A program made the translations under genes and the position numbers. Below, in pieces: positions 1 to 64,000 of a stretch of 64,000 nucleotides of DNA (the first letter of the stretch is position 1; each line of letters begins with the position of its first letter). The stretch comes from Nanohaloarchaea archaeon SW_7_43_1 (GTDB lineage: Archaea; Nanohalarchaeota; Nanosalinia; Nanosalinales; Nanosalinaceae), in contig PXPE01000001.1 of the NCBI GenBank assembly GCA_003009795.1, forward strand, positions 632,739 through 696,738, written 5' to 3'. The notes beneath the pieces were generated by a model. The model searched no databases and was not told the origin of the DNA. It saw nothing but the letters and a program-made list of their open reading frames with translations.

Positions 1-21
1 CTAATATTTTTAATACAGTTG

Positions 22-50
22 CCCGATCATTCCCAGGTTTTCGGATCGGG
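22..50. other. Hairpin at the window edge
   Basis: CCCGATC (22-28) pairs with GATCGGG (44-50) around a 15-base loop. It may end a transcript entering from outside the window or lie in the 5' region of the next gene. A TTTAAAAAC stretch at 61-69 is a plausible TATA box for the gene at 113. Confidence 0.4.
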
Positions 51-112
51 ATAGAAAACTGTTTAAAAACTGGTTTTCAATCTGTTTACAGGGGTTTTTG
101 AGGGGGTAACAT

Positions 113-757
113 TTGATAGAATACAATGATTTCGAGATTTACTGGGATGGACATGCATCAGTGAGAGTTGTAGATGAAGGTTTCACAGTCGCTGTTGATC
201 CTTTTGACAGGGTTTCACCTGATTTTGAGGCTGATCTTGTTCTTGTAACTCATGGTGATTCCGGTCATTTTGATCCTGGAAAGATAGAGGATGTATGTTC
301 GGGTGATACCTGTGTTGTAGTACCTCATTCAGTTGATTCGTCTGAAATCAAGTGCAGTGATGTGGAAACAGTTGATGAAGGGGAAATAATTGATATATTT
401 GGAATCACCCTTGAGACAGTTCCTATGTACAATGAACACCACCAGAAAGGGGAGGGCCTAGGTTACAGGTTTGAGATGAGAGGTTCCAGTTTTTTTGCTG
501 CTGGAGATACCGGTCTGATTGATAAGTTCTTTGAACTGGAGAACCGTGTTGATGTGGCTTTTCTGCCTGTTGAAGGCGAGTTTACCATGGACATTGATGA
601 AGCAATTCAATCAGCTGTAAGGATCAAGCCCGAGCTGGTGGTACCTTATCATTATGGAGAACCATTCTTCTCCGATATAGATGTTGATCTGAAGGCTTTC
701 CGGAACGAGCTAGAGGATAGGAATATTGGATGCAGAGTTATGGAGAGTGAAAGTTAA
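113..757 (+). CDS. MBL-fold metal-dependent hydrolase (UlaG-like)
   Basis: A 214-residue single-domain metallo-beta-lactamase-fold protein, probably cytoplasmic. The N-terminal strand pattern and WDGHASV resemble the UlaG/UPF0173 group. The metal motif is degenerate: where HxHxDH is expected the protein has VTHGDSGHFDP (about 45-55). AAGDTG (about 129-134) supplies the usual Asp, and VPYHYGE near the C terminus supplies the last His. The TTG start at 113 is chosen because GGGGG lies about 8 bases upstream and no ATG fits. It converges on the next gene with a 4-base stop overlap. The substrate is unknown; the fold call is firm and the activity is not. Confidence 0.75.
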   Translation: MIEYNDFEIYWDGHASVRVVDEGFTVAVDPFDRVSPDFEADLVLVTHGDSGHFDPGKIEDVCSGDTCVVVPHSVDSSEIKCSDVETVDEGEIIDIFGITLETVPMYNEHHQKGEGLGYRFEMRGSSFFAAGDTGLIDKFFELENRVDVAFLPVEGEFTMDIDEAIQSAVRIKPELVVPYHYGEPFFSDIDVDLKAFRNELEDRNIGCRVMESES

Positions 758-1212
758 ACCAGTGCTGAAAGGCTGAGAATTTGTTCTGCGACAAATTTTC
801 TTATCTTGTTGACCTTGCCGGTGGTGCTGTACTCTATTTCTCCACTCCTTAGCTTGGAGTTCAGTGACTTGATAGGGTCTTCTGATGCAGTGATGTTTGC
901 AATCTGTTTCTCCGTCGTGTTGACTTCTAGAGTTGCGTTGCTGTATTTTTTCATCTGGATTTCAGTAATGTTTGTTCCATCCATTATGACACCGACTTCT
1001 TCAGTTCCGTTCTCTACTTCAACTCGGATATTGATGATCTGGTCTCCTACAACAGATCCAAGGAATCCGGGGACATTCTGCGCGAAGTAATTGGCTTCCT
1101 CTACCAGGTGATCTGTATTGTTTTCATTTAGCTGATCCGCTGTGAAAATGTGACCTGAACCGGTTGCTATCATGAGTAGAGCTGCAGCGAGGAGAACGGT
1201 TTTCTTTCTCAT
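754..1212 (-). CDS. Small secreted or anchored protein, unknown function
   Basis: A 152-residue protein with a clear N-terminal signal sequence (RKK followed by a run of Leu/Ala/Ile to about residue 20). The mature part is acidic and carries several N-x-T/S sequons (NNT, NGT, NAT, NTT, NIT), consistent with an N-glycosylated extracellular protein. I recognise no family. The ATG at 1212 has a TATA-like TATTTAATATATG (1233-1245 read on the other strand) about 25-30 bases upstream, suggesting a nearly leaderless transcript. It follows glmS on the same strand but has its own promoter-like sequence. Confidence 0.6.
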   Translation of the reverse strand: MRKKTVLLAAALLMIATGSGHIFTADQLNENNTDHLVEEANYFAQNVPGFLGSVVGDQIINIRVEVENGTEEVGVIMDGTNITEIQMKKYSNATLEVNTTEKQIANITASEDPIKSLNSKLRSGEIEYSTTGKVNKIRKFVAEQILSLSALV

Positions 1213-1249
1213 AAATATTAATGGGAACTGCTATTATTTAATATATGGC

Positions 1250-2980
1250 TTACTTTACAGTAACGCTCTTCGCCAAGTTTCTGGGCTTATCAGGGTTATT
1301 TCCTTTCTTCAGTGCAGTCTTGTATGCAAGCATCTGGAAAGGCACAATCTGCAGGATTTCAGAGTTCTCATCATCTGGTATCTGGATAAACTGTTTGAAA
1401 CCTTCAATTTTTTCTTTCCCGGAACCGATTATGTCTGCGCCCCGGCTCTTGGCCTCTGCAATATTCGACATCATTTCTTCATCCCCCTCTCCAAGAATTC
1501 CGACTACAGGTACTCCTTCTTCTATAAGCGCGAGGGTTCCGTGTTTGAACTCGCCGCCGGGAAATGATTCTGCATGTATGTAGGACAGTTCTTTCAGCTT
1601 CAGCGCCGATTCCCTGGCAATTTCGTACCCTGTGCTTCTCCCGATGAAGTAAACGTTCTCCTTTTTCTGTAAGTATTTACTGAGTTCTGTAACTGTCTCT
1701 TCATTTTCCTTGAGAACGTTCTCAACTTTTGAAGCTGTTTCAACTAGTGATTCTCTACCGGCTTCCAGTTCTCCCTGAGCGGTGTAACTCATCATTTTCA
1801 GTACTGTAAGCTGGGCGGTGAAAGCCTTTGTGGATGCGACCCCTATTTCCGGACCTGCATTGACATAAAGGGTATGCCCCGACTGTCTGTCAAGTGTGGA
1901 TCCGACAACATTGACGATTGAAAGCACTTCTGCATCAACTTCGTCAAGGAGTGAGAGCAAGTCCGCTGTTTCCCCGCTCTGGCTGATCGCAATAATCAGG
2001 TCGTCTTCAGTTATTTCATCGGATCTGTATTCAAGTTCATGTGACTGCTCTACTTCAACTCTATGCCCTGCCTCTCGCAGATACTTGGCTCCCAGTGATG
2101 CGGCGTAGCTGGATGTTCCACATCCGGTCAGGTACACTCTTTCAGCATTTTCTATCATATCCACTGACTTCTCCATATCTTTCCGGTCCTGAAGCGCGGC
2201 TCTCTTGATAGTTGTGGACTGCTCGTAGATCTCTTTCTCCATGAAGTGGTTGTAACCCTGTTTTGAGGCTTCTCCTGCGTCCCAGTCTATCTCCCTGTAT
2301 TCGAAATCTTTCTTTTTACCTTGACTGTATATCTGGATTTCTTCGTCAATTACTGCGTAGTCGCGGTCCTCGAAGAAATAGGCGTCTTCAACTTGGTTGA
2401 GGAAAGGAGTAACATCGGATCCCAGGAAGATTTCACCATCGGTTTCTGAGACTACAAGTGGTGAACCCTGTTTCATGGCAAGCATTTCTCCTGTGTTTAA
2501 ACTGGCGAGAACAGCGTAGGAACCCTCTATCCTGTCCATAACATTTTCACACACTTCCTTAAGACCGTTAGCTTTCTCCAGTTCTCTCTCGATCAGATGG
2601 GGTATTACCTCTGTATCTGTATCGGACTTCATCTCCACGTCAAGTTCCTGCTTTATCTCCTCATGGTTGTTGATTATACCGTTATGTACAACCGCAACAT
2701 GTTTGTCTTCCCCTACATGCGGGTGGGCGTTAGTATCGTTTACCTCTCCATGTGTGGCCCAGCGGGTGTGTCCAATCCCTGTTTTTCCATCAAGCTGTTC
2801 CTCGATATCTGTATCTAAGACATCTTCAATCGTTCCTTCTCCCTTCTCTATCTTGAGCGATGGATTTCCTACCGTGGCGATCCCCGCAGAGTCATAACCT
2901 CTGTACTCAAGTTTTTCCAGGGCTTTTCTGACTATTCCTGAAGCGTCCTCACTTCCCTTATAACCGATTATTCCGCACAT
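1250..2980 (-). CDS. glmS: Glutamine-fructose-6-phosphate aminotransferase (isomerizing)
   Basis: GlmS makes glucosamine-6-phosphate from fructose-6-phosphate and glutamine, the first step to UDP-GlcNAc for glycans. The class II glutaminase domain occupies about residues 1-220. It begins MCGIIGY, so the start is placed at the ATG at 2980; removal of Met exposes the catalytic Cys. An upstream in-frame TTG (2992) would bury that Cys and is rejected. Two SIS domains follow, with CGTSSYAAS and SQSGET in the first. The protein ends KSVTVK, the usual GlmS tail. At 576 residues it is slightly shorter than bacterial GlmS. A TATA-like TTATAAATA lies near 3010-3018, about 30 bases upstream. Confidence 0.95.
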   Translation of the reverse strand: MCGIIGYKGSEDASGIVRKALEKLEYRGYDSAGIATVGNPSLKIEKGEGTIEDVLDTDIEEQLDGKTGIGHTRWATHGEVNDTNAHPHVGEDKHVAVVHNGIINNHEEIKQELDVEMKSDTDTEVIPHLIERELEKANGLKEVCENVMDRIEGSYAVLASLNTGEMLAMKQGSPLVVSETDGEIFLGSDVTPFLNQVEDAYFFEDRDYAVIDEEIQIYSQGKKKDFEYREIDWDAGEASKQGYNHFMEKEIYEQSTTIKRAALQDRKDMEKSVDMIENAERVYLTGCGTSSYAASLGAKYLREAGHRVEVEQSHELEYRSDEITEDDLIIAISQSGETADLLSLLDEVDAEVLSIVNVVGSTLDRQSGHTLYVNAGPEIGVASTKAFTAQLTVLKMMSYTAQGELEAGRESLVETASKVENVLKENEETVTELSKYLQKKENVYFIGRSTGYEIARESALKLKELSYIHAESFPGGEFKHGTLALIEEGVPVVGILGEGDEEMMSNIAEAKSRGADIIGSGKEKIEGFKQFIQIPDDENSEILQIVPFQMLAYKTALKKGNNPDKPRNLAKSVTVK

Positions 2981-3138
2981 AACTACATCCAATAAAACAC
3001 AGTTCTTATCTTATAAATAAGCCAGTTCAAGCTTTCTCTGACAGGTTTCCGGCATACTTATATATTAGATGATGGTTTTCACGGTATTTCCCGGAGATGC
3101 AGTAACAAATTTATAACACCGGTAATAATTCTGTCTTA

Positions 3139-4044
3139 ATGGTAAGGATTCTCAGGGACAACAGCGAGATAGTAGAGTCAGAGGAAATCCGGGAGGAAGA
3201 GCTGAAAGCACTGAGCGATCCTATCCGTGTAAAAATAATGAGAAAACTGGGGGAGAACCCTTCCTACCCTGCGAAAATCTCCAAAGAGCTTGAAATACCG
3301 AAGCAGAAAGCATACTACCATTTCAGAATTCTGGAGGAAGCCGGTTTGATCAGCGAAGAGAGACAGGAGGAAAAATCAGGAGGCATTGCAACATTCTACA
3401 CTCCTTCAGAAGATGCCTTTCATATTGATCTGGGTGCTGAGGGTTCGAATACAAACTTTGAGCCTTTCGAAGATGCTGGAAGCTTTCTTCAGCCTCTCGT
3501 AGAAGACGGGAAACTGGATGGAAAGATTGTAGTTGGTTCTCCTGATGAACATGGGCCGGACCAGGTAAGAGCCCGGGACGGACATCTGGCGGGAGAAGTG
3601 GGGTTGAAACTGGGTAAGTATGCAAGCACAACTGAATCAAGTATCCGGCTTGACACGGAGATATTCCTGTCAGAGGCTTTTGAACAGAACCTCCTGATGA
3701 TAGGAGGGGTGCTGACAAATACTGTAACCAGACGTTTCAATGATGAGTTCCCTGTCAGCTTTGAGGGAGAAAGCTTTCCTTACAGAGGTTTTGATACACC
3801 TGAGAACAGTTATACTGATGCAAAAGCCGGATTTATAGCCCGAGCGGAGAATCCTGAATCTGAGAATAAGTATGTTTACCTGATTGCGGGCGTTCAAAGT
3901 GATGGCACTCGAGCAGCTGTTCAGGCTTTCAAGGATGTGGATCATTTATTTGAAGCAGGACAGACATACACTGTAATCAGGGGGCAAGACATGGATGGAG
4001 ACGGGGAGATTGATGACTATGAGGTTTTAGAAGAAGATGAGTGA
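3139..4044 (+). CDS. HTH regulator fused to an S-layer-like domain
   Basis: A 301-residue protein. Residues about 20-85 form an ArsR-type winged helix (LSDPIRVKIMRKL, then KAYYHFRILEEAGLI). The remaining two thirds (VVGSPDEHGPDQVRARDGH, GGVLTNTVTRRFN, then a DMDGDGEIDDYE tail) resemble the C-terminal domain of archaeal S-layer proteins, although no signal peptide or membrane segment is present. Such HTH plus S-layer-like proteins probably bind a ligand or surface-protein mimic in the cytoplasm. That role is inference. The ATG at 3139 has TTTATAA about 27 bases upstream. The end overlaps the next start by 8 bases, so the two genes are probably co-translated. Confidence 0.7.
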   Translation: MVRILRDNSEIVESEEIREEELKALSDPIRVKIMRKLGENPSYPAKISKELEIPKQKAYYHFRILEEAGLISEERQEEKSGGIATFYTPSEDAFHIDLGAEGSNTNFEPFEDAGSFLQPLVEDGKLDGKIVVGSPDEHGPDQVRARDGHLAGEVGLKLGKYASTTESSIRLDTEIFLSEAFEQNLLMIGGVLTNTVTRRFNDEFPVSFEGESFPYRGFDTPENSYTDAKAGFIARAENPESENKYVYLIAGVQSDGTRAAVQAFKDVDHLFEAGQTYTVIRGQDMDGDGEIDDYEVLEEDE

Positions 4045-5254
4045 CTGGGAGGTCTTCCAGAGAGACGTTCTCGATGTACTGAGGCAGTACGAAGGATACT
4101 TTGACTTCTTCGAGAGAGTCGGAAGTCTCAGCGATGATTCTAGGCCTGACTGTTTTGGAAGAATTTGTCGGGAGGAAAAAAAGGAAATCTGGGTTATCGA
4201 TGCCAAAAACAAAGGAGAAGTAGATAAAGAAGATCTCCAGAGAATGCAGAACTATATCGAAATGCTTCAGGCCAATCCTATAGACGCCGGGCTCGAAATA
4301 TCGGAAATATCAGAATACAGCTTCAGAGGTATCTTCGTGACCTCATCGGATTCCCGAGTGAAAGAGTTTGAATCAGTTGCATTCAACTCGCTGCACCAGT
4401 TCCTGCAGAAAGAACTTGTCTATACTGATACTGATCGAGTAGTTAGAGATGTCTCCAAAATGATGGAGAGGCAGGAGCTGACACAGAGCCAGGCCCGATT
4501 ACTTTTCCGATCGCTGAAACCGTATGAGGATAGATTCCAGCAGGGGATCAAGCTGTTGAAAGATATAGAATCGGATTATATCGGTCTTGAAGTTAAGGAA
4601 CCACCTATCAGCAGTTTCGACTACAGTGTTCCGGTTGATGCAGTTGTAACCCATGAAAAGCGGGAGGTGGCTTTCCTTTTCGACATACCTTACTCTTGGG
4701 ACGTAGTAAAGTCGGTGGATGACAAAGCGGAGGAGATAAAGGAGGTGCTTGAGAATATTGATAAGGAAGTCTACTATGCTGCGATCAACACTTTCGGGGA
4801 ACATGAATCAGAGTATTTTGTGAAACCTGAAGAGATCGAAAGGGAAATTAGAGAAACCGCTGGGGTCCTGTCACCTTCTGAAGTTGTAGATATTTTCCAG
4901 CCGAAGATAAGAACTGAGAAAGAGTTTGAGGATGGCGAGATAAGGTTAAAAGGTGAAGAAACAGATTTCAGGATGGCTGTATCGTCTCGAAACGATATCA
5001 GACACAGGGTAGAGGCAGTCCTTCCGGAGAAGGCAGCAAATGAGATAAAGAACAGTTTCATGAACTCACATACAGATCTGGGTAAAGTTGTTGACAACAG
5101 GTTTGTTCTGGAGTTTGAAGTCACAGAGGATTTCGGTATCCGTACGGATCAGGAGAAAAGCTTCAAAGACTTTAAAGACTCGGTTAAAAGCATATTTGGA
5201 TCTTCAGTTAACCCTGTGCTCGGCAAAAAAGTATCGGCAAGGAACTCCCTGTAA
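4037..5254 (+). CDS. PD-(D/E)XK nuclease-like protein
   Basis: A 405-residue protein. The N-terminal 130 residues look like a restriction-endonuclease fold: SRPDCFG (about 34-40) then EIWVIDAKNK (about 50-59) give the spaced P-D...D-x-K active-site pattern. The middle and C-terminal parts are charged, mostly helical, and match nothing I know. It starts inside the end of the HTH/S-layer-like gene (8-base overlap), so the regulator and nuclease-like protein are probably one operon. Possible roles are defence or DNA repair; neither is shown by the sequence. The family call is moderate and the function is unknown. Confidence 0.6.
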   Translation: MSDWEVFQRDVLDVLRQYEGYFDFFERVGSLSDDSRPDCFGRICREEKKEIWVIDAKNKGEVDKEDLQRMQNYIEMLQANPIDAGLEISEISEYSFRGIFVTSSDSRVKEFESVAFNSLHQFLQKELVYTDTDRVVRDVSKMMERQELTQSQARLLFRSLKPYEDRFQQGIKLLKDIESDYIGLEVKEPPISSFDYSVPVDAVVTHEKREVAFLFDIPYSWDVVKSVDDKAEEIKEVLENIDKEVYYAAINTFGEHESEYFVKPEEIEREIRETAGVLSPSEVVDIFQPKIRTEKEFEDGEIRLKGEETDFRMAVSSRNDIRHRVEAVLPEKAANEIKNSFMNSHTDLGKVVDNRFVLEFEVTEDFGIRTDQEKSFKDFKDSVKSIFGSSVNPVLGKKVSARNSL

Positions 5255-5353
5255 CCACTTTTTTGTAGTTGATATTGACCCGGGCCTTCAGCCTGTTCAC
5301 AAGGATTTCACATTCCAAACTTATAATTTTCTAGTTCAACCTAAATTAATTTT

Positions 5354-5785
5354 ATGCGAACAGAGAAATACCGCCAGAAACAAAAACTGATTGAAGTAAC
5401 TTATAGGCTAGATAGGGATCTAGATGCTCTGATAGTTGAAGGTTTCTGCGACAAACAAGTAATGCGGAAACTGGGGTTCGAAGGTAAAATATTTCTCTCC
5501 GCCGAGAGAAAAACGGAACTGCTCGCTGAGGATGTTGAGAGGGGAGCGGAAAAAGTCGCAGTTCTAACTGATTTTGACTCCCACGGAAAAGAACAGAACC
5601 GTAAAATTAGGCAGCAACTTAAGGACAAAGTTGACGTATTAAACTCTGCACGTGAAGAGTTTGGCACCCAATTGACATCAACCGGGAGAAGAACTGTAGA
5701 AGATATTGAACCACTTCTCCACTCCAAAGAAGAAAAATTTGTAGACGCAGCACTGGACCAGCTGTACATCGGAACAGGGAGCTAG
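5354..5785 (+). CDS. Small stand-alone Toprim-domain protein
   Basis: A 143-residue protein consisting essentially of one Toprim domain. LIVEGFCDK (about 27-35) supplies the catalytic Glu and LTDFDSHGK (about 72-80) the DxD metal site. Similar small archaeal Toprim proteins are relatives of RNase M5 and DnaG, and probably act on nucleic acid phosphodiester bonds. The exact substrate is unknown. The ATG at 5354 has CTTATAATTTT about 30 bases upstream, giving a leaderless-type promoter, so it is likely expressed apart from the nuclease-like gene 100 bases upstream. Confidence 0.75.
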   Translation: MRTEKYRQKQKLIEVTYRLDRDLDALIVEGFCDKQVMRKLGFEGKIFLSAERKTELLAEDVERGAEKVAVLTDFDSHGKEQNRKIRQQLKDKVDVLNSAREEFGTQLTSTGRRTVEDIEPLLHSKEEKFVDAALDQLYIGTGS

Positions 5786-5845
5786 TTGTACTAAATCAGG
5801 TTATCAAACGGTATTCATGGCTTTCCTAAAATCCAAGTGAATTCA

Positions 5846-6808
5846 TCAGAAATCGGTAAGACTTGACTGATTATTCTTTAGCGCCCTTGCGTTAATGTCT
5901 TTTTCCCGGGAGAGATATGAGGCAAATGCTTCGTCGAAACCGTGGTGGGTGTATACTTTTTCCGGATCAACTTTCTCTACAACTTCTACTAATTCATCGA
6001 AGTCACAGTGATCGGAGAAAGGGAATCCTTTGTCGTATTCTCCTCTGTATTTGAAGGAATCATTCACCGCCCATCCTGAGAAACCTGCTTTTACCCCGCC
6101 GTGTTTTTCGACCAGGTTTTCGATATAATTTGCCTGTGAGCAACGGGTTGGGGCCACCATTATGCCGTTATCTTCTAGAACCGATTTGTTCTCACTGTAT
6201 TTCATGGCACGGAAATCCAGGTCAGAGTTTTTCTCTATGACATCGTTCATCTTCTTCACAGCGCCGTGGGCGATGATCGGTTTATCAGTTACCTGTTGGA
6301 CAAGATGCTGGATCTTCTGCGCTTTTCCAAGGGAGTAAACGAATAGTAATAGAGGTCTTTCAGTGTCCTTTACCCAGTCTTTAATCTCTTTCTCGATCTC
6401 TTTTTGATCCGGGAAACGGTAGCTTGGAATACCATATGTTGATTCTATTATGAGCTCCTCCGCTTTTACAGGGTCAAATCCGTCAATATAGGCCCGGTCC
6501 CTAGTTGCCACATCACCTGTGTAAAGAACTTCATCATTGATTAATGCAGCTGAAGAACCTATTATATGGCCGGAAGACATCAGTTCAACGTTTTCAGACT
6601 CAACAGTATCGATGGATACGTCAAACCTTGTCTCTGTAATTTCTCTGGTAACCTGGGAACATATGACAGTGCCTGAATCCTTTTTCAATGCATGATCTGC
6701 GTGTGCGTGTGAAACTATACTGTAGTCCTGATCGCCTTTGTAACTGTCTAAAGCGAAACTTGTATCGCCTTCCACTCTGATACCGTTCCTGTGTTTTATC
6801 TCTGTCAT
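5846..6808 (-). CDS. MBL-fold exonuclease-like protein
   Basis: A 320-residue metallo-beta-lactamase protein with SHAHADH (about 33-39), SSGHIIGS (about 77-84), TGDVATRD (about 95-102) and a late DHCDFDEL. The order matches the beta-CASP-like family that includes RNA 3'-end processing factors and DNA-ligase-associated exonucleases. Length fits the short exonuclease-like branch. It probably cuts RNA or DNA in a two-metal reaction; which one cannot be told from the sequence. It converges with the Toprim gene, whose end lies about 60 bases away, and no operon partner is seen. Confidence 0.8.
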   Translation of the reverse strand: MTEIKHRNGIRVEGDTSFALDSYKGDQDYSIVSHAHADHALKKDSGTVICSQVTREITETRFDVSIDTVESENVELMSSGHIIGSSAALINDEVLYTGDVATRDRAYIDGFDPVKAEELIIESTYGIPSYRFPDQKEIEKEIKDWVKDTERPLLLFVYSLGKAQKIQHLVQQVTDKPIIAHGAVKKMNDVIEKNSDLDFRAMKYSENKSVLEDNGIMVAPTRCSQANYIENLVEKHGGVKAGFSGWAVNDSFKYRGEYDKGFPFSDHCDFDELVEVVEKVDPEKVYTHHGFDEAFASYLSREKDINARALKNNQSSLTDF

Positions 6809-6859
6809 TGTGTTAGTTTTAATACCAACTTCTACTAATTTGTTTTAAAGTTTGAAACA

Positions 6860-7150
6860 ATGATTGATACAAACATAGATTTAGCTGAGAATGATAAGCT
6901 TATAGAGATCTCCAAACCGTTGTTCTACGGTTTTACTGTCCTAGCTGCGTTTACTTTGAGTATTTCACCAGCCTATGCCGGAACCCTTCTTGGGGTAGCA
7001 GTTATGGCCTCAATTTGTTTTGTTTCGGTAGGTCTCTCGAATACGGTAGACGAGGACTGGCAGCGAGTACTTCGGATTATTGCCGTGGTAAGTCTGCTTG
7101 GAGCGCTTCTTGCAGGAGCCTACATCTCAGCTACTCTTTCGATGGTCTAG
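6860..7150 (+). CDS. Small three-helix membrane protein
   Basis: A 96-residue protein with a short acidic N terminus and three predicted membrane segments (about 20-38, 41-60 and 72-94), the last two separated by TVDEDWQRVLR. I recognise no family. It is divergent from the MBL exonuclease-like gene, with only 51 bases between the two starts. That gap is AT-rich and must hold both promoters (TTTTAAAG at 6843-6850 faces this gene). Confidence 0.6.
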   Translation: MIDTNIDLAENDKLIEISKPLFYGFTVLAAFTLSISPAYAGTLLGVAVMASICFVSVGLSNTVDEDWQRVLRIIAVVSLLGALLAGAYISATLSMV

Positions 7151-7226
7151 TTATCAAACCTTCTTTTTCTCTTCTTTCTTCCGGTCAAAATCTCATTTAA
7201 AGCTGAGGTTTGAAGGAGTTACTGTA

Positions 7227-7408
7227 GGGGTCGTAGCTCAATTGGCAGAGCGTCCGCCTCCAGAAACTGTTTTTGGAGGAATGAGACCGGTTACCGGTCA
7301 GTGATTAAATCTCTAGCATGCGATGCAAAGACATGGCCTACGATAATCGAGCTTTCAAAAGTTCACGGAGCTAGCGGAAGGTTGCAAGTTCAAGTCCTGC
7401 CGGCCCCA
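7227..7408 (+). tRNA. tRNA-Trp(CCA) with a 109-base intron
   Basis: Acceptor GGGGTCG (7227-7233) pairs with CGGCCCC (7401-7407), and A7408 is the discriminator. The D stem is GCTC/GAGC, the anticodon stem TCCGC (7253-7257)/GCGGA (7374-7378), and the T loop TTCAAGT (7389-7395). Anticodon CCA is 7260-7262. The T stem has one A-C mismatch. The intron (7264-7372) lies at 37/38: CTCC (7258-7261) pairs with GGAG (7367-7370) as a 4-bp central helix, flanked by 3-base bulges AGA and CTA, a bulge-helix-bulge site for the splicing endonuclease. See the separate entry for the guide inside the intron. Confidence 0.93.
7264..7372 (+). ncRNA. tRNA-Trp intron with C/D-guide-like element
   Basis: In several halophilic Euryarchaeota the tRNA-Trp intron is itself a box C/D guide that directs 2'-O-methylation of C34. 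Here TGGAGG (7274-7279) is complementary to CCTCCA (7257-7262) of the exon. The base facing C34 (G7276) is exactly five bases upstream of ATGA (7281-7284), which would serve as a relaxed D' box. GACCGG/CCGGTC (7285-7290/7294-7299) then forms a hairpin, followed by GTGATTA (7301-7307), a near match to a C' box. I do not see a convincing C box or terminal D box, so the second guide is unassigned. Confidence 0.5.
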
Positions 7409-7446
7409 TCATCTCACAAATTAAACACGCATATCCAGTAAAGTAG

Positions 7447-7557
7447 ATGTTCAGAAAGGAACAAGCACCAGTTGGTGAAGCACTGGAAAAATTTGAAGAG
7501 AAAGGCTACGATCTCAAAGATGTAAAGGAATTGGCGGATCTGATCGGAAAGCTATAG
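7447..7557 (+). CDS. Small ORF, 36 residues
   Basis: ATG to TAG encodes a 36-residue acidic, probably helical peptide (starts MFRKEQAPVGEALEKF, ends ELADLIGKL). The reading frame uses codons like those of neighbouring genes, and the peptide has a plausible amphipathic pattern. No family is recognised. It lies between tRNA-Trp and a structured-RNA candidate; it could be real or chance. Confidence 0.35.
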   Translation: MFRKEQAPVGEALEKFEEKGYDLKDVKELADLIGKL

Positions 7558-7590
7558 CCCTTCAGATAATCTATAGGCTTATTAGCGTCA

Positions 7591-7700
7591 CGGGACTAGT
7601 ACAGGGATGTGGGAGTCCTGAATGGTGAGCCCTTTTTAAAGGGTGGCGCCTCAGGCATGGGCCCTCAAATACTAGAGGGCTTCCCACTATAATCATACCA
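7591..7700 (+). ncRNA. Candidate structured RNA, three-helix junction
   Basis: GTGGGA (7609-7614) pairs with TCCCAC (7682-7687) as a closing stem. Inside are a second stem CCTGA (7617-7621)/TCAGG (7651-7655), topped by CCC/GGG (7630-7632/7641-7643) over TTTTTAAA, and a third hairpin GCCCTC (7661-7666)/GAGGGC (7675-7680) with loop AAATACTA. No good ORF covers it. I could not match it to tRNA, 5S, SRP or RNase P RNA, nor find a clear kink-turn and ACA box for an H/ACA guide. Strand is inferred from the neighbours. Confidence 0.45.
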
Positions 7701-7760
7701 CCGCTATCGATAATTAATCTTTTCAGCAAAGAGATAAAGATTGCATTATAACTACTCAAT

Positions 7761-8156
7761 ATGAAGGAGAAAAACTGGTATCCAGCGGTAGAAGACATAG
7801 AAAAAGTCCATGATGATGTCCTGGAACAAAACCCGGAGAAATATCCTGGAACACGAGTGAGTCCGCTGACAAGAATCCCAGAAGTGATTACAGAAGCTAG
7901 AAACACGCCAGGACACTACAAAAGTGCAGCAGTCCTGCTTAAACGAATAGCCTCAGAACATGTCTTCGAGGACGGAAACACAACAACAGCAATCCTAATA
8001 GCTAAAAAATTCTTGGAAAGAAACAACAAAGAATTTAAGCCTAACGATCATAAATTAACAGGTAAGGTAGCGAATAACCACGGACTATACTCTGTGGAGG
8101 AAATCGCCCACTACTTCAAAACAGGTGAAATAGATGAAACAAAATACAGCTCATAA
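7761..8156 (+). CDS. Fic/Doc-family toxin-like protein
   Basis: A 131-residue Fic-fold protein of Doc size. The core motif is HVFEDGNTTTA (about 74-84), against H-x-F-x-D-G-N-K-R-T in Doc. His, Phe, Asp-Gly and Asn are kept, but the Lys-Arg that bind phosphate are Thr-Thr. Doc phosphorylates elongation factor EF-Tu and other Fic proteins AMPylate targets; with this motif the activity may be altered or lost. A 32-residue ORF overlaps its 3' end and could be an antitoxin or its remnant. No Phd-type gene lies upstream. The ATG at 7761 follows a short AT-rich stretch. Confidence 0.75.
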   Translation: MKEKNWYPAVEDIEKVHDDVLEQNPEKYPGTRVSPLTRIPEVITEARNTPGHYKSAAVLLKRIASEHVFEDGNTTTAILIAKKFLERNNKEFKPNDHKLTGKVANNHGLYSVEEIAHYFKTGEIDETKYSS

Positions 8157-8232
8157 AAACTCCAGACTGTCAGATGAAGAAGTAGAAGAGCTAATAGAAA
8201 GAAATCAAGAGCTCATAGAATACCTTAAATGA
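8134..8232 (+). CDS. Tiny ORF overlapping the Fic/Doc gene
   Basis: ATG to TGA gives 32 residues, overlapping the Fic/Doc gene by 23 bases in another frame. The C-terminal two thirds (SDEEVEELIERNQELIEYLK) is a strong amphipathic acidic helix, as in the toxin-binding segments of small antitoxins. That, the overlap and the position are the only grounds for calling it a possible antitoxin. No DNA-binding domain is present. Confidence 0.4.
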   Translation: MKQNTAHKNSRLSDEEVEELIERNQELIEYLK

Positions 8233-8369
8233 CGTTCTCTCCGACCTCAGGAACATAGCATTAGAACGGATATAAAAGACCCTATGTTATCTTCACAATT
8301 CATTATCTATACAGTACGATCTGATTGCAACTGACCCCTTCTCTCCCCGCCGTCTCCCTTATTTTTTCT

Positions 8370-8630
8370 TCAAAGTTTTTCCTCGACTTTCCTGGCCTTA
8401 TTATAGTACCTGACAGAGGACAGAACTATGAGACTGCTCAGAGATGATAGCTGGACAAATAACTTGTCTCCTAAAGTATCTACAAAAACTGCTGAGATAG
8501 CTATTGAAGTAACTCCCGCAAATACAAGTATATTGCCATAGGTCAGCATGCGTCTATGAAAAGCGGAATAATATCTCTTTGATTTTTCTTCCTCTGAGTT
8601 TGCCGATAGGAATCTATCCAGAATCTCCAT
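8370..8630 (-). CDS. Small two-helix membrane protein
   Basis: An 86-residue protein: a charged N terminus (SANSEEEKSKRYYSAFHRR), two hydrophobic segments (about 30-50 and 56-73), then a charged KARKVEEKL tail. No family recognised. It is a single gene between the Fic/Doc locus and the nuclease locus. The ATG at 8630 is preceded by AATTTAAATTAAG. Nearby, a TATA-like GATATAAAAG at about 8267-8276 on the plus strand faces no obvious gene. Confidence 0.5.
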   Translation of the reverse strand: MEILDRFLSANSEEEKSKRYYSAFHRRMLTYGNILVFAGVTSIAISAVFVDTLGDKLFVQLSSLSSLIVLSSVRYYNKARKVEEKL

Positions 8631-8759
8631 AATTTAAATTAAGTTCAGTGCGTTATATAGTAGGAGCTCTCCAGTTCTGCAGATAAAAATTAAAACTCGT
8701 TTTCCTAAGTAGGTTTCTACGAATCAGCCGCCGCTAGTAAATACAATCAAAGAGTAGAT

Positions 8760-8996
8760 TTGCCTGGTATAGGTGGTGATTTCACATGTATTGATGTCTG
8801 CTATGGAACAGCTTATGATGAAAACGGTCTGGAACTAGTTACTGTTGAAGAATGTATCGAAGAAAGTTATGATGTAGACGTTGAAGTGAAGAATGTTGGA
8901 ACAAACAGCGAGTTCCACTCCTATATAATATCTCGGCCAACCACTGTAAATATAGGTTTTGAAAAGGAGAAGTATTCATGGCAGATAGAAAAATAA
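8760..8996 (+). CDS. Uncertain small ORF before the VRR-NUC gene
   Basis: A 78-residue reading frame with a TTG start, overlapping the next gene by 19 bases. It is acidic, has three Cys near the N terminus and is probably soluble. I recognise no domain. The overlap suggests translational coupling, but the weak start and lack of homology leave open a decayed gene or a chance ORF. Confidence 0.35.
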   Translation: MPGIGGDFTCIDVCYGTAYDENGLELVTVEECIEESYDVDVEVKNVGTNSEFHSYIISRPTTVNIGFEKEKYSWQIEK

Positions 8997-9541
8997 CTGA
9001 TACTGAGGAAGTTGCCCGGAGTAAAATAGAAAGTAACTTCGACCATGTTCTTAGGACTACTCCGAGAGCTATCGAAAAGTTTGAGGAAAAACACCCGGAC
9101 ATATGTGAACTGGTCAACCAGAAAGTACAGGAGGAAGGAATTAATGACCTGGGAAATGTTTTTCGGCCAGGTGTACCGGACTTTCTGGGTTTTAATGAGG
9201 ATGGCAGTTACCGGTTTATTGAGGTAAAAGGAGGTGGCGACGGATTAAGGCATTCTCAGATGAAATGGTTCAAGGATTTCAAAGATCTGAACTCTGAAAT
9301 CTGGTTCACCGATAGCAACGAAGGCTCGACGGAGAAAATGAATTCGGATAAACTGGATCTTTACAGCCTGAAGACAGGATCCGTTGATAGAGGTCAAGCC
9401 AAGGTTAAGGATTCTGATGAAGAGGATTTTCTGTCTGTTCAGATACCTAAGACTCTGGCGGCGATGATGGAACTTGAGGTAGATGATAAAGTTGACTGGA
9501 ATGTCAGTGATCGTTCTATTCTTGAGCTTGATACCGACTAG
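8978..9541 (+). CDS. VRR-NUC nuclease domain with AbrB-like tail
   Basis: A 187-residue protein. Residues about 60-105 match the VRR-NUC (PD-(D/E)XK) nuclease domain: RPGVPDFLGF, then RFIEVKGGGDG, then the RHSQMKWF helix with its conserved Gln and Trp. The C-terminal 45 residues (LSVQIPKTLAAMMELEVDDK) look like a swapped-hairpin AbrB domain, which usually binds DNA or dimerises. VRR-NUC proteins cut branched DNA or occur in phage and restriction loci. A stand-alone copy tied to an AbrB-like domain is unusual. The ATG at 8978 has AAGGAG 6-11 bases upstream. Confidence 0.75.
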   Translation: MADRKITDTEEVARSKIESNFDHVLRTTPRAIEKFEEKHPDICELVNQKVQEEGINDLGNVFRPGVPDFLGFNEDGSYRFIEVKGGGDGLRHSQMKWFKDFKDLNSEIWFTDSNEGSTEKMNSDKLDLYSLKTGSVDRGQAKVKDSDEEDFLSVQIPKTLAAMMELEVDDKVDWNVSDRSILELDTD

Positions 9542-9584
9542 TCCTTATTGACCCTATTAAGAATTGATGCTTTATTTTGAATTT

Positions 9585-10247
9585 ATGGTTTGTAAGTTGG
9601 ATACAGAGTATACAGGAGATGAGTTCCTGGATGAAATGGATGAGCTTGTCGGGGCTGCGATGACACTTGAAAATAGGACGGATCAATACACTAGCGCCCT
9701 GAATAATTACGACAACGATGAGACAAGCGAGCACAGACTGAAAAACAAGATCCAAGACGTTGAGGGATCTCTGGAAATATTATATGATGCTCTTGATTCT
9801 GTAGATGAATTAATTGAAGAAGAAACATTGGTCGCATACATCGAAAAAGAGGATAAGAAAAACAAAATTAATCTAGATAAACTCTTCAGCCAAAAATCCC
9901 ATGGTATAAGCCATAGTATCAATAATTTTGATGATCTTGTTACTGTTTCCCATTACCTGAACGACATTGGTACAGAAGCAGATGAAAGATATCTCCAACC
10001 TCATCTGGATACAGGTGCTCCAACCAGGATGGTAGCGGAGAAAAACCGGATCCTGAACGTTGATGGTAGAATCAATGACCTATACGAAAGAATTGCATCG
10101 AATGAAAAGTTGGCCAGAGAAAATACAGAGTCGGATGAAACAAGGAAAACATACTCACCCGAACCTCCGATATTCCGGATGCTAGGACACGAAGAACACG
10201 CAAGCCGCATCAACAGACTAAACGAAAAGTTCAAGAGAAAAAGGTAA
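9585..10247 (+). CDS. Coiled-coil protein of unknown function
   Basis: About 220 residues, acidic and highly helical, with repeated heptad-like stretches (ENRTDQYTSALNNYDND; RINDLYERIASNEKLAREN) and a basic end (NEKFKRKR). No membrane segment or known motif. Starts at TTG 9564, ATG 9567 and ATG 9585 are in frame. I choose 9585 because CTATTAA (9553-9559) sits about 30 bases before it, fitting the leaderless pattern seen elsewhere in the window. Confidence 0.55.
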   Translation: MVCKLDTEYTGDEFLDEMDELVGAAMTLENRTDQYTSALNNYDNDETSEHRLKNKIQDVEGSLEILYDALDSVDELIEEETLVAYIEKEDKKNKINLDKLFSQKSHGISHSINNFDDLVTVSHYLNDIGTEADERYLQPHLDTGAPTRMVAEKNRILNVDGRINDLYERIASNEKLARENTESDETRKTYSPEPPIFRMLGHEEHASRINRLNEKFKRKR

Positions 10248-10303
10248 AGTTCTACACGGCAATTTAAACAACAAACCAAATCAACCTTTATACAGATAAC
10301 AGC

Positions 10304-10846
10304 ATGACAAGAGAAGTACTTCTTCTAACAGGTAACCCTGACAAACTCAAGTCAGCTGAAAAGGCTTTTGAAGGAACAAGCGTGGATCTAAAACAAATTG
10401 ATGAGGATAGCCCGGAGACCCAGGCATCAAGTAGTTTGAAAGTTGCAAGACACCCAGTCGAAAAAGCCATACAGGAATATGATAAACCAGTTATTAGAGA
10501 AGATCATAGCCTCTATCTTGATGCAGTTCCTGGGTTCCCAGGACCGTACTTGAGCTATTTCGATAAAAATATTCCAGCAGAAAGATTGTTAGAAATTCTT
10601 GAAGGTGAAAAACGTACCGGTTGCTTTGAGATTGGGACTGTGCTAGGATTTCCTAACGGCGAAATAGAGGAGTATGAATTCAGAGTTCCTATCGAGATAT
10701 CTGAAGAGATCAAAGGCGAGGAAGGGAACTGGGATCGAGTTATGATGTTAGAAGGTGAAAATGAAACTTTTGCTGAGTCGAGTGGAGAGTTTAGATTAGA
10801 TATTTGGAATCGGAACTACCGTAAAATTGCAGATGATCTGTCCTAG
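10304..10846 (+). CDS. rdgB: XTP/dITP pyrophosphatase, HAM1/RdgB family
   Basis: A 180-residue protein of the Ham1 family, which hydrolyses non-canonical purine triphosphates (XTP, dITP) to monophosphates and cleans the nucleotide pool. The N-terminal LLTGNPDKLK matches the T-G-N-x-x-K substrate loop. REDHSLYLDAVPGFPGPY (about 66-83) is the metal-binding helix and the P-G-x-P-G/S-x-Y motif, with His-Ser where most members have T-S/A. The late segment is divergent and lacks an obvious S-H-R. The archaeal length is normal. It is a single gene, close behind the coiled-coil gene. Confidence 0.8.
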   Translation: MTREVLLLTGNPDKLKSAEKAFEGTSVDLKQIDEDSPETQASSSLKVARHPVEKAIQEYDKPVIREDHSLYLDAVPGFPGPYLSYFDKNIPAERLLEILEGEKRTGCFEIGTVLGFPNGEIEEYEFRVPIEISEEIKGEEGNWDRVMMLEGENETFAESSGEFRLDIWNRNYRKIADDLS

Positions 10847-11002
10847 TCAGAACACAGCATAATAATAGAATTAGGAAACGCAGAAGAAGATATCTTTAGT
10901 AATACTTAGCTGTTCTTAGGAAACTCTTCACATACCTACGGTCATCTATATAAAAATTATTACAGGTTTACTACCTATTGGACACAACTAGAGGTTTTAA
11001 TC

Positions 11003-11245
11003 ATGAAGAAAGATTTCCGCAACAAACTAACATCAATCTGCCGGGAAACGGCTAAAACCCTGAAAATGGACAGGGATGGAGCCAGATGGTTCTGCGAAAC
11101 AACAGAACTCAACATAAAAGACGAAGGCAAAATGATCTACCGATTCTATGTGATGGATAAAAACTCCGGTCATGAGTACCAAGTCAATGCAGTGATTGAA
11201 AAAGACGATATAACGGACTGGAATGTTAGAGAAGTCACAGAATAA
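11003..11245 (+). CDS. Small acidic protein, unknown
   Basis: An 80-residue soluble protein (starts MKKDFRNKLTSICRETAKTL, ends TDWNVREVTE) with an alternating strand pattern in the C-terminal half. No known family. A clear TATA box TATATAAAAA (10947-10956) lies about 50 bases upstream, and GAGG (10990-10993) gives a ribosome binding site 9 bases before the ATG, so this gene has a leader, unlike many neighbours. Confidence 0.6.
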   Translation: MKKDFRNKLTSICRETAKTLKMDRDGARWFCETTELNIKDEGKMIYRFYVMDKNSGHEYQVNAVIEKDDITDWNVREVTE

Positions 11246-11284
11246 ATTTATAAACCGAGAAACAGCAATTTAACGTGTTAAATT

Positions 11285-11695
11285 ATGCTTCACAACCAGA
11301 TAAGAGATGAAGGAAACGGACTCTATCTAATTAAACAGTTGTCTGAAGATCATACCGACTTCAGTTTTGCCGACATAGAACAATCACTTCTACAGCAAGA
11401 CTATGAGCACAAGGATGAGGGAAATGGAAACCAGACATCTGAGATTAAACTTGCCAACTCCGATACCGAGACCGTTATCAAATACAAATATGGAACTGAT
11501 GAGGCCAAGTTTTACTTCACGGATCTTTCACCTACCAAAGAAAAAGTTCTTGACGAAGCACTTACAGTAGGACATATAGACGGAGCCTTCAGTCTCAAAA
11601 ACCTGTACTCAATGGAAAACGACAATTCCAAAGATGAAATCGCATTCGGTACAGAAGAATACTGGAAGAAAGTAGACGAAATATACGGAAATTAA
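11285..11695 (+). CDS. Hypothetical acidic protein
   Basis: A 136-residue soluble protein with many Asp/Glu, typical of salt-in halophiles. No motif recognised. It starts 39 bases after the previous small gene, with TTTATAAACC (about 11248-11257) 28-37 bases upstream of its ATG. It may therefore be transcribed on its own or together with the previous gene. Confidence 0.55.
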   Translation: MLHNQIRDEGNGLYLIKQLSEDHTDFSFADIEQSLLQQDYEHKDEGNGNQTSEIKLANSDTETVIKYKYGTDEAKFYFTDLSPTKEKVLDEALTVGHIDGAFSLKNLYSMENDNSKDEIAFGTEEYWKKVDEIYGN

Positions 11696-11781
11696 AGTTT
11701 AATTCTACTCAGGTTGCAGGAGAACTAGCGTCGCTTTGTACTATTGATATACTTTTTGAGCAAAACACTAAAGCCGAGTTT

Positions 11782-11839
11782 GTTAGTTATTCATATGAGT
11801 ATCTAAGTAAGATTGTTAAATGTTCATGTGAATATCTAA
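11782..11839 (+). promoter_or_regulatory. Paired 25-bp direct repeats before the NTase/HEPN operon
   Basis: Two imperfect 25-bp direct repeats (11782-11806 and 11815-11839) agree at 20 of 25 positions. They share GTTA at one end, TTCAT in the middle and TATCTAA at the other end. Their starts are 33 bp apart, about three helical turns, and the second ends 3 bases before the start codon at 11842. This is the expected form of an operator for the HTH domain of the gene that follows. Confidence 0.6.
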
Positions 11840-11841
11840 CC

Positions 11842-12528
11842 ATGGTATTCGAGATCAGCACGGCTAGGAAAGAAATCTTACAAAAGCTATCCGAACAGGC
11901 CTGGACACCCACAGAACTAGCAGATGAACTCGGTAAGTCAAGAAATACCGTCTACAACCACTTAGAAGACCTCTACGATCAAGAAGTTTTAACAAAGAAA
12001 AAAGTAAAGGCGAAAACCCGGCCCAAAACCGAATATAGTATCGAAGACGGATTAATTCAATATATTACCGTATTACCGGATCAATACGCACAAAAGAACG
12101 TCAAGCTTACACCCGAAAAACAGACCGTCCTTAGAATATGGAGTTTACCCCAGAAAGAATTCCAACCATACGTTGAAAGGTACTGGTGGAAACTCAAAAA
12201 CAAACTAGATTACCGTAAAGACATCAAATCAGTCGCAATCTACGGTTCAGTTGCAAGAGGAGAAGCAGACGAGGACGGCGATATTGATATCCTTGTAATA
12301 ACAGAAGATAAGAAAACAAAGAAATTGGTCTCAGAAGAATTCGGCTCGATCCGGTTAGAATCAGAGGAAGGCAGCAAAATATGTATGACGGAAGCATACT
12401 CAATTGAGGAATACAGAAAGAGTCTAGAAAACAACAGTGACTTCCTCAACAGTATTAAAGACGAACTCCATATTGTATACGATCCGGGAAGAATCTTCCA
12501 AAATTCCGAGAAGGTGCATGATCAATGA
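11842..12528 (+). CDS. HTH-nucleotidyltransferase, antitoxin-like (MntA-type)
   Basis: A 228-residue two-domain protein. A winged HTH (about 8-60; ELADELGKSRNTVYNHLEDL) is followed by a minimal nucleotidyltransferase domain (about 122-190) with AIYGSVARGEADEDGDIDIL, the G-S-x-x-R-G...D-x-D catalytic signature. In MntA-HepT pairs the nucleotidyltransferase AMPylates and silences the HEPN toxin; here the HTH adds autoregulation, with two direct repeats at the promoter. The stop overlaps the HEPN start by 4 bases (ATGA), so the two are translationally coupled. Confidence 0.8.
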   Translation: MVFEISTARKEILQKLSEQAWTPTELADELGKSRNTVYNHLEDLYDQEVLTKKKVKAKTRPKTEYSIEDGLIQYITVLPDQYAQKNVKLTPEKQTVLRIWSLPQKEFQPYVERYWWKLKNKLDYRKDIKSVAIYGSVARGEADEDGDIDILVITEDKKTKKLVSEEFGSIRLESEEGSKICMTEAYSIEEYRKSLENNSDFLNSIKDELHIVYDPGRIFQNSEKVHDQ

Positions 12529-12941
12529 GCAATGAAAGACAAGCCAAGGCATACTTGCGAGAAGCAGAGCTTACATTGGAATCCGCGAAAGCAATCTATA
12601 GGTCTTCGGAAAAATCAGGTGAAAAGTTATGGGCACAGGTCGTGAAAAACGGGTATGATGCCATAGAACAAGCCATATCGGCAGGGATAGCAAAAGAAGA
12701 TGAGGTCATTCCTCGCGACCATCCAAGTATGATCAATACATTTATAGAACTCTATGGTCCTGAAGAAGATATAGAGGAATTACTTCTTCACTGGCTGCAG
12801 CTCCGCAGCAACACACAATATGTCGACATCCGTGGAGACGAAATCAACATACCTCACAAGCAGTTCACACAGGAAGATGCACAACAAATTCTTGAAGATA
12901 TAGAAACCATTCTCAAATATATTCGAGAACAAATACGGTGA
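12525..12941 (+). CDS. HEPN-domain protein, partner of the nucleotidyltransferase
   Basis: A 138-residue all-helical HEPN protein: QAKAYLREAELTLESAKAIY at the N terminus, then WAQVVKNGYDAIEQAI, then LRSNTQYVDIRG (about 91-102). HEPN RNases such as HepT carry R-x4-6-H. Here the Arg is present but the His position is Tyr (R-S-N-T-Q-Y), so RNase activity may be absent or changed. It probably forms a complex with the upstream nucleotidyltransferase. Confidence 0.75.
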   Translation: MSNERQAKAYLREAELTLESAKAIYRSSEKSGEKLWAQVVKNGYDAIEQAISAGIAKEDEVIPRDHPSMINTFIELYGPEEDIEELLLHWLQLRSNTQYVDIRGDEINIPHKQFTQEDAQQILEDIETILKYIREQIR

Positions 12942-12998
12942 ACAATTACTGAAAGAAATTTTTTTGCGCTAAATAGATCTAGTCTCTAAGACGTCACT

Positions 12999-15900
12999 TC
13001 AACTCAGTTTTAGGATGATAAGTGTTGTTGTGGTCAGTAATGCAATTACCTGGATTCCCTGTATTCCCGGTACTTGTCTTGTTCCCTGGCCCTGATCACT
13101 TGTTTCATTAACTATATCTACCATTGTTGAGTCACTTCCAAATGTTTTGGAGTTAACAGCATCGGCTCTAATGTAAAGCTCGCTTTCAGGATCACTCTTA
13201 TCTAGCTTTGTGTTCCCGCCGTAGAACCTGACTTGGTGTGTCTGAGAGGATTCAGGGCTTACAGTGGTCTTGAAACTTGTTCCCTCCGTCGACTGAAAAT
13301 CAGCAAACTGATAAGCCGAAGGACTACCCCCCGGATCCTCCATCGTAACCTCGTAAGTGGTTGCACTATCACGTGGATTAACTATGTCAAAACTAGTGGT
13401 CTTGAAGTCCCCTAATTGCACCGTTAGGTTGGAGTTTCTGAAGTTGATTGGGAAGTCTGAGTACCATGTGCCGTCGAAACACGTGATCTTGGGATCTCCT
13501 TGTACCTGTGTAATATTCACTGATTCACCTGGATCATATAGTTTTCTTACATCAGCATTCGTATCATAACGAGTATAATTCTCATCGAAGATACAGGCAT
13601 TAGGATTCTCCTTCACACCGATCACCTTTCTAACTGTATCACAGTACTGTGAACTACAGTCCTGTGTAACCAGGTACTCTGAGGCATCATCTCCACCGCA
13701 GAAACCATAATCGGATGTACCTCTAGACGGTATAGCTACGTTTGAATAACTGGTACCGGTATCTACAGGACTGTAACTGGAGTTGTATTCTCCGTTTTCG
13801 GGATCAGAGGTAAGGCTGATTTGGTTGTCTGTCTGCAGTGGTTGGTTCCAGGAGTCATCGATTCCTCCTGTAACAGCCTTTGGATGGTCTTTGATGTAAG
13901 TTTTTGTGAACCATCTTGCACCATCGTTTCCGTACAGTATATTGGTTTGACATAGGTCGGCTCTGTAGTCTTGGTCTAGCCACATTGATAGTCCTTTGGA
14001 GTGGGTTCCACATACTTCTTGGTCTTTTTTGAGTCTTCCGGAGCTTTCTCCTTTCTCATCTCTTTGCTGTATACTTCCTTTAGGTTCGAAGTTCAGGTTA
14101 CCGTTTTCATCGGTTATACACTGGTTTTTCATGCTTTCCGGTGTGCAGTATATTTGTCCGTCTTCCCATTCTCCTTTCTCGGATTCACCTAGTTCTCCGA
14201 TTAGGTGTTCGTCTTCGTCGTCTCCACAAACCGGTTTTTCCATGTCAGGGTTGGAGTAACTTAGTTTGTCGAAGTTGATGTCTGCTGTAAAGGTTTTTCC
14301 GAGACCTGAGTTATCCATTGTGTCGGGGCTTCCTGTGTTGTGGCCGATACCTAGGTCGCTGCCACCGATATCACAGTTGAATTCTAACTGGTCTTTGGTT
14401 AGGTCGTCAGGATCTTTCCATGTACCATCACCTGAAATCAATCCAGCGTAACTGTTTGCGAATGCTTTATCGGTTTTGTTCTTCGAGTTGTCGCCTACAT
14501 CTGTTCTTAGTCTGGTGTCTTGGTCTCTAGGGTAACAGTTACTTGGGGGGTATGGTTCTCCTGTATTATCTACTGATTGTTTCAGGTTTGGTGAATACGC
14601 CCATCTCTTGATTTTGTTTGAGTGTGGTTCCGAGCTGTACTTGTCTGGACCGAATTCTCTTTGATCGGATTGGTCTTGTACGCGGTTATGGATCCCCCAG
14701 AAATTCCATCTTACATCGTTTTGGTTGCTTTTTCCGTTGTCTGGCTCGTTTCCTGTTTCATCATAATCATCATCTCTCTGTCCCTCGAGGTATGGACCCC
14801 AGATAGGTGTTTCGTTTCCGAATCCTATACCGGCTTCTTCGGTTGCTGGCAGCGATCTGCCACCCCAGGTGCCTTTGTAATAATTAAATTCCTTGCCTCC
14901 TATCTCTTCAACTGCTTCTTCTGTATCTTTATCCCACCATCTTCCTCCTGCTCCTGAATTCGAGTCACTGACACAAGCCTCCTCGTCAAGCGAGTGACCG
15001 CCTTTTTCCAGGTTCTCATTGTTCCTCCCTATGTCTATAGTTGTTGATTCTGATCTCAGTTTGCCTCTGTAGACACATTTGTCACTGCTTCCAGTGTTTT
15101 TGTCCAAACCCCATCTTGCGTTGGGTGAGGAGATCTGGCTTTCTACCATTTCTGTGCCTCTGCTGTCTATCCAGACGTAGTACTTCGTTTCCGAGTCGCT
15201 TGCACACGCGTTCGTTACGGTTAGTTTTGTATCGTAGTTGCCTCTTGATCCGTATTTGTGGGAGGCGATCTGTCCTGAGCTGCTGCCTCCGTCTCCGTGG
15301 CTCCATGAGTAGCTGTAGATTGGCGGTCCGTCGTTGCTGCTTGAAGAGGAAGCGTCATAATCTATGTATTCTGCATTTTTGCCATAGCTGTAGTCTGCTG
15401 TCGGATCTGTCTTTCTTGTTGGACATCCTTTGGTCGTTGTATATGTTGTACAGGTTGAGCTGTTAGTGGAAGGATTGTTGCATCTGGCCACTTTCTTATC
15501 TGCTACTTCATCGCATTGGTCAGAGTAACTACATTTAGTACCTCCGCCACAGTCAGAGTCGGAGTCACAATCACCGGATACACCTGACCCGGAGCCTGAG
15601 CCTGAACCCGTTCCAGATCCACCGGTCTCATTCTTGTCACCTCCACACTGAGTTCTTTCCACACATCTCCAGCTTACTTGTGATCCACAGTAATAGCCGA
15701 ACTTATCGGTGCACTCTTTTCTCTGAGACATTTCAGTGTCTTTACAATTGTCGCCATCAAAATCTCCATCATGTCCTCCACAGCCTTGATCTTTCCACTC
15801 AGTACATGTACATTTGCCAGTACATTCTTCGTGGTCATATTGCACGCTTTCACATTTAGAGGCATCGTTTCTTCTGGTGCTTTCCTTGCAGCCGCCATTA

Positions 15901-16370
15901 GAACAAGTATGAAACACCCTATCTCCTCTTTCAACCAAGTCATCTTCTCTTCCATCATTATCATAATCCTCACATCCATCCCTAAAGTTCTCACAACCAT
16001 CCTTTTCAGTACAATCTTTCGTACTAGAATCCTCACACTCCCAACCGCCATTGGAGCTTGTATCACAGGTGGCTGACTGCTCTGCTTTTGTAGTACGGTC
16101 TTTACAGTAACTGGAACACTCGGGTCTAGGCGAGTCTTTTTCCGAATATTCTTTGGGTCCAGGGTCACAAGTTTGCCTACCATAGGTTTCGTCACAATTA
16201 CCGTACTCACGGCAATAATGACCTGTTTCATCATAATAACAGGTGTCGAAAGCACCATTATTGATACCACAGTACTGAGTCCCATACCAATCCTCATCGT
16301 GGTATGCGGTTGCGATGCTTGTAAGAGATATAATCACTATCGCTAAAGCAAGTATTATTCTGGTTTTCAC
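12999..16370 (-). CDS. Giant Cys-rich surface protein with PKD domain and C-terminal anchor
   Basis: An 1123-residue exported protein. A signal peptide covers about residues 1-22 (starts MKTRIILALAIVIISLTS, cleaved after TATA/TAY). Residues about 30-320 are extremely Cys-rich, with repeated short C-x-C and C-x(3-6)-C units, hinting at a disulfide-knotted array. A Ser/Gly linker (SGSGSGSG) leads into a PKD-like domain (about 325-405; YSYSWSHGDGG). The last 26 residues form RQVPGIQGIQ, a membrane helix and a Lys, a tail shared with the gene at 61890. The start is GTG, overlapping the upstream gene's stop by 4 bases. Likely a cell-surface or attachment protein; the partner is unknown. Confidence 0.75.
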   Translation of the reverse strand: MKTRIILALAIVIISLTSIATAYHDEDWYGTQYCGINNGAFDTCYYDETGHYCREYGNCDETYGRQTCDPGPKEYSEKDSPRPECSSYCKDRTTKAEQSATCDTSSNGGWECEDSSTKDCTEKDGCENFRDGCEDYDNDGREDDLVERGDRVFHTCSNGGCKESTRRNDASKCESVQYDHEECTGKCTCTEWKDQGCGGHDGDFDGDNCKDTEMSQRKECTDKFGYYCGSQVSWRCVERTQCGGDKNETGGSGTGSGSGSGSGVSGDCDSDSDCGGGTKCSYSDQCDEVADKKVARCNNPSTNSSTCTTYTTTKGCPTRKTDPTADYSYGKNAEYIDYDASSSSSNDGPPIYSYSWSHGDGGSSSGQIASHKYGSRGNYDTKLTVTNACASDSETKYYVWIDSRGTEMVESQISSPNARWGLDKNTGSSDKCVYRGKLRSESTTIDIGRNNENLEKGGHSLDEEACVSDSNSGAGGRWWDKDTEEAVEEIGGKEFNYYKGTWGGRSLPATEEAGIGFGNETPIWGPYLEGQRDDDYDETGNEPDNGKSNQNDVRWNFWGIHNRVQDQSDQREFGPDKYSSEPHSNKIKRWAYSPNLKQSVDNTGEPYPPSNCYPRDQDTRLRTDVGDNSKNKTDKAFANSYAGLISGDGTWKDPDDLTKDQLEFNCDIGGSDLGIGHNTGSPDTMDNSGLGKTFTADINFDKLSYSNPDMEKPVCGDDEDEHLIGELGESEKGEWEDGQIYCTPESMKNQCITDENGNLNFEPKGSIQQRDEKGESSGRLKKDQEVCGTHSKGLSMWLDQDYRADLCQTNILYGNDGARWFTKTYIKDHPKAVTGGIDDSWNQPLQTDNQISLTSDPENGEYNSSYSPVDTGTSYSNVAIPSRGTSDYGFCGGDDASEYLVTQDCSSQYCDTVRKVIGVKENPNACIFDENYTRYDTNADVRKLYDPGESVNITQVQGDPKITCFDGTWYSDFPINFRNSNLTVQLGDFKTTSFDIVNPRDSATTYEVTMEDPGGSPSAYQFADFQSTEGTSFKTTVSPESSQTHQVRFYGGNTKLDKSDPESELYIRADAVNSKTFGSDSTMVDIVNETSDQGQGTRQVPGIQGIQVIALLTTTTLIILKLS

Positions 16371-17014
16371 GGATAAATTGGCCTCATATGGCGTGTATCA
16401 TTAACTCTTACTTTATCGGCATTAAAGTTTTGGCATTTGATTTGAGTGGTTGTTGTTGAGCACTGACCCCCTCCCAGTTCTTCGTCTATTTTGTATGCTG
16501 CGAGAACACTCCTGTCTCTTCCTCCACCTATAACTTCAGAACCCTCGTATGTGTAAACATAGCCATCATTAAGTCTTGTCGCCGTTATCTTGTTTTCGCA
16601 TTTGCATGTGCGACCTGTGCATCCGCAGTTTAATTTTCTAGTTAGGTTATTGCTTCTAATTGCATGTGTTTTTTCTTGGTCTACATCTCCCTTGAAGTAG
16701 ACCCTGTCTTTCTTGAATTCTTTGATTTTATTGTATGGGGTCTCCGAGAAATCATCGTATTCCATACACATGTCATAGCTGTTGCAGTCGAAACAAACGG
16801 CTTTTTGATCCTCCTTAAATTCTGTATAGTACTTAGGTTTCTGACATCCAGCAACCTCCAGTTTATGCTCCACCTTGTTCTCGAATTTATCGGTCGAATT
16901 CTCTTCAAACTGCTTGAAATCCTTGTAATTCCTTTCTGGGGTGTAATAATGAACGTAAACTACTGCAATTGTGGCGAGAAATAGTAGTGCAAAAAGTAGA
17001 TATCTATATCTCAT
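16367..17014 (-). CDS. Membrane-anchored Cys-rich protein
   Basis: About 215 residues: one N-terminal membrane helix (RYRYLLFALLFLATIAVVYV), then an extracytoplasmic domain with clustered Cys (CFDCNSYDMC; CGCTGRTCKC). No family recognised. I place the start at the ATG at 17014 because GTATTTAAATC (about 17040-17050) is 27-35 bases upstream; a TTG at 17026 is also in frame. It is the first gene of an operon with the giant Cys-rich protein, overlapping it by 4 bases (GTGA). The shared high Cys content suggests the two work together outside the cell. Confidence 0.65.
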   Translation of the reverse strand: MRYRYLLFALLFLATIAVVYVHYYTPERNYKDFKQFEENSTDKFENKVEHKLEVAGCQKPKYYTEFKEDQKAVCFDCNSYDMCMEYDDFSETPYNKIKEFKKDRVYFKGDVDQEKTHAIRSNNLTRKLNCGCTGRTCKCENKITATRLNDGYVYTYEGSEVIGGGRDRSVLAAYKIDEELGGGQCSTTTTQIKCQNFNADKVRVNDTRHMRPIYP

Positions 17015-17064
17015 CCTTGGTTGCAAATGGTCCCAGCTTGTATTTAAATCATCAGCTAGCGTGT

Positions 17065-17109
17065 GGCGGAAAGATCATATGCTCGATGAGGTATTCAGAG
17101 GTTTCCGCC
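17065..17109. other. Perfect 8-bp inverted repeat
   Basis: GGCGGAAA (17065-17072) and TTTCCGCC (17102-17109) form a perfect stem around a 29-base loop. It lies between the end of the Tat lipoprotein gene and the promoter of the Cys-rich operon, on the same strand. It could be a terminator stem or a short RNA; no T-run follows directly. Confidence 0.4.
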
Positions 17110-17238
17110 CATGAATATCTAATCGGAGTCCTCCTGTATTACAATTTTTTGGCATGAGATTTTTGATAAGATCTCTGGTAAAGGAAATCTAATTTCGAGC
17201 CTCGTTCCTCAGACCTATTTATCAGTTTAGTAAGTGTT

Positions 17239-18618
17239 TCAGTGGTAGTTGTTTACAATATCGTAATACTCATAATCCTTGTATGCGGCCATTGGACCCG
17301 AATAGAATCCGGGCAAGGCCTTAGTATGCATAGAATCTATGCCCCTTCTTGAGGGAGATCTGATATCTATCCCTCTACGGAGTGCTTCCTCTCCTCCATC
17401 AGTATACTGTAGTACCGGTTCGGGCTTTACTACCGGTGTCATCAAGGTTTCTTCTTTTTGATCGGCGTGACCTCCTAAGAATGGATGGCCGTAGCATTCA
17501 TGTAATAGAATACCGGCAAGTGACTCTTGAGATCCTTTAGCTCCTATAATTCCTAAAGCGGCCTCGGTATCGCCCCACGCACCACCCAAACCATGGTTAT
17601 AGATGGCGTACTCCATTGGTCCTTTTAGTTTCCTTGGCACATGTTGTTCCCACGCTGGCTCGAGTCCCGTTCTAGTCTCTACTTCGTTGTATTCGAGTTC
17701 TTTTCCTTTGAACATGTATGATTGTATGCCGATATCTTTGAGAACATCTTCTGCTATTTCAAGTGTTTCTGGTGTTGGTTCAGGGCTGTAGTCTTCTGGT
17801 CCTTGTGCTGTCCAGTCGACTCTACAGACTGTGATGGGTTCTCCGACCAGGTCTTCTGGCTCTGGTCCTTCTAATTGGTTGGCGATGGAGAAGTTTGCCT
17901 GGTTTTCCTGTTCTGCGTATTCAGGATTTTCTCCTAGTTTCCCTACCCTGTCGCCCTGATCAGGGTCTGGTCCCAGGTATTCCCATTCACTGGGTGTGTC
18001 TCCGGATTCTGAAATGTCAAATACTTTGCCTTTTTCATTATACCAACGGGGCATGAATGCGTCTGGATCCCAGTTTGGTTCTTCTGTATGATTGTAGTGA
18101 TGTCCTTTGCCCTCGGTTCCATCCGCAAAAATATGTGGTTGCCCAGTTTTCGTCCAGTCATCGGCTCCAAGCAGCTTCTTCCTGAGTACATAATGTTTGA
18201 TATCACGGCCGAGAGCTTTCCAATCTATTTCCCCATTCTCATTCACTGTCCTGTTAGGATCGTCCAAGTTCCCTGGTAGATCAAGCCAGTACTCCAGCTG
18301 TGTATCCTTGAATTGTTCAGAATAATTCTCATCATCTAGAAAGTCTTCCATATGTTCTACAACGTGAGGCCTTGCATCTTTCCCAGATCCGGTCACAGCA
18401 TAGTATTCTTCTCCATGTTCCAGTGCTTCTTCCTGAATTGATGTTTTTGCTATTGGTTCCGGGGTAGAAGTCGGTTCTGGCGTAGAGTTGGAATCTGAAT
18501 CATCTCCCAGTATTTCGCTGCATCCGGCTAATCCGACCGCTCCACCTGCTCCCAATCCTTTCAATACATCTCTCCGAGTTATTGGTTGTCTATGGACTCC
18601 ATCACCATCATTCGTCAT
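17239..18618 (-). CDS. Tat-exported lipoprotein with metzincin-like site
   Basis: A 459-residue protein. The N terminus has a twin-arginine signal and lipobox: TRRDVLKGLGAGGAVGLAGC, with Cys33 as the likely lipidated residue. A low-complexity Ser/Thr/Pro/Glu linker follows (PEPTSTPEP). The C-terminal half has LLHECYGHPFLGGH (about 371-384) and TLMTPV (about 391-396). This resembles the metzincin HExxHxxGxxH zinc helix and Met-turn but has one extra residue between HE and GH. It is either a divergent metalloprotease or an inactive relative. It acts outside the membrane. No operon partner. Confidence 0.65.
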   Translation of the reverse strand: MTNDGDGVHRQPITRRDVLKGLGAGGAVGLAGCSEILGDDSDSNSTPEPTSTPEPIAKTSIQEEALEHGEEYYAVTGSGKDARPHVVEHMEDFLDDENYSEQFKDTQLEYWLDLPGNLDDPNRTVNENGEIDWKALGRDIKHYVLRKKLLGADDWTKTGQPHIFADGTEGKGHHYNHTEEPNWDPDAFMPRWYNEKGKVFDISESGDTPSEWEYLGPDPDQGDRVGKLGENPEYAEQENQANFSIANQLEGPEPEDLVGEPITVCRVDWTAQGPEDYSPEPTPETLEIAEDVLKDIGIQSYMFKGKELEYNEVETRTGLEPAWEQHVPRKLKGPMEYAIYNHGLGGAWGDTEAALGIIGAKGSQESLAGILLHECYGHPFLGGHADQKEETLMTPVVKPEPVLQYTDGGEEALRRGIDIRSPSRRGIDSMHTKALPGFYSGPMAAYKDYEYYDIVNNYH

Positions 18619-18892
18619 TATGTAATGGTAACTCCATCTAGTTATTTATATTTTCCCCTGATATATAGGGTTGGATCTAAGAACTCATGAGATATAGATC
18701 TCGTGGCGATGTCTTCATCTTTCAGGATTTAATTTTATGATGCGGGTTTTCCAAATCTTTTAATCTCTCGCTCTGTCTCGGACTAAAGTCCTCAATATAA
18801 TTATTTTTTATGTTCTGTCATCACCCTGATAGCCAAGAGAATTGAAAAATCAGTAATTAAAAATCTAGCTGGACTTTAGAAGAGCCGGTGTT

Positions 18893-19381
18893 TTATTTGA
18901 ATAACTCTTTTGCTTTCCTGTAGATAGGTGATTCGAGCCAGTCGCGGTTCTTGGCTGCTTTGTCGAGTTTCTCCAAGGCTTGTTCTTTAGTAAGCCGGCT
19001 TTTCTTGACAAGTGCTTTGAGAAGGATGGGTGAGATCGCTACTTGGGTGTTGGCGAGTGTTTGTAATTCGGTAAGTGCTCTGAGATCATCGGTGATGAGG
19101 AAGTCTGCGTCCTGTTTGCGGGCGATGTCGGCACAGGTCCCCTCTCCTTTGTCGATCCGGGATGACTGAAACTCGGTATCCCCGGCTTCGTGGACTGTAA
19201 ACCGATCTTGGTGCTGTAACGCTTGTTCTGCGGCTTCCCCGTGAATATCATCGTACTCAGTAGTATCTTCGAGTTCCTGTATCACCGTCTCAGATGTGTG
19301 GACGTCATATTCCTTCAAGACTAACGTGAGAATGTCGGCAGAGGCTAGAGTGATGAGGGCGCTGGTATCCGCTACAATCAT
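18893..19381 (-). CDS. PIN-domain toxin-like nuclease
   Basis: A 162-residue PIN protein: VADTSALITLAS (about 3-14) gives the first Asp, SETVIQELEDT the Glu, and GEGTCADIARKQDADFLITDD (about 79-99) the later acidic residues, completing the four-acid metal site. The helical C-terminal extension (KKSRLTKEQALEKLDKAAK) is typical of a haloarchaeal VapC-like subgroup. It follows an RHH antitoxin gene by 21 bases. Such toxins cut tRNA or rRNA; the target is unknown. The pair appears richer in GC than its surroundings, hinting at transfer from haloarchaea. Confidence 0.85.
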   Translation of the reverse strand: MIVADTSALITLASADILTLVLKEYDVHTSETVIQELEDTTEYDDIHGEAAEQALQHQDRFTVHEAGDTEFQSSRIDKGEGTCADIARKQDADFLITDDLRALTELQTLANTQVAISPILLKALVKKSRLTKEQALEKLDKAAKNRDWLESPIYRKAKELFK

Positions 19382-19402
19382 TTTTCTTTCTCCAGACCTC
19401 TC

Positions 19403-19705
19403 CTATAATTGGGCGAGTTCGTCGGCCAGGTCGTCTCCCTGCTCCAGCAATGTTTTAGATGCCTTGACGGATTCGGCGTCCTGCCGCCCAACAAACTGTT
19501 TCAACGTATCGAACCCGATTTCATCGTCAAGGTAGAGTTCGACGACCGCCTCCTTGAACTCTTCCTGATCTTCAACCGTTTGAAGATATTCTTGAAGAGC
19601 CTGCTTGATGATCTCCGTCCGGTTCTTGTGCGAGATTTTGGCGGCCACATCCGCCTTCTCAATCAAGTCTTCTGGAAGCCGAAAGTTCACCCTAGTATTA
19701 CTCAT
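19403..19705 (-). CDS. RHH (CopG-like) antitoxin
   Basis: A 100-residue protein. Residues about 4-45 form a ribbon-helix-helix: TRVNFRLPEDLIEKAD, then KNRTEIIKQALQEYL. The acidic C-terminal half would bind the PIN toxin encoded downstream. It is first in the operon, so it is likely made in excess and represses its own promoter. The palindrome at 19707-19731, immediately before its ATG, is the expected operator. Confidence 0.85.
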   Translation of the reverse strand: MSNTRVNFRLPEDLIEKADVAAKISHKNRTEIIKQALQEYLQTVEDQEEFKEAVVELYLDDEIGFDTLKQFVGRQDAESVKASKTLLEQGDDLADELAQL

Positions 19706-19706
19706 G

Positions 19707-19731
19707 TCTGTATGTACACTGTACCTACAGA
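19707..19731. promoter_or_regulatory. 25-bp palindromic operator of the PIN/RHH operon
   Basis: TCTGTA (19707-19712) and TACAGA (19726-19731) are perfect arms. Between them GTAC occurs twice (19714-19717 and 19721-19724) symmetrically about the centre. The palindrome fills the space between the start codon (19705) and the TATA box TTTATAAAG (19732-19740, read on the minus strand). A bound RHH repressor would cover the transcription start. Confidence 0.65.
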
Positions 19732-19918
19732 TTTATAAAGATGAACCCTCTCTATTCCAGGGTAGACAGTCTTGATAAGGCCATCGGTTATACGACCCAA
19801 TAAATCAAACGGTATGTCTGAGTAGAGATGTGTGGAAGCTAAAAGTATCCTATGAGGGAGTTTAATGAGTAAGTACTATGTGAAGAATTAAAGAAAGAAA
19901 TAAGAGGAACGAACCCTC

Positions 19919-22900
19919 TCAGCACTTCGAAAATCCGCACTCAGGGCACTTGTTACATCCCTCAACGAGTTGGAGCATTCCTCCACATTCCGGGCATTCC
20001 GGGTTTCCGCCGTTCTGGATGATCTTGGCTGCATCCGCTGTCTGTTCTTCCTCGGTTTTTGGCTGTGTCTGTCCTTTGTTCTCTGTCTGTGCTGGGCCGA
20101 AGTTTTCTACTGTTTGCTGTGTGTTGTGTCCCATATGTCTTTTCATGGCTTCGGCGATTGCATCAGGAACGCTGTGGATCTGTGTTCCCTGGTCCCATGC
20201 GATCTGCGGTGACCGGATATCATCCAGTTGTTTTACTACTTCTTCTGCGTCTGCTCCTGTTCGAAGCGCCAGCGAGGTCATTCTTCCAAGTGACTGTGTA
20301 AAGCTCTGGGTGTAACCTCCTGATTTACCGAGGTTGGCGAATACTTCGAACGGTCCGTTGTCTTCTGCATCGTTGATTGTGACGAACAGGTCTCCGTAGG
20401 CTGTTTCTATCTCCTGTGTTGTCCCTGAAACCACTTTCGGTCTTTCCTTGACGCCGTGACTGGTTCCCATGTTGGTGTGATCGCCGTTCCCGGAGTTATC
20501 TGCTTCGACATTCTCCTGTGTTACTTCCTTTTGCAGATCCTCCGTATCGACTGTTTCTGCCTCAATTTCATCGCCTCTGTTGATGACCTTGAGCCCTGCT
20601 TCTTCCTGTATGCCGGTTGCTTCCGCGAACTCTTCGGATGAGACAAACTCCTCGATTCCACCTTTTTCTTCAACCATTTCAGAGATTGCATCCACTGTAT
20701 CCATATCTGTGACAGTGTTTTCCTGGTTGGTCTGCATTACCTGGACATCCCGGGTACCATCTCTGTAGACTGTCATGCCTTTGATCCCGAGATCGTAGGC
20801 AAGCATGTAAGCCTCTCTGACATCCTCTCGGGTTGCCTCGTTAGGGAAGTTACAGGTCTTTGAGATACCGGAATGGTTATGTGTCTGGAATGCTGCCTGG
20901 ATCCTGACGTGTTCCTCGGCTTTGACCTGGTCGGAGGTCTTGAAGATTTTCTTGATGTGTCGGGGTAGAATCTCGTCTGAAATGCTTTCAATTCCCTCCC
21001 ATTCGTTGTTACGCATCTTCTCCTCCGCATCCTTCTTCACCTTCTCAACATCTACGTTGTTTGCTGTCAGTGCTCTGATGAAGTAATCATCGAACTCCAC
21101 AAGCATGTCCTCTCCCTGGATATCCTTGGCAACGTTTTTGAAGTAGGCCAGAGAGTAGACCGGTTCACATCCTCCGGAAGTATTTCCGATCATTGAAGTG
21201 GTTCCGGTTGGAGCGATTGTAACGGTGTTGTGGTTTCTCATCTTGATTCCGTCCTCCCATTTCTGTGGATCCATTCCACCTGTGTATCTTTCAAACCAGT
21301 CCTCGTACTCGGTTGGATCAGCCCACTTGGATTTCTCCCATTCATCGAACTCACCTCTTACATCTGCGAGCCGGTTAGATTCTTCGATGCTCCAACGGGT
21401 GATCAGTCTCTGGATTTCTTTCGCAGCCACAATTGATTCATCGCTTCCGTACTCGATTCCTAACTGGATCAGCATCTGTGCGAATCCCATAAGCCCGAGA
21501 CCGACTTTCCTCATTGAGGAAACCATGTCCTCAATCCCTTCAAGCGGGAAATCAGACATTGTAACTACGTTATCCAGGAATCTTGTGCCTTTCTTCGCTA
21601 CTTCCTCAAACTTCTCCATTCGAAGCGCATCCTGCATGTAATCCTCCATTGCTGCTTCTAACCCTTCCTGCGTTGAGTAATCGTAGTCCGGATGGTTGGC
21701 CTTCCATTCCATCCAGTCAAGACCTATTCCATCTCCCTGATCTTCGACCATAAGGCTTAGATTAATGTGTCCGAGGTTACAAGCCTCGTAATTCTCCAAC
21801 GGCTGCTCACCGCAAGGATTTGTGGCCTCTATCCGATGCTCTGGGTGTTTTTCGGTGTCAAAAGAGTGCTCCTTGTTTGTTTCGTCGTACATGAACAAAC
21901 CTGGCTCTCCATTCCTCCATGCTCCGTCGACAAGCGTTTCCCAGATGAATCTGGCCGGGAGCGTCATTTCCTCACCTACCTCTAGGTCGATATCAAACTC
22001 TTTGACTTCCTCTGAGAACGTTGAGGCAAAGTCTCTCCAGAAGTTATCGTCTTTCCCTTGGTCACTTCCTGCGGCTTCCGGATACCATTCCTCATCCCGG
22101 TTGTAGAACTGAGCGGTCATTTCCTTGACTTCGAACGGTTCCTCTGTTCTCGGATTCATCAGTGTGTACTCTTCATCATTCTTGACTGCGTCCATGAACT
22201 CATCTGTGAGTCCTACCGAGATGTTGAAGTTAGAGAGATTACCCTCTTTTCTCTTAGCCGTAATAAATCTGAGGATGTCAGGATGATCTACCTTCATAAT
22301 TCCCATCTGAGCTCCACGTCTCTTGTTGTGTACTACGGCGTTAGAGGCTACAAACTCATGTGCACCGTTCATTATCTCTATGTCGGCTATTTTCGCTTGA
22401 TCATCTTCCTCATTGTAAGCTACTCTCTGGAATAGGTGGTCTTCATCTAGAACAGGTACTTCCTCAATTCCTACTTTCTCTAACTGTTGTACAAGTCTTT
22501 CTCTTGAAGGTATTCGGTCTCCTCTTTCATACCTTCGAAGTTCTTTCATTGCTTTCCTGTCTACGTCTTCTGGAAGTTTATTGCCTTTCTCAAATTCCTC
22601 GTCTAGAAGTCTATCAACCAGTTTATCGGCAAAGTGGATTTTATTCTGGCGTTGACCGCCTTTTCCTCCAAATTCTTTGTTGAAGAAATGCGGTATTTCT
22701 TCTTCAAATTTCTGTGCTGACTTACCAGGATTAACTCTGACTCTGAAGCTTTCTTTATCACTTATCCTGTTCTCTTGTGGCTCTATGCGGGAAATTTTGG
22801 AAGATATTCCACAGAGCAATAGGAGTTCCTGTATGTTTTCAGCAGTCTCGATCTGTGATACTGAATAGCTGACTGTGTCTGCATCCTCTGCTACAGTTCC

Positions 22901-25570
22901 GTCAGCGGTAAATCCTCCGAGGAATGCTGGAATGGCTTTAGGAGACCTGTAAATCGCTTCAGGTACCTTACGTAGGTCTTTCTTCAATTCATTATGATTC
23001 ATCCAATCAACGAGGTGTTGAGATTGGATTACCAAACGCCAGTAATCTCCTTTATCCTTCTCTTTTTGATCAATTACTCTGACATTGAGACCCCAAGATT
23101 CTGCTGTGTTCTTCAACCAATCTTTCTCATCTCTGTTCTTGGCGAGTGAAAAGACAAGCCGGTCATTTGATTCATCAAACGTACCGTCCGCCCACAGAAG
23201 GCCAAGCATTCTTGCCAGATCATCGTTGACTTCTTCTGGCAGGTTTTCAGCTTTCTGGACGTTATGATGGTAATTATTATCATCAACTTTATCCAGGGAT
23301 TGTCTTACATCAAACAGTTTGTCACTTTGATCGTAGACTACTGTATCGCCTTCCTCCAAACGATCAACTCTTGTAAATTCCAATTCTCCTTCATCATTAA
23401 CGGAGAGAACAGGATGTTCATACACAGCTCTCAACTTGTAGCCGTCTTCGGTAATAACCGTATGTACATCCATTTTACCTGACTCATGCGTCTGAACAGC
23501 TTGGTTGAAGCCTTCTCTAGTTTTAACTAATGCTTCTGCAGGAGTCTCAGAGTTAGGACGACCATTATGGATTTCTCCTAAAGGAATATATCCCTCAGAT
23601 GTCATCACACGAGAGTCTTGACTTAGACATCCTCCCTGCTTGATAGTTCCACACATCGTGTCAAATACTTGCTGGAAGGACATCGGACCTGAAGATACTC
23701 CTCCTGTAGATCCTACGATGTCTCCTTTCGGTCTCATAAGATGGAACGGATATCCCATGCCTCCACCGCTGTTGTGGGATACAATAGAGCTTGCTATGTA
23801 TTCGTGGTTATCTGCAACGGTTATATCGTAGACGGTGTCTTTTCCTGCGTCTTCAATTGATTTGACTTGCTGTAACCATTTTTCGTCTTTTACCTCTCCC
23901 GTAAAGGTGTTTCGGTTTTCTGCCCGGTTGTATGTTTGCTTCATCTTTTCGGTTCTTTCATCATCGGAGAATCCGATCTTGTTCAGGTATCTCTGGATAC
24001 CTAACTTGTCTGTAGGAGAGACTGTGAAGTACTCTCTGTCATCCCTGTCCCAGCTCCATTTAGAGGCCGGAATTCCTGTACCGAGCATTAACTGCTGAAC
24101 TTCATTTATCAGCTGTTCGGAGGAGCTGTATAGTCTTGGATGTTTTCCCTCGTTCAGTGTTCCGTCAGTGGAGAAAAGACCTTTCAGGAACGAATGGATT
24201 TCATCATGGTCTGCTTTCCAAATCTGATCTGGCACGGATGCTTCCGAGGATTCAGGTTTGGCCTGTCTGAAGTTTGACATCCACCATCTCTTGATCTCAT
24301 GGCTGTTAATTACGACTTCGTAGCATCCATCGCTTCTGTTGTAGTCAGCAGCCGCGTTGAAAAGCCTTCTTGAGATTCTGTCCACTTTTTCCACCATCTG
24401 GTCTCTTGATAGATGGAAACGAATCCCGTCCTCGTGAACAGATCCGTCTCCAACCCACATTCCAAGCAGTTCGGATAGGTCCTCTGACATTCTTTCAGGC
24501 TGTTTGACGGTTTTCACAGCTTTTCCATTGGCATCCAATGATTCCGCCATTCTGAAGCCTCTGACGGTTGTCTTGTGAACCCCTAGTTCTTCGGCAATCT
24601 CTAAATCTGAGTGACCTTGGTTGTATAGTTCCATGAGCTCTTCTTCATCCAAGCTCCGGTTTTTCTTTCTTCCTCCGGATCCATTGGCCTTGAGATCTAG
24701 CTCATCCGATCTACGTCTCTGTACAGTAGAAGGTGAAGAATCCAGTTCCTCCGCTATCTCATAATCGCTCAACCCGGTGGCATGAAGTTCCTTTACTTTC
24801 TGATTTGAGATCTTCCTCTGTTTTTTCCATTGGGCTCCTTTCTCAACTGATTCTAGTTCTTCTGTGTTGTCCGTATCTCTGATCCAGTTGAGTCTGACTG
24901 AGACCGTGTCACCTTCTTCCATATCATCTATCTGTTTCCATTCGTTGTTTACGAGTAGTTTGTGGTTAGGTGTACCGGTAAGCTCTATGCCTGCCTCTGT
25001 AACAACTGTTTTGATTGGAGCATCGCTGTACACGTGTTTTTCCTCGACTTTCTTTGTCTCATAGCCCTCTGAGCTTCTCTGCTGGATTCTTTGACCAGGT
25101 TCTACCTCATCAATAGAAACCATGCCTCTGTCCTCAACATAGACCTTGGTATCATCTGTCAGGCACTGGAAAATCTTGGCCGCATCGTGTACTTTATTGA
25201 ATATTGAGTCCATATCGTCTTCTGGATGTACGACGAAGCATGCTGATAGTTGTTGGAGGTCTGCTCCCGCGTTCATCAGGGTTGGGGAGTTTGGCATGAA
25301 CTCCAGATTGCTCATCATTTCGTAGAATTCCTGCCAGCTGTCCTCATAATCTACGTCGTCATATTCCTTATCTGGCTGTGCGACGTTTTTTGCGACACGT
25401 TCAAATAATTCTTTCGGGGTCTCTACTGTTTCCCCGTTTTCATCCTTGAGTAGGTATCTTGCTGGAAGAATGCGGTCGTGTGCATTTTCTGTCAGTCTTT
25501 CTTCTACGGTTTCGCCTGTTACCCTTTTTACAGGTAGTTTAAAGTCAGTTTTTTGTTTAGCGTTTGTCAT
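19919..25570 (-). CDS. nrdJ: Adenosylcobalamin-dependent ribonucleotide reductase with two inteins
   Basis: A class II ribonucleotide reductase precursor of 1883 residues, 983 after removal of two inteins. It reduces ribonucleotides to deoxyribonucleotides using coenzyme B12. Visible parts are the N-terminal region with [18 protein letters not shown] (about 95-112), NPCGE (about 1251-1255, active-site Cys and Glu), [18 protein letters not shown], a TSCPD-like domain, and a C-terminal Zn ribbon ([14 protein letters not shown]). The inteins sit in conserved sites: after IFQ and after KQGG. nrdR lies 71 bases upstream on the same strand. Function needs splicing; the second intein has an odd junction. 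Confidence 0.95.
22325..23629 (-). other. Intein 2 of NrdJ (435 residues, LAGLIDADG)
   Basis: Residues 648-1082 of the precursor, from [10 protein letters not shown] to [10 protein letters not shown]. It contains the N-terminal splicing block, two LAGLIDADG-type motifs ([22 protein letters not shown]) of a homing endonuclease, and a penultimate His plus Asn. The host residue that follows is Lys (AAC AAG at 22327-22322), not the Cys, Ser or Thr required by the standard mechanism. The host site reads KQGG/KRRGAQ after removal, which is plausible for NrdJ. Confidence 0.9.
23771..25165 (-). other. Intein 1 of NrdJ (465 residues, LAGLIDADG plus HTH repeats)
   Basis: Residues 136-600, from [10 protein letters not shown] to [10 protein letters not shown], followed by Ser (SGGGMGYPF), a canonical junction. 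GTPNHKL is the N-terminal splicing His block. The endonuclease has [11 protein letters not shown] and [11 protein letters not shown] motifs. Between the splicing block and the endonuclease (about 120-215 of the intein) are two similar HTH units, [20 protein letters not shown] and [20 protein letters not shown], an uncommon insertion that may add target-site recognition. Confidence 0.92.
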
Positions 25571-25641
25571 AAAGAGTGTAACACCTTTTGTGAGTATGAT
25601 TCTAATGTGAAATACGTGTGAGTATGTAAGGATGATGTGAT

Positions 25642-26082
25642 TCAGTTTTTCTGAAGCTGTTCGGCTTCTCGGAGGAAGCTTTCTGCGTTGTCAAACGAGT
25701 CATATACTGATGCGAACCTCATGTAGGCGACTTCATCCCGTTTTTTCAGAGATTTTTTCACTGCTTCGCCTATCTCCTTTGACCGGATTTCTTTTTCGCC
25801 TCGGACAGATTTCTTTGCTTCGTCCACTACTTCCTCTATCTCGGAGTCAGTAAGCGAAGTTTTTTCTGCAGCTCGTGTCACTCCTTCTATAATCTTGTTT
25901 TCGTCGAACTGTTCCTCTGTTCCATCGGACTTGATTATTTTTATGTCCAGTTTTTCCGCTGTCTCGTAGGTTGTGAAACGTCTTTCGCACTCGCTGCATT
26001 CCCTTCTTCTCCTAACGTTTCCGCCGGTATCTCTGGAGTCAATTACTTTACTTGATTGACTGTCACAGTATGGGCAATGCAT
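25642..26082 (-). CDS. nrdR: NrdR transcriptional repressor
   Basis: A 146-residue NrdR: an N-terminal Zn ribbon ([20 protein letters not shown], four Cys), then an ATP-cone domain (about 46-135; [16 protein letters not shown]-like core, [11 protein letters not shown] near the end). NrdR senses ATP/dATP and represses ribonucleotide reductase genes. Here it is first in an operon with nrdJ, so it probably controls both. NrdR is common in bacteria and patchy in archaea, so bacterial origin by ancient transfer is possible. Confidence 0.93.
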
Positions 26083-26107
26083 CGATATAGCCTCGTCTAA
26101 CTTGGAT

Positions 26108-26154
26108 CAACATACTAGATGTTGTGGAGAACCTTGTCCCCTCCCCCACAACAT
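26108..26154. promoter_or_regulatory. CAACAT/ATGTTG repeat block, candidate NrdR operator
   Basis: CAACAT (26108-26113) and ATGTTG (26119-26124) form a 17-bp palindrome. A third copy, within CCACAACAT (26146-26154), pairs with ATGTTGTGG (26119-26127). A TATA-like stretch in CTCTTATAAACCC (about 26187-26199, minus orientation TTTATAAG) places these sites just downstream of the nrdR start of transcription, where a repressor would block elongation or initiation. The match to bacterial NrdR boxes is only general. Confidence 0.45.
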
Positions 26155-26390
26155 GTCGTGCTTCTACAAACTATTTACTTTCAACTCTCTTATAAACCCT
26201 TTCGTGTTGATCCAAAACGAATATTCATCAAAAAGTGACAAAACCGCTTTTTTTGGAATGGCTCACAGGAGATAGACAGGACTAAATCTAAAGAAAAAAG
26301 GATTTGTGGAGAAACAATCTTTGAGTAAGTCAATCCAAAGAAACCCGTTTGCTTTTCAAACTTAACACTAAACATGAGATGTATAATATA

Positions 26391-28178
26391 ATGAAAATTG
26401 TACCTGATACCTCGATAATAATTGATGGAAAACTCTCCGAACTCGCGGAAAAAGGAGAAGTAGAGGAGGAAGTAGTGATACCTGAGTTTGTAGTGGATGA
26501 AATCGAGAATCAGGCGAATAAAGGACTGGAAATAGGATTCGCAGGAATTGAAGAGATCAAACAGATCCGGGAACTCGGTGAAGAGAAAGGTTTCGAGGTA
26601 TCTTTCACAGGTAGGAAACCGACAGACGAAGAGATCAAGATGGCATCCAGCGGAAGAATTGATGCGCTGATAAGAGATGTAGCCGAGGAGATGGAGGCAA
26701 CACTTTACACAGGTGATAAAGTTCAGGCAAAGATAGCAGATGCCAAAGGAATTGATCACAGACTGTTCGATAAGGAGAGAATTGAGACCTTCTCGCTGAA
26801 AGAATACTTTGATGAAAAGACTATGAGCATCCACCTGAAACAGGGAAGTAAACCTAAAGCGAAGAGAGGGATGCCTGGAGAGTTCAAACTGGAAGAGACC
26901 GGAAATGAAGTACTGGAGAAAGACGGTATTAACGAGCTTATCCAAGAGACCATTGAGAAAGCCGAAATGAGCGATGACGGATTAATTGAGATGCAGAAGG
27001 AAGGTGCGACAGTTCTCCAGATCGGCAGATACAGGATCGCAATCTCAAGACCTCCATTCTCAGAGGCACCGGAGATTACAGCTGTAAGACCTGTATCAAA
27101 GGTCTCGCTTGAGGATTATGACCTATCAGAAAAATTGATTGACAGACTGGATGAGACAGCGGAAGGAATACTGATCGCTGGAGCACCGGGACATGGAAAA
27201 TCGACGTTCGCTCAAGCCCTTGCCGAACACTACGAACAGGAGGAACGGATACTGAAAACTATGGAGAAGCCTCGAGATCTGGATGTTGGACCGGATATCA
27301 CTCAGTACGCTGAACTTGAGGACAGCATGGAGAATACCGGAGACTTCCTGCTTCTTGTCAGACCGGATTACACAGTTTATGATGAGGTAAGGAAGACCCG
27401 GGACTTCGAAGTATACAGCGATATGAGGATGGCGGGAGTTGGAATGGTGGGAGTAGTCCACGCATCCGAAGCAGTTGACGCAGTCCAGAGACTTATAGGC
27501 AGAGTGGAGCTAGGAATGATTCCGCAGGTAGTGGATACTGTACTACATATAGAAAACGCAGAGGTAGCAGAAGTCTATAAACTGGAACTAACCGTTAAAG
27601 TGCCTGAAGGAATGACTGAAGAAGATCTGGCAAGACCGGTCGTACAGATACTGAAACTGGAGAACAGCAAGCCGGTTTACGAAATCTATACCTATGGCGA
27701 GGAGACGGTTGTGATCCCGGTAGATGATCAGGAAAGAGAGTCAAGTGCGCAGAAATTAGCCAAAAAACAGTTGATGCACGAGCTTTCAGGGAGAGTTGAA
27801 AACCCTGAGATAGAGTTCATCTCCAACGATCATATCCGGTTGATAGTTGAGGAGGACGAGATATCACATGTAATCGGTTCCGGCGGAGAGAATATTGACA
27901 GGCTTGAAGACGAACTCGGTTTGGATATAACGGTCGAGCCGAGAAGTAAGACCTTGAAGAACGGTATAGATTTCCAGGTCGAGGAACGAGGCAAATCACT
28001 GATAATAGATGTAGGGAACAACCGGTCAGGAGAGGATATAGATGTGTATGACGGCGACGAATTCCTATTCACTGCTACAGTAGGGAAAAACGGAGAAATT
28101 TCTCTTACCAAGAACTCCGATCTTTCAGGCAGAATACTTGGCAGCTATGAATCCGGCGCATTGAATGTGAAGGCATAG
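26391..28178 (+). CDS. PIN-ATPase-KH protein (COG1855-like)
   Basis: A 595-residue archaeal protein with three domains: PIN (about 1-130; KIVPDTSIIIDG, then ATLYTGDKVQAK), a PilT/VirB11-like ATPase (about 230-420; Walker A GAPGHGKST, RPDYTVYDEVR) and a KH domain near 480-540 (VIGSGGENIDRLE), followed by a beta-rich tail. The start is placed at the ATG at 26391 because the protein then begins directly with the first PIN strand; an upstream in-frame start adds 14 unlikely residues. The role is probably in RNA metabolism or ribosome-associated nuclease action; the substrate is unknown. It is divergent from nrdR. Confidence 0.9.
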   Translation: MKIVPDTSIIIDGKLSELAEKGEVEEEVVIPEFVVDEIENQANKGLEIGFAGIEEIKQIRELGEEKGFEVSFTGRKPTDEEIKMASSGRIDALIRDVAEEMEATLYTGDKVQAKIADAKGIDHRLFDKERIETFSLKEYFDEKTMSIHLKQGSKPKAKRGMPGEFKLEETGNEVLEKDGINELIQETIEKAEMSDDGLIEMQKEGATVLQIGRYRIAISRPPFSEAPEITAVRPVSKVSLEDYDLSEKLIDRLDETAEGILIAGAPGHGKSTFAQALAEHYEQEERILKTMEKPRDLDVGPDITQYAELEDSMENTGDFLLLVRPDYTVYDEVRKTRDFEVYSDMRMAGVGMVGVVHASEAVDAVQRLIGRVELGMIPQVVDTVLHIENAEVAEVYKLELTVKVPEGMTEEDLARPVVQILKLENSKPVYEIYTYGEETVVIPVDDQERESSAQKLAKKQLMHELSGRVENPEIEFISNDHIRLIVEEDEISHVIGSGGENIDRLEDELGLDITVEPRSKTLKNGIDFQVEERGKSLIIDVGNNRSGEDIDVYDGDEFLFTATVGKNGEISLTKNSDLSGRILGSYESGALNVKA

Positions 28179-28209
28179 CTATTTTTAATCAAGTTATCTA
28201 ATTTTCTGT

Positions 28210-29373
28210 GTGAAGCAGTTACAAGTTACGGTACCAGGAGAGTTCAAAGAGGAACTAAAGGAGATTCTGGAGAATTACTCCAGCGATGTCTCGGTCTCCG
28301 AGGCAGAAAAAAATGATGAAGAAATTGTCGAGTTCCATGTAACAGCTGAGTCAGATCAGATAGACGAACTTTCAGAAGAGTTAAAAGATATTAGCGACCT
28401 GAAATCCGGTGACCTGACTATAAACGTGATGAAACAGGAATCACAGATCAGGAAAGGTCAGAAAACTAAAGGCGGGAGCTCTATTCTCTCCCAGGCAGAG
28501 ATCTATAGCCAGGCACAGGAAGCCGCAGTTTTCAACCGGGCGGAATGGAGCCTTGTTGCACTTTCCTCGGTAATAGCGACGTACGGACTGATTGCAGATA
28601 ATATAATCGTTGTTATAGGAGCGATGATGGTTGCACCGATTCTTTCACCTTTTGTATCCGGAGCATTATCTCTGAACGTGGGAGATCAGAAACTGTTGAA
28701 ACAATCAGTTAAGACAGGTTCTACAAGCTTCTTACTGGCTGTTCTAGCATCTGCAATCGCCGCAGCCCCATTGCCCGTAACCGGGAACCCTACACTCACA
28801 CTTGTTTCACAGCCTTCAATTGTCAGTGTCCTTCTTTCTGTATTTGTGGGAGCTGCAGCAACCCTGACATTCGTAACAGGGATGGGAGATGAGATGGCCG
28901 GTGTAGCTGTTGCAATTGCGTTGATTCCTCCTATTGCAAGTATAGGTATAGGTCTGAAACTGGCAGATATTCAAATAGTCCTGAACTCGGTTGCGGTCGC
29001 AGGTATGAACGCTTTCTCGATTGTGGCATCAGGGTTTCTATGTTTCCATTTAATCGGTATAAGACCTTCCACCTACTACAGGAAGAAACAGGCAGAAAAA
29101 ATAAGGTACATAATACCGTTAAGCTTGATAGCTCTATCTTTACTAGCAGTCCCCATTGCTCACACATCTTATCAAAGCTATCAGGACTACACTGTAGAGG
29201 AGGAGATAAGAGGATTTGGAGAAGAATTCTTCGGCCAAAAGCTTCTTTCAGCGGACATTGACGGTCAAAACGCCCATTTCTATGTAGTTGGGGATTATAG
29301 TCAATCCGAGTTTGAGGATAGGAAACCGGAAGGATCGAATATCCAAGTTACAGGTTTGGAGGAAACCGACTAG
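28210..29373 (+). CDS. DUF389 membrane protein
   Basis: A 387-residue protein: a soluble N-terminal alpha/beta domain of about 85 residues, then the DUF389 core with conserved AEWSLVALSS, IVVIGAMMVAPILSPFVSG and GDEMAGVAVAIALIPPIAS, and at least six membrane helices, then a soluble acidic tail. The function of the family is not established. The start is GTG at 28210, 31 bases after the PIN-ATPase stop, so the two may be co-transcribed. Confidence 0.88.
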   Translation: MKQLQVTVPGEFKEELKEILENYSSDVSVSEAEKNDEEIVEFHVTAESDQIDELSEELKDISDLKSGDLTINVMKQESQIRKGQKTKGGSSILSQAEIYSQAQEAAVFNRAEWSLVALSSVIATYGLIADNIIVVIGAMMVAPILSPFVSGALSLNVGDQKLLKQSVKTGSTSFLLAVLASAIAAAPLPVTGNPTLTLVSQPSIVSVLLSVFVGAAATLTFVTGMGDEMAGVAVAIALIPPIASIGIGLKLADIQIVLNSVAVAGMNAFSIVASGFLCFHLIGIRPSTYYRKKQAEKIRYIIPLSLIALSLLAVPIAHTSYQSYQDYTVEEEIRGFGEEFFGQKLLSADIDGQNAHFYVVGDYSQSEFEDRKPEGSNIQVTGLEETD

Positions 29374-29403
29374 TTATTTAAAAAAGAAATCTAAATTAGA
29401 CTT

Positions 29404-29763
29404 ATGTCATCTTTGGATCAGATTATTCTTGCTTTAAATACCGCTGGAACACTTACTATAGGAAGTATATGTTTCTTCATCGTTTATACAACATTTCGAG
29501 GTATTGAGGACGACAAGATCCAAGAGTTCTCGAAGAGGTTTCTAATGGCTATAGCGGTTCTATTACTGTATGTTTCGTACTTGATGGTGTTTAACACCTT
29601 CTTCCAGGGATATGAGATGGCCCGATATCCTCTATACCTTATCTTGGTAGTAGTATTCCTGTGCATGATTTATGCAGCTACAGCTTTCGAGAAGATAGCG
29701 AAAGAATACGGCATTTCACACAGCAGTAAAATGGATAAAATGAAGGACCAAGAACAGCTTTAA
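29404..29763 (+). CDS. Small three-helix membrane protein
   Basis: A 119-residue protein with three hydrophobic segments (about 8-28, 45-65 and 75-95) and a charged C terminus (SSKMDKMKDQEQL). No family recognised. It begins 30 bases after the DUF389 gene, with TTATTTAAAAAAG between them, so it may have its own promoter. It ends with a 4-base overlap against the convergent CBS-HPF gene. Confidence 0.6.
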   Translation: MSSLDQIILALNTAGTLTIGSICFFIVYTTFRGIEDDKIQEFSKRFLMAIAVLLLYVSYLMVFNTFFQGYEMARYPLYLILVVVFLCMIYAATAFEKIAKEYGISHSSKMDKMKDQEQL

Positions 29764-30926
29764 GGCTTCTTCTTGTCTTTTCTCCTTCTAACCACAGTGT
29801 TAAGCTTATCCAATGCTTCATCGACTACATCAAGCATCTCCCAACCATCTTCTTCTATGTTTATGTTCCCCAGTTCGGAGTAAAGCTTGACCTCTATCTC
29901 CCAACGGTGTTTTTTGCCGTCTTTCTCCGCCTTCCTGAATCTTGCGGTGATCTCCTCAGGTTTCTCCAGCTTCCTTCCAAGAGAACCTTTCAGCTGGTTC
30001 CTGATTTTGTTATGAACAGCTGACTTCTCCTCAGGGACTTCCAGTCCTGTAAGAGATACCATTACTGTCCGACCTGGCGCGAAGCCGGATAAATAATCAA
30101 TAAAGTCCTTGACTGTTAGAATTGATTCGGGTTTTCCGGCATGGGTGAAAACTATCTCGGTTGCATCATTCTGGAAAATCTTTTCAGCGGCTTCCCGGGC
30201 ATTCATGTCATTGTTGAGACTGAACGGATCACGTGACATCAACTCTTTTACCGGGATATCCGATATCTCATCTTTCTCAGTTCCTCCGGCTATATTTACC
30301 TCTTTCGTACCAGATCTTCCTCCAGATGTACCGCCCGAGTCAACAGACTCCCGTGGAACCATGGCTTGAAGAAAATCAGTGCTTCTAAGAATCCCTGTCA
30401 GATCCCCGGTTTCCTCATCCACTACAGGCAAACGGGAGATATTATTGTCGAGTATCAGATGTCTGGCCTCATCAAGTTTATCATTCTCGGAGACTTTCAC
30501 GAGCTCAGCGGAATCTATATCTCTTGCAGAGATATTTTCAAGTTCCTCTACATCAACTAGAGCGTCCCTGAACTCCTTATCACTGACAACCTCTTTCAGT
30601 TTCCCGCCCTCTGTTCTTACAAGCATCTTTCTTCCGGAATTGATTCTCAGTAAGGCTAGATCAACCAGGTTTGATCCTTCCTCAATCTCAGGAGGCTGAT
30701 GCATAACCTTTTCGATTCCGGTTCTCTCCGGATTGAACTGGATGGAACGGATTAACTCCCTGTACCCGATAGCTCCTTCAAGATTATTTTCCTCGTTGAC
30801 AATGGGGATAGATCTGAGCCCTTCCTCTTCCATCATGTTCTTGATTTGGGCGATGCTCTGATCGTTTCGAGCCTTGCAAGGCTCTTTATTTGTTACTTGT
30901 TCTGAAGGAATATTCTCAACAGACAT
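29760..30926 (-). CDS. CBS-domain protein with HPF-like C terminus, ribosome hibernation factor candidate
   Basis: A 388-residue protein. Four CBS repeats fill about residues 1-275 (SIAQIKNMMEEEGLRSIPIV; DEARHLILDNNISRLPVV; MSRDPFSLNNDMNAREAAEK). The last 110 residues resemble the HPF/RaiA ribosome-binding fold, with the RWEIEVKLYSE strand and a final helix (LDVVDEALDKL) followed by a basic end. CBS modules bind adenine nucleotides, so an energy-sensing ribosome hibernation factor is the likely role, as reported for archaeal CBS-type dimerisation factors. The NYN gene is 6 bases upstream on the same strand. Confidence 0.75.
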   Translation of the reverse strand: MSVENIPSEQVTNKEPCKARNDQSIAQIKNMMEEEGLRSIPIVNEENNLEGAIGYRELIRSIQFNPERTGIEKVMHQPPEIEEGSNLVDLALLRINSGRKMLVRTEGGKLKEVVSDKEFRDALVDVEELENISARDIDSAELVKVSENDKLDEARHLILDNNISRLPVVDEETGDLTGILRSTDFLQAMVPRESVDSGGTSGGRSGTKEVNIAGGTEKDEISDIPVKELMSRDPFSLNNDMNAREAAEKIFQNDATEIVFTHAGKPESILTVKDFIDYLSGFAPGRTVMVSLTGLEVPEEKSAVHNKIRNQLKGSLGRKLEKPEEITARFRKAEKDGKKHRWEIEVKLYSELGNINIEEDGWEMLDVVDEALDKLNTVVRRRKDKKKP

Positions 30927-30932
30927 TCATAA

Positions 30933-31436
30933 TCACCTGTCAACTAGGAACTTGTCAGGATCTTCATCCATATCGATGAAGTTATCGGCAGATTCTCTGA
31001 TTTCCTTAGCGCTGCTTTTCCCAAAGCTCATGACTTCCACTCTGCATCCAAGAGATTTAAGATGATCTACAAGAACCGCAAAATCTCCGTCCCCGGTGAC
31101 TAGGACCACGGTATCCAATTTCTTGGCCTGCTGAACCATGTCCACCGTCATCCCTAGATCCCAGTCCCCCTTTTTCTGGCCGCCGTAGAATTCCTTCAAC
31201 TCTTTTGCTTTGACTTCGTATCCTATTCTTCTCAAAGCCTCAAAGAAATCGCTTTCATCAGGAGTGTCAGCTCTGATAACATAAGCTGCTGCCCTGATTA
31301 GGTCTCTATCCATAACCGCTGCATCAAGAAGTTTTTCGAAATCTACTTTTCCTTCGTAAAGATTTTTTGCACTATAGTACATATTTTGAACGTCTACATA
31401 GACGCCTACTCTTTGATCTTTGTGTATATTCGTCAT
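30933..31436 (-). CDS. NYN-domain (LabA-like) RNase
   Basis: A 167-residue NYN/DUF88 protein: VGVYVDVQNMYYS (about 10-22) carries the first catalytic Asp and Asn, KGDWDLGMTVDMV (about 88-100) the middle Asp residues, and LVTGDGDFAVLV (about 112-123) the last. This is the PIN-like nuclease fold of LabA proteins. It precedes the CBS-HPF gene by only 6 bases, so an operon is nearly certain. RNA decay linked to ribosome storage is a reasonable inference. Confidence 0.88.
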   Translation of the reverse strand: MTNIHKDQRVGVYVDVQNMYYSAKNLYEGKVDFEKLLDAAVMDRDLIRAAAYVIRADTPDESDFFEALRRIGYEVKAKELKEFYGGQKKGDWDLGMTVDMVQQAKKLDTVVLVTGDGDFAVLVDHLKSLGCRVEVMSFGKSSAKEIRESADNFIDMDEDPDKFLVDR

Positions 31437-31509
31437 TCTGTTGGTTTACCTCTAATTCGAGAAATCGATTAAGTATCGATTCGTTACAGTAAATAGATCG
31501 ATCAGACAT

Positions 31510-32439
31510 TTAAAAGCCTAATCGCTTTATGAACTTTGGCTCGCCGTGAAGATACATATCCACAAATAAAACTCCCATTAACTGTCTGACAAAGTAATAC
31601 AGACCAACCAGTAAAACCACTTCAGGCGAAACATGAGCCCCTATAAAGAATGCAATAGCGACATTACGTGTGGAAGAAATGAAACCTATCGTGCGGGCTT
31701 CCTTCTCGTAGAAGCCTGAAAGCATCCCTAGAATATGGGAATAGCCAAAAGTCAGAACGCTGAAAGCACCGAAAAGCAATCCAGCTATGAATAGCTGAGA
31801 TGTATAAATTACGCCGTCAGCCTGGAGAATTAACCGGGCTTGAACAAATGTAATAACGGTGATCAGCCAGAAAGATAGCTTTGAGAAATGAATTCTCATA
31901 TCTTCAATCAGGTAGTTCTCATAGCTCTGGGTAACAACACCGATCAGGAAAGGTATGACTGCGAACACAAGATTGTCTATCATTAGAGAGTAATCAACTT
32001 CAAGAGGGAACAACAACAGTAAAGCTGGAGCAAAAATCAATGAACCAAAAACACTGAAACTGCCGGCATACGAAGCAAGATCTCCATCCGCCTTCGCCAA
32101 GTTAGACCATATAGCCGGTGAGCCCAAAGCTGCTCCAGAAGCACCTAGAACCAGGAAAACGTCTCCTATGTGGCTTGGAATGTACGAGAATATGTATGCT
32201 ATGGCCGGTACGAGAACGTAGACAGATAAGATTGCAAGTGAAAGCTGTTTGCTTTTGTTTCTAATCGCTTTGAAAAAGCCTAGATCTAGGTGGAGTCCGA
32301 CAAGGAAAAATAAGGAAGCCAGTAAAAACGTAAACAAAACATTAGAGAGTACTTGTCCCGAGATAAAGTAGGAAACGGCTCCAGCGGAGACTACAAGAAA
32401 TGCGAGCTCCAGATCGGTTTTCAGGCCATGAAATGGCAT
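31510..32439 (-). CDS. BASS-like or related secondary transporter
   Basis: About 309 residues with nine to ten membrane helices. LVLGASGAALGSPAIWSNLA and FISSTRNVAIAFFIGAHVS near the C terminus recall the broken helices of sodium:bile-acid or Na+/H+-type transporters. The substrate is unknown. I choose the ATG at 32439 because TTATAAAT (about 32466-32474, read on the minus strand) lies 27-35 bases upstream; a GTG at 32505 would overlap the divergent gene and its TATA box. Confidence 0.65.
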   Translation of the reverse strand: MPFHGLKTDLELAFLVVSAGAVSYFISGQVLSNVLFTFLLASLFFLVGLHLDLGFFKAIRNKSKQLSLAILSVYVLVPAIAYIFSYIPSHIGDVFLVLGASGAALGSPAIWSNLAKADGDLASYAGSFSVFGSLIFAPALLLLFPLEVDYSLMIDNLVFAVIPFLIGVVTQSYENYLIEDMRIHFSKLSFWLITVITFVQARLILQADGVIYTSQLFIAGLLFGAFSVLTFGYSHILGMLSGFYEKEARTIGFISSTRNVAIAFFIGAHVSPEVVLLVGLYYFVRQLMGVLFVDMYLHGEPKFIKRLGF

Positions 32440-32462
32440 GATGAAAAATGGTTGAAGCCGGT

Positions 32463-32482
32463 TTATTAATTTATAACTTAAC
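32463..32482. promoter_or_regulatory. Shared divergent TATA region
   Basis: One AT-rich block, centred on TTAATTTATAACTTAA, lies 27-40 bases from the starts of both flanking genes (32439 on the minus strand, 32507 on the plus strand). It can serve as a TATA box in both directions. This fits the leaderless style of the window and decides both start codons. Confidence 0.45.
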
Positions 32483-32506
32483 AGTTTGGTATTAACTTCA
32501 TCCACA

Positions 32507-32806
32507 ATGACAGTCGATACGAGGGATTCGACGCTAGAAGATTTTGCAGCTGAATACCTAGAATGTGAGTATGAAGGAGATTTCTTGATTAATGCTGAGA
32601 TTGATTATTCCGAGAGGAAAGGTAAAGTTAGAATAGATTTTGAGGGCGAGGAAGAATACCCCAAACTAGGTATTATCCCTGAATACGTGATAACGGAACT
32701 AGGTTTGGAGAATCCCAGTATATTCTCGGTGCTGGAAGAAAAGGAAGGAAAGTATATGGCAACGGTCGAAGGGACTGATGAATCCTCCCTGTTTGATAGA
32801 TACTAA
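32507..32806 (+). CDS. Hypothetical acidic protein
   Basis: A 99-residue soluble protein rich in Glu/Asp with an alternating strand pattern (DFLINAEIDYSERKGKVRID; KYMATVEGTDES). No family recognised. The start is the ATG at 32507 rather than the TTG at 32486, from the TATA position. It overlaps the stop of the convergent endonuclease IV gene by 4 bases. Confidence 0.55.
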   Translation: MTVDTRDSTLEDFAAEYLECEYEGDFLINAEIDYSERKGKVRIDFEGEEEYPKLGIIPEYVITELGLENPSIFSVLEEKEGKYMATVEGTDESSLFDRY

Positions 32807-33645
32807 ACTCTTAACTCCATAATCTTCTCCAAGTTCTCTTCATAGCCTTTACCGTCACTCGTCGGAGTCTCAAGAACCATAGGTTTCTTCTCCAGTTTTT
32901 CAGAATTAACTACGTTCTCAAATCCTTTCTCTCCAATATTTCCTTCACCTATATGCTGATGGTTATCCTTCTCACTGCCTTTCTCATCTTTTGAATCGTT
33001 CAGATGTAGGATTTTTACTCTTGCGAGACCAAGATCTTCTTCAATTTCCTGAATAAAGTCCTCGAAACCTTCTTCCTCCCTCAGTTCATACCCTGCCGCA
33101 TGTGCGTGACATGTATCTATGCATACACCAATCTTTGAGTCATCGGTATCCGATTTTTCTATCATCTGTCGCAGCTGGCCCATTGATTTTCCGAGCGTTG
33201 TGCCTTTTCCAGCAGTGTTTTCTAGAAGAAGAGTGACGTTATCCGGAATTTCCAGTTCATTAATTCCTTCAGCTATTCTTTCAATCCCGTTTTCAACTCC
33301 AGAACCTGTATGAGCGCCGGGATGGAAAACTACGTGCTCGACTCCCAGTTTTTCGGCTGCATCTAACTCTGCTTGAAGACAGTTCAAAGATTTTTTGAAT
33401 AGATCGTCTTTAGGTGTAGCAAGGTTGACTAGATAAGTTGAGTGAATAACGTAAGGGTTCTGATCTGCTCTATCTCTAGCTTCCTGAAAGCTTTCCCCGT
33501 CTTCATCGGTATATTCGGAGACGCTCCAGGTTCTCGGCGATCCTGCAAATATCTGGCCGCAGCCACCTCCAATTTCTTCCTGTAGTTCAACTGCTTTTTC
33601 CATTCCGCCTGAGATCGATACATGTGCGCCTACTCTGAATACCAT
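32803..33645 (-). CDS. nfo: Endonuclease IV (AP endonuclease)
   Basis: A 280-residue endonuclease IV, cutting DNA 5' of abasic sites in base-excision repair. It has the family's three-zinc site: VGAHVSISGG at the N terminus, VFHPGAHTGSG (about 104-114), LLENTAGKG (about 140-148), CIDTCHAHAAGY (about 173-184), ILHLNDSK (about 210-217), and HIGEGNIG (about 230-237). All motifs are intact and the length is normal. It seems to be a single gene. Confidence 0.95.
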   Translation of the reverse strand: MVFRVGAHVSISGGMEKAVELQEEIGGGCGQIFAGSPRTWSVSEYTDEDGESFQEARDRADQNPYVIHSTYLVNLATPKDDLFKKSLNCLQAELDAAEKLGVEHVVFHPGAHTGSGVENGIERIAEGINELEIPDNVTLLLENTAGKGTTLGKSMGQLRQMIEKSDTDDSKIGVCIDTCHAHAAGYELREEEGFEDFIQEIEEDLGLARVKILHLNDSKDEKGSEKDNHQHIGEGNIGEKGFENVVNSEKLEKKPMVLETPTSDGKGYEENLEKIMELRV

Positions 33646-33752
33646 AAATCAACAATAACACGTATTTTTCAAAACAGTACCGATTCCAGAGTATAGCTCC
33701 ACAGTGTTAATAGAGAACAAACAGTGCCCGTAAGACGATCCCGTTTTCTAGT

Positions 33753-34319
33753 TCAGGTGTCGTGATCCTCGTAAGGTTCCCCGTATTTGTCGGTGAGAAG
33801 ATTCAAAGCGGCTTTTGCGCCATCTCCTATAGCAACTGATGTCTGGTACTCCCAACTGTTAGAAAGTCCGGCGGCATACAGTTTTTCCATCACCGTTGAC
33901 TCATTCGAATCATCAGTTTTGACGTGTCTATCCATCATGTAAGGGCCTTCAACCCCTTCCTCATACTCCAGATCCAGGTTTTCCAGATAGCTGAGGTCTC
34001 CTGCCGAAGCAATTATTACATACTCTGATTCGTACTTGTCCTTACTCGTCTTTACCCTGAAGCCGTCTTCCGTTTTCTCTACTTTCTTTACTTCTTCCTC
34101 TTTGATTTCTCCATCAAAGTCCTCCAACTTGTTTTTACCGCTTCTCAAGAGTTCCTGACCTGATACTGAGTCATGACCTATCAAGTTTTGGATGTTTGAA
34201 GTGTTGTGTACTAGAGATTCACCAGTATCAAGTAAAAGAGTTTGTTCATCTGCTTTCGCAGTGAAAATCCCTGCCTGAAGACCGGCTATTCCTCCTCCGA
34301 TTACAGTAACTGTTTTCAT
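33753..34319 (-). CDS. Short FAD-binding reductase-like protein
   Basis: A 188-residue protein with a Rossmann FAD motif at the N terminus (VTVIGGGIAGLQAG) and a C-terminal AAGLSNSWEYQTSVAIGDG segment like the second FAD motif of thioredoxin reductases. The NAD(P) domain and redox CxxC are absent, so it is about 60 percent of TrxB length. Such short forms occur in haloarchaea; the electron partner is unknown. It precedes (5' side) no clear partner, and PAP2 lies 25 bases upstream on the same strand. Confidence 0.75.
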   Translation of the reverse strand: MKTVTVIGGGIAGLQAGIFTAKADEQTLLLDTGESLVHNTSNIQNLIGHDSVSGQELLRSGKNKLEDFDGEIKEEEVKKVEKTEDGFRVKTSKDKYESEYVIIASAGDLSYLENLDLEYEEGVEGPYMMDRHVKTDDSNESTVMEKLYAAGLSNSWEYQTSVAIGDGAKAALNLLTDKYGEPYEDHDT

Positions 34320-34344
34320 ACAAAGAAATAGAGACAGTACTTAT

Positions 34345-34935
34345 TCAAATATTTTGATTCACTGTCCTTCTTAATCTGTCCTCTAACTGATAGCTGATCT
34401 CGACCATCTTTTCTATCTCGGTACCGGCAAATCGAAATATCATTACAGCAATAACCACTCCTATTAGACCTGAGAAAACTCCGCCCAAAACATCCAGAGG
34501 GTAGTGAAGCCCTACAAAGATTCTTCCAAGACCGGTCAGAGCTCCTGCGATCCCAAACAGTTCCGCAAGCCTTCTTCTTTTCAGGTAGACAAAGCTCCAG
34601 AAAACCGAGAACATCGCCGCAGTATGTTGACTGGCAAACGCATTATCAAGTTCTCTTCCTGAAACAGTTGTCTCGTAGAGATAAAACGGTTGATGGTGGA
34701 AATAAAGTAGACCGAGAATATAGCTGAGAGCGATACCTGAAACGGTTGCAGCAAATGTGAAAACCGAGTTATTGCGGGATTCAGGGGATTCAAACCATAG
34801 ATAGATTAACACTGCTGGCACAAGCAAAATAAGTATTTCCGCCGCTGCAAGGAAGAAAAAGTCGATTATTTTGTTACTTGTGAACTGCTGGATGAAAAGG
34901 AAAAGCTGAGTATCTATTGCAGCCACATCAACCAT
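34345..34935 (-). CDS. PAP2-family membrane phosphatase
   Basis: A 196-residue protein with about five membrane helices. Motifs of the PAP2 superfamily are FASQHTAA (about 102-109, the P-S-G-H-type block) and GRIFVGLHYPLDVLGG (about 137-152, the S-R-x5-H-x3-D block, with Gly for Ser). It probably dephosphorylates an isoprenoid or lipid phosphate (UppP/BcrC-like) at the membrane. It is likely co-transcribed with the short FAD reductase that follows 25 bases later. Confidence 0.85.
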   Translation of the reverse strand: MVDVAAIDTQLFLFIQQFTSNKIIDFFFLAAAEILILLVPAVLIYLWFESPESRNNSVFTFAATVSGIALSYILGLLYFHHQPFYLYETTVSGRELDNAFASQHTAAMFSVFWSFVYLKRRRLAELFGIAGALTGLGRIFVGLHYPLDVLGGVFSGLIGVVIAVMIFRFAGTEIEKMVEISYQLEDRLRRTVNQNI

Positions 34936-35035
34936 GTTAGAACTGTTGAAACCGGGATATAAAAACTCTTGCAGACTTATCCAACTTACTTAAAAATAAT
35001 GCAACTGAATTGTTCTATATAAGGTGAGTTAAAAA

Positions 35036-35197
35036 ATGGCACAGAGATTTGAGGAAGCCAAGGAAAGAATTTTCGGAAATGTCTACGTATGCAGGAGATG
35101 TAACGCCAAGAACAGGACAAGCAACCCTGAAGACACTTCTTGCAGGAAATGCGGTTACTCAAGCTTGAGAAAGAAAAACGACGAGTTCGCAGGCTGA
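35036..35197 (+). CDS. rpl40e: Ribosomal protein L40e
   Basis: A 53-residue protein, usually missed because it is short. It has the L40e zinc ribbon: VCRRCNAKNR and SCRKCGYSSLR (four Cys) and an otherwise basic composition. RBS GGTGAG (35022-35027) lies 8 bases before the ATG, and ACTTAAAAAT (about 34987-34996) is a likely TATA box. It is followed 7 bases later by the EamA transporter gene, so the two are probably one transcript. Confidence 0.93.
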   Translation: MAQRFEEAKERIFGNVYVCRRCNAKNRTSNPEDTSCRKCGYSSLRKKNDEFAG

Positions 35198-35204
35198 CTG
35201 AACC

Positions 35205-36083
35205 GTGGAATGGTTTGTTGCAACAGTAGGAGCAGCACTGATCTGGTCCTTCACAGGAATAATCGCGAAAGAACTGATGGATCAGGATTCTAGCATTGTA
35301 TACTCTTTTCTATACACTGTTCTTGCTTTGATCTTCTACACACCTGTTTTCCTCTACTTTCTACCCCGAACCGCGATATCCTTAGAACTCCTTACACTAG
35401 GTATCTTCGCGGTATCTGGGATCGGCAATATCTTCGGTATAATGTCTTACAACTATTCGATAAAACTTGGAGAACTCTCCCGGGTGATACCATTCACAAA
35501 ACTAAACCCTGTTTTCACAGCTGTAATCGCAGCAGTGGTTCTGGGAGAACAGATGACACCAACCAGAGTAACAGGAATAATACTTGTCACAGTCGGAAGC
35601 TACGTTATACTTGAAGAGAAAAACACCGGCTGGAAACAACCCTTCAGAACATTCATACGTGAAAGAGGGCCAAAAGTAGCCGCCCTATCAGCTCTAATAT
35701 ACTCTTTCACCGCTGTAGCAGACAGATATTTAACCCAGATAATCCAACCAGAAATCTATAACTTCCTAATCTATCTCTCCATGGCAACCGGTTTAACAAC
35801 CTATATACTAGCGACAAGAAGAGATGTAATTCCCCGGATCATCCCTGACTTCAAACAGCATCTCTACAAATACATTGGAACAGGAATCGGTGCCGCATTT
35901 GGATCCTACCTCATATTTTACGCATTCTCACAGGCACCGGCCTCACGAGTAATACCTGTTTTACAGATCCAGGTACTGATATCAGTTATAGCAGGAGTCG
36001 TGCTGTTTGACGAGAAAAACCTTAGAGAGAAAATGGTTGGTGCGGTAATACTGATTGCTGGGATTACACTGATAGCAATCTAA
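35205..36083 (+). CDS. EamA/DMT-family transporter
   Basis: A 292-residue protein with ten membrane helices in two EamA repeats (first ending GTVLGEQMTP-like at VVLGEQMTPTRVTG, second ending VVLFDEKNLREKM), the usual drug/metabolite transporter layout. The substrate is unknown. The start is GTG at 35205, 7 bases after the L40e stop. No partner gene hints at a substrate. Confidence 0.88.
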   Translation: MEWFVATVGAALIWSFTGIIAKELMDQDSSIVYSFLYTVLALIFYTPVFLYFLPRTAISLELLTLGIFAVSGIGNIFGIMSYNYSIKLGELSRVIPFTKLNPVFTAVIAAVVLGEQMTPTRVTGIILVTVGSYVILEEKNTGWKQPFRTFIRERGPKVAALSALIYSFTAVADRYLTQIIQPEIYNFLIYLSMATGLTTYILATRRDVIPRIIPDFKQHLYKYIGTGIGAAFGSYLIFYAFSQAPASRVIPVLQIQVLISVIAGVVLFDEKNLREKMVGAVILIAGITLIAI

Positions 36084-36119
36084 CCATTTAAAGAAATTAC
36101 CGAGATAGTACAATAATAA

Positions 36120-36255
36120 GCCCCATTGGCTCAGCGGTAGAGCGCGTCCTTGGTAGGAACTTCTGGAAGTTCCATCATCACAAAACAAATTACAATTGAC
36201 TTTCAGAAAACCCACGAACAGGACGAGACCCCGGGTTCGAATCTCGGATGGGGCT
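36120..36255 (+). tRNA. tRNA-Thr(GGT) with a 64-base intron
   Basis: Acceptor GCCCCAT (36120-36126) pairs with ATGGGGC (36248-36254), with discriminator T36255 as in archaeal tRNA-Thr. The D stem is GCTC/GAGC, the anticodon stem CGTCC (36145-36149)/GGACG (36221-36225), and the anticodon GGT (36152-36154). The T arm is CCGGG TTCGAAT CTCGG. The intron is about 36156-36219, placed at 37/38. Its central helix is imperfect (three of four pairs), and the intron opens with a near-perfect hairpin, GGAACTTC/GAAGTTCC (36156-36173). Confidence 0.9.
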
Positions 36256-36348
36256 TCTATTGTTTTGGGTTCAAAACTCAGATTCTTCATCTGAAAGAAA
36301 AATCAATTAGCCACTATCCTCAGAGATTTAAAAAGAAGCTTATCAATT

Positions 36349-37323
36349 CTAATCATTTCGATCGGTAATATCTTTGGCTAAATTTTCAAGACCATTATTC
36401 TCAATATCAGCAAGTCCGATTTTAACTGCTCTTCTTCTGATAGCGTCTATACGTGCTTTTCCACTGGTTCTTGAGTCTGCGTGGTTCAGGAATGCATTGA
36501 TGTAATTGACCAGTTTTTCCTGTGATACATCGTAGTTAGGCGATAATTCATCTGTCCAAAGATATGTTACTGACCATGCGGCCCCTTCATCTATGTATTT
36601 TTTGTTGGGTGCTTTTCTGAGATCTGTTCCTGCGGCTTTTAGCTCGTTGTGTATGTAGGCGTGTGTCATTTCATGGCTGAGAACAGCTTTAGATACTTTA
36701 GGATCTTGTCTCTGGTCCAGAGCCTTATATAATGGTCTCAGCTCTTTTGGAAGCTTTTTGTAGTTTATCTGCTCTACTACCTCTTGAGGTGCTGAGTAGA
36801 TATTGAATTTGTTGTTTGCCCGCATGTATGATCCAAGTGTTCCATCACTTTGTCCGAAAATTGCGGAAAATAGCTCCTTAGTTCCTTTCTGGACATTAAG
36901 AACTTCGAATCCAATTTGTTTGAGTTCATCAGGTTTGCTTCCGTCTACATGCTCCTCGTCCATCATTATTTCTCCAAGATCCTCGCCTGTCTGTTTCTTT
37001 AGATAGAGGAAGTAGCAGGCAAGTAGTTGTTTCTGGGAGTATGAAACGCTACTAGGGAAAAGCTGAAATTCAATACCGTAAGAACCGGTTGAAGTTTCAA
37101 GAAATTTTTCAACACTTTCAAATGTTTCTTTCCTAACGCCATCAACTATAGTCGATATAAACTCGCCTATTTCTTCACAAATATGGCTTATACTGGTCTC
37201 AGGAGTGTTTTCTACCGCAGAAAGCGTTAAGTTAAAGTTTCCATGTGATATTTGTAGGCCGCAGGTACCACAGTAGGATTGATTATCCTTCACTTTTTCG
37301 ACGCATCCTAAGCAGAAACCCAT
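36349..37323 (-). CDS. Zn-ribbon HExxH metallopeptidase-like protein
   Basis: A 324-residue soluble protein. The N terminus has a four-Cys zinc ribbon (CLGCVEK, CGTCGLQ). The middle is a helical region with no known motif. LSHEMTHAYIHNEL (about 214-227) is a clear HExxH zinc site, and YIDEGAAW (about 243-250) probably gives the third ligand Glu, as in gluzincins. No signal peptide, so it acts in the cytoplasm. The substrate is unknown. Confidence 0.7.
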   Translation of the reverse strand: MGFCLGCVEKVKDNQSYCGTCGLQISHGNFNLTLSAVENTPETSISHICEEIGEFISTIVDGVRKETFESVEKFLETSTGSYGIEFQLFPSSVSYSQKQLLACYFLYLKKQTGEDLGEIMMDEEHVDGSKPDELKQIGFEVLNVQKGTKELFSAIFGQSDGTLGSYMRANNKFNIYSAPQEVVEQINYKKLPKELRPLYKALDQRQDPKVSKAVLSHEMTHAYIHNELKAAGTDLRKAPNKKYIDEGAAWSVTYLWTDELSPNYDVSQEKLVNYINAFLNHADSRTSGKARIDAIRRRAVKIGLADIENNGLENLAKDITDRND

Positions 37324-37519
37324 ATTACCACTATCATTCCTCTACATTAAACTTTTTACCAAGTTTTGCCAATCAGAGCGACTAATCGACATACCTAGCA
37401 AATACTAAGCAATAAATATGTGTAAAACTAGGGCCTCATAGTACCTGTTGCGATTCTCTGATGGTTCAATTCCCTTACCCCGAGAGAATGGTAAACATAA
37501 AATTCAGAAGTCAGAAAGG

Positions 37520-37566
37520 GGCTTTAAACCTTTGCTGAGAATGGATACTATGTTTAATTTAAAGCC
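37520..37566. promoter_or_regulatory. Inverted repeat overlapping a TATA box
   Basis: GGCTTTAAA (37520-37528) and TTTAAAGCC (37558-37566) are perfect 9-bp arms, 29 bases apart. The right arm contains the TATA-like TTTAA about 25-32 bases before the start of the next small gene. It could be an operator or an RNA stem. The region upstream (37324-37519) also has ATTCTCT/AGAGAAT arms (about 37454-37460 and 37482-37488) but no gene that I can see. Confidence 0.35.
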
Positions 37567-37584
37567 TCTAGCAGAGAAATATTA

Positions 37585-37767
37585 ATGTTTATGGAAGGAA
37601 AAGACCTCAAAACTTATATTCTGGCGGCGATGGTGATACTTTTCTGGCTGTCTACACCACTTTATTTCCAAGTTGAATATGGTTACTCAGCTGTGAAAGT
37701 GTCATTCTTGATTACTGTTATCTACTACATAGGGTTCAAGATATGGGAGAAACTGCTCTCCAAGTAG
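37585..37767 (+). CDS. Tiny two-helix membrane protein
   Basis: A 60-residue protein: KDLKTYILAAMVILFWLSTP forms helix one, KVSFLITVIYYIGFKIW helix two, then KLLSK. No family. Starts at 37585 and 37591 are both possible, and the TATA-like element at about 37555-37562 favours 37591. It precedes pepF by 31 bases and may be in the same transcript. Confidence 0.5.
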   Translation: MFMEGKDLKTYILAAMVILFWLSTPLYFQVEYGYSAVKVSFLITVIYYIGFKIWEKLLSK

Positions 37768-37798
37768 AGATAAAAACCTGGGAGATTCCTATATTTGT

Positions 37799-39565
37799 AT
37801 GGTTAGAAGCAGAGATGAGATCGACTCAAGGTATAAGTGGGGAGTTGATGAGGTATACAGTATTGGGGAATTAGATCAGGAGATTGACGATGTTAGAAGC
37901 CTCCTGGAAGATGTCAAAGATTTCAGTGGAGGGTTAAGTCGGGAAGAAAATCTTGAGGAATTTCTTGACAAGTATTCCAGGATGGAAAGAAAGCTATCCA
38001 CGCTCTCCCGGTATGCGTCAATGAAAAGTGATGAAGATACTCGGGATCAAGAGGCGCGGGCACTGAAATCCAAAGTTTCCTCTCTTAGTTCGAAAGTATC
38101 GGAAGAAACCAGTTTTGTCAAACTGGAGATACAAGGAATCGGGAAGGAAAAAGTTGAAGATATGATCGAGAGTAATGATAAAATCGCCGAGCGTGATTAC
38201 TACCTCCGGGAATTTACCCGGCTTAAGCCGTATACTAGGTCGCTTGAAGTGGAGAAAACAGTTTCCTCTCTATCAGAAGTGCTGGATGCATCTTCAGAGA
38301 CATACTCTATGCTCTCCAACGCCGATCTCACGTTTCCAGAAATCAATAGAGACGGAGAAAAAACCAGGATTACACAGGCAAATTTTACCAGGCTGCTGAA
38401 GGATGGAGACGAAAACTTCAGGGAGGAAGTCTATGAGAGTTATTATGAAACGCTTGAGGGCTACGAGAACACTATTGGCACCACATTCTCCAAAGAAGTA
38501 AGGACCAATATTAAAATGGCGGAAATAAGGAACTATAACTCGGCAAGAGAGGCAGCGCTAAAACCAGATAATATTCCTCTTGATGTCTATGATAATCTGG
38601 TTGAGACAGTGGAAGATAATTTGGATGTTTTACATGATCACATGAAACTGAAGCAGGAAGCCAGAAACCTTGATTCTGTGAAGATGCATGACCTTTACCT
38701 GCCAATCCCTGAAAGCAATAGCCCTGAAGTCAGCTACGAGAAAGCAAAAGAATATATTTTGGAGGCTCTCCAGCCACTGGGAGAGAGATACGTTGAAAAA
38801 CTGAGAGAGGGACTGGAAAACCGATGGGTTGATGTATACGAAACAGATGGAAAGAGATCAGGAGCATACTCAGGAGGTTCATACGATACCCGGCCGTTCA
38901 TCCTGATGAACTATCAGAAAGATATAGACTCGATGTACACACTGGCGCACGAACTTGGTCACTCCATGCACTCAGAGTTAACCAGCAAAAACCAACCATA
39001 CCTCCACAGCAACTACAAAATATTTGTAGCGGAGGTCGCTTCAACAGTTAACGAAGTACTACTAACAGAATATCTGCTGGAGAATATTGATGATCAGGAG
39101 TTCGGGAAGCATGTTCTCAGTCACGCACTGGAGAATTTCAGATCAACACTTTTCCGCCAGACAATGTTCGCCGACTTCGAGAAGAAAATACATGATAAAG
39201 CCGAATCCGGTGAGCCTATGACAGCAGAGAGAGCCAGCGAAATCTATGCAGATCTGAAATCAGATTTCTACAGGCCTGTCGAGATGGACGAGCATATCAG
39301 GAATGAATGGATGAGAATACCGCATTTCTACTACAACTTCTACGTATTCCAGTACGCTACAGGTATCTCGGCAGCGAACCAGATCGCAGAAATTATTCAG
39401 GATGAAGAACCAGAAAACTATCTGAAGTTTCTAAAAAGCGGTGGGAGCGCACCCCCATTAGAACTACTGAGGAAAGCCGGCGTCGACATGGAGAGCAAAG
39501 AGCCGGTCGAAACTGCTATTGAGCACTACAGTAAGAGAATAGAACAGATGAGAGAGCAGCTTTAA
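37799..39565 (+). CDS. pepF: Oligoendopeptidase F, family M3
   Basis: A 588-residue M3 zinc peptidase, cutting short peptides in the cytoplasm. AHELGHSMHSEL (about 382-393) is the HExxH helix, with EVASTVNEVLL about 25 residues later giving the third ligand Glu. GAYSGGSYDTRPFILMNY just before is also typical of PepF. Length is normal for the family. It converges with ampS, with a 4-base stop overlap. Together with ampS and the M32 gene it forms a peptide-degradation cluster. Confidence 0.95.
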   Translation: MVRSRDEIDSRYKWGVDEVYSIGELDQEIDDVRSLLEDVKDFSGGLSREENLEEFLDKYSRMERKLSTLSRYASMKSDEDTRDQEARALKSKVSSLSSKVSEETSFVKLEIQGIGKEKVEDMIESNDKIAERDYYLREFTRLKPYTRSLEVEKTVSSLSEVLDASSETYSMLSNADLTFPEINRDGEKTRITQANFTRLLKDGDENFREEVYESYYETLEGYENTIGTTFSKEVRTNIKMAEIRNYNSAREAALKPDNIPLDVYDNLVETVEDNLDVLHDHMKLKQEARNLDSVKMHDLYLPIPESNSPEVSYEKAKEYILEALQPLGERYVEKLREGLENRWVDVYETDGKRSGAYSGGSYDTRPFILMNYQKDIDSMYTLAHELGHSMHSELTSKNQPYLHSNYKIFVAEVASTVNEVLLTEYLLENIDDQEFGKHVLSHALENFRSTLFRQTMFADFEKKIHDKAESGEPMTAERASEIYADLKSDFYRPVEMDEHIRNEWMRIPHFYYNFYVFQYATGISAANQIAEIIQDEEPENYLKFLKSGGSAPPLELLRKAGVDMESKEPVETAIEHYSKRIEQMREQL

Positions 39566-40680
39566 TTCTCGAAAATCCATTTCCCGTCCTCCTGAACTAC
39601 TTCCCCGTCAACAATAATTTTTCCTCCACCGGCTCGGGACCTCAAATCATTGACTATATCCCAGTGGATCGCCGATTCGTTTCTCTTGGATTCGGGAGCA
39701 CATTCCTCGTAGGCTCTTCCTATTGCCATATGAACTGTCCCAGCTATTTTCTCATCAAACAAAGTATCTTTTGTAAACTCAGTGATCTGTTTGTTAGTAC
39801 CTAAACCCAGTTCTCCGATATACCTTGATCCTTCATCAGTGTTGATCATCTTTTCAAGATAGTCCTCATTTTTCTCAGCCTGGAAATCAACGATTTTCCC
39901 GTTTTCAAACCAGAGCTTGATACCGTGTACTTCTGTACCGCTGTCAACTCCAGGATACGTAAAGCTAATATGGCCTTCAACTGAATCCTTTACAGGTGCA
40001 TAGAAAACCTCACCGTCCGGAATATTGTTTCTTCCGTCAGCTGAAACGCCTTCTCTGTTTTCTAGGCTCATCCTTATATCTGTATCCTTGCTCTTTATTC
40101 TGACCTCTTCAGCTCCATCCACCAACTCTTTGACTTTCTTGTTCCGTTCGCTTATATCAGAGTAATCGGCAGTTACAGCTTCAAACACCATTTCCTCAAA
40201 CTCCTGAGTTGACATCCCTGCATTCTGGGCCATTGACTTGGTTGGGAATCTGGTTGCAACCCATTTTTTCGAGAGCCTTTCATTAAGAATTTCTCTGGTG
40301 GTTGACTTCCATTCAGAAATTTTCTCCGGATCAGTACCGGATAGATCCTGAGTGTTGTCTCCACCACCTATTCTGATATATGCATCCATTTTCTCCATTT
40401 CCTGTTTTTTGGCCTCGGAAAGAGTTTCAAGCTGGCTACTATCCGCATGTTTGAACCAGTCATAGTCTGCTGCTCCGGCTCCGTTCATGGTGTCATAGAG
40501 TAGGTGTTCGTGAGGCATACCTCCTCTTTTGATTATCTGTCTCCTAACCTCTTTGAATAGAGAAAGCGATTCCAGCGACTTGCAGAGAAGATAGACGTTA
40601 TCTCCCTTTTCAACATGTGTAGCTCGGTTGACCAGTACTTGGGTAAACTCTTTCAAACGAGTATCTTCGGTGTTTTCCAT
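39562..40680 (-). CDS. ampS: Aminopeptidase, M29 (AmpS/PepS) family
   Basis: A 372-residue M29 metallopeptidase, removing N-terminal residues from peptides. Family marks are RIGGGDNTQDL, the metal-ligand Glu in EVFYAPVKDSVEGHI (about 220-234), KMINTDEGSRYIGELGLGTN (about 273-292), and HMAIGRAYEEC...NESAIHWDIV near the C terminus. All are intact. It is divergent from the M32 carboxypeptidase (55 bases between starts), so one promoter region serves both peptidases. Confidence 0.93.
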   Translation of the reverse strand: MENTEDTRLKEFTQVLVNRATHVEKGDNVYLLCKSLESLSLFKEVRRQIIKRGGMPHEHLLYDTMNGAGAADYDWFKHADSSQLETLSEAKKQEMEKMDAYIRIGGGDNTQDLSGTDPEKISEWKSTTREILNERLSKKWVATRFPTKSMAQNAGMSTQEFEEMVFEAVTADYSDISERNKKVKELVDGAEEVRIKSKDTDIRMSLENREGVSADGRNNIPDGEVFYAPVKDSVEGHISFTYPGVDSGTEVHGIKLWFENGKIVDFQAEKNEDYLEKMINTDEGSRYIGELGLGTNKQITEFTKDTLFDEKIAGTVHMAIGRAYEECAPESKRNESAIHWDIVNDLRSRAGGGKIIVDGEVVQEDGKWIFEN

Positions 40681-40735
40681 ACAGCAACTATTGGAGCCTG
40701 GCTATTTATTTATTAGAGAAACCATATTATGATGT

Positions 40736-42223
40736 ATGACTTCTGAAGTGGAAAGGCTGAAAGAGAAATCAAAAAAGATTACCAACTTAGAACAGACATC
40801 AGGTTTACTTCACTGGGACCAAGAGGTTATAATGCCTGAAAAAGGAATTGAAGCCCGTTCCCAGCAACTTTCTGTTCTGTCCGGAATAAAACATGAAATG
40901 ATTGTCTCTAAAGAAATGCATAAATTGTTGGAAAGTATTGATCCAGAAGATCTTGAGGAACTGGATAATGCTACATACCGGGAGGTCAATCGGGAACATG
41001 AACGAGCCCGAAAAGTTGACCAGGAACTGATTGAGGAAATATCAGCTCAGTCCTCAGTGACTGTAGATAAATGGAAGGAAGCTCGTGAGGAAGATGACTT
41101 CTCAGTGGTTGAGGAACAACTACAGGAGCTAATCAAATTAAAGAGAGAATATGTAGAACAGATAGACACAAACGAAGAGCCCTACAAAGTCCTTTTCAAC
41201 GACTATGAGCCTTATATCCGGTTTGAAACAATGGAAGAAATTATGGAAACCCTCAAATCGGAGCTAAAGGATATTCTGGAAAAAATCAGAGAAAGTAGTA
41301 CGGATCCTGATAATATATTTGAAAGAGAAATTGAAGAGGAAAGGCAGATGGAAATTAACCGTGAAATTCTAAACGGTTTAGGATATGATTGGAGCAAGGG
41401 AAGGATTGATATCTCAGAGCATCCATTCACTATAGGAAATCAGTTTGATGCTCGAATAACGACTAGGGTTGATGAGAAGGATGTTTCAAAAACATTGATG
41501 CCGACGATACATGAGTTTGGTCACGCATTGTACGAACAGAATCTACCTGAAAATGAATACGGTTTTCCGGTAGGAGAGTCTCGAGATCTAAGCATTCATG
41601 AATCACAGTCCAGACTTTGGGAGAACCATGTAGGTAGGTCTGAAAGTTTCTGGAAGTATATTCAGGAAAATATAACAGAATTCGAAGAATCGGACGCTAA
41701 AGAGCTTTATCGGTCGATAAACCGCGTCAAGGAAGACAATCTAATTCGTGTGGAAGCTGATGAACTCAGCTATCATCTCCATATCTACCTTCGGTTCAAG
41801 CTTGAGAGACAGCTTGTTAACGGCGACATAGAAGTAACAGATCTCCCTGAAAAATGGAACGAGAAAATGGAAAACCTTCTGGGAATAAGACCTGAAAACG
41901 ATAAAACCGGTGTTTTACAGGATATTCACTGGTATCAAGGCAGTATAGGCTACTTTACAACCTACTCTCTGGGAAGCGTTATATCAGCTCAGCTATACGA
42001 AACAATAGAGAAAGATGTGAAAGACTTAGATGAGAAAGTAGAATCAGGGGAATTCGGAGAAGTCAGGGAATGGTTGAAGGAAAACATTCACCAACACGGA
42101 AAGCATTACAGAACCGAAAAGTTGGTAGAGAAAGCTAGTGGTGAGAAACCTGGAGCAGATAGTTTCCTGGATTATATCCGCGACAAGTATAGTGAAATAT
42201 ATGATCTGAATCTGGAAACCTGA
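40736..42223 (+). CDS. Carboxypeptidase Taq, family M32
   Basis: A 495-residue M32 metallocarboxypeptidase that removes C-terminal residues. PTIHEFGHALYEQ (about 252-264) is HExxH, and IHESQSRLWENHVGRS (about 283-298) is the H-E-S-Q-S-R-x-x-E-N block with the third ligand Glu. RVEADELSYHLHI and a late HxxGxxY region (IHQHGKHY) are also typical. Normal length. It is divergent from ampS. Confidence 0.95.
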   Translation: MTSEVERLKEKSKKITNLEQTSGLLHWDQEVIMPEKGIEARSQQLSVLSGIKHEMIVSKEMHKLLESIDPEDLEELDNATYREVNREHERARKVDQELIEEISAQSSVTVDKWKEAREEDDFSVVEEQLQELIKLKREYVEQIDTNEEPYKVLFNDYEPYIRFETMEEIMETLKSELKDILEKIRESSTDPDNIFEREIEEERQMEINREILNGLGYDWSKGRIDISEHPFTIGNQFDARITTRVDEKDVSKTLMPTIHEFGHALYEQNLPENEYGFPVGESRDLSIHESQSRLWENHVGRSESFWKYIQENITEFEESDAKELYRSINRVKEDNLIRVEADELSYHLHIYLRFKLERQLVNGDIEVTDLPEKWNEKMENLLGIRPENDKTGVLQDIHWYQGSIGYFTTYSLGSVISAQLYETIEKDVKDLDEKVESGEFGEVREWLKENIHQHGKHYRTEKLVEKASGEKPGADSFLDYIRDKYSEIYDLNLET

Positions 42224-42314
42224 TTTCCATAATGGTTTAGACTGTATCTTGATGACATATCAGGCAGATACTGAGCCATTTGTGACTAATCATAAGATGC
42301 TGTAAAGATCTCAG

Positions 42315-42749
42315 TCATTGTATCTGCTGTATTCTATATAGTCTGATGAAGTCTCCATCAACTTCTTCAGAGTTATCGCTGTACCGGAAGTAAAATCGGT
42401 AAGCATCATTACCTGCTATAACAAATTCCGAAACAGTTCTTTTCTGGCCATCGCTTGTAGTATTAATCTGTCTTTCACTATTCTCTGTCTCAATATACGC
42501 CTTGAATTCGTTCCAGTTTTCATAGTAAATACTTGCCGAACTATTGTCAAAAACTACAGATTCCTCTCTGTTATCAGCGTTCAGAGTTACGTTGAAATTT
42601 GAGCTATAAAGTTCCGGTCTCTCATATTTTTTGTTCTGAAGCTGGTCTCCTATTACGAAGCCTGTCCCAACCATGAGAAGAAATACTGATACTGTCAATA
42701 TCTTTTCCTGTCTTCCGACTCTCTCAGCAATGTCTTCAGGCGTGTACAT
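42315..42749 (-). CDS. Membrane-anchored protein, unknown
   Basis: A 144-residue protein: a cytoplasmic N terminus of about 17 residues, one membrane helix (ILTVSVFLLMVGTGFVIG), then an extracytoplasmic beta-rich domain with several N-x-S/T sequons (NVT, NSS, NTT, NSE). No family recognised. Single gene. Confidence 0.55.
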   Translation of the reverse strand: MYTPEDIAERVGRQEKILTVSVFLLMVGTGFVIGDQLQNKKYERPELYSSNFNVTLNADNREESVVFDNSSASIYYENWNEFKAYIETENSERQINTTSDGQKRTVSEFVIAGNDAYRFYFRYSDNSEEVDGDFIRLYRIQQIQ

Positions 42750-42823
42750 AGATCAACTTATGTTAGAAACGGTTTAAAAAATGAGGAAAAGGAGGTAGGT
42801 TGGTCTACTTGTTTACTATTTAT

Positions 42824-42920
42824 GCGAGAGCTACAGGTCTAGCCAGCTCGGGAATGAGAGCACTGCGAGCTTTTGATCCTAAATCTCAAATTTAGGGAGC
42901 GAATATATTGCTCTATCTCG
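42824..42920. other. Possible structured RNA region between 42750 and 43066
   Basis: This 300-base stretch has no ORF I trust. CGAGA (42825-42829)/TCTCG (42916-42920) could close a structure containing GCTC/GAGC (42846-42849/42858-42861, an 8-base loop) and CCTAAAT/ATTTAGG (about 42878-42896). It resembles a tRNA D arm locally, but no anticodon arm can be built. Strand unknown. Confidence 0.25.
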
Positions 42921-43066
42921 TAACCTTGTTGGTTCCACTACCTATCAGCATCCTTGTTTGGGCTCATTCTCCTATCTGGCTTGTTGTTTTGTAGTAATTT
43001 CGGGTTAGTTTGATGTTTACCTATCGTGTGCTGGTGTTCATCATTTGAGATCCTTTAGGCCGGAGA

Positions 43067-43201
43067 TCAGATGCAAGAGCGATGGCAGTAACCTTCTTCA
43101 GCCGTTATAAATTCATGTGCGCCATGTACTCTTTCCCCACATAGAACGCATTTTCCGAATTTTTTAGTTGAAGCTTGTCTTTGAGACAGTTCCATAATCA
43201 T
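43067..43201 (-). CDS. Small treble-clef-like zinc finger protein
   Basis: About 44 residues from the ATG at 43201 (43195 is also possible). It contains KCVLCGERVHGAHEFITAEE then CHRSCI, a Cys/His zinc site. The reading frame stays open to 43291, but the TATA box CTTATATAAG (about 43248-43257) lies inside that extension, so the shorter form is preferred. The role is unknown; small zinc fingers of this kind are common in halophilic archaea. Confidence 0.6.
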   Translation of the reverse strand: MIMELSQRQASTKKFGKCVLCGERVHGAHEFITAEEGYCHRSCI

Positions 43202-43432
43202 GCTTTTCAATTTAGGTTTCACCTCTGACCAAGTGTTAAGAAAAGCTCTTATATAAGTCTTTTTACTTAAACAATCTTTTTGACTGTTCAATTGGCAGAA
43301 TAAAAGTTTTTAAGCGCTTCTTTAAGTTAATCAAAGTTTTGTAAGCCCTGGGTTGTCCTATAAGAATTATTTTTGGTCATTGATATTTCGGCGGGGAAAA
43401 CTGTTAATAGGCATCCATAGAAGATTTACAGT

Positions 43433-43912
43433 ATGTACCTTGAGCGTATGAGAAACCTGAGTGAGCGACAGGTAACAATTGGAACGATAGCTATTCTGTT
43501 CCTTCTAATTCTATCCGCATTAGCTCTTCCAGAAACAGAACCAGATACAAACTTAGTGGATTCAATCGAGCTCAACTACGTAGAGGGAAATCAGTTAGGA
43601 GAAGCCATTGTTCAAAGAAACTCCGACTTCCCTACCTTCATCAAAGAGCCCGACTACAGAGCCTGTATATACACCAATAAGACTAAGCCACCCGTAATTC
43701 TAGAAACAGATACTGAGAAGGTTTTCGTCTCCACAGATCGTATCGAGGTTCTAGATGTTAATCTATCAGTCGCTGAGGATAAGCTAGATAATGAGTTTCC
43801 ACGAGAAGAAGTAAACGTTACACTAGAAAATAGATGCCCTCTGAGAGGTGAGAAAATGGTCGTACTGAGTAAGATACAACAACCTAACGATCTAGTTTCA
43901 GGTTTTAGTTGA
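43433..43912 (+). CDS. Membrane-anchored protein, unknown
   Basis: A 159-residue protein with one N-terminal helix (VTIGTIAILFLLILSALAL) and an extracytoplasmic domain with two Cys (ACIYTNKT, RCPLRGEK) that could form a disulfide, and N-x-S/T sites (NKT, NLS, NVT). No family recognised. It converges with the metzincin gene. Confidence 0.55.
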   Translation: MYLERMRNLSERQVTIGTIAILFLLILSALALPETEPDTNLVDSIELNYVEGNQLGEAIVQRNSDFPTFIKEPDYRACIYTNKTKPPVILETDTEKVFVSTDRIEVLDVNLSVAEDKLDNEFPREEVNVTLENRCPLRGEKMVVLSKIQQPNDLVSGFS

Positions 43913-43947
43913 TTCCTATAACTGTGAAAACAGAGATTTAATCAAGA

Positions 43948-45000
43948 TTACTTATTCTTGACGGTTTCCTTCACCTTTTCCCAGTCCTTCACTGACTTCG
44001 AGCCAAACTTTCTGGGATCTATGGCATCGGAGATTCTATATGGAATATTACTGAAACCGGTCGAATAACTCATCACATCAGGAAAGACTGTTTCCCGATT
44101 AGGGTATACATTGTGTGCCAATCCGTTGTTATGTCCGATTTCATGCAAAATAATTCTTTCAGTTCCGTGATCCATTACGTATTCATTTTCCCTCCTGACT
44201 AAAGACCATTTAGAATTGAAATAGCTTATTCCTCCGGGACCGCTTGCAAAATCTCCAACAACTACCGGAATATCGTCTGCAGCCTGAGGCTCAATATTGT
44301 AGTTGTCATAAATTCCTGACAGCACCTGAGATATCAAACCTGGGTTTTGATTGGACTCTAATCTGTCCTCTTCATCGACTTTATCGCCAATAGAATAGTC
44401 TGTTACGATCTGCTCTAACTGTTTTTCATCATCCGTTAACCGTAAATTCTCGACATTGACTTCGAAATTCGGGTCTAGCTCGTTCAATCCTTGCTGAACA
44501 TATTCTCGATTAATTTTCTCATTTCCTGAAGGATTTTCCTCCGTTACAAGATTGTAAATAGAGACATCAACATCATCTCCGTCAATAACACTTTTGACCG
44601 CGTCCTCATTCATTACACGACTAGGTATTCCCTCTTCATGAGTACGATAAGATTCTATATAAGCCCAGTTGAACAATGAGTCTACAGAGTAAGAACAGGC
44701 AGTACCTCCTCCAGCCCAACCCATAAATCTTCTTCTTGTCATACCAGAACTTTCATCATCCTCAACTTCTACAGAATCATTCAGTACACTCTCGATCTCT
44801 TCAAATGTATAGTCAGTTGACTTTAGATCCTCAGATATGTCGGAACCTTTTTCCTCCCCATAAAGCCCTTTGAGATATGCTCCTACTATATCATCTGAAG
44901 CTTCGCTTTCTACGTGCATTCTGTCTTGAATATTTTCATTTGAAATTTGTTGGATGTCTTCAGCAATAGGATCAAATTCGTCGTATTTATTTGACCTCAC
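43948..45000 (-). CDS. Metzincin-like zinc protease with internal Tat motif
   Basis: A 350-residue protein. ILHEIGHNNGLAH (about 284-296) is a full metzincin zinc site, and VMSYS (about 308-312) the Met-turn, so an active secreted protease is likely. MTRRRFMGWAGGGTACS at residue 87 is a twin-arginine signal, but it sits after an acidic 86-residue leader. Either the true start is the ATG at 44742 or the protein has a cytoplasmic prodomain before the signal. Repeats of CGTTA upstream of 45000 may regulate it. Confidence 0.75.
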   Translation of the reverse strand: MRSNKYDEFDPIAEDIQQISNENIQDRMHVESEASDDIVGAYLKGLYGEEKGSDISEDLKSTDYTFEEIESVLNDSVEVEDDESSGMTRRRFMGWAGGGTACSYSVDSLFNWAYIESYRTHEEGIPSRVMNEDAVKSVIDGDDVDVSIYNLVTEENPSGNEKINREYVQQGLNELDPNFEVNVENLRLTDDEKQLEQIVTDYSIGDKVDEEDRLESNQNPGLISQVLSGIYDNYNIEPQAADDIPVVVGDFASGPGGISYFNSKWSLVRRENEYVMDHGTERIILHEIGHNNGLAHNVYPNRETVFPDVMSYSTGFSNIPYRISDAIDPRKFGSKSVKDWEKVKETVKNK

Positions 45001-45050
45001 ATATAATGATTCCTAGGGTAGTATTCAAAAAGCTGGTCTTGAAAACGAAC

Positions 45051-45171
45051 CGTTACACCAAAACTATTATATATAGAAGAAGTACCAATAGAGGTGATTT
45101 TAGCTGAAACAGAGAAAAACGCTAACGTTATATCAAATCATAAAAACGTTTTTCGTTATTTAAGCGTTACA
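45051..45171. promoter_or_regulatory. Four CGTTA repeats
   Basis: CGTTACA (45051-45057), CGTTATA (45126-45132), CGTTATT (45154-45160) and CGTTACA (45165-45171) occur in the same orientation within 120 bases upstream of the metzincin gene. The last three are 28 and 11 bases apart. A TATA-like TATTATATATAG (about 45065-45076) lies between the first and second. The rest of the 45001-45440 gap shows no gene. Confidence 0.35.
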
Positions 45172-45448
45172 TAAACAGTTGGCGCAATTAACGTGATGTT
45201 TTCTTATTCTACTCTCTTTGTATGAGGTCTCAAGCGAAAGAAGAGCGAGAAACACGACTTTGGATGACTCATAACTAACCTCGGTTCAGATACCCGCATT
45301 GAGCAATTAGTAGAGGGTGCGTCCAGGATTTGAATCTCAGATAGCGAGAAATCATATGGATGTTCTCTGACTCCCAATCAAATTCAAGAGTTGGAACAAA
45401 GGAAAAAATTGTTAAGTCTCACCAAGCTAAGAACTAGTATGATCAATG

Positions 45449-45526
45449 AAGGTGGACGCTTTTGGTCGCATGATGAACTTTCTATCTCAACTTTCAACTA
45501 AAGGTGGATGTTTTTGGAGGCAGATG
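45449..45526 (+). repeat. Imperfect direct repeat at the 5' end of the aminotransferase gene
   Basis: AAGGTGGACGCTTTTGG (45449-45465) is repeated as AAGGTGGATGTTTTTGG (45501-45517), with GCA soon after in both. The offset is 52 bases, not a multiple of three, so the ATG before the first copy (45446) reads out of frame into a short 29-residue peptide. The gene proper seems to begin in the second copy. Confidence 0.5.
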
Positions 45527-46550
45527 TTCTTATAGACAAGTATGTCACGAAAGTATAGAAGGTCACGCACCTGATGAACGAAAAGAATTCCAGGCTGATT
45601 TTTCTCTAAACGAAAACCCTCTCGGATGCTCTCAAAAGGTACTTGATGCAATAAGGAATATCGAAAGGTCTAAAATTATAGAGTATCAACCGGTCGACGA
45701 GAGATTAATACAGAAAATAGCCGAATTTGAGTGCGTCAGACCCGATAATATCCTTGTTTCAGCGGGTTCAGATACATGCCTTCAACTTATTTCTACCGCA
45801 TTATTCAATAATCAGGCTAGGATAGCTTATCCGAAACCTTCATTTCCTAGATATGAGTTTTATATCAAAAGAATGAATTGCAGGAAAAAGCCGGTAGAAT
45901 TTCCTGTATTTGAGTCAAGAAATATTGAGAGATTTCACAAATCAGGTCAAGACTCAGATGCAATAATTTTGGACAATCCCTCGAACCCAACAGGTCTGAG
46001 ATTCTCTCAGGCTGAGTTAGAGAAACTTGTTTCAGAGAAAGAGAAACCAGTTATTCTAGATATGGCTCTTTCTGGCGGCACATATGATATTCCAAGCCTG
46101 ATCAAGAAAAACAGCTTTGTAATCAAATCATTCTCCAAGTATTTTGGCCTGCCGGGAATGAGGATAGGCTACATAATTTCGGCTGAAGAAAATATACAGA
46201 AATTGAAGTCTTTGACATCTCCATTCGAAATCGATTATGTAGCACAAAAAGCAGCAAAGGCAGCATTAGAAGACAGAGAACATATCCTAAAATCCCGAGA
46301 ACACGTCTCTTCTGAAAGGGAGAAGATAAAGTCGGAACTAAGTCAATTATCGATAAAACATTCTGATTCCGAATCGACAAATATGGTTGTTAAATTACCG
46401 GTAGAAATTCAAGAAAAACTTATTGAGGAAGGAATTAATCTTACTAAAGGAAAAGACTACAAAGGTCTTCCATTTATCAAAGTTAGGATAGGGATAAGAA
46501 CAGAAGAGGAAAATGATTTGCTTCTAAACATAATAAGAGAAGTGATTTGA
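45504..46550 (+). CDS. PLP-dependent aminotransferase, HisC-like
   Basis: A 348-residue fold-type I aminotransferase. FSLNENPLGCS (about 33-43), SAGSDTCLQ (about 88-96), LDNPSNPTGL (about 154-163) and SFSKYFGLPGMRIGY (about 206-220, PLP Lys in SFSK) match histidinol-phosphate aminotransferase and the related CobD. With no his or cob genes nearby the substrate is open. The start (GTG 45504) lies in the second copy of a 5' repeat; the first copy carries an out-of-frame ATG, so the N terminus may have been altered by duplication. Confidence 0.8.
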   Translation: MDVFGGRCSYRQVCHESIEGHAPDERKEFQADFSLNENPLGCSQKVLDAIRNIERSKIIEYQPVDERLIQKIAEFECVRPDNILVSAGSDTCLQLISTALFNNQARIAYPKPSFPRYEFYIKRMNCRKKPVEFPVFESRNIERFHKSGQDSDAIILDNPSNPTGLRFSQAELEKLVSEKEKPVILDMALSGGTYDIPSLIKKNSFVIKSFSKYFGLPGMRIGYIISAEENIQKLKSLTSPFEIDYVAQKAAKAALEDREHILKSREHVSSEREKIKSELSQLSIKHSDSESTNMVVKLPVEIQEKLIEEGINLTKGKDYKGLPFIKVRIGIRTEEENDLLLNIIREVI

Positions 46551-46591
46551 TAGAATATCTCAGATACATCATCTATCGGAGAATTATTAAT

Positions 46592-46694
46592 TGCGGTGTC
46601 GGGGATTTGAACCCCGGTCTCCACCAGGTTGCGCAACTCACTCATGTGAGATTACTTGGCAAGGTGGGGTCTTAGGCCACTGGACTAACACCGC
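46592..46694 (-). tRNA. tRNA-Gly(GCC) with a 30-base intron
   Basis: Acceptor GCGGTGT pairs with ACACCGC, with A discriminator (46592). D stem GTC/GAC (3 bp), anticodon stem CCACC/GGTGG, anticodon GCC (46660-46658). T arm CGGGG TTCAAAT CCCCG. The intron (46627-46656) at 37/38 has a textbook bulge-helix-bulge: TTGC pairs with GCAA as the 4-bp helix, bulges are CAA and CCT, and the intron itself folds as GTAA-T-CTCAC/GTGAGTTGC. Confidence 0.93.
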
Positions 46695-46764
46695 AAACCG
46701 TAGTTTGCCGATCGTTAAAAACTCTCTGTAGTATTCCCTACCGCTAGCTCTCTACTTTAGGCTG

Positions 46765-46804
46765 ACATGCAACAAATCTTACTAACAAACAGTTGGGTGC
46801 ATGT
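46765..46804. other. Inverted repeat upstream of trxB
   Basis: ACATGCA (46765-46771) and TGCATGT (46798-46804) are perfect arms 26 bases apart, about 25 bases before the TATA-like ATATTAAAAA (46829-46838) of the thioredoxin reductase gene. A possible regulator site; no more can be said. Confidence 0.3.
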
Positions 46805-46898
46805 TTATTGTGAGTAGTCACTTGCAATATTAAAAATGGAATGGAGGTCAGTGAATCGAACCATTTTTCAATTTAGGAGTGGGCTAAGGAATCATAGG

Positions 46899-47825
46899 AT
46901 GACTGACAAGATTAGAGATTTGATTGCTATTGGCGGGGCTTCTGCAGCACAGTCCGCTGCAATATATGCGGTGAGAGCGGGGATGGATGTTCTCGTGATT
47001 ACTGATGAGTACGGTGGACAGATAAACAATACTGATGTAGTGGAGAACTGGCTTGGAACAAAGTCTATCTCAGGCCCGAAGCTAGCCGAAGAATTTACCG
47101 AACACATGAGAGAATATGATGTAGACGAGCACACCGGTGAAAAAGCAGTTGATGTAAGAAAGAGAGATAAAATATTCACGGTTGAGACAGAGTCCGGTGA
47201 GGAGTTCCAGAGCCACGCAGTAATCATCGCTACAGGCGGATCAAGAAGAAGACTTAATGTTCCTGGCGAGGAAGAATACAGGAACAAGGGAGTTGCCTAC
47301 TGCGCAGTTTGTGACGGCCCTTTATACCAAGGTGAAGAAGTAGCTGTTATTGGAGGAGGATACGCAGGAACGGAAGCAGCAGATTATCTTTCTGATGTCG
47401 CAGATAAAGTTTATCTCCTCTCAAGATCAGGTGTTCTCAAAGGCGAGGAAATCACCATTAACAAGGTAGAGAACGATGAAAACGTGGAGGTAATCAGAGA
47501 AGCAACTGTATCAGAGTTTCAAGGAGATCAACTCCTTCAATCAGTAGAATACAGACAGAACGGTGAAAAGAAAGAACTAGAAGTCCCAGGAGCATTCGTT
47601 GAAATTGGTACAGCTCCAAACTCAGATGTAACAGATCTCGTAGAAACAGATGAATCAGGAAAGATCAAAGTCAACAGAGAGATGAAAACAAAAGTCGACG
47701 GTCTCTATGCAGCTGGAGACGTCAACAATATGGGAGCACAACAACTAGTTGTCTCCGCCGGACAGGGATGTGATGCAGCTCTGAACGCTTCCGAATACGT
47801 GAAACAAAAGAAGTCCGAGGAATAA
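46899..47825 (+). CDS. trxB: Thioredoxin reductase-like flavoprotein
   Basis: A 308-residue TrxB: FAD motif at the N terminus (LIAIGGASAAQSA), redox site CAVCDGP (about 134-140), NAD(P) motif VAVIGGGYAGTEAA (about 147-160), and the second FAD motif LYAAGDVNN (about 272-280). The first FAD motif reads G-G-A-S-A-A, lacking the usual G-x-G-x-x-G Gly residues. The start is the ATG at 46899, with AAGGA 8 bases upstream, giving a protein that begins at the FAD strand. A longer frame adds 21 residues without homology. Confidence 0.9.
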   Translation: MTDKIRDLIAIGGASAAQSAAIYAVRAGMDVLVITDEYGGQINNTDVVENWLGTKSISGPKLAEEFTEHMREYDVDEHTGEKAVDVRKRDKIFTVETESGEEFQSHAVIIATGGSRRRLNVPGEEEYRNKGVAYCAVCDGPLYQGEEVAVIGGGYAGTEAADYLSDVADKVYLLSRSGVLKGEEITINKVENDENVEVIREATVSEFQGDQLLQSVEYRQNGEKKELEVPGAFVEIGTAPNSDVTDLVETDESGKIKVNREMKTKVDGLYAAGDVNNMGAQQLVVSAGQGCDAALNASEYVKQKKSEE

Positions 47826-47932
47826 ATCCACTGAGATCTTTTTTGACCAGCAAAAATTAATGGCTCACCAGGAAAAAGAAATGTGAGATAAAGACCCGGC
47901 TGTAAATCGTGCTGGATACTCGTTCCGAATAT

Positions 47933-48331
47933 TTATTCTTTCAGTAGCTCTAGAAAGTTTTTTGGCTTGATATCCATAACACCAGATATCTCTACTTTGA
48001 TATCGTCGGCCCTGAATGGGTTCAAGACTTTTTTGTGTGATGGATCTAATGCTACAGTTGTTGTTCCGGAAAGTTCATTGGGATCGCTGTATTCTTTCTC
48101 AAAAGAAGCGGATACATGGTCATACTCCAGATTATAGTCAGTATTCCAAGGATCTGAAAACGCTCCTTCATAACTGTCATCAAGCTTTTTTGCAGTCTTT
48201 TGAGCATGTTCAGGCGCAACCTCAAATGTTTCGTAAATAGATCCTCGAACATCCATCATTAGATCCTTATTGACCTGGCCCAATACAGAATAAACCTGAT
48301 AATCCCTCAGAGAGTCCCTCCTATCACTCAT
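47933..48331 (-). CDS. Hypothetical protein
   Basis: A 132-residue soluble acidic protein (starts MSDRRDSLRDYQVYSVLG, ends KPKNFLELLKE) with no motif I know and no signal peptide. The second half looks beta-rich. It is divergent from the small zinc ribbon gene, with about 80 bases between starts. Single gene. Confidence 0.55.
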   Translation of the reverse strand: MSDRRDSLRDYQVYSVLGQVNKDLMMDVRGSIYETFEVAPEHAQKTAKKLDDSYEGAFSDPWNTDYNLEYDHVSASFEKEYSDPNELSGTTTVALDPSHKKVLNPFRADDIKVEISGVMDIKPKNFLELLKE

Positions 48332-48412
48332 AAAGTAAACTTTTGGGAGCTAAACATTAAGTTTCAATTGCTCCCGCATACCAGTTTTAAGCCTTGATCT
48401 GCAACCTAGATT

Positions 48413-48670
48413 ATGGCTAAGGACACCAAAATGGCGAAATGTGTTTTCTGCGGGGAGAACGCAACAAAGAAGAACCGGCAAAAGCAACCAGTATGCAGAG
48501 AACACAAGCAAAGAGAACCAAAGAACGTTGCCTGTCCAGAATGCGGTATGCCCATGAAAATAAGCGAAGGGAGATATGGATTCTTCTGGGGATGTGAAGG
48601 ATATCCGCAGTGTAAGAAAACATACCAAATAGAAGCAGTGATTGATGATGAGTTCAAAGATGAAGATTAG
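48413..48670 (+). CDS. Zinc-ribbon protein, topoisomerase C4 finger type
   Basis: An 85-residue protein with two zinc motifs: CVFCGEN...VCREHKQ in the N-terminal half and ACPECGMPM...WGCEGYPQCKKT (about 42-70) in the C-terminal half. The latter matches the C4 finger found at the end of topoisomerase I. Probably binds single-stranded DNA. No topoisomerase gene is adjacent. Alternative start at the second Met (MAKC) seven codons in. Confidence 0.75.
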   Translation: MAKDTKMAKCVFCGENATKKNRQKQPVCREHKQREPKNVACPECGMPMKISEGRYGFFWGCEGYPQCKKTYQIEAVIDDEFKDED

Positions 48671-48771
48671 ATTATCCATCTAAGAAAAGATTTTTGTTCG
48701 ATTTATTAGGTGGAGAATCAAACATTAATCTAGGAAAGGATTTTAAAGCATCGAACGAGCTTCTAGTGATT

Positions 48772-49635
48772 ATGGAAACAAAGTTCAATCGCATTACACT
48801 ATTACTCTTTACAACCCTTTTAACCATCTCAACGGCGACAGCAGTCTCAATAGGGAACGGAGACTACTCTCCAGAACCTGAATTTGATAGTACCAACAGT
48901 AATCAGAAAGTCTCATTCACGGCATCAGGTATCAGTGCAGATGGCAACACTGACGAACTTCAAATAAGATTCCCAGATAACCTAGCCAGAAATGTTTCAA
49001 TCAATCAAGCATCTGCAGAAGACACATCAATTACTAGCTCCGCCGAGATGATCCAAGGAGACGATAATGATTCAGTTAGAGACACAGCTCACTTCGCCGT
49101 CAGCCCGGATACAAGTGGAAACGTCACGGTAAATGCATCACTTGATTTCAGTGTTTACTATGGAGAGAAAGGCGATTACCCGCTGACAGCGACAGTCAAA
49201 GACAGCGAGTTTGGAATCACAAGCGAACAGGTAGTTGTGCTCTCTACAGGGACTGGAAGCGAAACCGAAGATAATAATCAGACAAACAACGGTAATGAGA
49301 CCAGGGAAGATACAGAAGAAAACAATCAAACACGGGAAGAAAATAATGAGACTCGGCAAGAAGACAACCAGACTTCAGATGAAGAAAACACGACGAAGGA
49401 AAACAACGGACCCGGGGAAGATAGAGAAAATCAAGGGAATAGAGAAAGTCAGAGATCTGGGCAGGCAGAAGAATCACAACCTGAGGATTCCGAACAGCCG
49501 CCTTCAGAGACTCCTTCAGAGGCGAATAACGAAGACGGAGGACCACCTGAGGAGAAAGGAATCCCCAGCCAAGCAGTTGAAAAAATGCCAGAGCCAGTTC
49601 AGGAGCTACTGAACTCCTTGATTGGCTTCTTCTAA
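48772..49635 (+). CDS. Secreted protein with Asn/Glu-rich glycosylation stalk
   Basis: About 287 residues from the ATG at 48772; a TTTTAAAG box (48741-48748) lies about 28 bases upstream. Signal peptide (RITLLLFTTLLTISTATA), a beta-rich domain of about 135 residues, then a roughly 60-residue stretch dense in N-x-T sequons (NQT, NET, NTT repeated) and Glu, then a Pro/Ser/Glu linker and a short hydrophobic end (LLNSLIGFF). The middle resembles a glycosylated stalk holding a surface domain. No family recognised. Confidence 0.65.
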   Translation: METKFNRITLLLFTTLLTISTATAVSIGNGDYSPEPEFDSTNSNQKVSFTASGISADGNTDELQIRFPDNLARNVSINQASAEDTSITSSAEMIQGDDNDSVRDTAHFAVSPDTSGNVTVNASLDFSVYYGEKGDYPLTATVKDSEFGITSEQVVVLSTGTGSETEDNNQTNNGNETREDTEENNQTREENNETRQEDNQTSDEENTTKENNGPGEDRENQGNRESQRSGQAEESQPEDSEQPPSETPSEANNEDGGPPEEKGIPSQAVEKMPEPVQELLNSLIGFF

Positions 49636-49823
49636 TCTCGTTTTTATCCTCATTTATTATTTGACAGTTCTGTAGGACGACATTCCACAAATTCACTGAC
49701 CCTTAAAACTCCAAAAATTTTACAGCAAACTTTTGTTGACGCAAAACTGTTTATCATGGAATTGTAATCCGAAAATCAGCTAAATCATTATTATTTAAGA
49801 ATAAGCTCTTTTTCAAGATTTAA

Positions 49824-49898
49824 GGGCCCGTAGCTCAGCTTGGACAGAGCGTTCGGCTTCGGACCGAGAGGTCTAGGGTTCAAATCCCTACGGGCTCG
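49824..49898 (+). tRNA. tRNA-Arg(TCG), no intron
   Basis: Acceptor GGGCCCG (49824-49830)/CGGGCTC (49891-49897) with one G-U pair, G discriminator. D stem GCTC/GAGC, anticodon stem TTCGG/CCGAG, anticodon TCG (49859-49861), T arm TAGGG TTCAAAT CCCTA. TTATTTAAG (about 49790-49798) is a likely TATA box about 27-34 bases upstream. Confidence 0.95.
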
Positions 49899-50006
49899 TC
49901 TCATGTCTTGTTTCTATCTGATAACGTTCAAGAAGAACACTCTAGAATAGATGCGGCGATAGCTATTTATTTTATAAAGATGAACAAAGCATGGGTAGTT
50001 GTGTAA

Positions 50007-51290
50007 ATGCAGACGGTGAAGCAGCTAAGAGATTTCTTCATCAAACGCCTTCGGAAGGCGATCAAAAGGGTGAATAAAATGGTTGAAGAACAGGATAACT
50101 CAAAAATGGAAGAGAAAAAGAATAACAAGAAACAGAAGTCGAAAAAATCAGATAAAAAACAGAAAATTCAGTTCCCACAGTATTTCCAGCACCGAGGACA
50201 ACAAAATTCGAAGGAACACGGTACAAAACTGAAAACCCCGGTTCTTAGAGGTGTCGTAGTATCAGAGTTTGACGGAGAAAGAGTCTGGGTAGAAGCCAGT
50301 GGAAATATGAAAGGAAGATATGGAGTAGAGGTTCCAGACGGACATTCACCAAAAGATTTTACACCCGGAACAGAAGTAGCACTCGACCCCAACAGTTTCA
50401 AGGTAACAGATATTGTAGAGAAAGGCAAAGACGCCGAATTCAACTCCGTAAAAACAGATATTACATTCCAGGATGTGGGAGGCCTAGATCATATAATCAA
50501 ATCATTGAAATCCAATGTTGGGGCGCAGCTAAACCCTGAAAAACAGCAGAAAATACGGGAATGGGGAATGGATCTTGACAAAAGCATTCTCCTTATTGGA
50601 AGACCGGGAACAGGTAAAACACATCTCGTCAAAGCCTTAAGCAACGAATATGACGCAGACATGTTCATGATCAACGGACCTCAGATGGTTGAAAAATTCA
50701 TTGGAGAAGGAGCTAAGAAAGTCAAAAGGCTATACGAGCAGGCCAGGGCATCTGACAGACCGGCAATCATCTTTATTGATGAGATAGACGCCATCGCAAA
50801 GAAAAGACTGGACGACAGAAGACATGGCGGAGAAGAGGTTGAAAGAACAATGAGCCAACTACTTTCAGAGCTTGACGGCCTTGATACCAAAGAGGATTCA
50901 AACGTCATCTCGGTATTTGCTACAAACAAACCGGACATCATGGACCCAGCGCTTTTGAACAGAACAAGCGCAGTAGAGGTACCAGTACCCACACAGGAAG
51001 CTAAGAAAGAAATCCTTCAGGTACACACCAGAAAGCTGGATCTTGACGAAGATATCAATCTAGACCTGGTAGCTCAAGAACTCGACGAAGATTTCACAGG
51101 TAGAAACATCCAGCAGATAGTAAAACAGGCAGCAATCAATTCGCTGGAAAGATACAAAATAGCCTCAAAAGCAACAGTCGGAATGAAAGATTTCCAGGAA
51201 GCAATCACAGACCTGAGGGAAGGTAATATGGGAACAGAGAAAGACTTCCTCGCAAACAAGAATTATCACCCTGACGAGATGTTTGCATAA
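50007..51290 (+). CDS. PAN-like AAA+ ATPase with unusual SRH and no HbYX
   Basis: A 427-residue AAA+ protein built like the archaeal proteasome-activating nucleotidase: a Lys-rich N terminus (about 25-55), an OB-like domain (about 75-135), then the ATPase with GRPGTGKT (about 198-205), FIDEIDAI (about 256-263) and a C-terminal helical lid. Where PAN has R-P-G-R-F-D-R, this protein has LLNRTSAVEV, three residues shorter with one Arg. It ends DEMFA, without the HbYX tail that docks on the 20S core. It may serve another substrate-unfolding role. TTTTATAAAG (about 49970-49979) lies about 30 bases before the ATG. Confidence 0.8.
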   Translation: MQTVKQLRDFFIKRLRKAIKRVNKMVEEQDNSKMEEKKNNKKQKSKKSDKKQKIQFPQYFQHRGQQNSKEHGTKLKTPVLRGVVVSEFDGERVWVEASGNMKGRYGVEVPDGHSPKDFTPGTEVALDPNSFKVTDIVEKGKDAEFNSVKTDITFQDVGGLDHIIKSLKSNVGAQLNPEKQQKIREWGMDLDKSILLIGRPGTGKTHLVKALSNEYDADMFMINGPQMVEKFIGEGAKKVKRLYEQARASDRPAIIFIDEIDAIAKKRLDDRRHGGEEVERTMSQLLSELDGLDTKEDSNVISVFATNKPDIMDPALLNRTSAVEVPVPTQEAKKEILQVHTRKLDLDEDINLDLVAQELDEDFTGRNIQQIVKQAAINSLERYKIASKATVGMKDFQEAITDLREGNMGTEKDFLANKNYHPDEMFA

Positions 51291-51325
51291 GACACCTCAT
51301 TTCCTTTTCTATCTGAGTGAGAAAA

Positions 51326-51535
51326 ATGTCAGAACTAAAACTAGATAAAAGTTTCAAGCTTGACAATGGATCACTTGCAGACTTTCTTATGGATATAGCA
51401 GAATCGCTTAAAGAAGATGAAAGCCTGAAACTTGATGGCAAAGAATGGAACCTCATTCAACCAGTAAATGACAGTGACAATTTGATGAGACTGATCAGAA
51501 ACGAAGAAGAACTGGAAATAAGTTTCAAACTCTGA
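51326..51535 (+). CDS. Amphi-Trp domain protein
   Basis: About 69 residues from the ATG at 51326 (GTG at 51317 is also in frame). The pattern of alternating hydrophobic and charged strands with GSLADFLMDIAESLK and LKLDGKEWNLIQP matches the small amphi-Trp family seen widely in haloarchaea. The function is unknown. It starts 35 bases after the PAN-like gene and is probably in the same transcript. Confidence 0.75.
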   Translation: MSELKLDKSFKLDNGSLADFLMDIAESLKEDESLKLDGKEWNLIQPVNDSDNLMRLIRNEEELEISFKL

Positions 51536-51572
51536 ATTAAATATGTAGTGAAAGAAATGACATAGAGAATTT

Positions 51573-51830
51573 TTACTCTAAATAGTCAATCATTTTATCC
51601 AGTTTCTCTCTTTTCTTCATAGTTGACGACTCCGTAAGAAAGTCCTGCGCCAGTTTGTAGAGATAGCCTTTGCCTTCTTGGAGCTTTTTCACTCTGTTCT
51701 CAGGCTCCGGAACCTCCTCATGGATCTCCTCCAGAACTTCCTCGAATATCCTGTACATGAGGTATCTTTTCTGGCCGACATCCTCTATCTCAAGCTTCTG
51801 CTGTAGCTCCTTGATTCTTTCTAGACTCAT
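51573..51830 (-). CDS. Small helical protein after gatB
   Basis: An 85-residue acidic, entirely helical protein (MSLERIKELQQKLEIEDVGQ onwards) with no known family. Its start overlaps the gatB stop by 4 bases, so it is translationally coupled to GatB and is the last gene of the operon. A role linked to the amidotransferase is possible. Confidence 0.65.
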   Translation of the reverse strand: MSLERIKELQQKLEIEDVGQKRYLMYRIFEEVLEEIHEEVPEPENRVKKLQEGKGYLYKLAQDFLTESSTMKKREKLDKMIDYLE

Positions 51831-53248
51831 TTTATCTTCTGAATTATCTTTTCCCGAGCAGTTTTTGGATCGGCTTTTCCTTCCGATTCTTGCATAACCT
51901 GGCCGACAAGGAAATTAACTGCCTCTTCATCTCCACTCCTGTAGTCCTCGACAGCCTCCTGATTATCCCCGACTATCTGAGCTACTAGCTGGTCGACCTC
52001 GTCCTCCTCTGCTTTCAGCAGATCCTGGTTTTCAACAATTTCCTTCGGGTCCTGAGGATTCTCTATAATCTTGCGTATAACTTTCTCCGCATTCCTATCT
52101 GAGATTCTGTCTTCTTCTAGAAGCTCGATTATATACTCTATCCAGTCAAGTTCAACTTCGGCTTCTTTATATGTCAGCTCATTATAATTCAAAGTCTTTC
52201 TTAGTTTTCCTGTCATCCAGGAACCGACAAGTTCGGGATCATAGTCTTCTGTAATTTGTTCAAAGTCGTCGGCCATTTGCTGTTCGGCAATCAGTGATTC
52301 GATCATTTTATCTGAGATTCCATACTGTTTCTGGAAACGTTCATACTTTTCATGAGGTAACTCGGGAATGCTCGATCTGATTTCCTGCTGGAACCGTTCA
52401 TCCAGTTCCTGGCGGGTAAGATCCGGATCGAAGATATATCCGTAGTCCTCTTCCGTCTCTTTTTCCCTCATCTTCTCCGTAGCTGAGATATCTGCATTGT
52501 AGTTTCTGGTATGCTGCGAGATTTCTCTTCCTCTCCGCTCCATCTGTTTCTGTCGTGATATCTCATAGCTAAGGGCTTTTTCCACCTCACTGGTTCCTGT
52601 TATGTTCTTTACCTCAACCTTTTCTCCTCCTTCGATAGATATGTTTGCATCGGTCTTGATTGCAAAGTTTGATTCCGGATAATAAATTTCAAGATACTGC
52701 AGAATTTTGGCTAATTGCTGAAGGTATTCACGAGCTTCTTGAGGTGAACGGAAGTCCGGTTCTGTAACAATCTCCAGCAGCGGTGTACCAGCACGGTTAT
52801 AATCTACTTTAGTATAGTTTGAATCAGATATGGATCCTCCAACGTGTTTCATCTTAGCCGGATCCTCCTCTACATGGAGGCGTTTTATACCGATTTCTCT
52901 TTCCTTGTCTTCAACTTCAATCTTAAGCTCTCCCTTCTCCCCGACCGGTATCTCGTACTGTGTGATCTGGTAGTTTTTGGACATGTCGGGATAGAAGTAT
53001 GTTTTCCTTGAGAAGAACACATCATTATTTATATCGCATTGGAGAGCCAGAACGGTCTTTGTCGCCAGTTTCAAAACGTTTTCGTTAAAACGTGGCTTTG
53101 ATCCGGGATGTCCCAGGCAGACCGGACAGACGTTTTCATTCGGTTTCTTAGCTTCTTCGTTCGGACATCCACAGAAAAGCTTGGTATTAGTATCAAGTTG
53201 AACATGGGTCTCAAGGCCGATCATCACATCTGCTTCCTGATCGGTCAT
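51827..53248 (-). CDS. gatB: Asp/Glu-tRNA amidotransferase subunit B
   Basis: A 473-residue GatB, the tRNA-binding kinase subunit that activates misacylated Asp-tRNA(Asn) or Glu-tRNA(Gln). GLETHVQL (about 11-18), the zinc-type CGCP...CPVCLGHPG (about 26-48), YFYPDMSKNYQITQ (about 83-96) and DYNRAGTPLLEIVTEPD (about 149-165) are intact, as is the C-terminal YqeY-like tail (VNFLVGQVMQESEGKADP). It overlaps gatA by 4 bases. Confidence 0.96.
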   Translation of the reverse strand: MTDQEADVMIGLETHVQLDTNTKLFCGCPNEEAKKPNENVCPVCLGHPGSKPRFNENVLKLATKTVLALQCDINNDVFFSRKTYFYPDMSKNYQITQYEIPVGEKGELKIEVEDKEREIGIKRLHVEEDPAKMKHVGGSISDSNYTKVDYNRAGTPLLEIVTEPDFRSPQEAREYLQQLAKILQYLEIYYPESNFAIKTDANISIEGGEKVEVKNITGTSEVEKALSYEISRQKQMERRGREISQHTRNYNADISATEKMREKETEEDYGYIFDPDLTRQELDERFQQEIRSSIPELPHEKYERFQKQYGISDKMIESLIAEQQMADDFEQITEDYDPELVGSWMTGKLRKTLNYNELTYKEAEVELDWIEYIIELLEEDRISDRNAEKVIRKIIENPQDPKEIVENQDLLKAEEDEVDQLVAQIVGDNQEAVEDYRSGDEEAVNFLVGQVMQESEGKADPKTAREKIIQKIK

Positions 53249-54621
53249 TCTTCCTCACCTTCTGTGTATGTATAGGCTGTATCAAGTACTTTTTCCTCCT
53301 CAAAGTGGTTGCCCACTATGTGCAACCCGGTTGGCATATCATTGCTTTCACCGTTTGGAACTGAGATCATGGGCATGCCGGCGAGGTTTGGTCCAATGGT
53401 CAATGTATCCATTGCATAGACCTCTTCCGGAAGCATTGATTCGGCGTCCTCTATTCTCGGTGCAATGTTCGGCATTGAAGGCGAGATCAGGACATCATAT
53501 TTCTTGAACGCATCTTTGAACTGGTTGATTATCTTCCGCCTGACCTCGGCTGCCTTGATATAGTAAGCATCCCTGTACCCAGCTTTCCTAGTATAAGTTC
53601 CGAGCAGTACTCTTCTCTTGGCTTCCTCTCCGAATCCCTCTGACCGGATCTGTGAGAAGTAATCATTGAAATCATCGAACTTTTCCGGATTTTTCTCCAT
53701 CCCATATCTCATTCCGGCGAACCTTGCCAGGTTAGTTGATGTCTCCGCCATCGCCAAAACATAATAAGCCGGAACCGCAGTATCTGCCGAAAGCAATGGC
53801 ATATCGACTTCTTCTACTTCTGCTCCAAGCTCTTCCAGTTTCCTAACTGAATCCTCAAAGTTTTCTCTTACTCCTTCCTCCAATCCATCAAGTTCAAGGT
53901 ACTGTTTCGGGATTCCGATTTTTAGTTCATCCTTTTCTTCAAGATCGGAATAATTCTCCACCTTTCTGTCAGAGGTGGTGTGATCGTTTTCGTCTTCCCC
54001 TGAAATTACCTCTAGTCCCTTTGCACATCCATAAACTGAGTTGGATAGAATCCCTATCTTGTCTAGAGAGTTGGCATAATCTACGAGACCGTATCTTGAA
54101 ACCCGGCCGTAAGTGGGTGTGATACCAACTACACCATTGTAGGCCGCAGGATTAGTTATTGAACCTCCTGTGGATTCTCCAATTGAGATTACAGGTTGGT
54201 CTATCGCTGCAACAACTGCTGCTGCTCCACCTGAGGAACCTCCAACCACTCTTTCCTTGTCGTGAGGATTTCTTGGAGTTCCGAATGCACAATTAGTTGA
54301 AAAGGTTCCAAACCCGAACTCATCTTGATTAGTTTTACCATAAAATACTGCTCCTGCATTTTTCAGCCTCTCAACAACTGTCGCATCGAAGACAGGTTCA
54401 TAGTTTTCGATTATTTTTGAGCCAGCTGAGGTTGTAATATTCTCTGTACAGATGGCATCTTTAACGATAAAAGGTACCCCAGAGAGCTCGCGGCCGGTTT
54501 CAGAGTTCTCTTTCTCAATCTTCCTCATGAAGTTTAGCTTAGAATCAGCTTCCTTCAGGTCTTCAAGGAACTTATCCTCATCGATTTCCTTATCTCCCTC
54601 AATGATCTGTCTAAGATCCAT
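53245..54621 (-). CDS. gatA: Asp/Glu-tRNA amidotransferase subunit A
   Basis: A 458-residue amidase-family GatA, which releases ammonia from glutamine. The Ser-cisSer-Lys triad is visible: PFIVKDAI (Lys, about 50-57), GGSSGGAAAVVAA (about 127-139) and GESTGGSITNPAA (about 147-159). Slightly short for the family. The start is the ATG at 54621. gatC is separated from it by three small genes on the same strand. Confidence 0.96.
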   Translation of the reverse strand: MDLRQIIEGDKEIDEDKFLEDLKEADSKLNFMRKIEKENSETGRELSGVPFIVKDAICTENITTSAGSKIIENYEPVFDATVVERLKNAGAVFYGKTNQDEFGFGTFSTNCAFGTPRNPHDKERVVGGSSGGAAAVVAAIDQPVISIGESTGGSITNPAAYNGVVGITPTYGRVSRYGLVDYANSLDKIGILSNSVYGCAKGLEVISGEDENDHTTSDRKVENYSDLEEKDELKIGIPKQYLELDGLEEGVRENFEDSVRKLEELGAEVEEVDMPLLSADTAVPAYYVLAMAETSTNLARFAGMRYGMEKNPEKFDDFNDYFSQIRSEGFGEEAKRRVLLGTYTRKAGYRDAYYIKAAEVRRKIINQFKDAFKKYDVLISPSMPNIAPRIEDAESMLPEEVYAMDTLTIGPNLAGMPMISVPNGESNDMPTGLHIVGNHFEEEKVLDTAYTYTEGEEE

Positions 54622-54652
54622 ATTTCTTACCTATACGGAGAATCTTAAAAAT

Positions 54653-54934
54653 TCATCCAAATTCTATCATCGCCCAGCCGTTTCCATATTCGAAGGATTC
54701 AGATTCTTCATCTCTTAACTGTGTGCCATATTTTTCATCTAAAAGATTCGCTACATCCTCAAATTCAAATCCTATTAATGCTTCAAGACTTTCTGACTCA
54801 AAATAAACTTTTGAACTGTCTGGAGAAACATATACATTAAGAGGATCTGTATGGTTTATCTCTTGGGTATCATAGCTTTCAGGGAGTTCTGAAATTGGAA
54901 ATTTATCTAGGTTATAACCTTCTTCAGTGCTCAC
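54653..54934 (-). CDS. Small acidic protein in the gat operon
   Basis: A 93-residue acidic soluble protein, no known motif, ending GNGWAMIEFG. It lies between the small zinc ribbon gene and gatA on the same strand, 31 bases before gatA. Upstream is TTATTTATATTTAA (about 54954-54967), so it may begin a sub-transcript with gatA-gatB. Confidence 0.55.
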   Translation of the reverse strand: MSTEEGYNLDKFPISELPESYDTQEINHTDPLNVYVSPDSSKVYFESESLEALIGFEFEDVANLLDEKYGTQLRDEESESFEYGNGWAMIEFG

Positions 54935-54964
54935 AAATATTTTCCATCTCTAAGTTATTTATAT

Positions 54965-55123
54965 TTAATCCTCAGGCTCTATACTGCACTTGTCAATGTG
55001 AAATATTTGTCCGCATTCAGTACATTTTGGAAATAATGCCCTATAACCTTGAAAGCTCATTTCTCCGTCACAGTCCGGGCAAAGGAGCTTTTTACTGTCT
55101 CCGATATCTGAAATCTGTATCAC
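54965..55123 (-). CDS. 52-residue zinc ribbon protein
   Basis: GTG at 55123 to TAA at 54965. CPDCDGEMSF and KCTECGQIFH give a four-Cys zinc ribbon, with a short acidic tail (SIEPED). It starts 6 bases after the Nudix stop, so it belongs to the same operon. Too short for routine ORF calling. Function unknown; perhaps RNA or protein binding. Confidence 0.65.
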   Translation of the reverse strand: MIQISDIGDSKKLLCPDCDGEMSFQGYRALFPKCTECGQIFHIDKCSIEPED

Positions 55124-55128
55124 CTCGA

Positions 55129-55566
55129 CTAATCCCAGCCAATTTCTTGATATTCAAGTCCATCGTCCATTTCATTGATGGCCCTCTTAACGTATCCTAT
55201 AGTATTTTCTGGAAGATCATTCTTTCTCACCCATCGAAGTTCCTCGCATTTTTCAGGTTCCTTATTCGTCGGTTCTCCTTCCCAATTTCCTGCTTTGAAA
55301 AATATATCAACATAGACATTTCCTTCTGATCTGCGGTGCATAATCGAGACTGTTTCAAGATTTTCTTTCTTGATTCCTATATCTACTTCCTCTTCAGCTT
55401 CCCTGATCATTGCTTCCCTAAAGTTCTCACCTTCATCAACATGACCCGCAATAAGACTGTAATTCCCATCTTTGAAACCGGTATTCTTTCTCTTCATCAG
55501 AAGAACTTCATTGCCCTTCTCAAGTATTAAGTAAGAAGCTGTTCTCGGTTTATGTTTTTCAGGCAT
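55129..55566 (-). CDS. Nudix hydrolase
   Basis: A 145-residue Nudix protein: GHVDEGENFREAMIREAEEE (about 41-60) is the G-x5-E-x7-R-E-x-x-E-E box with all catalytic Glu. Hydrolyses a nucleoside diphosphate derivative; the substrate (NTP, dNTP, or mRNA-cap-like) cannot be told. It lies 11 bases after gatC in the same operon. Confidence 0.9.
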   Translation of the reverse strand: MPEKHKPRTASYLILEKGNEVLLMKRKNTGFKDGNYSLIAGHVDEGENFREAMIREAEEEVDIGIKKENLETVSIMHRRSEGNVYVDIFFKAGNWEGEPTNKEPEKCEELRWVRKNDLPENTIGYVKRAINEMDDGLEYQEIGWD

Positions 55567-55577
55567 GGTAAATCAGT

Positions 55578-55856
55578 TTATGCACTTGGTCCTTTGAAGT
55601 ATCCGTCTTCCTCATTCTCTGTATTCTGGAGTACCTCGTCTTTATCCAATGTTTCTTCGACTTCATCTTCACGAGTTTTCGGATCTGTTTCCACCGGATG
55701 GAAAGCAGGTTCAACGTCTTCAGTGTCTATTTTCTCTAGTTTTTGAAAAATCGAAATAATATTTTCAAACTCTTCTGCAAATTTCTCAGCCTCTCCTTCC
55801 TCCAAATTGATTCTGGCATTGTCCGCAATTTCCTCTACATCTTCAGGCTCAACCAT
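55578..55856 (-). CDS. gatC: Asp/Glu-tRNA amidotransferase subunit C
   Basis: A 92-residue GatC, the small clamp of the amidotransferase. DVEEIADNARINL (about 6-18) and FQKLEKIDTEDVEPAFHP (about 37-54) match the family. It is the first gene of a gatC-Nudix-Zn ribbon-small protein-gatA-gatB transcript. The promoter lies in the gap shared with the hairpin array (AATATTTAG about 55876-55884). Confidence 0.9.
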   Translation of the reverse strand: MVEPEDVEEIADNARINLEEGEAEKFAEEFENIISIFQKLEKIDTEDVEPAFHPVETDPKTREDEVEETLDKDEVLQNTENEEDGYFKGPSA

Positions 55857-55957
55857 GATACAATGATGGATCCATAATATTTAGTAACTGTTTGATGACA
55901 GCGTCTTTCCGGTCAATGAACTTTACGTGAACAGTTCAGAACAAAAGCTGTTCAAAA

Positions 55958-55971
55958 ACGATGAACATCGT
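55958..55971. promoter_or_regulatory. Palindrome upstream of the hairpin-array TATA box
   Basis: ACGATG (55958-55963) and CATCGT (55966-55971) form a perfect palindrome around AA, ending 22 bases before the TATA box at 55994. ATCGT recurs at about 55982-55986. GAACAG/CTGTTC arms (about 55929-55934/55948-55953) flank it. Possible activator or repressor sites in the gatC/ncRNA gap. Confidence 0.35.
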
Positions 55972-55993
55972 CAATTCGGTTATCGTGGCAAAG

Positions 55994-56001
55994 TTTTATA
56001 A
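55994..56001 (+). promoter_or_regulatory. TATA box for the hairpin-array RNA
   Basis: TTTTATAA (55994-56001), preceded by an A-rich stretch (CAAAG), is a strong archaeal TATA box. Transcription would begin near 56022-56026, just before the first hairpin. No ORF begins there, which suggests a non-coding transcript. Confidence 0.5.
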
Positions 56002-56021
56002 ATGACCTAATTGAATGTTTA

Positions 56022-56165
56022 GTTAAGCTTTGGTAATCTGTCCTTGGGCGGACGGTTCAAATGTGACAGATACGATCTAACTCGTTTGGGCACGAGTCTA
56101 TTCGGATTCAAGTTGGGCTTTGAATCCAAACATGAATTAAGTATTCAAGTTGGGCTTGAATTTGT
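56022..56165 (+). ncRNA. Candidate small RNA with four TTGGGC hexaloop hairpins
   Basis: Four consecutive hairpins share the loop TTGGGC. H1: CTGTCC/GGACGG (56038-56055). H2: ACTCGT/ACGAGT (56080-56097). H3: GGATTCAAG/TTTGAATCC (56104-56127). H4: ATTCAA/TTGAAT around G-TTGGGC (56143-56161). Stems H1, H2 and H3 are unrelated, while H3 and H4 share ATTCAAG, so selection seems to act on loop plus pairing. No ORF fits. ftsZ has a separate TATA box downstream, so the array is probably its own RNA. The strand is inferred from the TATA box at 55994. Confidence 0.65.
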
Positions 56166-56187
56166 TGATCTTCTAAGGTAGAATTAA

Positions 56188-56216
56188 CTATACCGCTTTA
56201 AAAAGGTTAGGTATAG
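56188..56216 (+). promoter_or_regulatory. ftsZ promoter within an inverted repeat
   Basis: CTATACC (56188-56194) and GGTATAG (56210-56216) are perfect arms around GCTTTAAAAAGGTTA. The TTTAAAAA at 56197-56204 is 32-39 bases before the ftsZ ATG, so it is the likely TATA box. A protein bound to the arms would cover it, suggesting cell-division control. Confidence 0.5.
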
Positions 56217-56235
56217 CCGTAAATGTGATGCTAAC

Positions 56236-57300
56236 ATGGAATCCCTAATAGATAACAACGAGTCCGGAAAAGACGTCGAAAATCTTGATGATGTAAAAGA
56301 TGCTAGAATTGTAGTTGTAGGAGTCGGCGGAGCAGGAAATAACCAGGTAACCCGTATCCAGAAGAAGGATGTACAAGGTGCCGATACAGTGGCAATCAAC
56401 ACCGATAAACAGCACCTAGAAATGGCTTCAGCCAATCGGAAAATCCTCGTAGGAAAAGATCTGACAAAAGGCCTTGGAGCAGGAGGAAAACCCGAGAAAG
56501 GTGCAAGATCAGCTGAAGAGAACCGTGCCGAACTACGATCAATCTTCAAAGACGCAGACATGGTCTTCCTCACAGCAGGAATGGGGGGAGGAACAGGAAC
56601 AGGAGCAACACCGGTTCTTGCAGAAATCGCAAAGAAAGAAGACTGCATAGTAATAGGAACAGTGACAATGCCTTTCGAGATCGAGGGCGCAAGAATGAGT
56701 AAAGCAGAAGATGGCCTATACAGACTGAGACAACATGTAGATACCGCAATCGTAATTGAAAACGACAAACTACTAGATATAGCAGGCGACATGCCTCTAG
56801 ACCAGGCATTCGGAGTAGCAGACGAACTGATCACAACAATGATTAAAGGAGTAACAGAGACAATCTCCAAGCCTTCCCTGGTCAACCTGGACTACGCAGA
56901 TGTACAGGCAATCATGAACCAGGGAGGAGTAGCAGTAGTAGGATACGGGGAATCAGATACAAAGAACAAAGGAGAGGAAGCAATCCACGAAGCCCTCAGC
57001 AACCCGCTACTCGACGTAGAGTTCGAAGGAGCAAACGGAGCATTACTTCACGTAGCAGGAGGATCAGACCTCACCCTGAACGAGATCAATGACGTAGGAC
57101 AGAAAGTTAAACACCACCTAGACAGCCATGCACAGGTAATCTGGGGCGCACGAGTAAAGGAAGAGCTCCAAGGCAAACTCCAAGTCATCTCGATTATTAC
57201 GGGAGTCGAATCACCTTATGTCCTTGGTGAAGTGGAGGAAGAAACAGAGACAGAAGTCTCAGGAGATGTCAATGATCTGGGAATCGAAGTAATTGAATAA
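56236..57300 (+). CDS. ftsZ: Cell division protein FtsZ
   Basis: A 354-residue tubulin-family GTPase that forms the division ring. VVVGVGGAGNNQ (about 27-38) is the nucleotide-binding N-terminal loop, and AGMGGGTGTGATP (about 114-126) the tubulin signature. INTDKQHL, ADELITTMIKGVTETI and the T7-loop region NLDYADVQAIM (about 218-228) are intact. A short acidic C-terminal tail (EVEEETETEVSGDVND) ends in GIEVIE. The upstream region holds an inverted-repeat promoter and the hairpin array. Confidence 0.97.
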   Translation: MESLIDNNESGKDVENLDDVKDARIVVVGVGGAGNNQVTRIQKKDVQGADTVAINTDKQHLEMASANRKILVGKDLTKGLGAGGKPEKGARSAEENRAELRSIFKDADMVFLTAGMGGGTGTGATPVLAEIAKKEDCIVIGTVTMPFEIEGARMSKAEDGLYRLRQHVDTAIVIENDKLLDIAGDMPLDQAFGVADELITTMIKGVTETISKPSLVNLDYADVQAIMNQGGVAVVGYGESDTKNKGEEAIHEALSNPLLDVEFEGANGALLHVAGGSDLTLNEINDVGQKVKHHLDSHAQVIWGARVKEELQGKLQVISIITGVESPYVLGEVEEETETEVSGDVNDLGIEVIE

Positions 57301-57310
57301 AAAACAACCA

Positions 57311-57339
57311 GAGGCTTCAGCGGTAAAACGTGAAGTCTC
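57311..57339 (+). terminator. Hairpin just after ftsZ
   Basis: GAGGCTTCA (57311-57319) pairs with TGAAGTCTC (57331-57339) over 9 bp (one G-U), with an 11-base loop, starting 10 bases after the ftsZ stop. It probably marks the mRNA 3' end; no long T-run follows, only a pyrimidine-rich stretch (ACTTTCCCCTTT). Confidence 0.4.
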
Positions 57340-57375
57340 AATCACCATATCACTTCATACTTTCCCCTTTACCCC

Positions 57376-57458
57376 TTAAGGCCTCCGCGTCCGGGTTTGA
57401 TGGGCAAAAAGCCTGTCAAACACCGTACACTCCCCTCCCCCCTATGCGGAGGTCTTAA
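57376..57458 (+). ncRNA. Candidate structured RNA after ftsZ
   Basis: An outer stem, TTAAGGCCTCCGC (57376-57388) with GCGGAGGTCTTAA (57446-57458), is 13 bp with one G-U. Inside, GTTTGATGGGC (57395-57405) pairs with GCCTGTCAAAC (57411-57421), 11 bp with two G-U pairs and loop AAAAA. A pyrimidine-rich strand (ACTCCCCTCCCCCC) is left unpaired. G-U pairs make more sense in RNA than in a DNA operator and favour the plus strand. No known RNA family recognised. Confidence 0.5.
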
Positions 57459-57518
57459 ATTTACCTTTTATCACTTGAAACGATAAACGGTTTAAGGATT
57501 CTCAAGTAATAACTGATT

Positions 57519-58022
57519 GTGAATCCAAAAACCTTGATACATCAGGTATTAACGGTTATACTTGCTTTTACACCTACGCTAGCTCTATATCTCGATTCGT
57601 CTTACAGCGGTCTAGTGGCAGGACTATCGATTTTGGCATTTCTCGGCAGCTGGGAATTACTTGACAGAAGAATACTGGAGACCTCAGCGGGAAGAAAATC
57701 AAAAGCTTTCCAAGATTTGATTGAGACAGTTTCCGTATTCCTAATAATAGGTAGCACAGGTATTTCTAGAATAGTGCCTGGATGGCTTGCAGTGATAACA
57801 CTCGGTTTACTGGGATCTGTTAAAGTATACAGGCTAAAGATGCATAAGAGATTCAGGAAAAACTTTTCTCTGGATATCGGTGAAAGTTACTGGATAGGAT
57901 TAGCTGCTCTAATCTTTCTTGGCTCCTATCTCAACGAGTATTTCATATTCTACGGTTTAGTGGTTCTCTGTTTAGTATTGATTTACGATCTTTTCTCACT
58001 TATCAAAAAGATTGAGAGATAG
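57519..58022 (+). CDS. Membrane protein with four to five helices
   Basis: A 167-residue protein, GTG start, with hydrophobic segments at about 8-25, 28-45, 68-84, 87-100 and 125-158, separated by basic loops (DRRILETSAGRKSKAF; YRLKMHKRFRKN). No catalytic motif seen; the general look recalls small phospholipid-pathway membrane proteins but without their D-G motifs. It overlaps an extended form of the next gene. Confidence 0.6.
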   Translation: MNPKTLIHQVLTVILAFTPTLALYLDSSYSGLVAGLSILAFLGSWELLDRRILETSAGRKSKAFQDLIETVSVFLIIGSTGISRIVPGWLAVITLGLLGSVKVYRLKMHKRFRKNFSLDIGESYWIGLAALIFLGSYLNEYFIFYGLVVLCLVLIYDLFSLIKKIER

Positions 58023-58062
58023 CTTGTCCAACTATTTAATTGTTAGTCGCATCAGTTTTACT

Positions 58063-58569
58063 ATGAAGGCTCCAATATGTAACGTATGCTTAAAGAGTGA
58101 GGATGAGCTCTGCAGCATGTGTGAAGACAAGTTTGAAAACGGCAAAATCACTGAAACCGATATAAACGTTTCAAGGATTCTACACAACCTCAATAAGGAA
58201 CACGCATCCCTGAAGGATTCAGAGATCATTAAAACATTCGAGGCAGAAAACGTAGTTGTAATAGCGACAGGGAAAGGTGACGGGGCTAAAGTGGTTGGTC
58301 GGAGCGGAGAAATCGTCAAGAAAGTAGCAGATGAAGTAGGCAAATCAATCAGAGTAGTAGAGAAAAGCAACGAGGACCTGGAAACGATCAAAGGACTGCT
58401 AAGTCCGGCAGAAGTGGAATCAGTTAACACAGTATTCACGCCGAACGGACAGGAGAAAAAAATCGTTGTCAGCGACGAATACACGGGAAAGATCAACCTC
58501 TCCGAAGACGAGTTCGAAGAGATAATAGAGGGAATAACCGAAACACATTACCGGCTATCCTTCGAGTAA
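58063..58569 (+). CDS. Zinc finger-KH protein
   Basis: About 168 residues. An N-terminal four-Cys finger (CNVCLKSEDELCSMCEDK) is followed by a KH-type RNA-binding domain (about 60-115; VIATGKGDGAKVVGRSGEIV, containing a G-x-x-G-like loop) and a beta-rich end. Probably binds RNA, perhaps in ribosome assembly. The start is placed at the ATG at 58063, so that the zinc finger begins the protein; a frame starting at 58012 adds 17 residues and overlaps the preceding gene. Confidence 0.75.
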   Translation: MKAPICNVCLKSEDELCSMCEDKFENGKITETDINVSRILHNLNKEHASLKDSEIIKTFEAENVVVIATGKGDGAKVVGRSGEIVKKVADEVGKSIRVVEKSNEDLETIKGLLSPAEVESVNTVFTPNGQEKKIVVSDEYTGKINLSEDEFEEIIEGITETHYRLSFE

Positions 58570-58628
58570 CATTCAACCTCTCATGTTTTCCAGTTTTCTT
58601 ATAAGAATCTACAGTACAAGTCTCTAAC

Positions 58629-60422
58629 ATGCCAACAGAGAAAAACTCGAAAAAATTCATTGTAGCGATTAATCAGGAGAAAATAGAACCTGATCTGGCC
58701 CGTGAGACAGTCATAAACTTTGACCCGCTGAACCGGGCAGGAAAAGAAGGCGGTTTCTACCTAAATGAGAACGAAGAGCTTCATATTGATAATGAGGATG
58801 TGATGGAAGCTCACAAGATGGCTATCAACAAGTACCCATACGACAACGCAATCACAATGATACAGCTTCCCTTTGAGAAAGGAGATAAAGTCCACCAGTT
58901 CTTTGAAAATAGTTTCCGGCTTTACGGCTTACCTGTACCCGAAAAAGGCAGGTCAATAGGTTTGATCGGGGAAAACGGAATAGGTAAATCTATATCCCTC
59001 AAGATACTGGCCGACGATATAAAACCAAATCTAGGAGAGTGGGAAAACCCGCCGAAATGGAAAGGGATACTGAAGGAATACAGAGGGACAGGGCTACAGA
59101 ACCATTTCGATGCGCTGGCAGAAGACGAAACATCCTCAGCGTACAAACCGCAGCAAGTAGAGAAGTTACCGGATGTCTACTCAGGAGAGGTCAGAAATCT
59201 TCTGCAGAGCTCGGCAGGGAAAAAAGAAGAGATAGAAGAAATAACGAAAAAACTGGATATCAATCAGCTACTGGACCGAGATGTTGAGAACCTATCAGGA
59301 GGAGAACTACAGAGAATAGCGATCGCATCTACCCTACTAAAAGAAAAAGATATCTACATGTTCGACGAGCCCTCATCCTTCCTCGACGTTAAACAGAGAC
59401 TGAACGCTGGAAGAGAAATCGTGAGACTTGCAGAGGACAAGTCTGTGATGACAGTTGAACACGACCTGGCAACGCTGGATTTGATCGCATCTGGTATCCA
59501 CATATTCTACGGAGAGCCAGGAGGCTACGGAATGGTATCGGATACACTGTCGACAAAAGAAGGAATCAACAACTACCTTGACGGCTATCTTCCATCACAG
59601 AACGTTAGGTTCAGAAAGGAATCAATCGAGTTCGACAGGACGAAGCGATCACAGGTTGAACAGCATGAAACAGTCCTGGAGTTCCCAAATTTTTCTAAAG
59701 ATTTTGGGGAGGGAGAATTCGAACTTGAAACAGAGGCTGGAGAACTGCATGAAGAGGAAATCCTCGCTGTCTTCGGCGAGAACGGCCTAGGTAAAACAGT
59801 ATTTGCAAGGATGCTAGCAGGAGCAATAGAACCAGAGTCAGGGGATTCACCAGATATCTCAATCTCCTACAAACCACAGTACCTTGAAGCGCAGGATGAG
59901 ACAGTTCAAGAGGCACTCTCCAAACACACAAATGTTGAAAACAAGAGGTTTGAGAACCGGATTGCAGAGCCTTTAGGACTCAAAAAATTGTATGAAAACA
60001 ATCTGCAAGATCTCTCCGGCGGAGAACTACAGCGAGTTGGAATAGCAATCTGTCTTTCCAAGAACTCAGATATATACCTCCTTGATGAACCATCCGCGTA
60101 TCTTGATGTAGAGGCCCGTGTAGAGCTGGGCAGAACACTGAAACGGTTTGCACGGAAAACCGAGAAACCTCTGATGGTGATTGATCACGACCTACTGATG
60201 CTCGACTATATCGCCGATAGAGGCATAATTTTCACAGGAGAACCCGGAATAAGAGGAAGTTCTACAGAACCGACAGAGATCGGGGAAGCAATAGACCTGT
60301 TTCTGAAGGAGGTCGATCTAACCTTCAGGAAAGACCCTGATACGGGGAGACCTCGGGCTAACAAACCTGGAAGCCAGAAGGACCAGGAACAGAGAGAAAA
60401 AGGAGAATATTACGAGAAGTGA
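58629..60422 (+). CDS. ABCE1/Rli1-like ribosome recycling ATPase lacking FeS cysteines
   Basis: A 597-residue protein with two ABC ATPase domains: Walker A GENGIGKS (about 114-121) and LSGGELQR in the first, GENGLGKT and LSGGELQR in the second, plus hinge regions typical of ABCE1. ABCE1 splits ribosomes after termination. The N-terminal domain (about 10-82) aligns with the two-[4Fe-4S] domain in length and in flanking residues, but all eight Cys are replaced; in the first set they read Ile19, Ala24, Val28 and Asp32. Pro residues next to the Cys (P21, P33, P70) remain. The only Cys in the protein is in the second ATPase domain. Confidence 0.93.
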   Translation: MPTEKNSKKFIVAINQEKIEPDLARETVINFDPLNRAGKEGGFYLNENEELHIDNEDVMEAHKMAINKYPYDNAITMIQLPFEKGDKVHQFFENSFRLYGLPVPEKGRSIGLIGENGIGKSISLKILADDIKPNLGEWENPPKWKGILKEYRGTGLQNHFDALAEDETSSAYKPQQVEKLPDVYSGEVRNLLQSSAGKKEEIEEITKKLDINQLLDRDVENLSGGELQRIAIASTLLKEKDIYMFDEPSSFLDVKQRLNAGREIVRLAEDKSVMTVEHDLATLDLIASGIHIFYGEPGGYGMVSDTLSTKEGINNYLDGYLPSQNVRFRKESIEFDRTKRSQVEQHETVLEFPNFSKDFGEGEFELETEAGELHEEEILAVFGENGLGKTVFARMLAGAIEPESGDSPDISISYKPQYLEAQDETVQEALSKHTNVENKRFENRIAEPLGLKKLYENNLQDLSGGELQRVGIAICLSKNSDIYLLDEPSAYLDVEARVELGRTLKRFARKTEKPLMVIDHDLLMLDYIADRGIIFTGEPGIRGSSTEPTEIGEAIDLFLKEVDLTFRKDPDTGRPRANKPGSQKDQEQREKGEYYEK

Positions 60423-60534
60423 CAATAATGAAGTAGATGCAAATCATGTAATTCCAATAACAAAGAACCTAAACTAGTAACTGACTCTGAGCCCAGACAT
60501 TCAAATTTTATACTTGGAGGCTTAAGCCGTGACT

Positions 60535-60747
60535 ATGAAAGTCTCTTATGACGATGAGGCGGATGTACTTTCTATCAGACTGAAGGAATGTGATTCCAAA
60601 GACACCGTTCATAGAAATGACGGAATTCTTGTGAGTAAAGACAAGGAAACAGGAGAAGTAGTAGGATACACAATAATGTATTTTGGTGAAAAAGATGGTA
60701 TCAGCCTTCCATTAGACGAAAACGAAGATGGAGTAGCACCAACCTAG
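60535..60747 (+). CDS. DUF2283 protein
   Basis: About 70 residues: MKVSYDDEADVLSIRL at the start and a G-x-x-V-G-Y-T-I core match DUF2283, a small beta-rich family of unknown role often near toxin-antitoxin genes. The ATG at 60535 fits the family start; GTG at 60529 is also in frame. CAAATTTTATAC (about 60501-60512) is a TATA-like box 25-30 bases upstream. Confidence 0.85.
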   Translation: MKVSYDDEADVLSIRLKECDSKDTVHRNDGILVSKDKETGEVVGYTIMYFGEKDGISLPLDENEDGVAPT

Positions 60748-60871
60748 ACCTCGGCACTTTCAGTAGGATAAGCTGTGATAACGAAGCCCTTACTTATATT
60801 GACCACTACACAAGCGTTATTATACATCTAATCAATGTGACATATGTATTTATTGGGAGACTAAAAGCGTT

Positions 60872-61606
60872 TCACTCTTCAAGTACGAACTCAAGCCTTT
60901 CTACACTTGCTCCCTTAGAAATCCTGTTGGTAATGTTGACTCTGCCTATCTCGTCTATACTATCCACATGTGTTCCACCACAAGGACAAAGATCGTTTTC
61001 TCCTATTATCACAACTCTGAGCGGATCAACATGTTCAGGGATTATATCAAGATTGGTTCTTCCTTCTTCCACTGCTTCTTCCACCCGTTCTCGGGACATG
61101 TATTTTTTCTCGACTTCAAGCTCTCTTTCAATCAGTGTGTTAACCGATCTTTCAATCTTCTCCACATCGCTTTCATCGAAATCTGCCGGTTCAAAGTCTA
61201 TCCGAGAATAATCCTTGTGTATCTGGTTCCCGGCTGTAGATGCATTGTAGCGGTTGAGCACTACCCATGATACAACGTGTTGGGCGGTATGCATCCTCAT
61301 ATGTTTATAACGTCTCTCCCAATCAATCTCGCCTTTTATCTCGGTTTCAGCTTCTGGTAGTTCCCCTTGGATGTAGTGTCTTATTTCGCCGTGATCTCTC
61401 TGTACATCTACAACTTTCGATTCTTTTTCTCCCCAGCTGATAGTTCCTGTATCGGAGGGCTGACCACCTCCTTCCTTGTAGAAAAGTGTTTCACTAAAGC
61501 AGATATAACCGTCGTAATCTACCTCAGTTGTTTCTCTGCTTTTCGTTATTTCGGCTTCGAACTCCTTCTGGTATTCATTGTCCGGCAGATAAAGTTTTCC
61601 TGACAT
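60872..61606 (-). CDS. alaX: AlaX, Ala-tRNA editing hydrolase
   Basis: A 244-residue AlaX-type protein that removes Ser or Gly from mischarged tRNA-Ala. YKHMRMHTAQHVVSW (about 90-104) holds the H-x3-H zinc site, and LCPCGGTHVDSI (about 202-213) the late Cys/His ligands. An N-terminal beta-barrel (CFSETLFYKEGGGQPSD) matches the AlaX-M class. Normal length. Single gene, facing away from S17e. Confidence 0.93.
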   Translation of the reverse strand: MSGKLYLPDNEYQKEFEAEITKSRETTEVDYDGYICFSETLFYKEGGGQPSDTGTISWGEKESKVVDVQRDHGEIRHYIQGELPEAETEIKGEIDWERRYKHMRMHTAQHVVSWVVLNRYNASTAGNQIHKDYSRIDFEPADFDESDVEKIERSVNTLIERELEVEKKYMSRERVEEAVEEGRTNLDIIPEHVDPLRVVIIGENDLCPCGGTHVDSIDEIGRVNITNRISKGASVERLEFVLEE

Positions 61607-61726
61607 ACTAGGTTAAATGCTTTTGAATATCAAATATTTTTCGACCGGTAAAGGGCGCTACCAAACCAATTTTTCCTTTTCCTACGGGTTTGGTTTAAGA
61701 ATGTTGGGCTCGGAAAAAATACTTAT

Positions 61727-61936
61727 ATGGGACGTGTTAGACAGACTTACATTAAGAGGTTAGCGAAGGATCTAGTAGAAGCGGATCCGGAGAGATTCTC
61801 AGAAGACTTTGATGAAAACAAGGAAGAACTGAAGGATATGAATGAGTTCGAGTCAAAAAGAATCAGGAATCGTACTGCGGGCTATATTGTCAGAGTCGTA
61901 CAGAATAAAGATAAGCAGCCGACAGCACCAGCATAA
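61727..61936 (+). CDS. rps17e: Ribosomal protein S17e
   Basis: A 69-residue S17e of the small subunit: MGRVRQTYIKRLAKDLVE and SKRIRNRTAGYIVRVV are the conserved helices. A short archaeal form. The AAATACTTATATGG before and across the ATG gives the TATA region (ATACTTATATG about 61717-61727). Its last 47 bases overlap the convergent beta-propeller gene. Confidence 0.95.
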   Translation: MGRVRQTYIKRLAKDLVEADPERFSEDFDENKEELKDMNEFESKRIRNRTAGYIVRVVQNKDKQPTAPA

Positions 61937-64000
61937 TTAACTGAACTGTTTGTAACCCTGGTACTTCTTTAGATTCCAGTACAGTGGTAGTTCCTCTCAC
62001 TGTAACAGGTATTTTCTGTGTAGTGTTTATTCTGATGTCATCATCTTTGGCTGTGACTGAAAGAGTTTTTTCTCCTTTTTTCTCTGGTTCGACTCTGACA
62101 ATCATTTCTTTTTCGCCGTAAGGCTCTAGTTTATATGTTATTGAGTCCTTGCCTGACTCAGAGAAGACGGAATTAACACCTTTCAGGTATGTTGTAACAT
62201 TTCTTGATACTCCTGCATTGTTTCCGACTGTAACCAAGAAAATTTCAGATGAATCAGGTGAAGAGATAATAGATGAGTACTCGATATCAAAGTTCATATC
62301 CAGCCTGTAATTTGAACCGGTTGATCGAATAAAACTGAAAAGTCCATATGTTTTGTTTTCTCCTCCGTCACTCAACTTAACTTTCCATTTATAGACTTGG
62401 CCTATATCTACAATGTCCCATCTGTCCGATACCAGTATGTCTGTTTCTGGACCGGAGTCTTTACCCAAAAGATTACCGTCATCATCGATAAAGTATGCAT
62501 GCAGCTCTGATGATTCTTTATCCGAACCGGTACCGTTTAGATATATTTTATCATCGCTGATAATCGAATCATCACTAGGTTGATAACTGTCTAGAGATGG
62601 TGGGGAATTGACATAGAAGTTCCATGGACCTGATTTCGTAGAGTTTTCTTGATCTGAAACAATTACCCACCATTTGTATGTTTTGCCTCTTTCCAGGCTT
62701 TTTTCAATCGTAGCGAAGTCACCTGAGCTTACGCCTGAAGCGGTTCCACCCGTTGATTGGTTCGAAATATTGTTCCGGAACTTGACCTCTAGATCGTCTC
62801 CATCCGGATCTGAGACTGAAACATTGAAAACAGTGGAAGAATCGTTGATCCATTCACCATCTTTAGGGCTTTCAGGATCATTCACTTTATTCGGGGCTCT
62901 ATTGTCTTTTTGTATTATATTGTATAGTGGGGATCTTTCAGAAAAAATTCCGTTCGATTCTGCATCTGCGTACCAATAATTATCGCCCATATTAAGGTCA
63001 AAATTAACTCCACATCTGTTCCCGTCCTGAACATTACAAGTACCAATCAAAGAACCATCTCTAGCATTTATTTGATGAACCTCATCATTACCAGAACTTG
63101 AATAAACAAAGTCACCGTTAGGACCAACCGCAATACCGTACACGTTGTCTGAATGACCGTCATAAGTCCAGCCCTGACTACCATCAGACACATTGATCTG
63201 GTGGACCTTACCATCGTAATTGCCACTATATACGTAATTGTTATCAGGTCCTATATCAACTCTGAGGATATTATCAGTATGACCACCATACTTCCATTCC
63301 CTAGAACCATCAGAGGTATCTATCTTGTGGATCTCTTCGTTACCAGAACTGTAAATGTAATTATTGTTAGTACCAACCGCAATACCTCCTATACCATCAC
63401 TGTGACCTGTGTATCTCCAGTTCCGGGTACCATCATCGGAGTTAAGCTGGTGCACCTCATAATTGTCATTGCTATCGCTTCCACTGTAAACATATTCGCC
63501 GGTGGGACTCACGGCAAGACCCTTTACACTTCCCTCATGGCCTTTATAAACCCAACGCTGATCGCCATTATCGGCATCAATCTTATGGACCTCCCTATTA
63601 CCGTTAAACGTGTCGGCATCACTGCTGTAAACATAATCCCCATCAGGGCCCGCAACAACAGTGATTACAACTGAGAACGAGCCTCCTGAATGACCGGAGT
63701 AATTCCAGCCTAATGAACCATCACTGGTGTTGACCTGATGTACCTGTTTATCTTCAGAAGCGGTATACAGATAATCGCCTTTAGGGCCCACAGATACATC
63801 GTAAACCTCTTCAGTATGTTTGGTATAAGTCCAGCCTTGACTACCATCCGACACGTCTATCTGATGAACCTCGTTGTCCCAAGAAGCACTGTACAAATAA
63901 TTATTGTCAGGATTGACATCAATACCAGAAATACCACCAGAATGATCTTCATACTCCCAGCGCGGGGATCCCTTATTTCCGATGTTATTCCAAAATCTCA
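61890..64000 (-). CDS. Beta-propeller surface protein (5' end outside the window)
   Basis: At least 702 residues; the frame stays open to the window edge, so the N terminus is missing. The visible first half is a beta-propeller of at least seven 40-45-residue repeats with W-x-Y-x-x-H (GWTYTKH, GWNYSGH, RWVYKGH, NWRYTGH, EWKYGGH, GWTYDGH) and VHQI-DGS blades, like WD40/PQQ proteins. Two Fn3/Ig-like domains follow, then a beta domain and a C-terminal KEVPGLQTVQ + membrane helix + Arg tail like that of the gene at 12999. Probably displayed on the cell surface. Confidence 0.85.
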   Translation of the reverse strand, partial: RFWNNIGNKGSPRWEYEDHSGGISGIDVNPDNNYLYSASWDNEVHQIDVSDGSQGWTYTKHTEEVYDVSVGPKGDYLYTASEDKQVHQVNTSDGSLGWNYSGHSGGSFSVVITVVAGPDGDYVYSSDADTFNGNREVHKIDADNGDQRWVYKGHEGSVKGLAVSPTGEYVYSGSDSNDNYEVHQLNSDDGTRNWRYTGHSDGIGGIAVGTNNNYIYSSGNEEIHKIDTSDGSREWKYGGHTDNILRVDIGPDNNYVYSGNYDGKVHQINVSDGSQGWTYDGHSDNVYGIAVGPNGDFVYSSSGNDEVHQINARDGSLIGTCNVQDGNRCGVNFDLNMGDNYWYADAESNGIFSERSPLYNIIQKDNRAPNKVNDPESPKDGEWINDSSTVFNVSVSDPDGDDLEVKFRNNISNQSTGGTASGVSSGDFATIEKSLERGKTYKWWVIVSDQENSTKSGPWNFYVNSPPSLDSYQPSDDSIISDDKIYLNGTGSDKESSELHAYFIDDDGNLLGKDSGPETDILVSDRWDIVDIGQVYKWKVKLSDGGENKTYGLFSFIRSTGSNYRLDMNFDIEYSSIISSPDSSEIFLVTVGNNAGVSRNVTTYLKGVNSVFSESGKDSITYKLEPYGEKEMIVRVEPEKKGEKTLSVTAKDDDIRINTTQKIPVTVRGTTTVLESKEVPGLQTVQLIMLVLSAAYLYSVRL

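Follow-up and report, generated by a model that had tools for sequence, protein, structure and literature searches.

An array of tandem GG-loop hairpins upstream of ftsZ in Nanohalarchaeota resembles an RNA switch or docking platform for cell-division control that has not been described before

The region upstream of ftsZ in a Nanohalarchaeota genome assembled as a single contig of 956,550 bp carries a short hexamer, TTGGGC, four times on the plus strand (positions 56044, 56086, 56113 and 56150; span 56044-56155), each copy at the tip of a potential hairpin. The question raised by this locus is what such a series of hairpins, placed directly in front of ftsZ, might do. The analysis covered a window of 64,000 nucleotides, the whole stretch of DNA under study, to which all coordinates refer, together with the corresponding loci of other archaea. 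The features of the locus are listed below, with stem arms and loops separated by hyphens and energies given for each hairpin folded singly.

55578-55856, minus strand: gatC, divergent from ftsZ and forming the other border of the intergenic array region
55995-56002, plus strand: P1 TATA box, TTTATAAA, at an aligned position across the 19 family members
about 56022-56028, plus strand: predicted P1 transcription start, from the position of the P1 TATA box
56038-56055, plus strand: hairpin H1, CUGUCC-UUGGGC-GGACGG, -8.1 kcal/mol
56080-56097, plus strand: hairpin H2, ACUCGU-UUGGGC-ACGAGU, -6.2 kcal/mol
56104-56127, plus strand: hairpin H3, GGAUUCAAG-UUGGGC-UUUGAAUCC, -10.1 kcal/mol
56143-56161, plus strand: hairpin H4, AUUCAAG-UUGGG-CUUGAAU, -6.1 kcal/mol
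56171-56183, plus strand: TTCTA-N3-TAGAA element, 3' of the array and 5' of P2, conserved in the alignment of the 19 family members
56188-56194 and 56210-56216: inverted repeat CTATACC / GGTATAG, enclosing the P2 TATA box
56197-56204, plus strand: P2 TATA box of ftsZ, TTTAAAAA, 32-39 nt before the ftsZ start
56236-57300, plus strand: ftsZ (Pfam Tubulin, 2.8e-46; FtsZ_C, 7.2e-32)

The initial annotation described four hairpins with an identical TTGGGC hexaloop. All four form when folded singly and H1 to H3 present the hexaloop as described, but H4 comprises a 7-bp stem closed by a UUGGG pentaloop, in which the final C is paired, and the energy model even favours a UGG triloop. H4 resembles H3 in sequence. 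H2 is the most conserved hairpin across the family, H1 forms a clear hairpin in relatives, and the stem of H3 differs in sequence among relatives with its pairing kept. In the fold of the whole 144-nt stretch (z = -2.5), alternative pairings compete with H1 and H4, while the TTCTA-N3-TAGAA element further downstream folds weakly (-1.1 kcal/mol). The intergenic copies of TTGGGC at 42958 and 61704, described earlier as stemless, indeed have no stem.

Whether pairing is maintained as the stems change was assessed with an arm-swap test, in which the arms of each motif copy, unselected for pairing, were compared with arms swapped between copies. In Nanohalarchaeota the mean pairing of a copy with its own arms was 5.03, against 2.05 after swapping (sd 0.15, n = 93), and in 62 other loci the corresponding values were 3.68 and 1.82 (sd 0.09, n = 184); the latter loci contain 47 hairpins with stems of 6 bp or longer, distributed over 32 loci, where 1.9 were expected. 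Controls run on the same loci with the reverse-complement, reversed and other motifs remained near null (z from -1.4 to 2.5). An earlier version of the test gave the same outcome on loci chosen by eye, a choice that biases it. Shuffle and swap tests take no account of relatedness within genera, but the same arm-swap result was obtained with several loop variants, which argues that relatedness does not drive it. Among hairpins selected for pairing, the stem bases vary at every pair position with pairing held. Upstream of ftsZ2 in 20 relatives, none of the 24 motif copies lies in a 6-bp hairpin, compared with 46 of 116 at the ftsZ considered here, the one paralogue that the array precedes. Relatives that keep the sequence and lose the pairing were looked for, and the opposite was found, pairing being kept as the stems vary. 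Stems that vary yet pair around a conserved loop support the earlier suggestion that the loop may be recognised at the RNA level, and the related proposal of tandem binding sites is likewise supported.

A scan of named genomes yielded 80 ftsZ loci for comparison. Motifs of the YUGG type are found at the same place in all 26 Nanohalarchaeota ftsZ loci compared and upstream of ftsZ in about half of 62 other, mostly DPANN, loci, the latter set including one Nanohalarchaeota locus with UUGGCG loops (L058) that is not counted with the phylum. The 26 distinct Nanohalarchaeota loci carry UUGGGC-type motifs, replaced in some genera by UUGGGA, GGUGGGAC or CGGGCA. Many Aenigmatarchaeota and Woesearchaeota (as the records are titled) display the same design with UUGGCG, CUGGACA, UUGGAC or UUGGGG loops, and the variants UUGGGC, UUGGGA, UUGGCG, CUGGACA and UUGGGG are lineage-specific. 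The array is present before ftsZ in a genome of 0.6 Mb (G031) and absent from that position in the larger genomes sampled outside the phylum. Upstream neighbours, named by reading of translations (Pfam was used for the genes of the window), vary by lineage and include NUDIX/GatC, phosphodiesterase-like, hisS, glnA, DHH and RtcB genes; the array is linked to ftsZ throughout, although these neighbours change. Loci without clear YUGG hairpins have other repeats (UCUCGU) in some cases and none in others, and a few loops drift to UGCC. In three Aenigmatarchaeota loci (L079, L097 and L108), a repeated UCUCGU upstream of ftsZ takes the place of YUGG, mostly without clear stems.

The array is flanked by two TATA boxes. 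The dedicated box reported at 55994 corresponds to the P1 element at 55995-56002 and is kept in relatives: 48 of 60 loci, where shuffles predict 15.3, have a TATA-like element 20-75 nt ahead of the first motif, with a median distance to the first loop of 48 nt. At this distance, RNA synthesis is predicted to start just 5' of the first hairpin. The separate TATA box claimed for ftsZ is equally present as P2 and conserved, lying 15-79 nt before the called ftsZ start in 25 of the 26 phylum loci. From the two boxes, P1 probably drives transcription of the array, and ftsZ is probably able to start from P2 as well. In other DPANN loci a TATA-TTTCG element occurs in 32 of 64 cases (1.8 expected); together with the inverted repeat around P2, it resembles a conserved promoter or operator element. 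TGAAC-type motifs are repeated 5' of P1, at 55914-55967 (for example TGAACAGTT at 55928), as they are in relatives, and represent possible transcription-factor sites for P1. A short open reading frame from an ATG about 20 nt past the P1 TATA box was dismissed, its start lying upstream of the predicted transcription start.

Searches of known RNAs returned no counterpart, consistent with the earlier statement that no named RNA has this form. At the gathering score, Rfam 15 identified only tRNAs in the window and 16 related loci, and at E <= 10 the array region gave a single chance match, on the other strand and outside the array. No description of the array was found in the literature searched, a scope that leaves the 2017 Weinberg survey of 224 RNAs to one side.

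The explanation we prefer, and regard as evenly poised between right and wrong, is that the array belongs to a P1-started RNA whose loops dock an RNA-binding protein and which acts in cis to set ftsZ output. The stretch 56022-56165 would constitute the 5' part of this RNA, starting about 200 nt upstream of ftsZ and displaying two to five hairpins (four here) whose loops all carry one lineage-specific YUGG-type motif. Several copies of one RNA-binding protein would dock on the loops, in cis, on a P1 transcript that is either ended or decayed before P2 or read through into ftsZ, and the choice between these two fates would set the supply of ftsZ. Some observations count against this explanation: clear YUGG hairpins are missing from about half of the loci beyond the main Nanohalarchaeota set, mismatches inside the stems (counted below) do not favour RNA over DNA, and P2 lies directly ahead of ftsZ, so that much ftsZ mRNA may be without the array.

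The known archaeal regulator of ftsZ, CdrS, binds DNA and has been reported from every major group of archaea other than DPANN (PMC7439475). The array would similarly provide local control of an ftsZ gene, as in CdrS-ftsZ2; it differs in having the appearance of an RNA, with no protein gene directly upstream, where CdrS is a protein that binds DNA. We put forward as a tentative idea that division in DPANN at large may be controlled by an RNA-protein pair, the tandem YUGG-loop RNA and a predicted loop-binding protein, co-evolving and standing in for CdrS. Many DPANN archaea are tiny and host-dependent, and an RNA element fixed before ftsZ would give an entry point to their division control. Conservation in many DPANN lineages extends the finding far beyond the window. 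If the proposal is true, the array would serve as bait for pulling out the ftsZ regulator, and the loop variants would offer a natural series for testing how an RNA and its protein alter their recognition code in step.

An alternative that we judge unlikely is an independent RNA of about 150 nt that terminates before P2 and acts in trans, soaking up an RNA-binding protein in the manner of CsrB. CsrB/CsrC and RsmY/Z are bacterial RNAs that bind CsrA/RsmE through several hairpins per RNA that each expose a recurrent G-rich loop; their high-affinity sites typically have hexaloops, the loop being fixed and the stems free, and CsrB loops carry GGA, of which the E. coli RNA has 22 (PMC7652899). Like them, the array places a number of hairpins with a recurrent loop motif in a single predicted RNA. 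An own promoter (P1) apart from that of ftsZ (P2) is what such a sponge would have, as are multiple identical loops on one RNA, a trait of CsrB (PMC7652899). The UUGGGC loops of the window, in contrast, contain no GGA, which among relatives occurs only in lineages with UGGAC. CsrA (PF02599) was found in none of 100 archaeal relatives and is absent from this genome, the control being detected in E. coli, B. subtilis and T. maritima. The array thus stands outside the Csr family, and the absence of CsrA weighs against a sponge of that kind.

From a sponge one would also expect further targets or an occasional loss of linkage to ftsZ, and neither was seen. In this genome no UUGGGC hexaloop hairpin of at least 6 bp occurs outside the array, the next best having 5 bp with two G-U pairs. 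Other gene starts show no enrichment of TTGGGC (2 of 928, against a mean of 5.1 for permuted hexamers), and neither does intergenic DNA (29 copies including the four of the array, against an average of 27.6). Across 28 phylum genomes, a search for clusters of three TTGGGC copies gave overlapping matches in 16 genomes, all upstream of ftsZ except for one unrelated stretch (G019), and the reversed pattern used as control gave one match. The corresponding TTGGCG pattern was run on 297 archaeal genomes, where the matches listed look like unrelated, mostly coding repeats. The suggestion that the array might soak up a protein which also has targets elsewhere is therefore unsupported, since there is no second copy, no other target site of the motif was found and the array always lies beside ftsZ while its neighbours change. 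This tie to ftsZ and the lack of sibling sites would make docking in cis most likely, and this sequence evidence leads us to prefer an ftsZ element working in cis to a sponge that acts globally on a protein.

It is rather improbable that the loops pair with another RNA, as kissing or antisense partner, and not with a protein. Lineage-specific loops such as UUGGGC, UUGGCG and CUGGACA are what covarying partners would produce, and loops of six bases suit kissing pairs, but in the matching lineage neither ftsZ nor its leader or 3' UTR is enriched for the loop complement. Pairing of UGG with tRNA CCA, in the style of a T-box, was dismissed on sequence, as the following bases mismatch A73, the usual tRNA base next to CCA.

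A DNA operator array, with a transcription factor on repeated TTGGGC sites between P1 and P2, appears very improbable. A short motif repeated between two promoters and a P2 TATA box within an inverted repeat would fit an operator, and the stems show no G-U excess, the mismatch count (G-U 9 versus A-C 15) not favouring RNA over DNA. However, the motif is almost confined to the ftsZ sense strand (93 copies versus 1 in the phylum), and differing stems that still pair have no obvious role in DNA binding. As for chance, or a palindromic element copied locally without function, the sequence common to H3 and H4 shows that some copies arose by duplication, but the probability of this account is negligible because pairing is kept across loci with little shared sequence and across loop variants. 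In addition, among 1,497 windows of 280 nt drawn at random from this genome, not one contains four hairpins sharing a loop 4-mer, as the array does (11 contain three); the array is not a chance product.

Returning to the preferred protein-docking element, candidate partners were considered. Smaug recognition elements of eukaryotic mRNAs, which bind SAM domains, have a CNGGN0-3 loop carried by a stem of no particular sequence (PMC4053848), and the array resembles them, as it does CsrB, in presenting a constant GG loop on stems that are free to vary. Among relatives, the CUGGACA loops of Aenigmatarchaeota literally fit this consensus, whereas the UUGGGC loop of the window does not; a search for SAM domains (PF07647) gave none in 60 genomes, with the control silent as well. 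A NusA-like KH protein with a CxxC-type start (58063-58569, PF13184) is encoded two genes after ftsZ in family loci with enough flank. This protein is common across archaea, even where the array is lacking, and is linked to ftsZ in the family only; as a loop-binding partner it is a weak lead.

The 3' UTR of ftsZ presents features of its own. A hairpin with a C-rich loop lies 3' of the gene in relatives (57380-57454 here; also L089, L130, L136, L090, L082 and L129), and control of ftsZ translation by the 3' UTR is possible, as judged from complementarity. In several lineages the 3' UTR contains a stretch perfectly complementary to the Shine-Dalgarno region of ftsZ, reaching 12 nt in L089 (ACCCCTCCTTTT) and 12 in L130 and L136, and the mean longest complement is 7.1, against 6.6 after partner swaps (sd 0.13; maximum of 300 swaps, 6.99).
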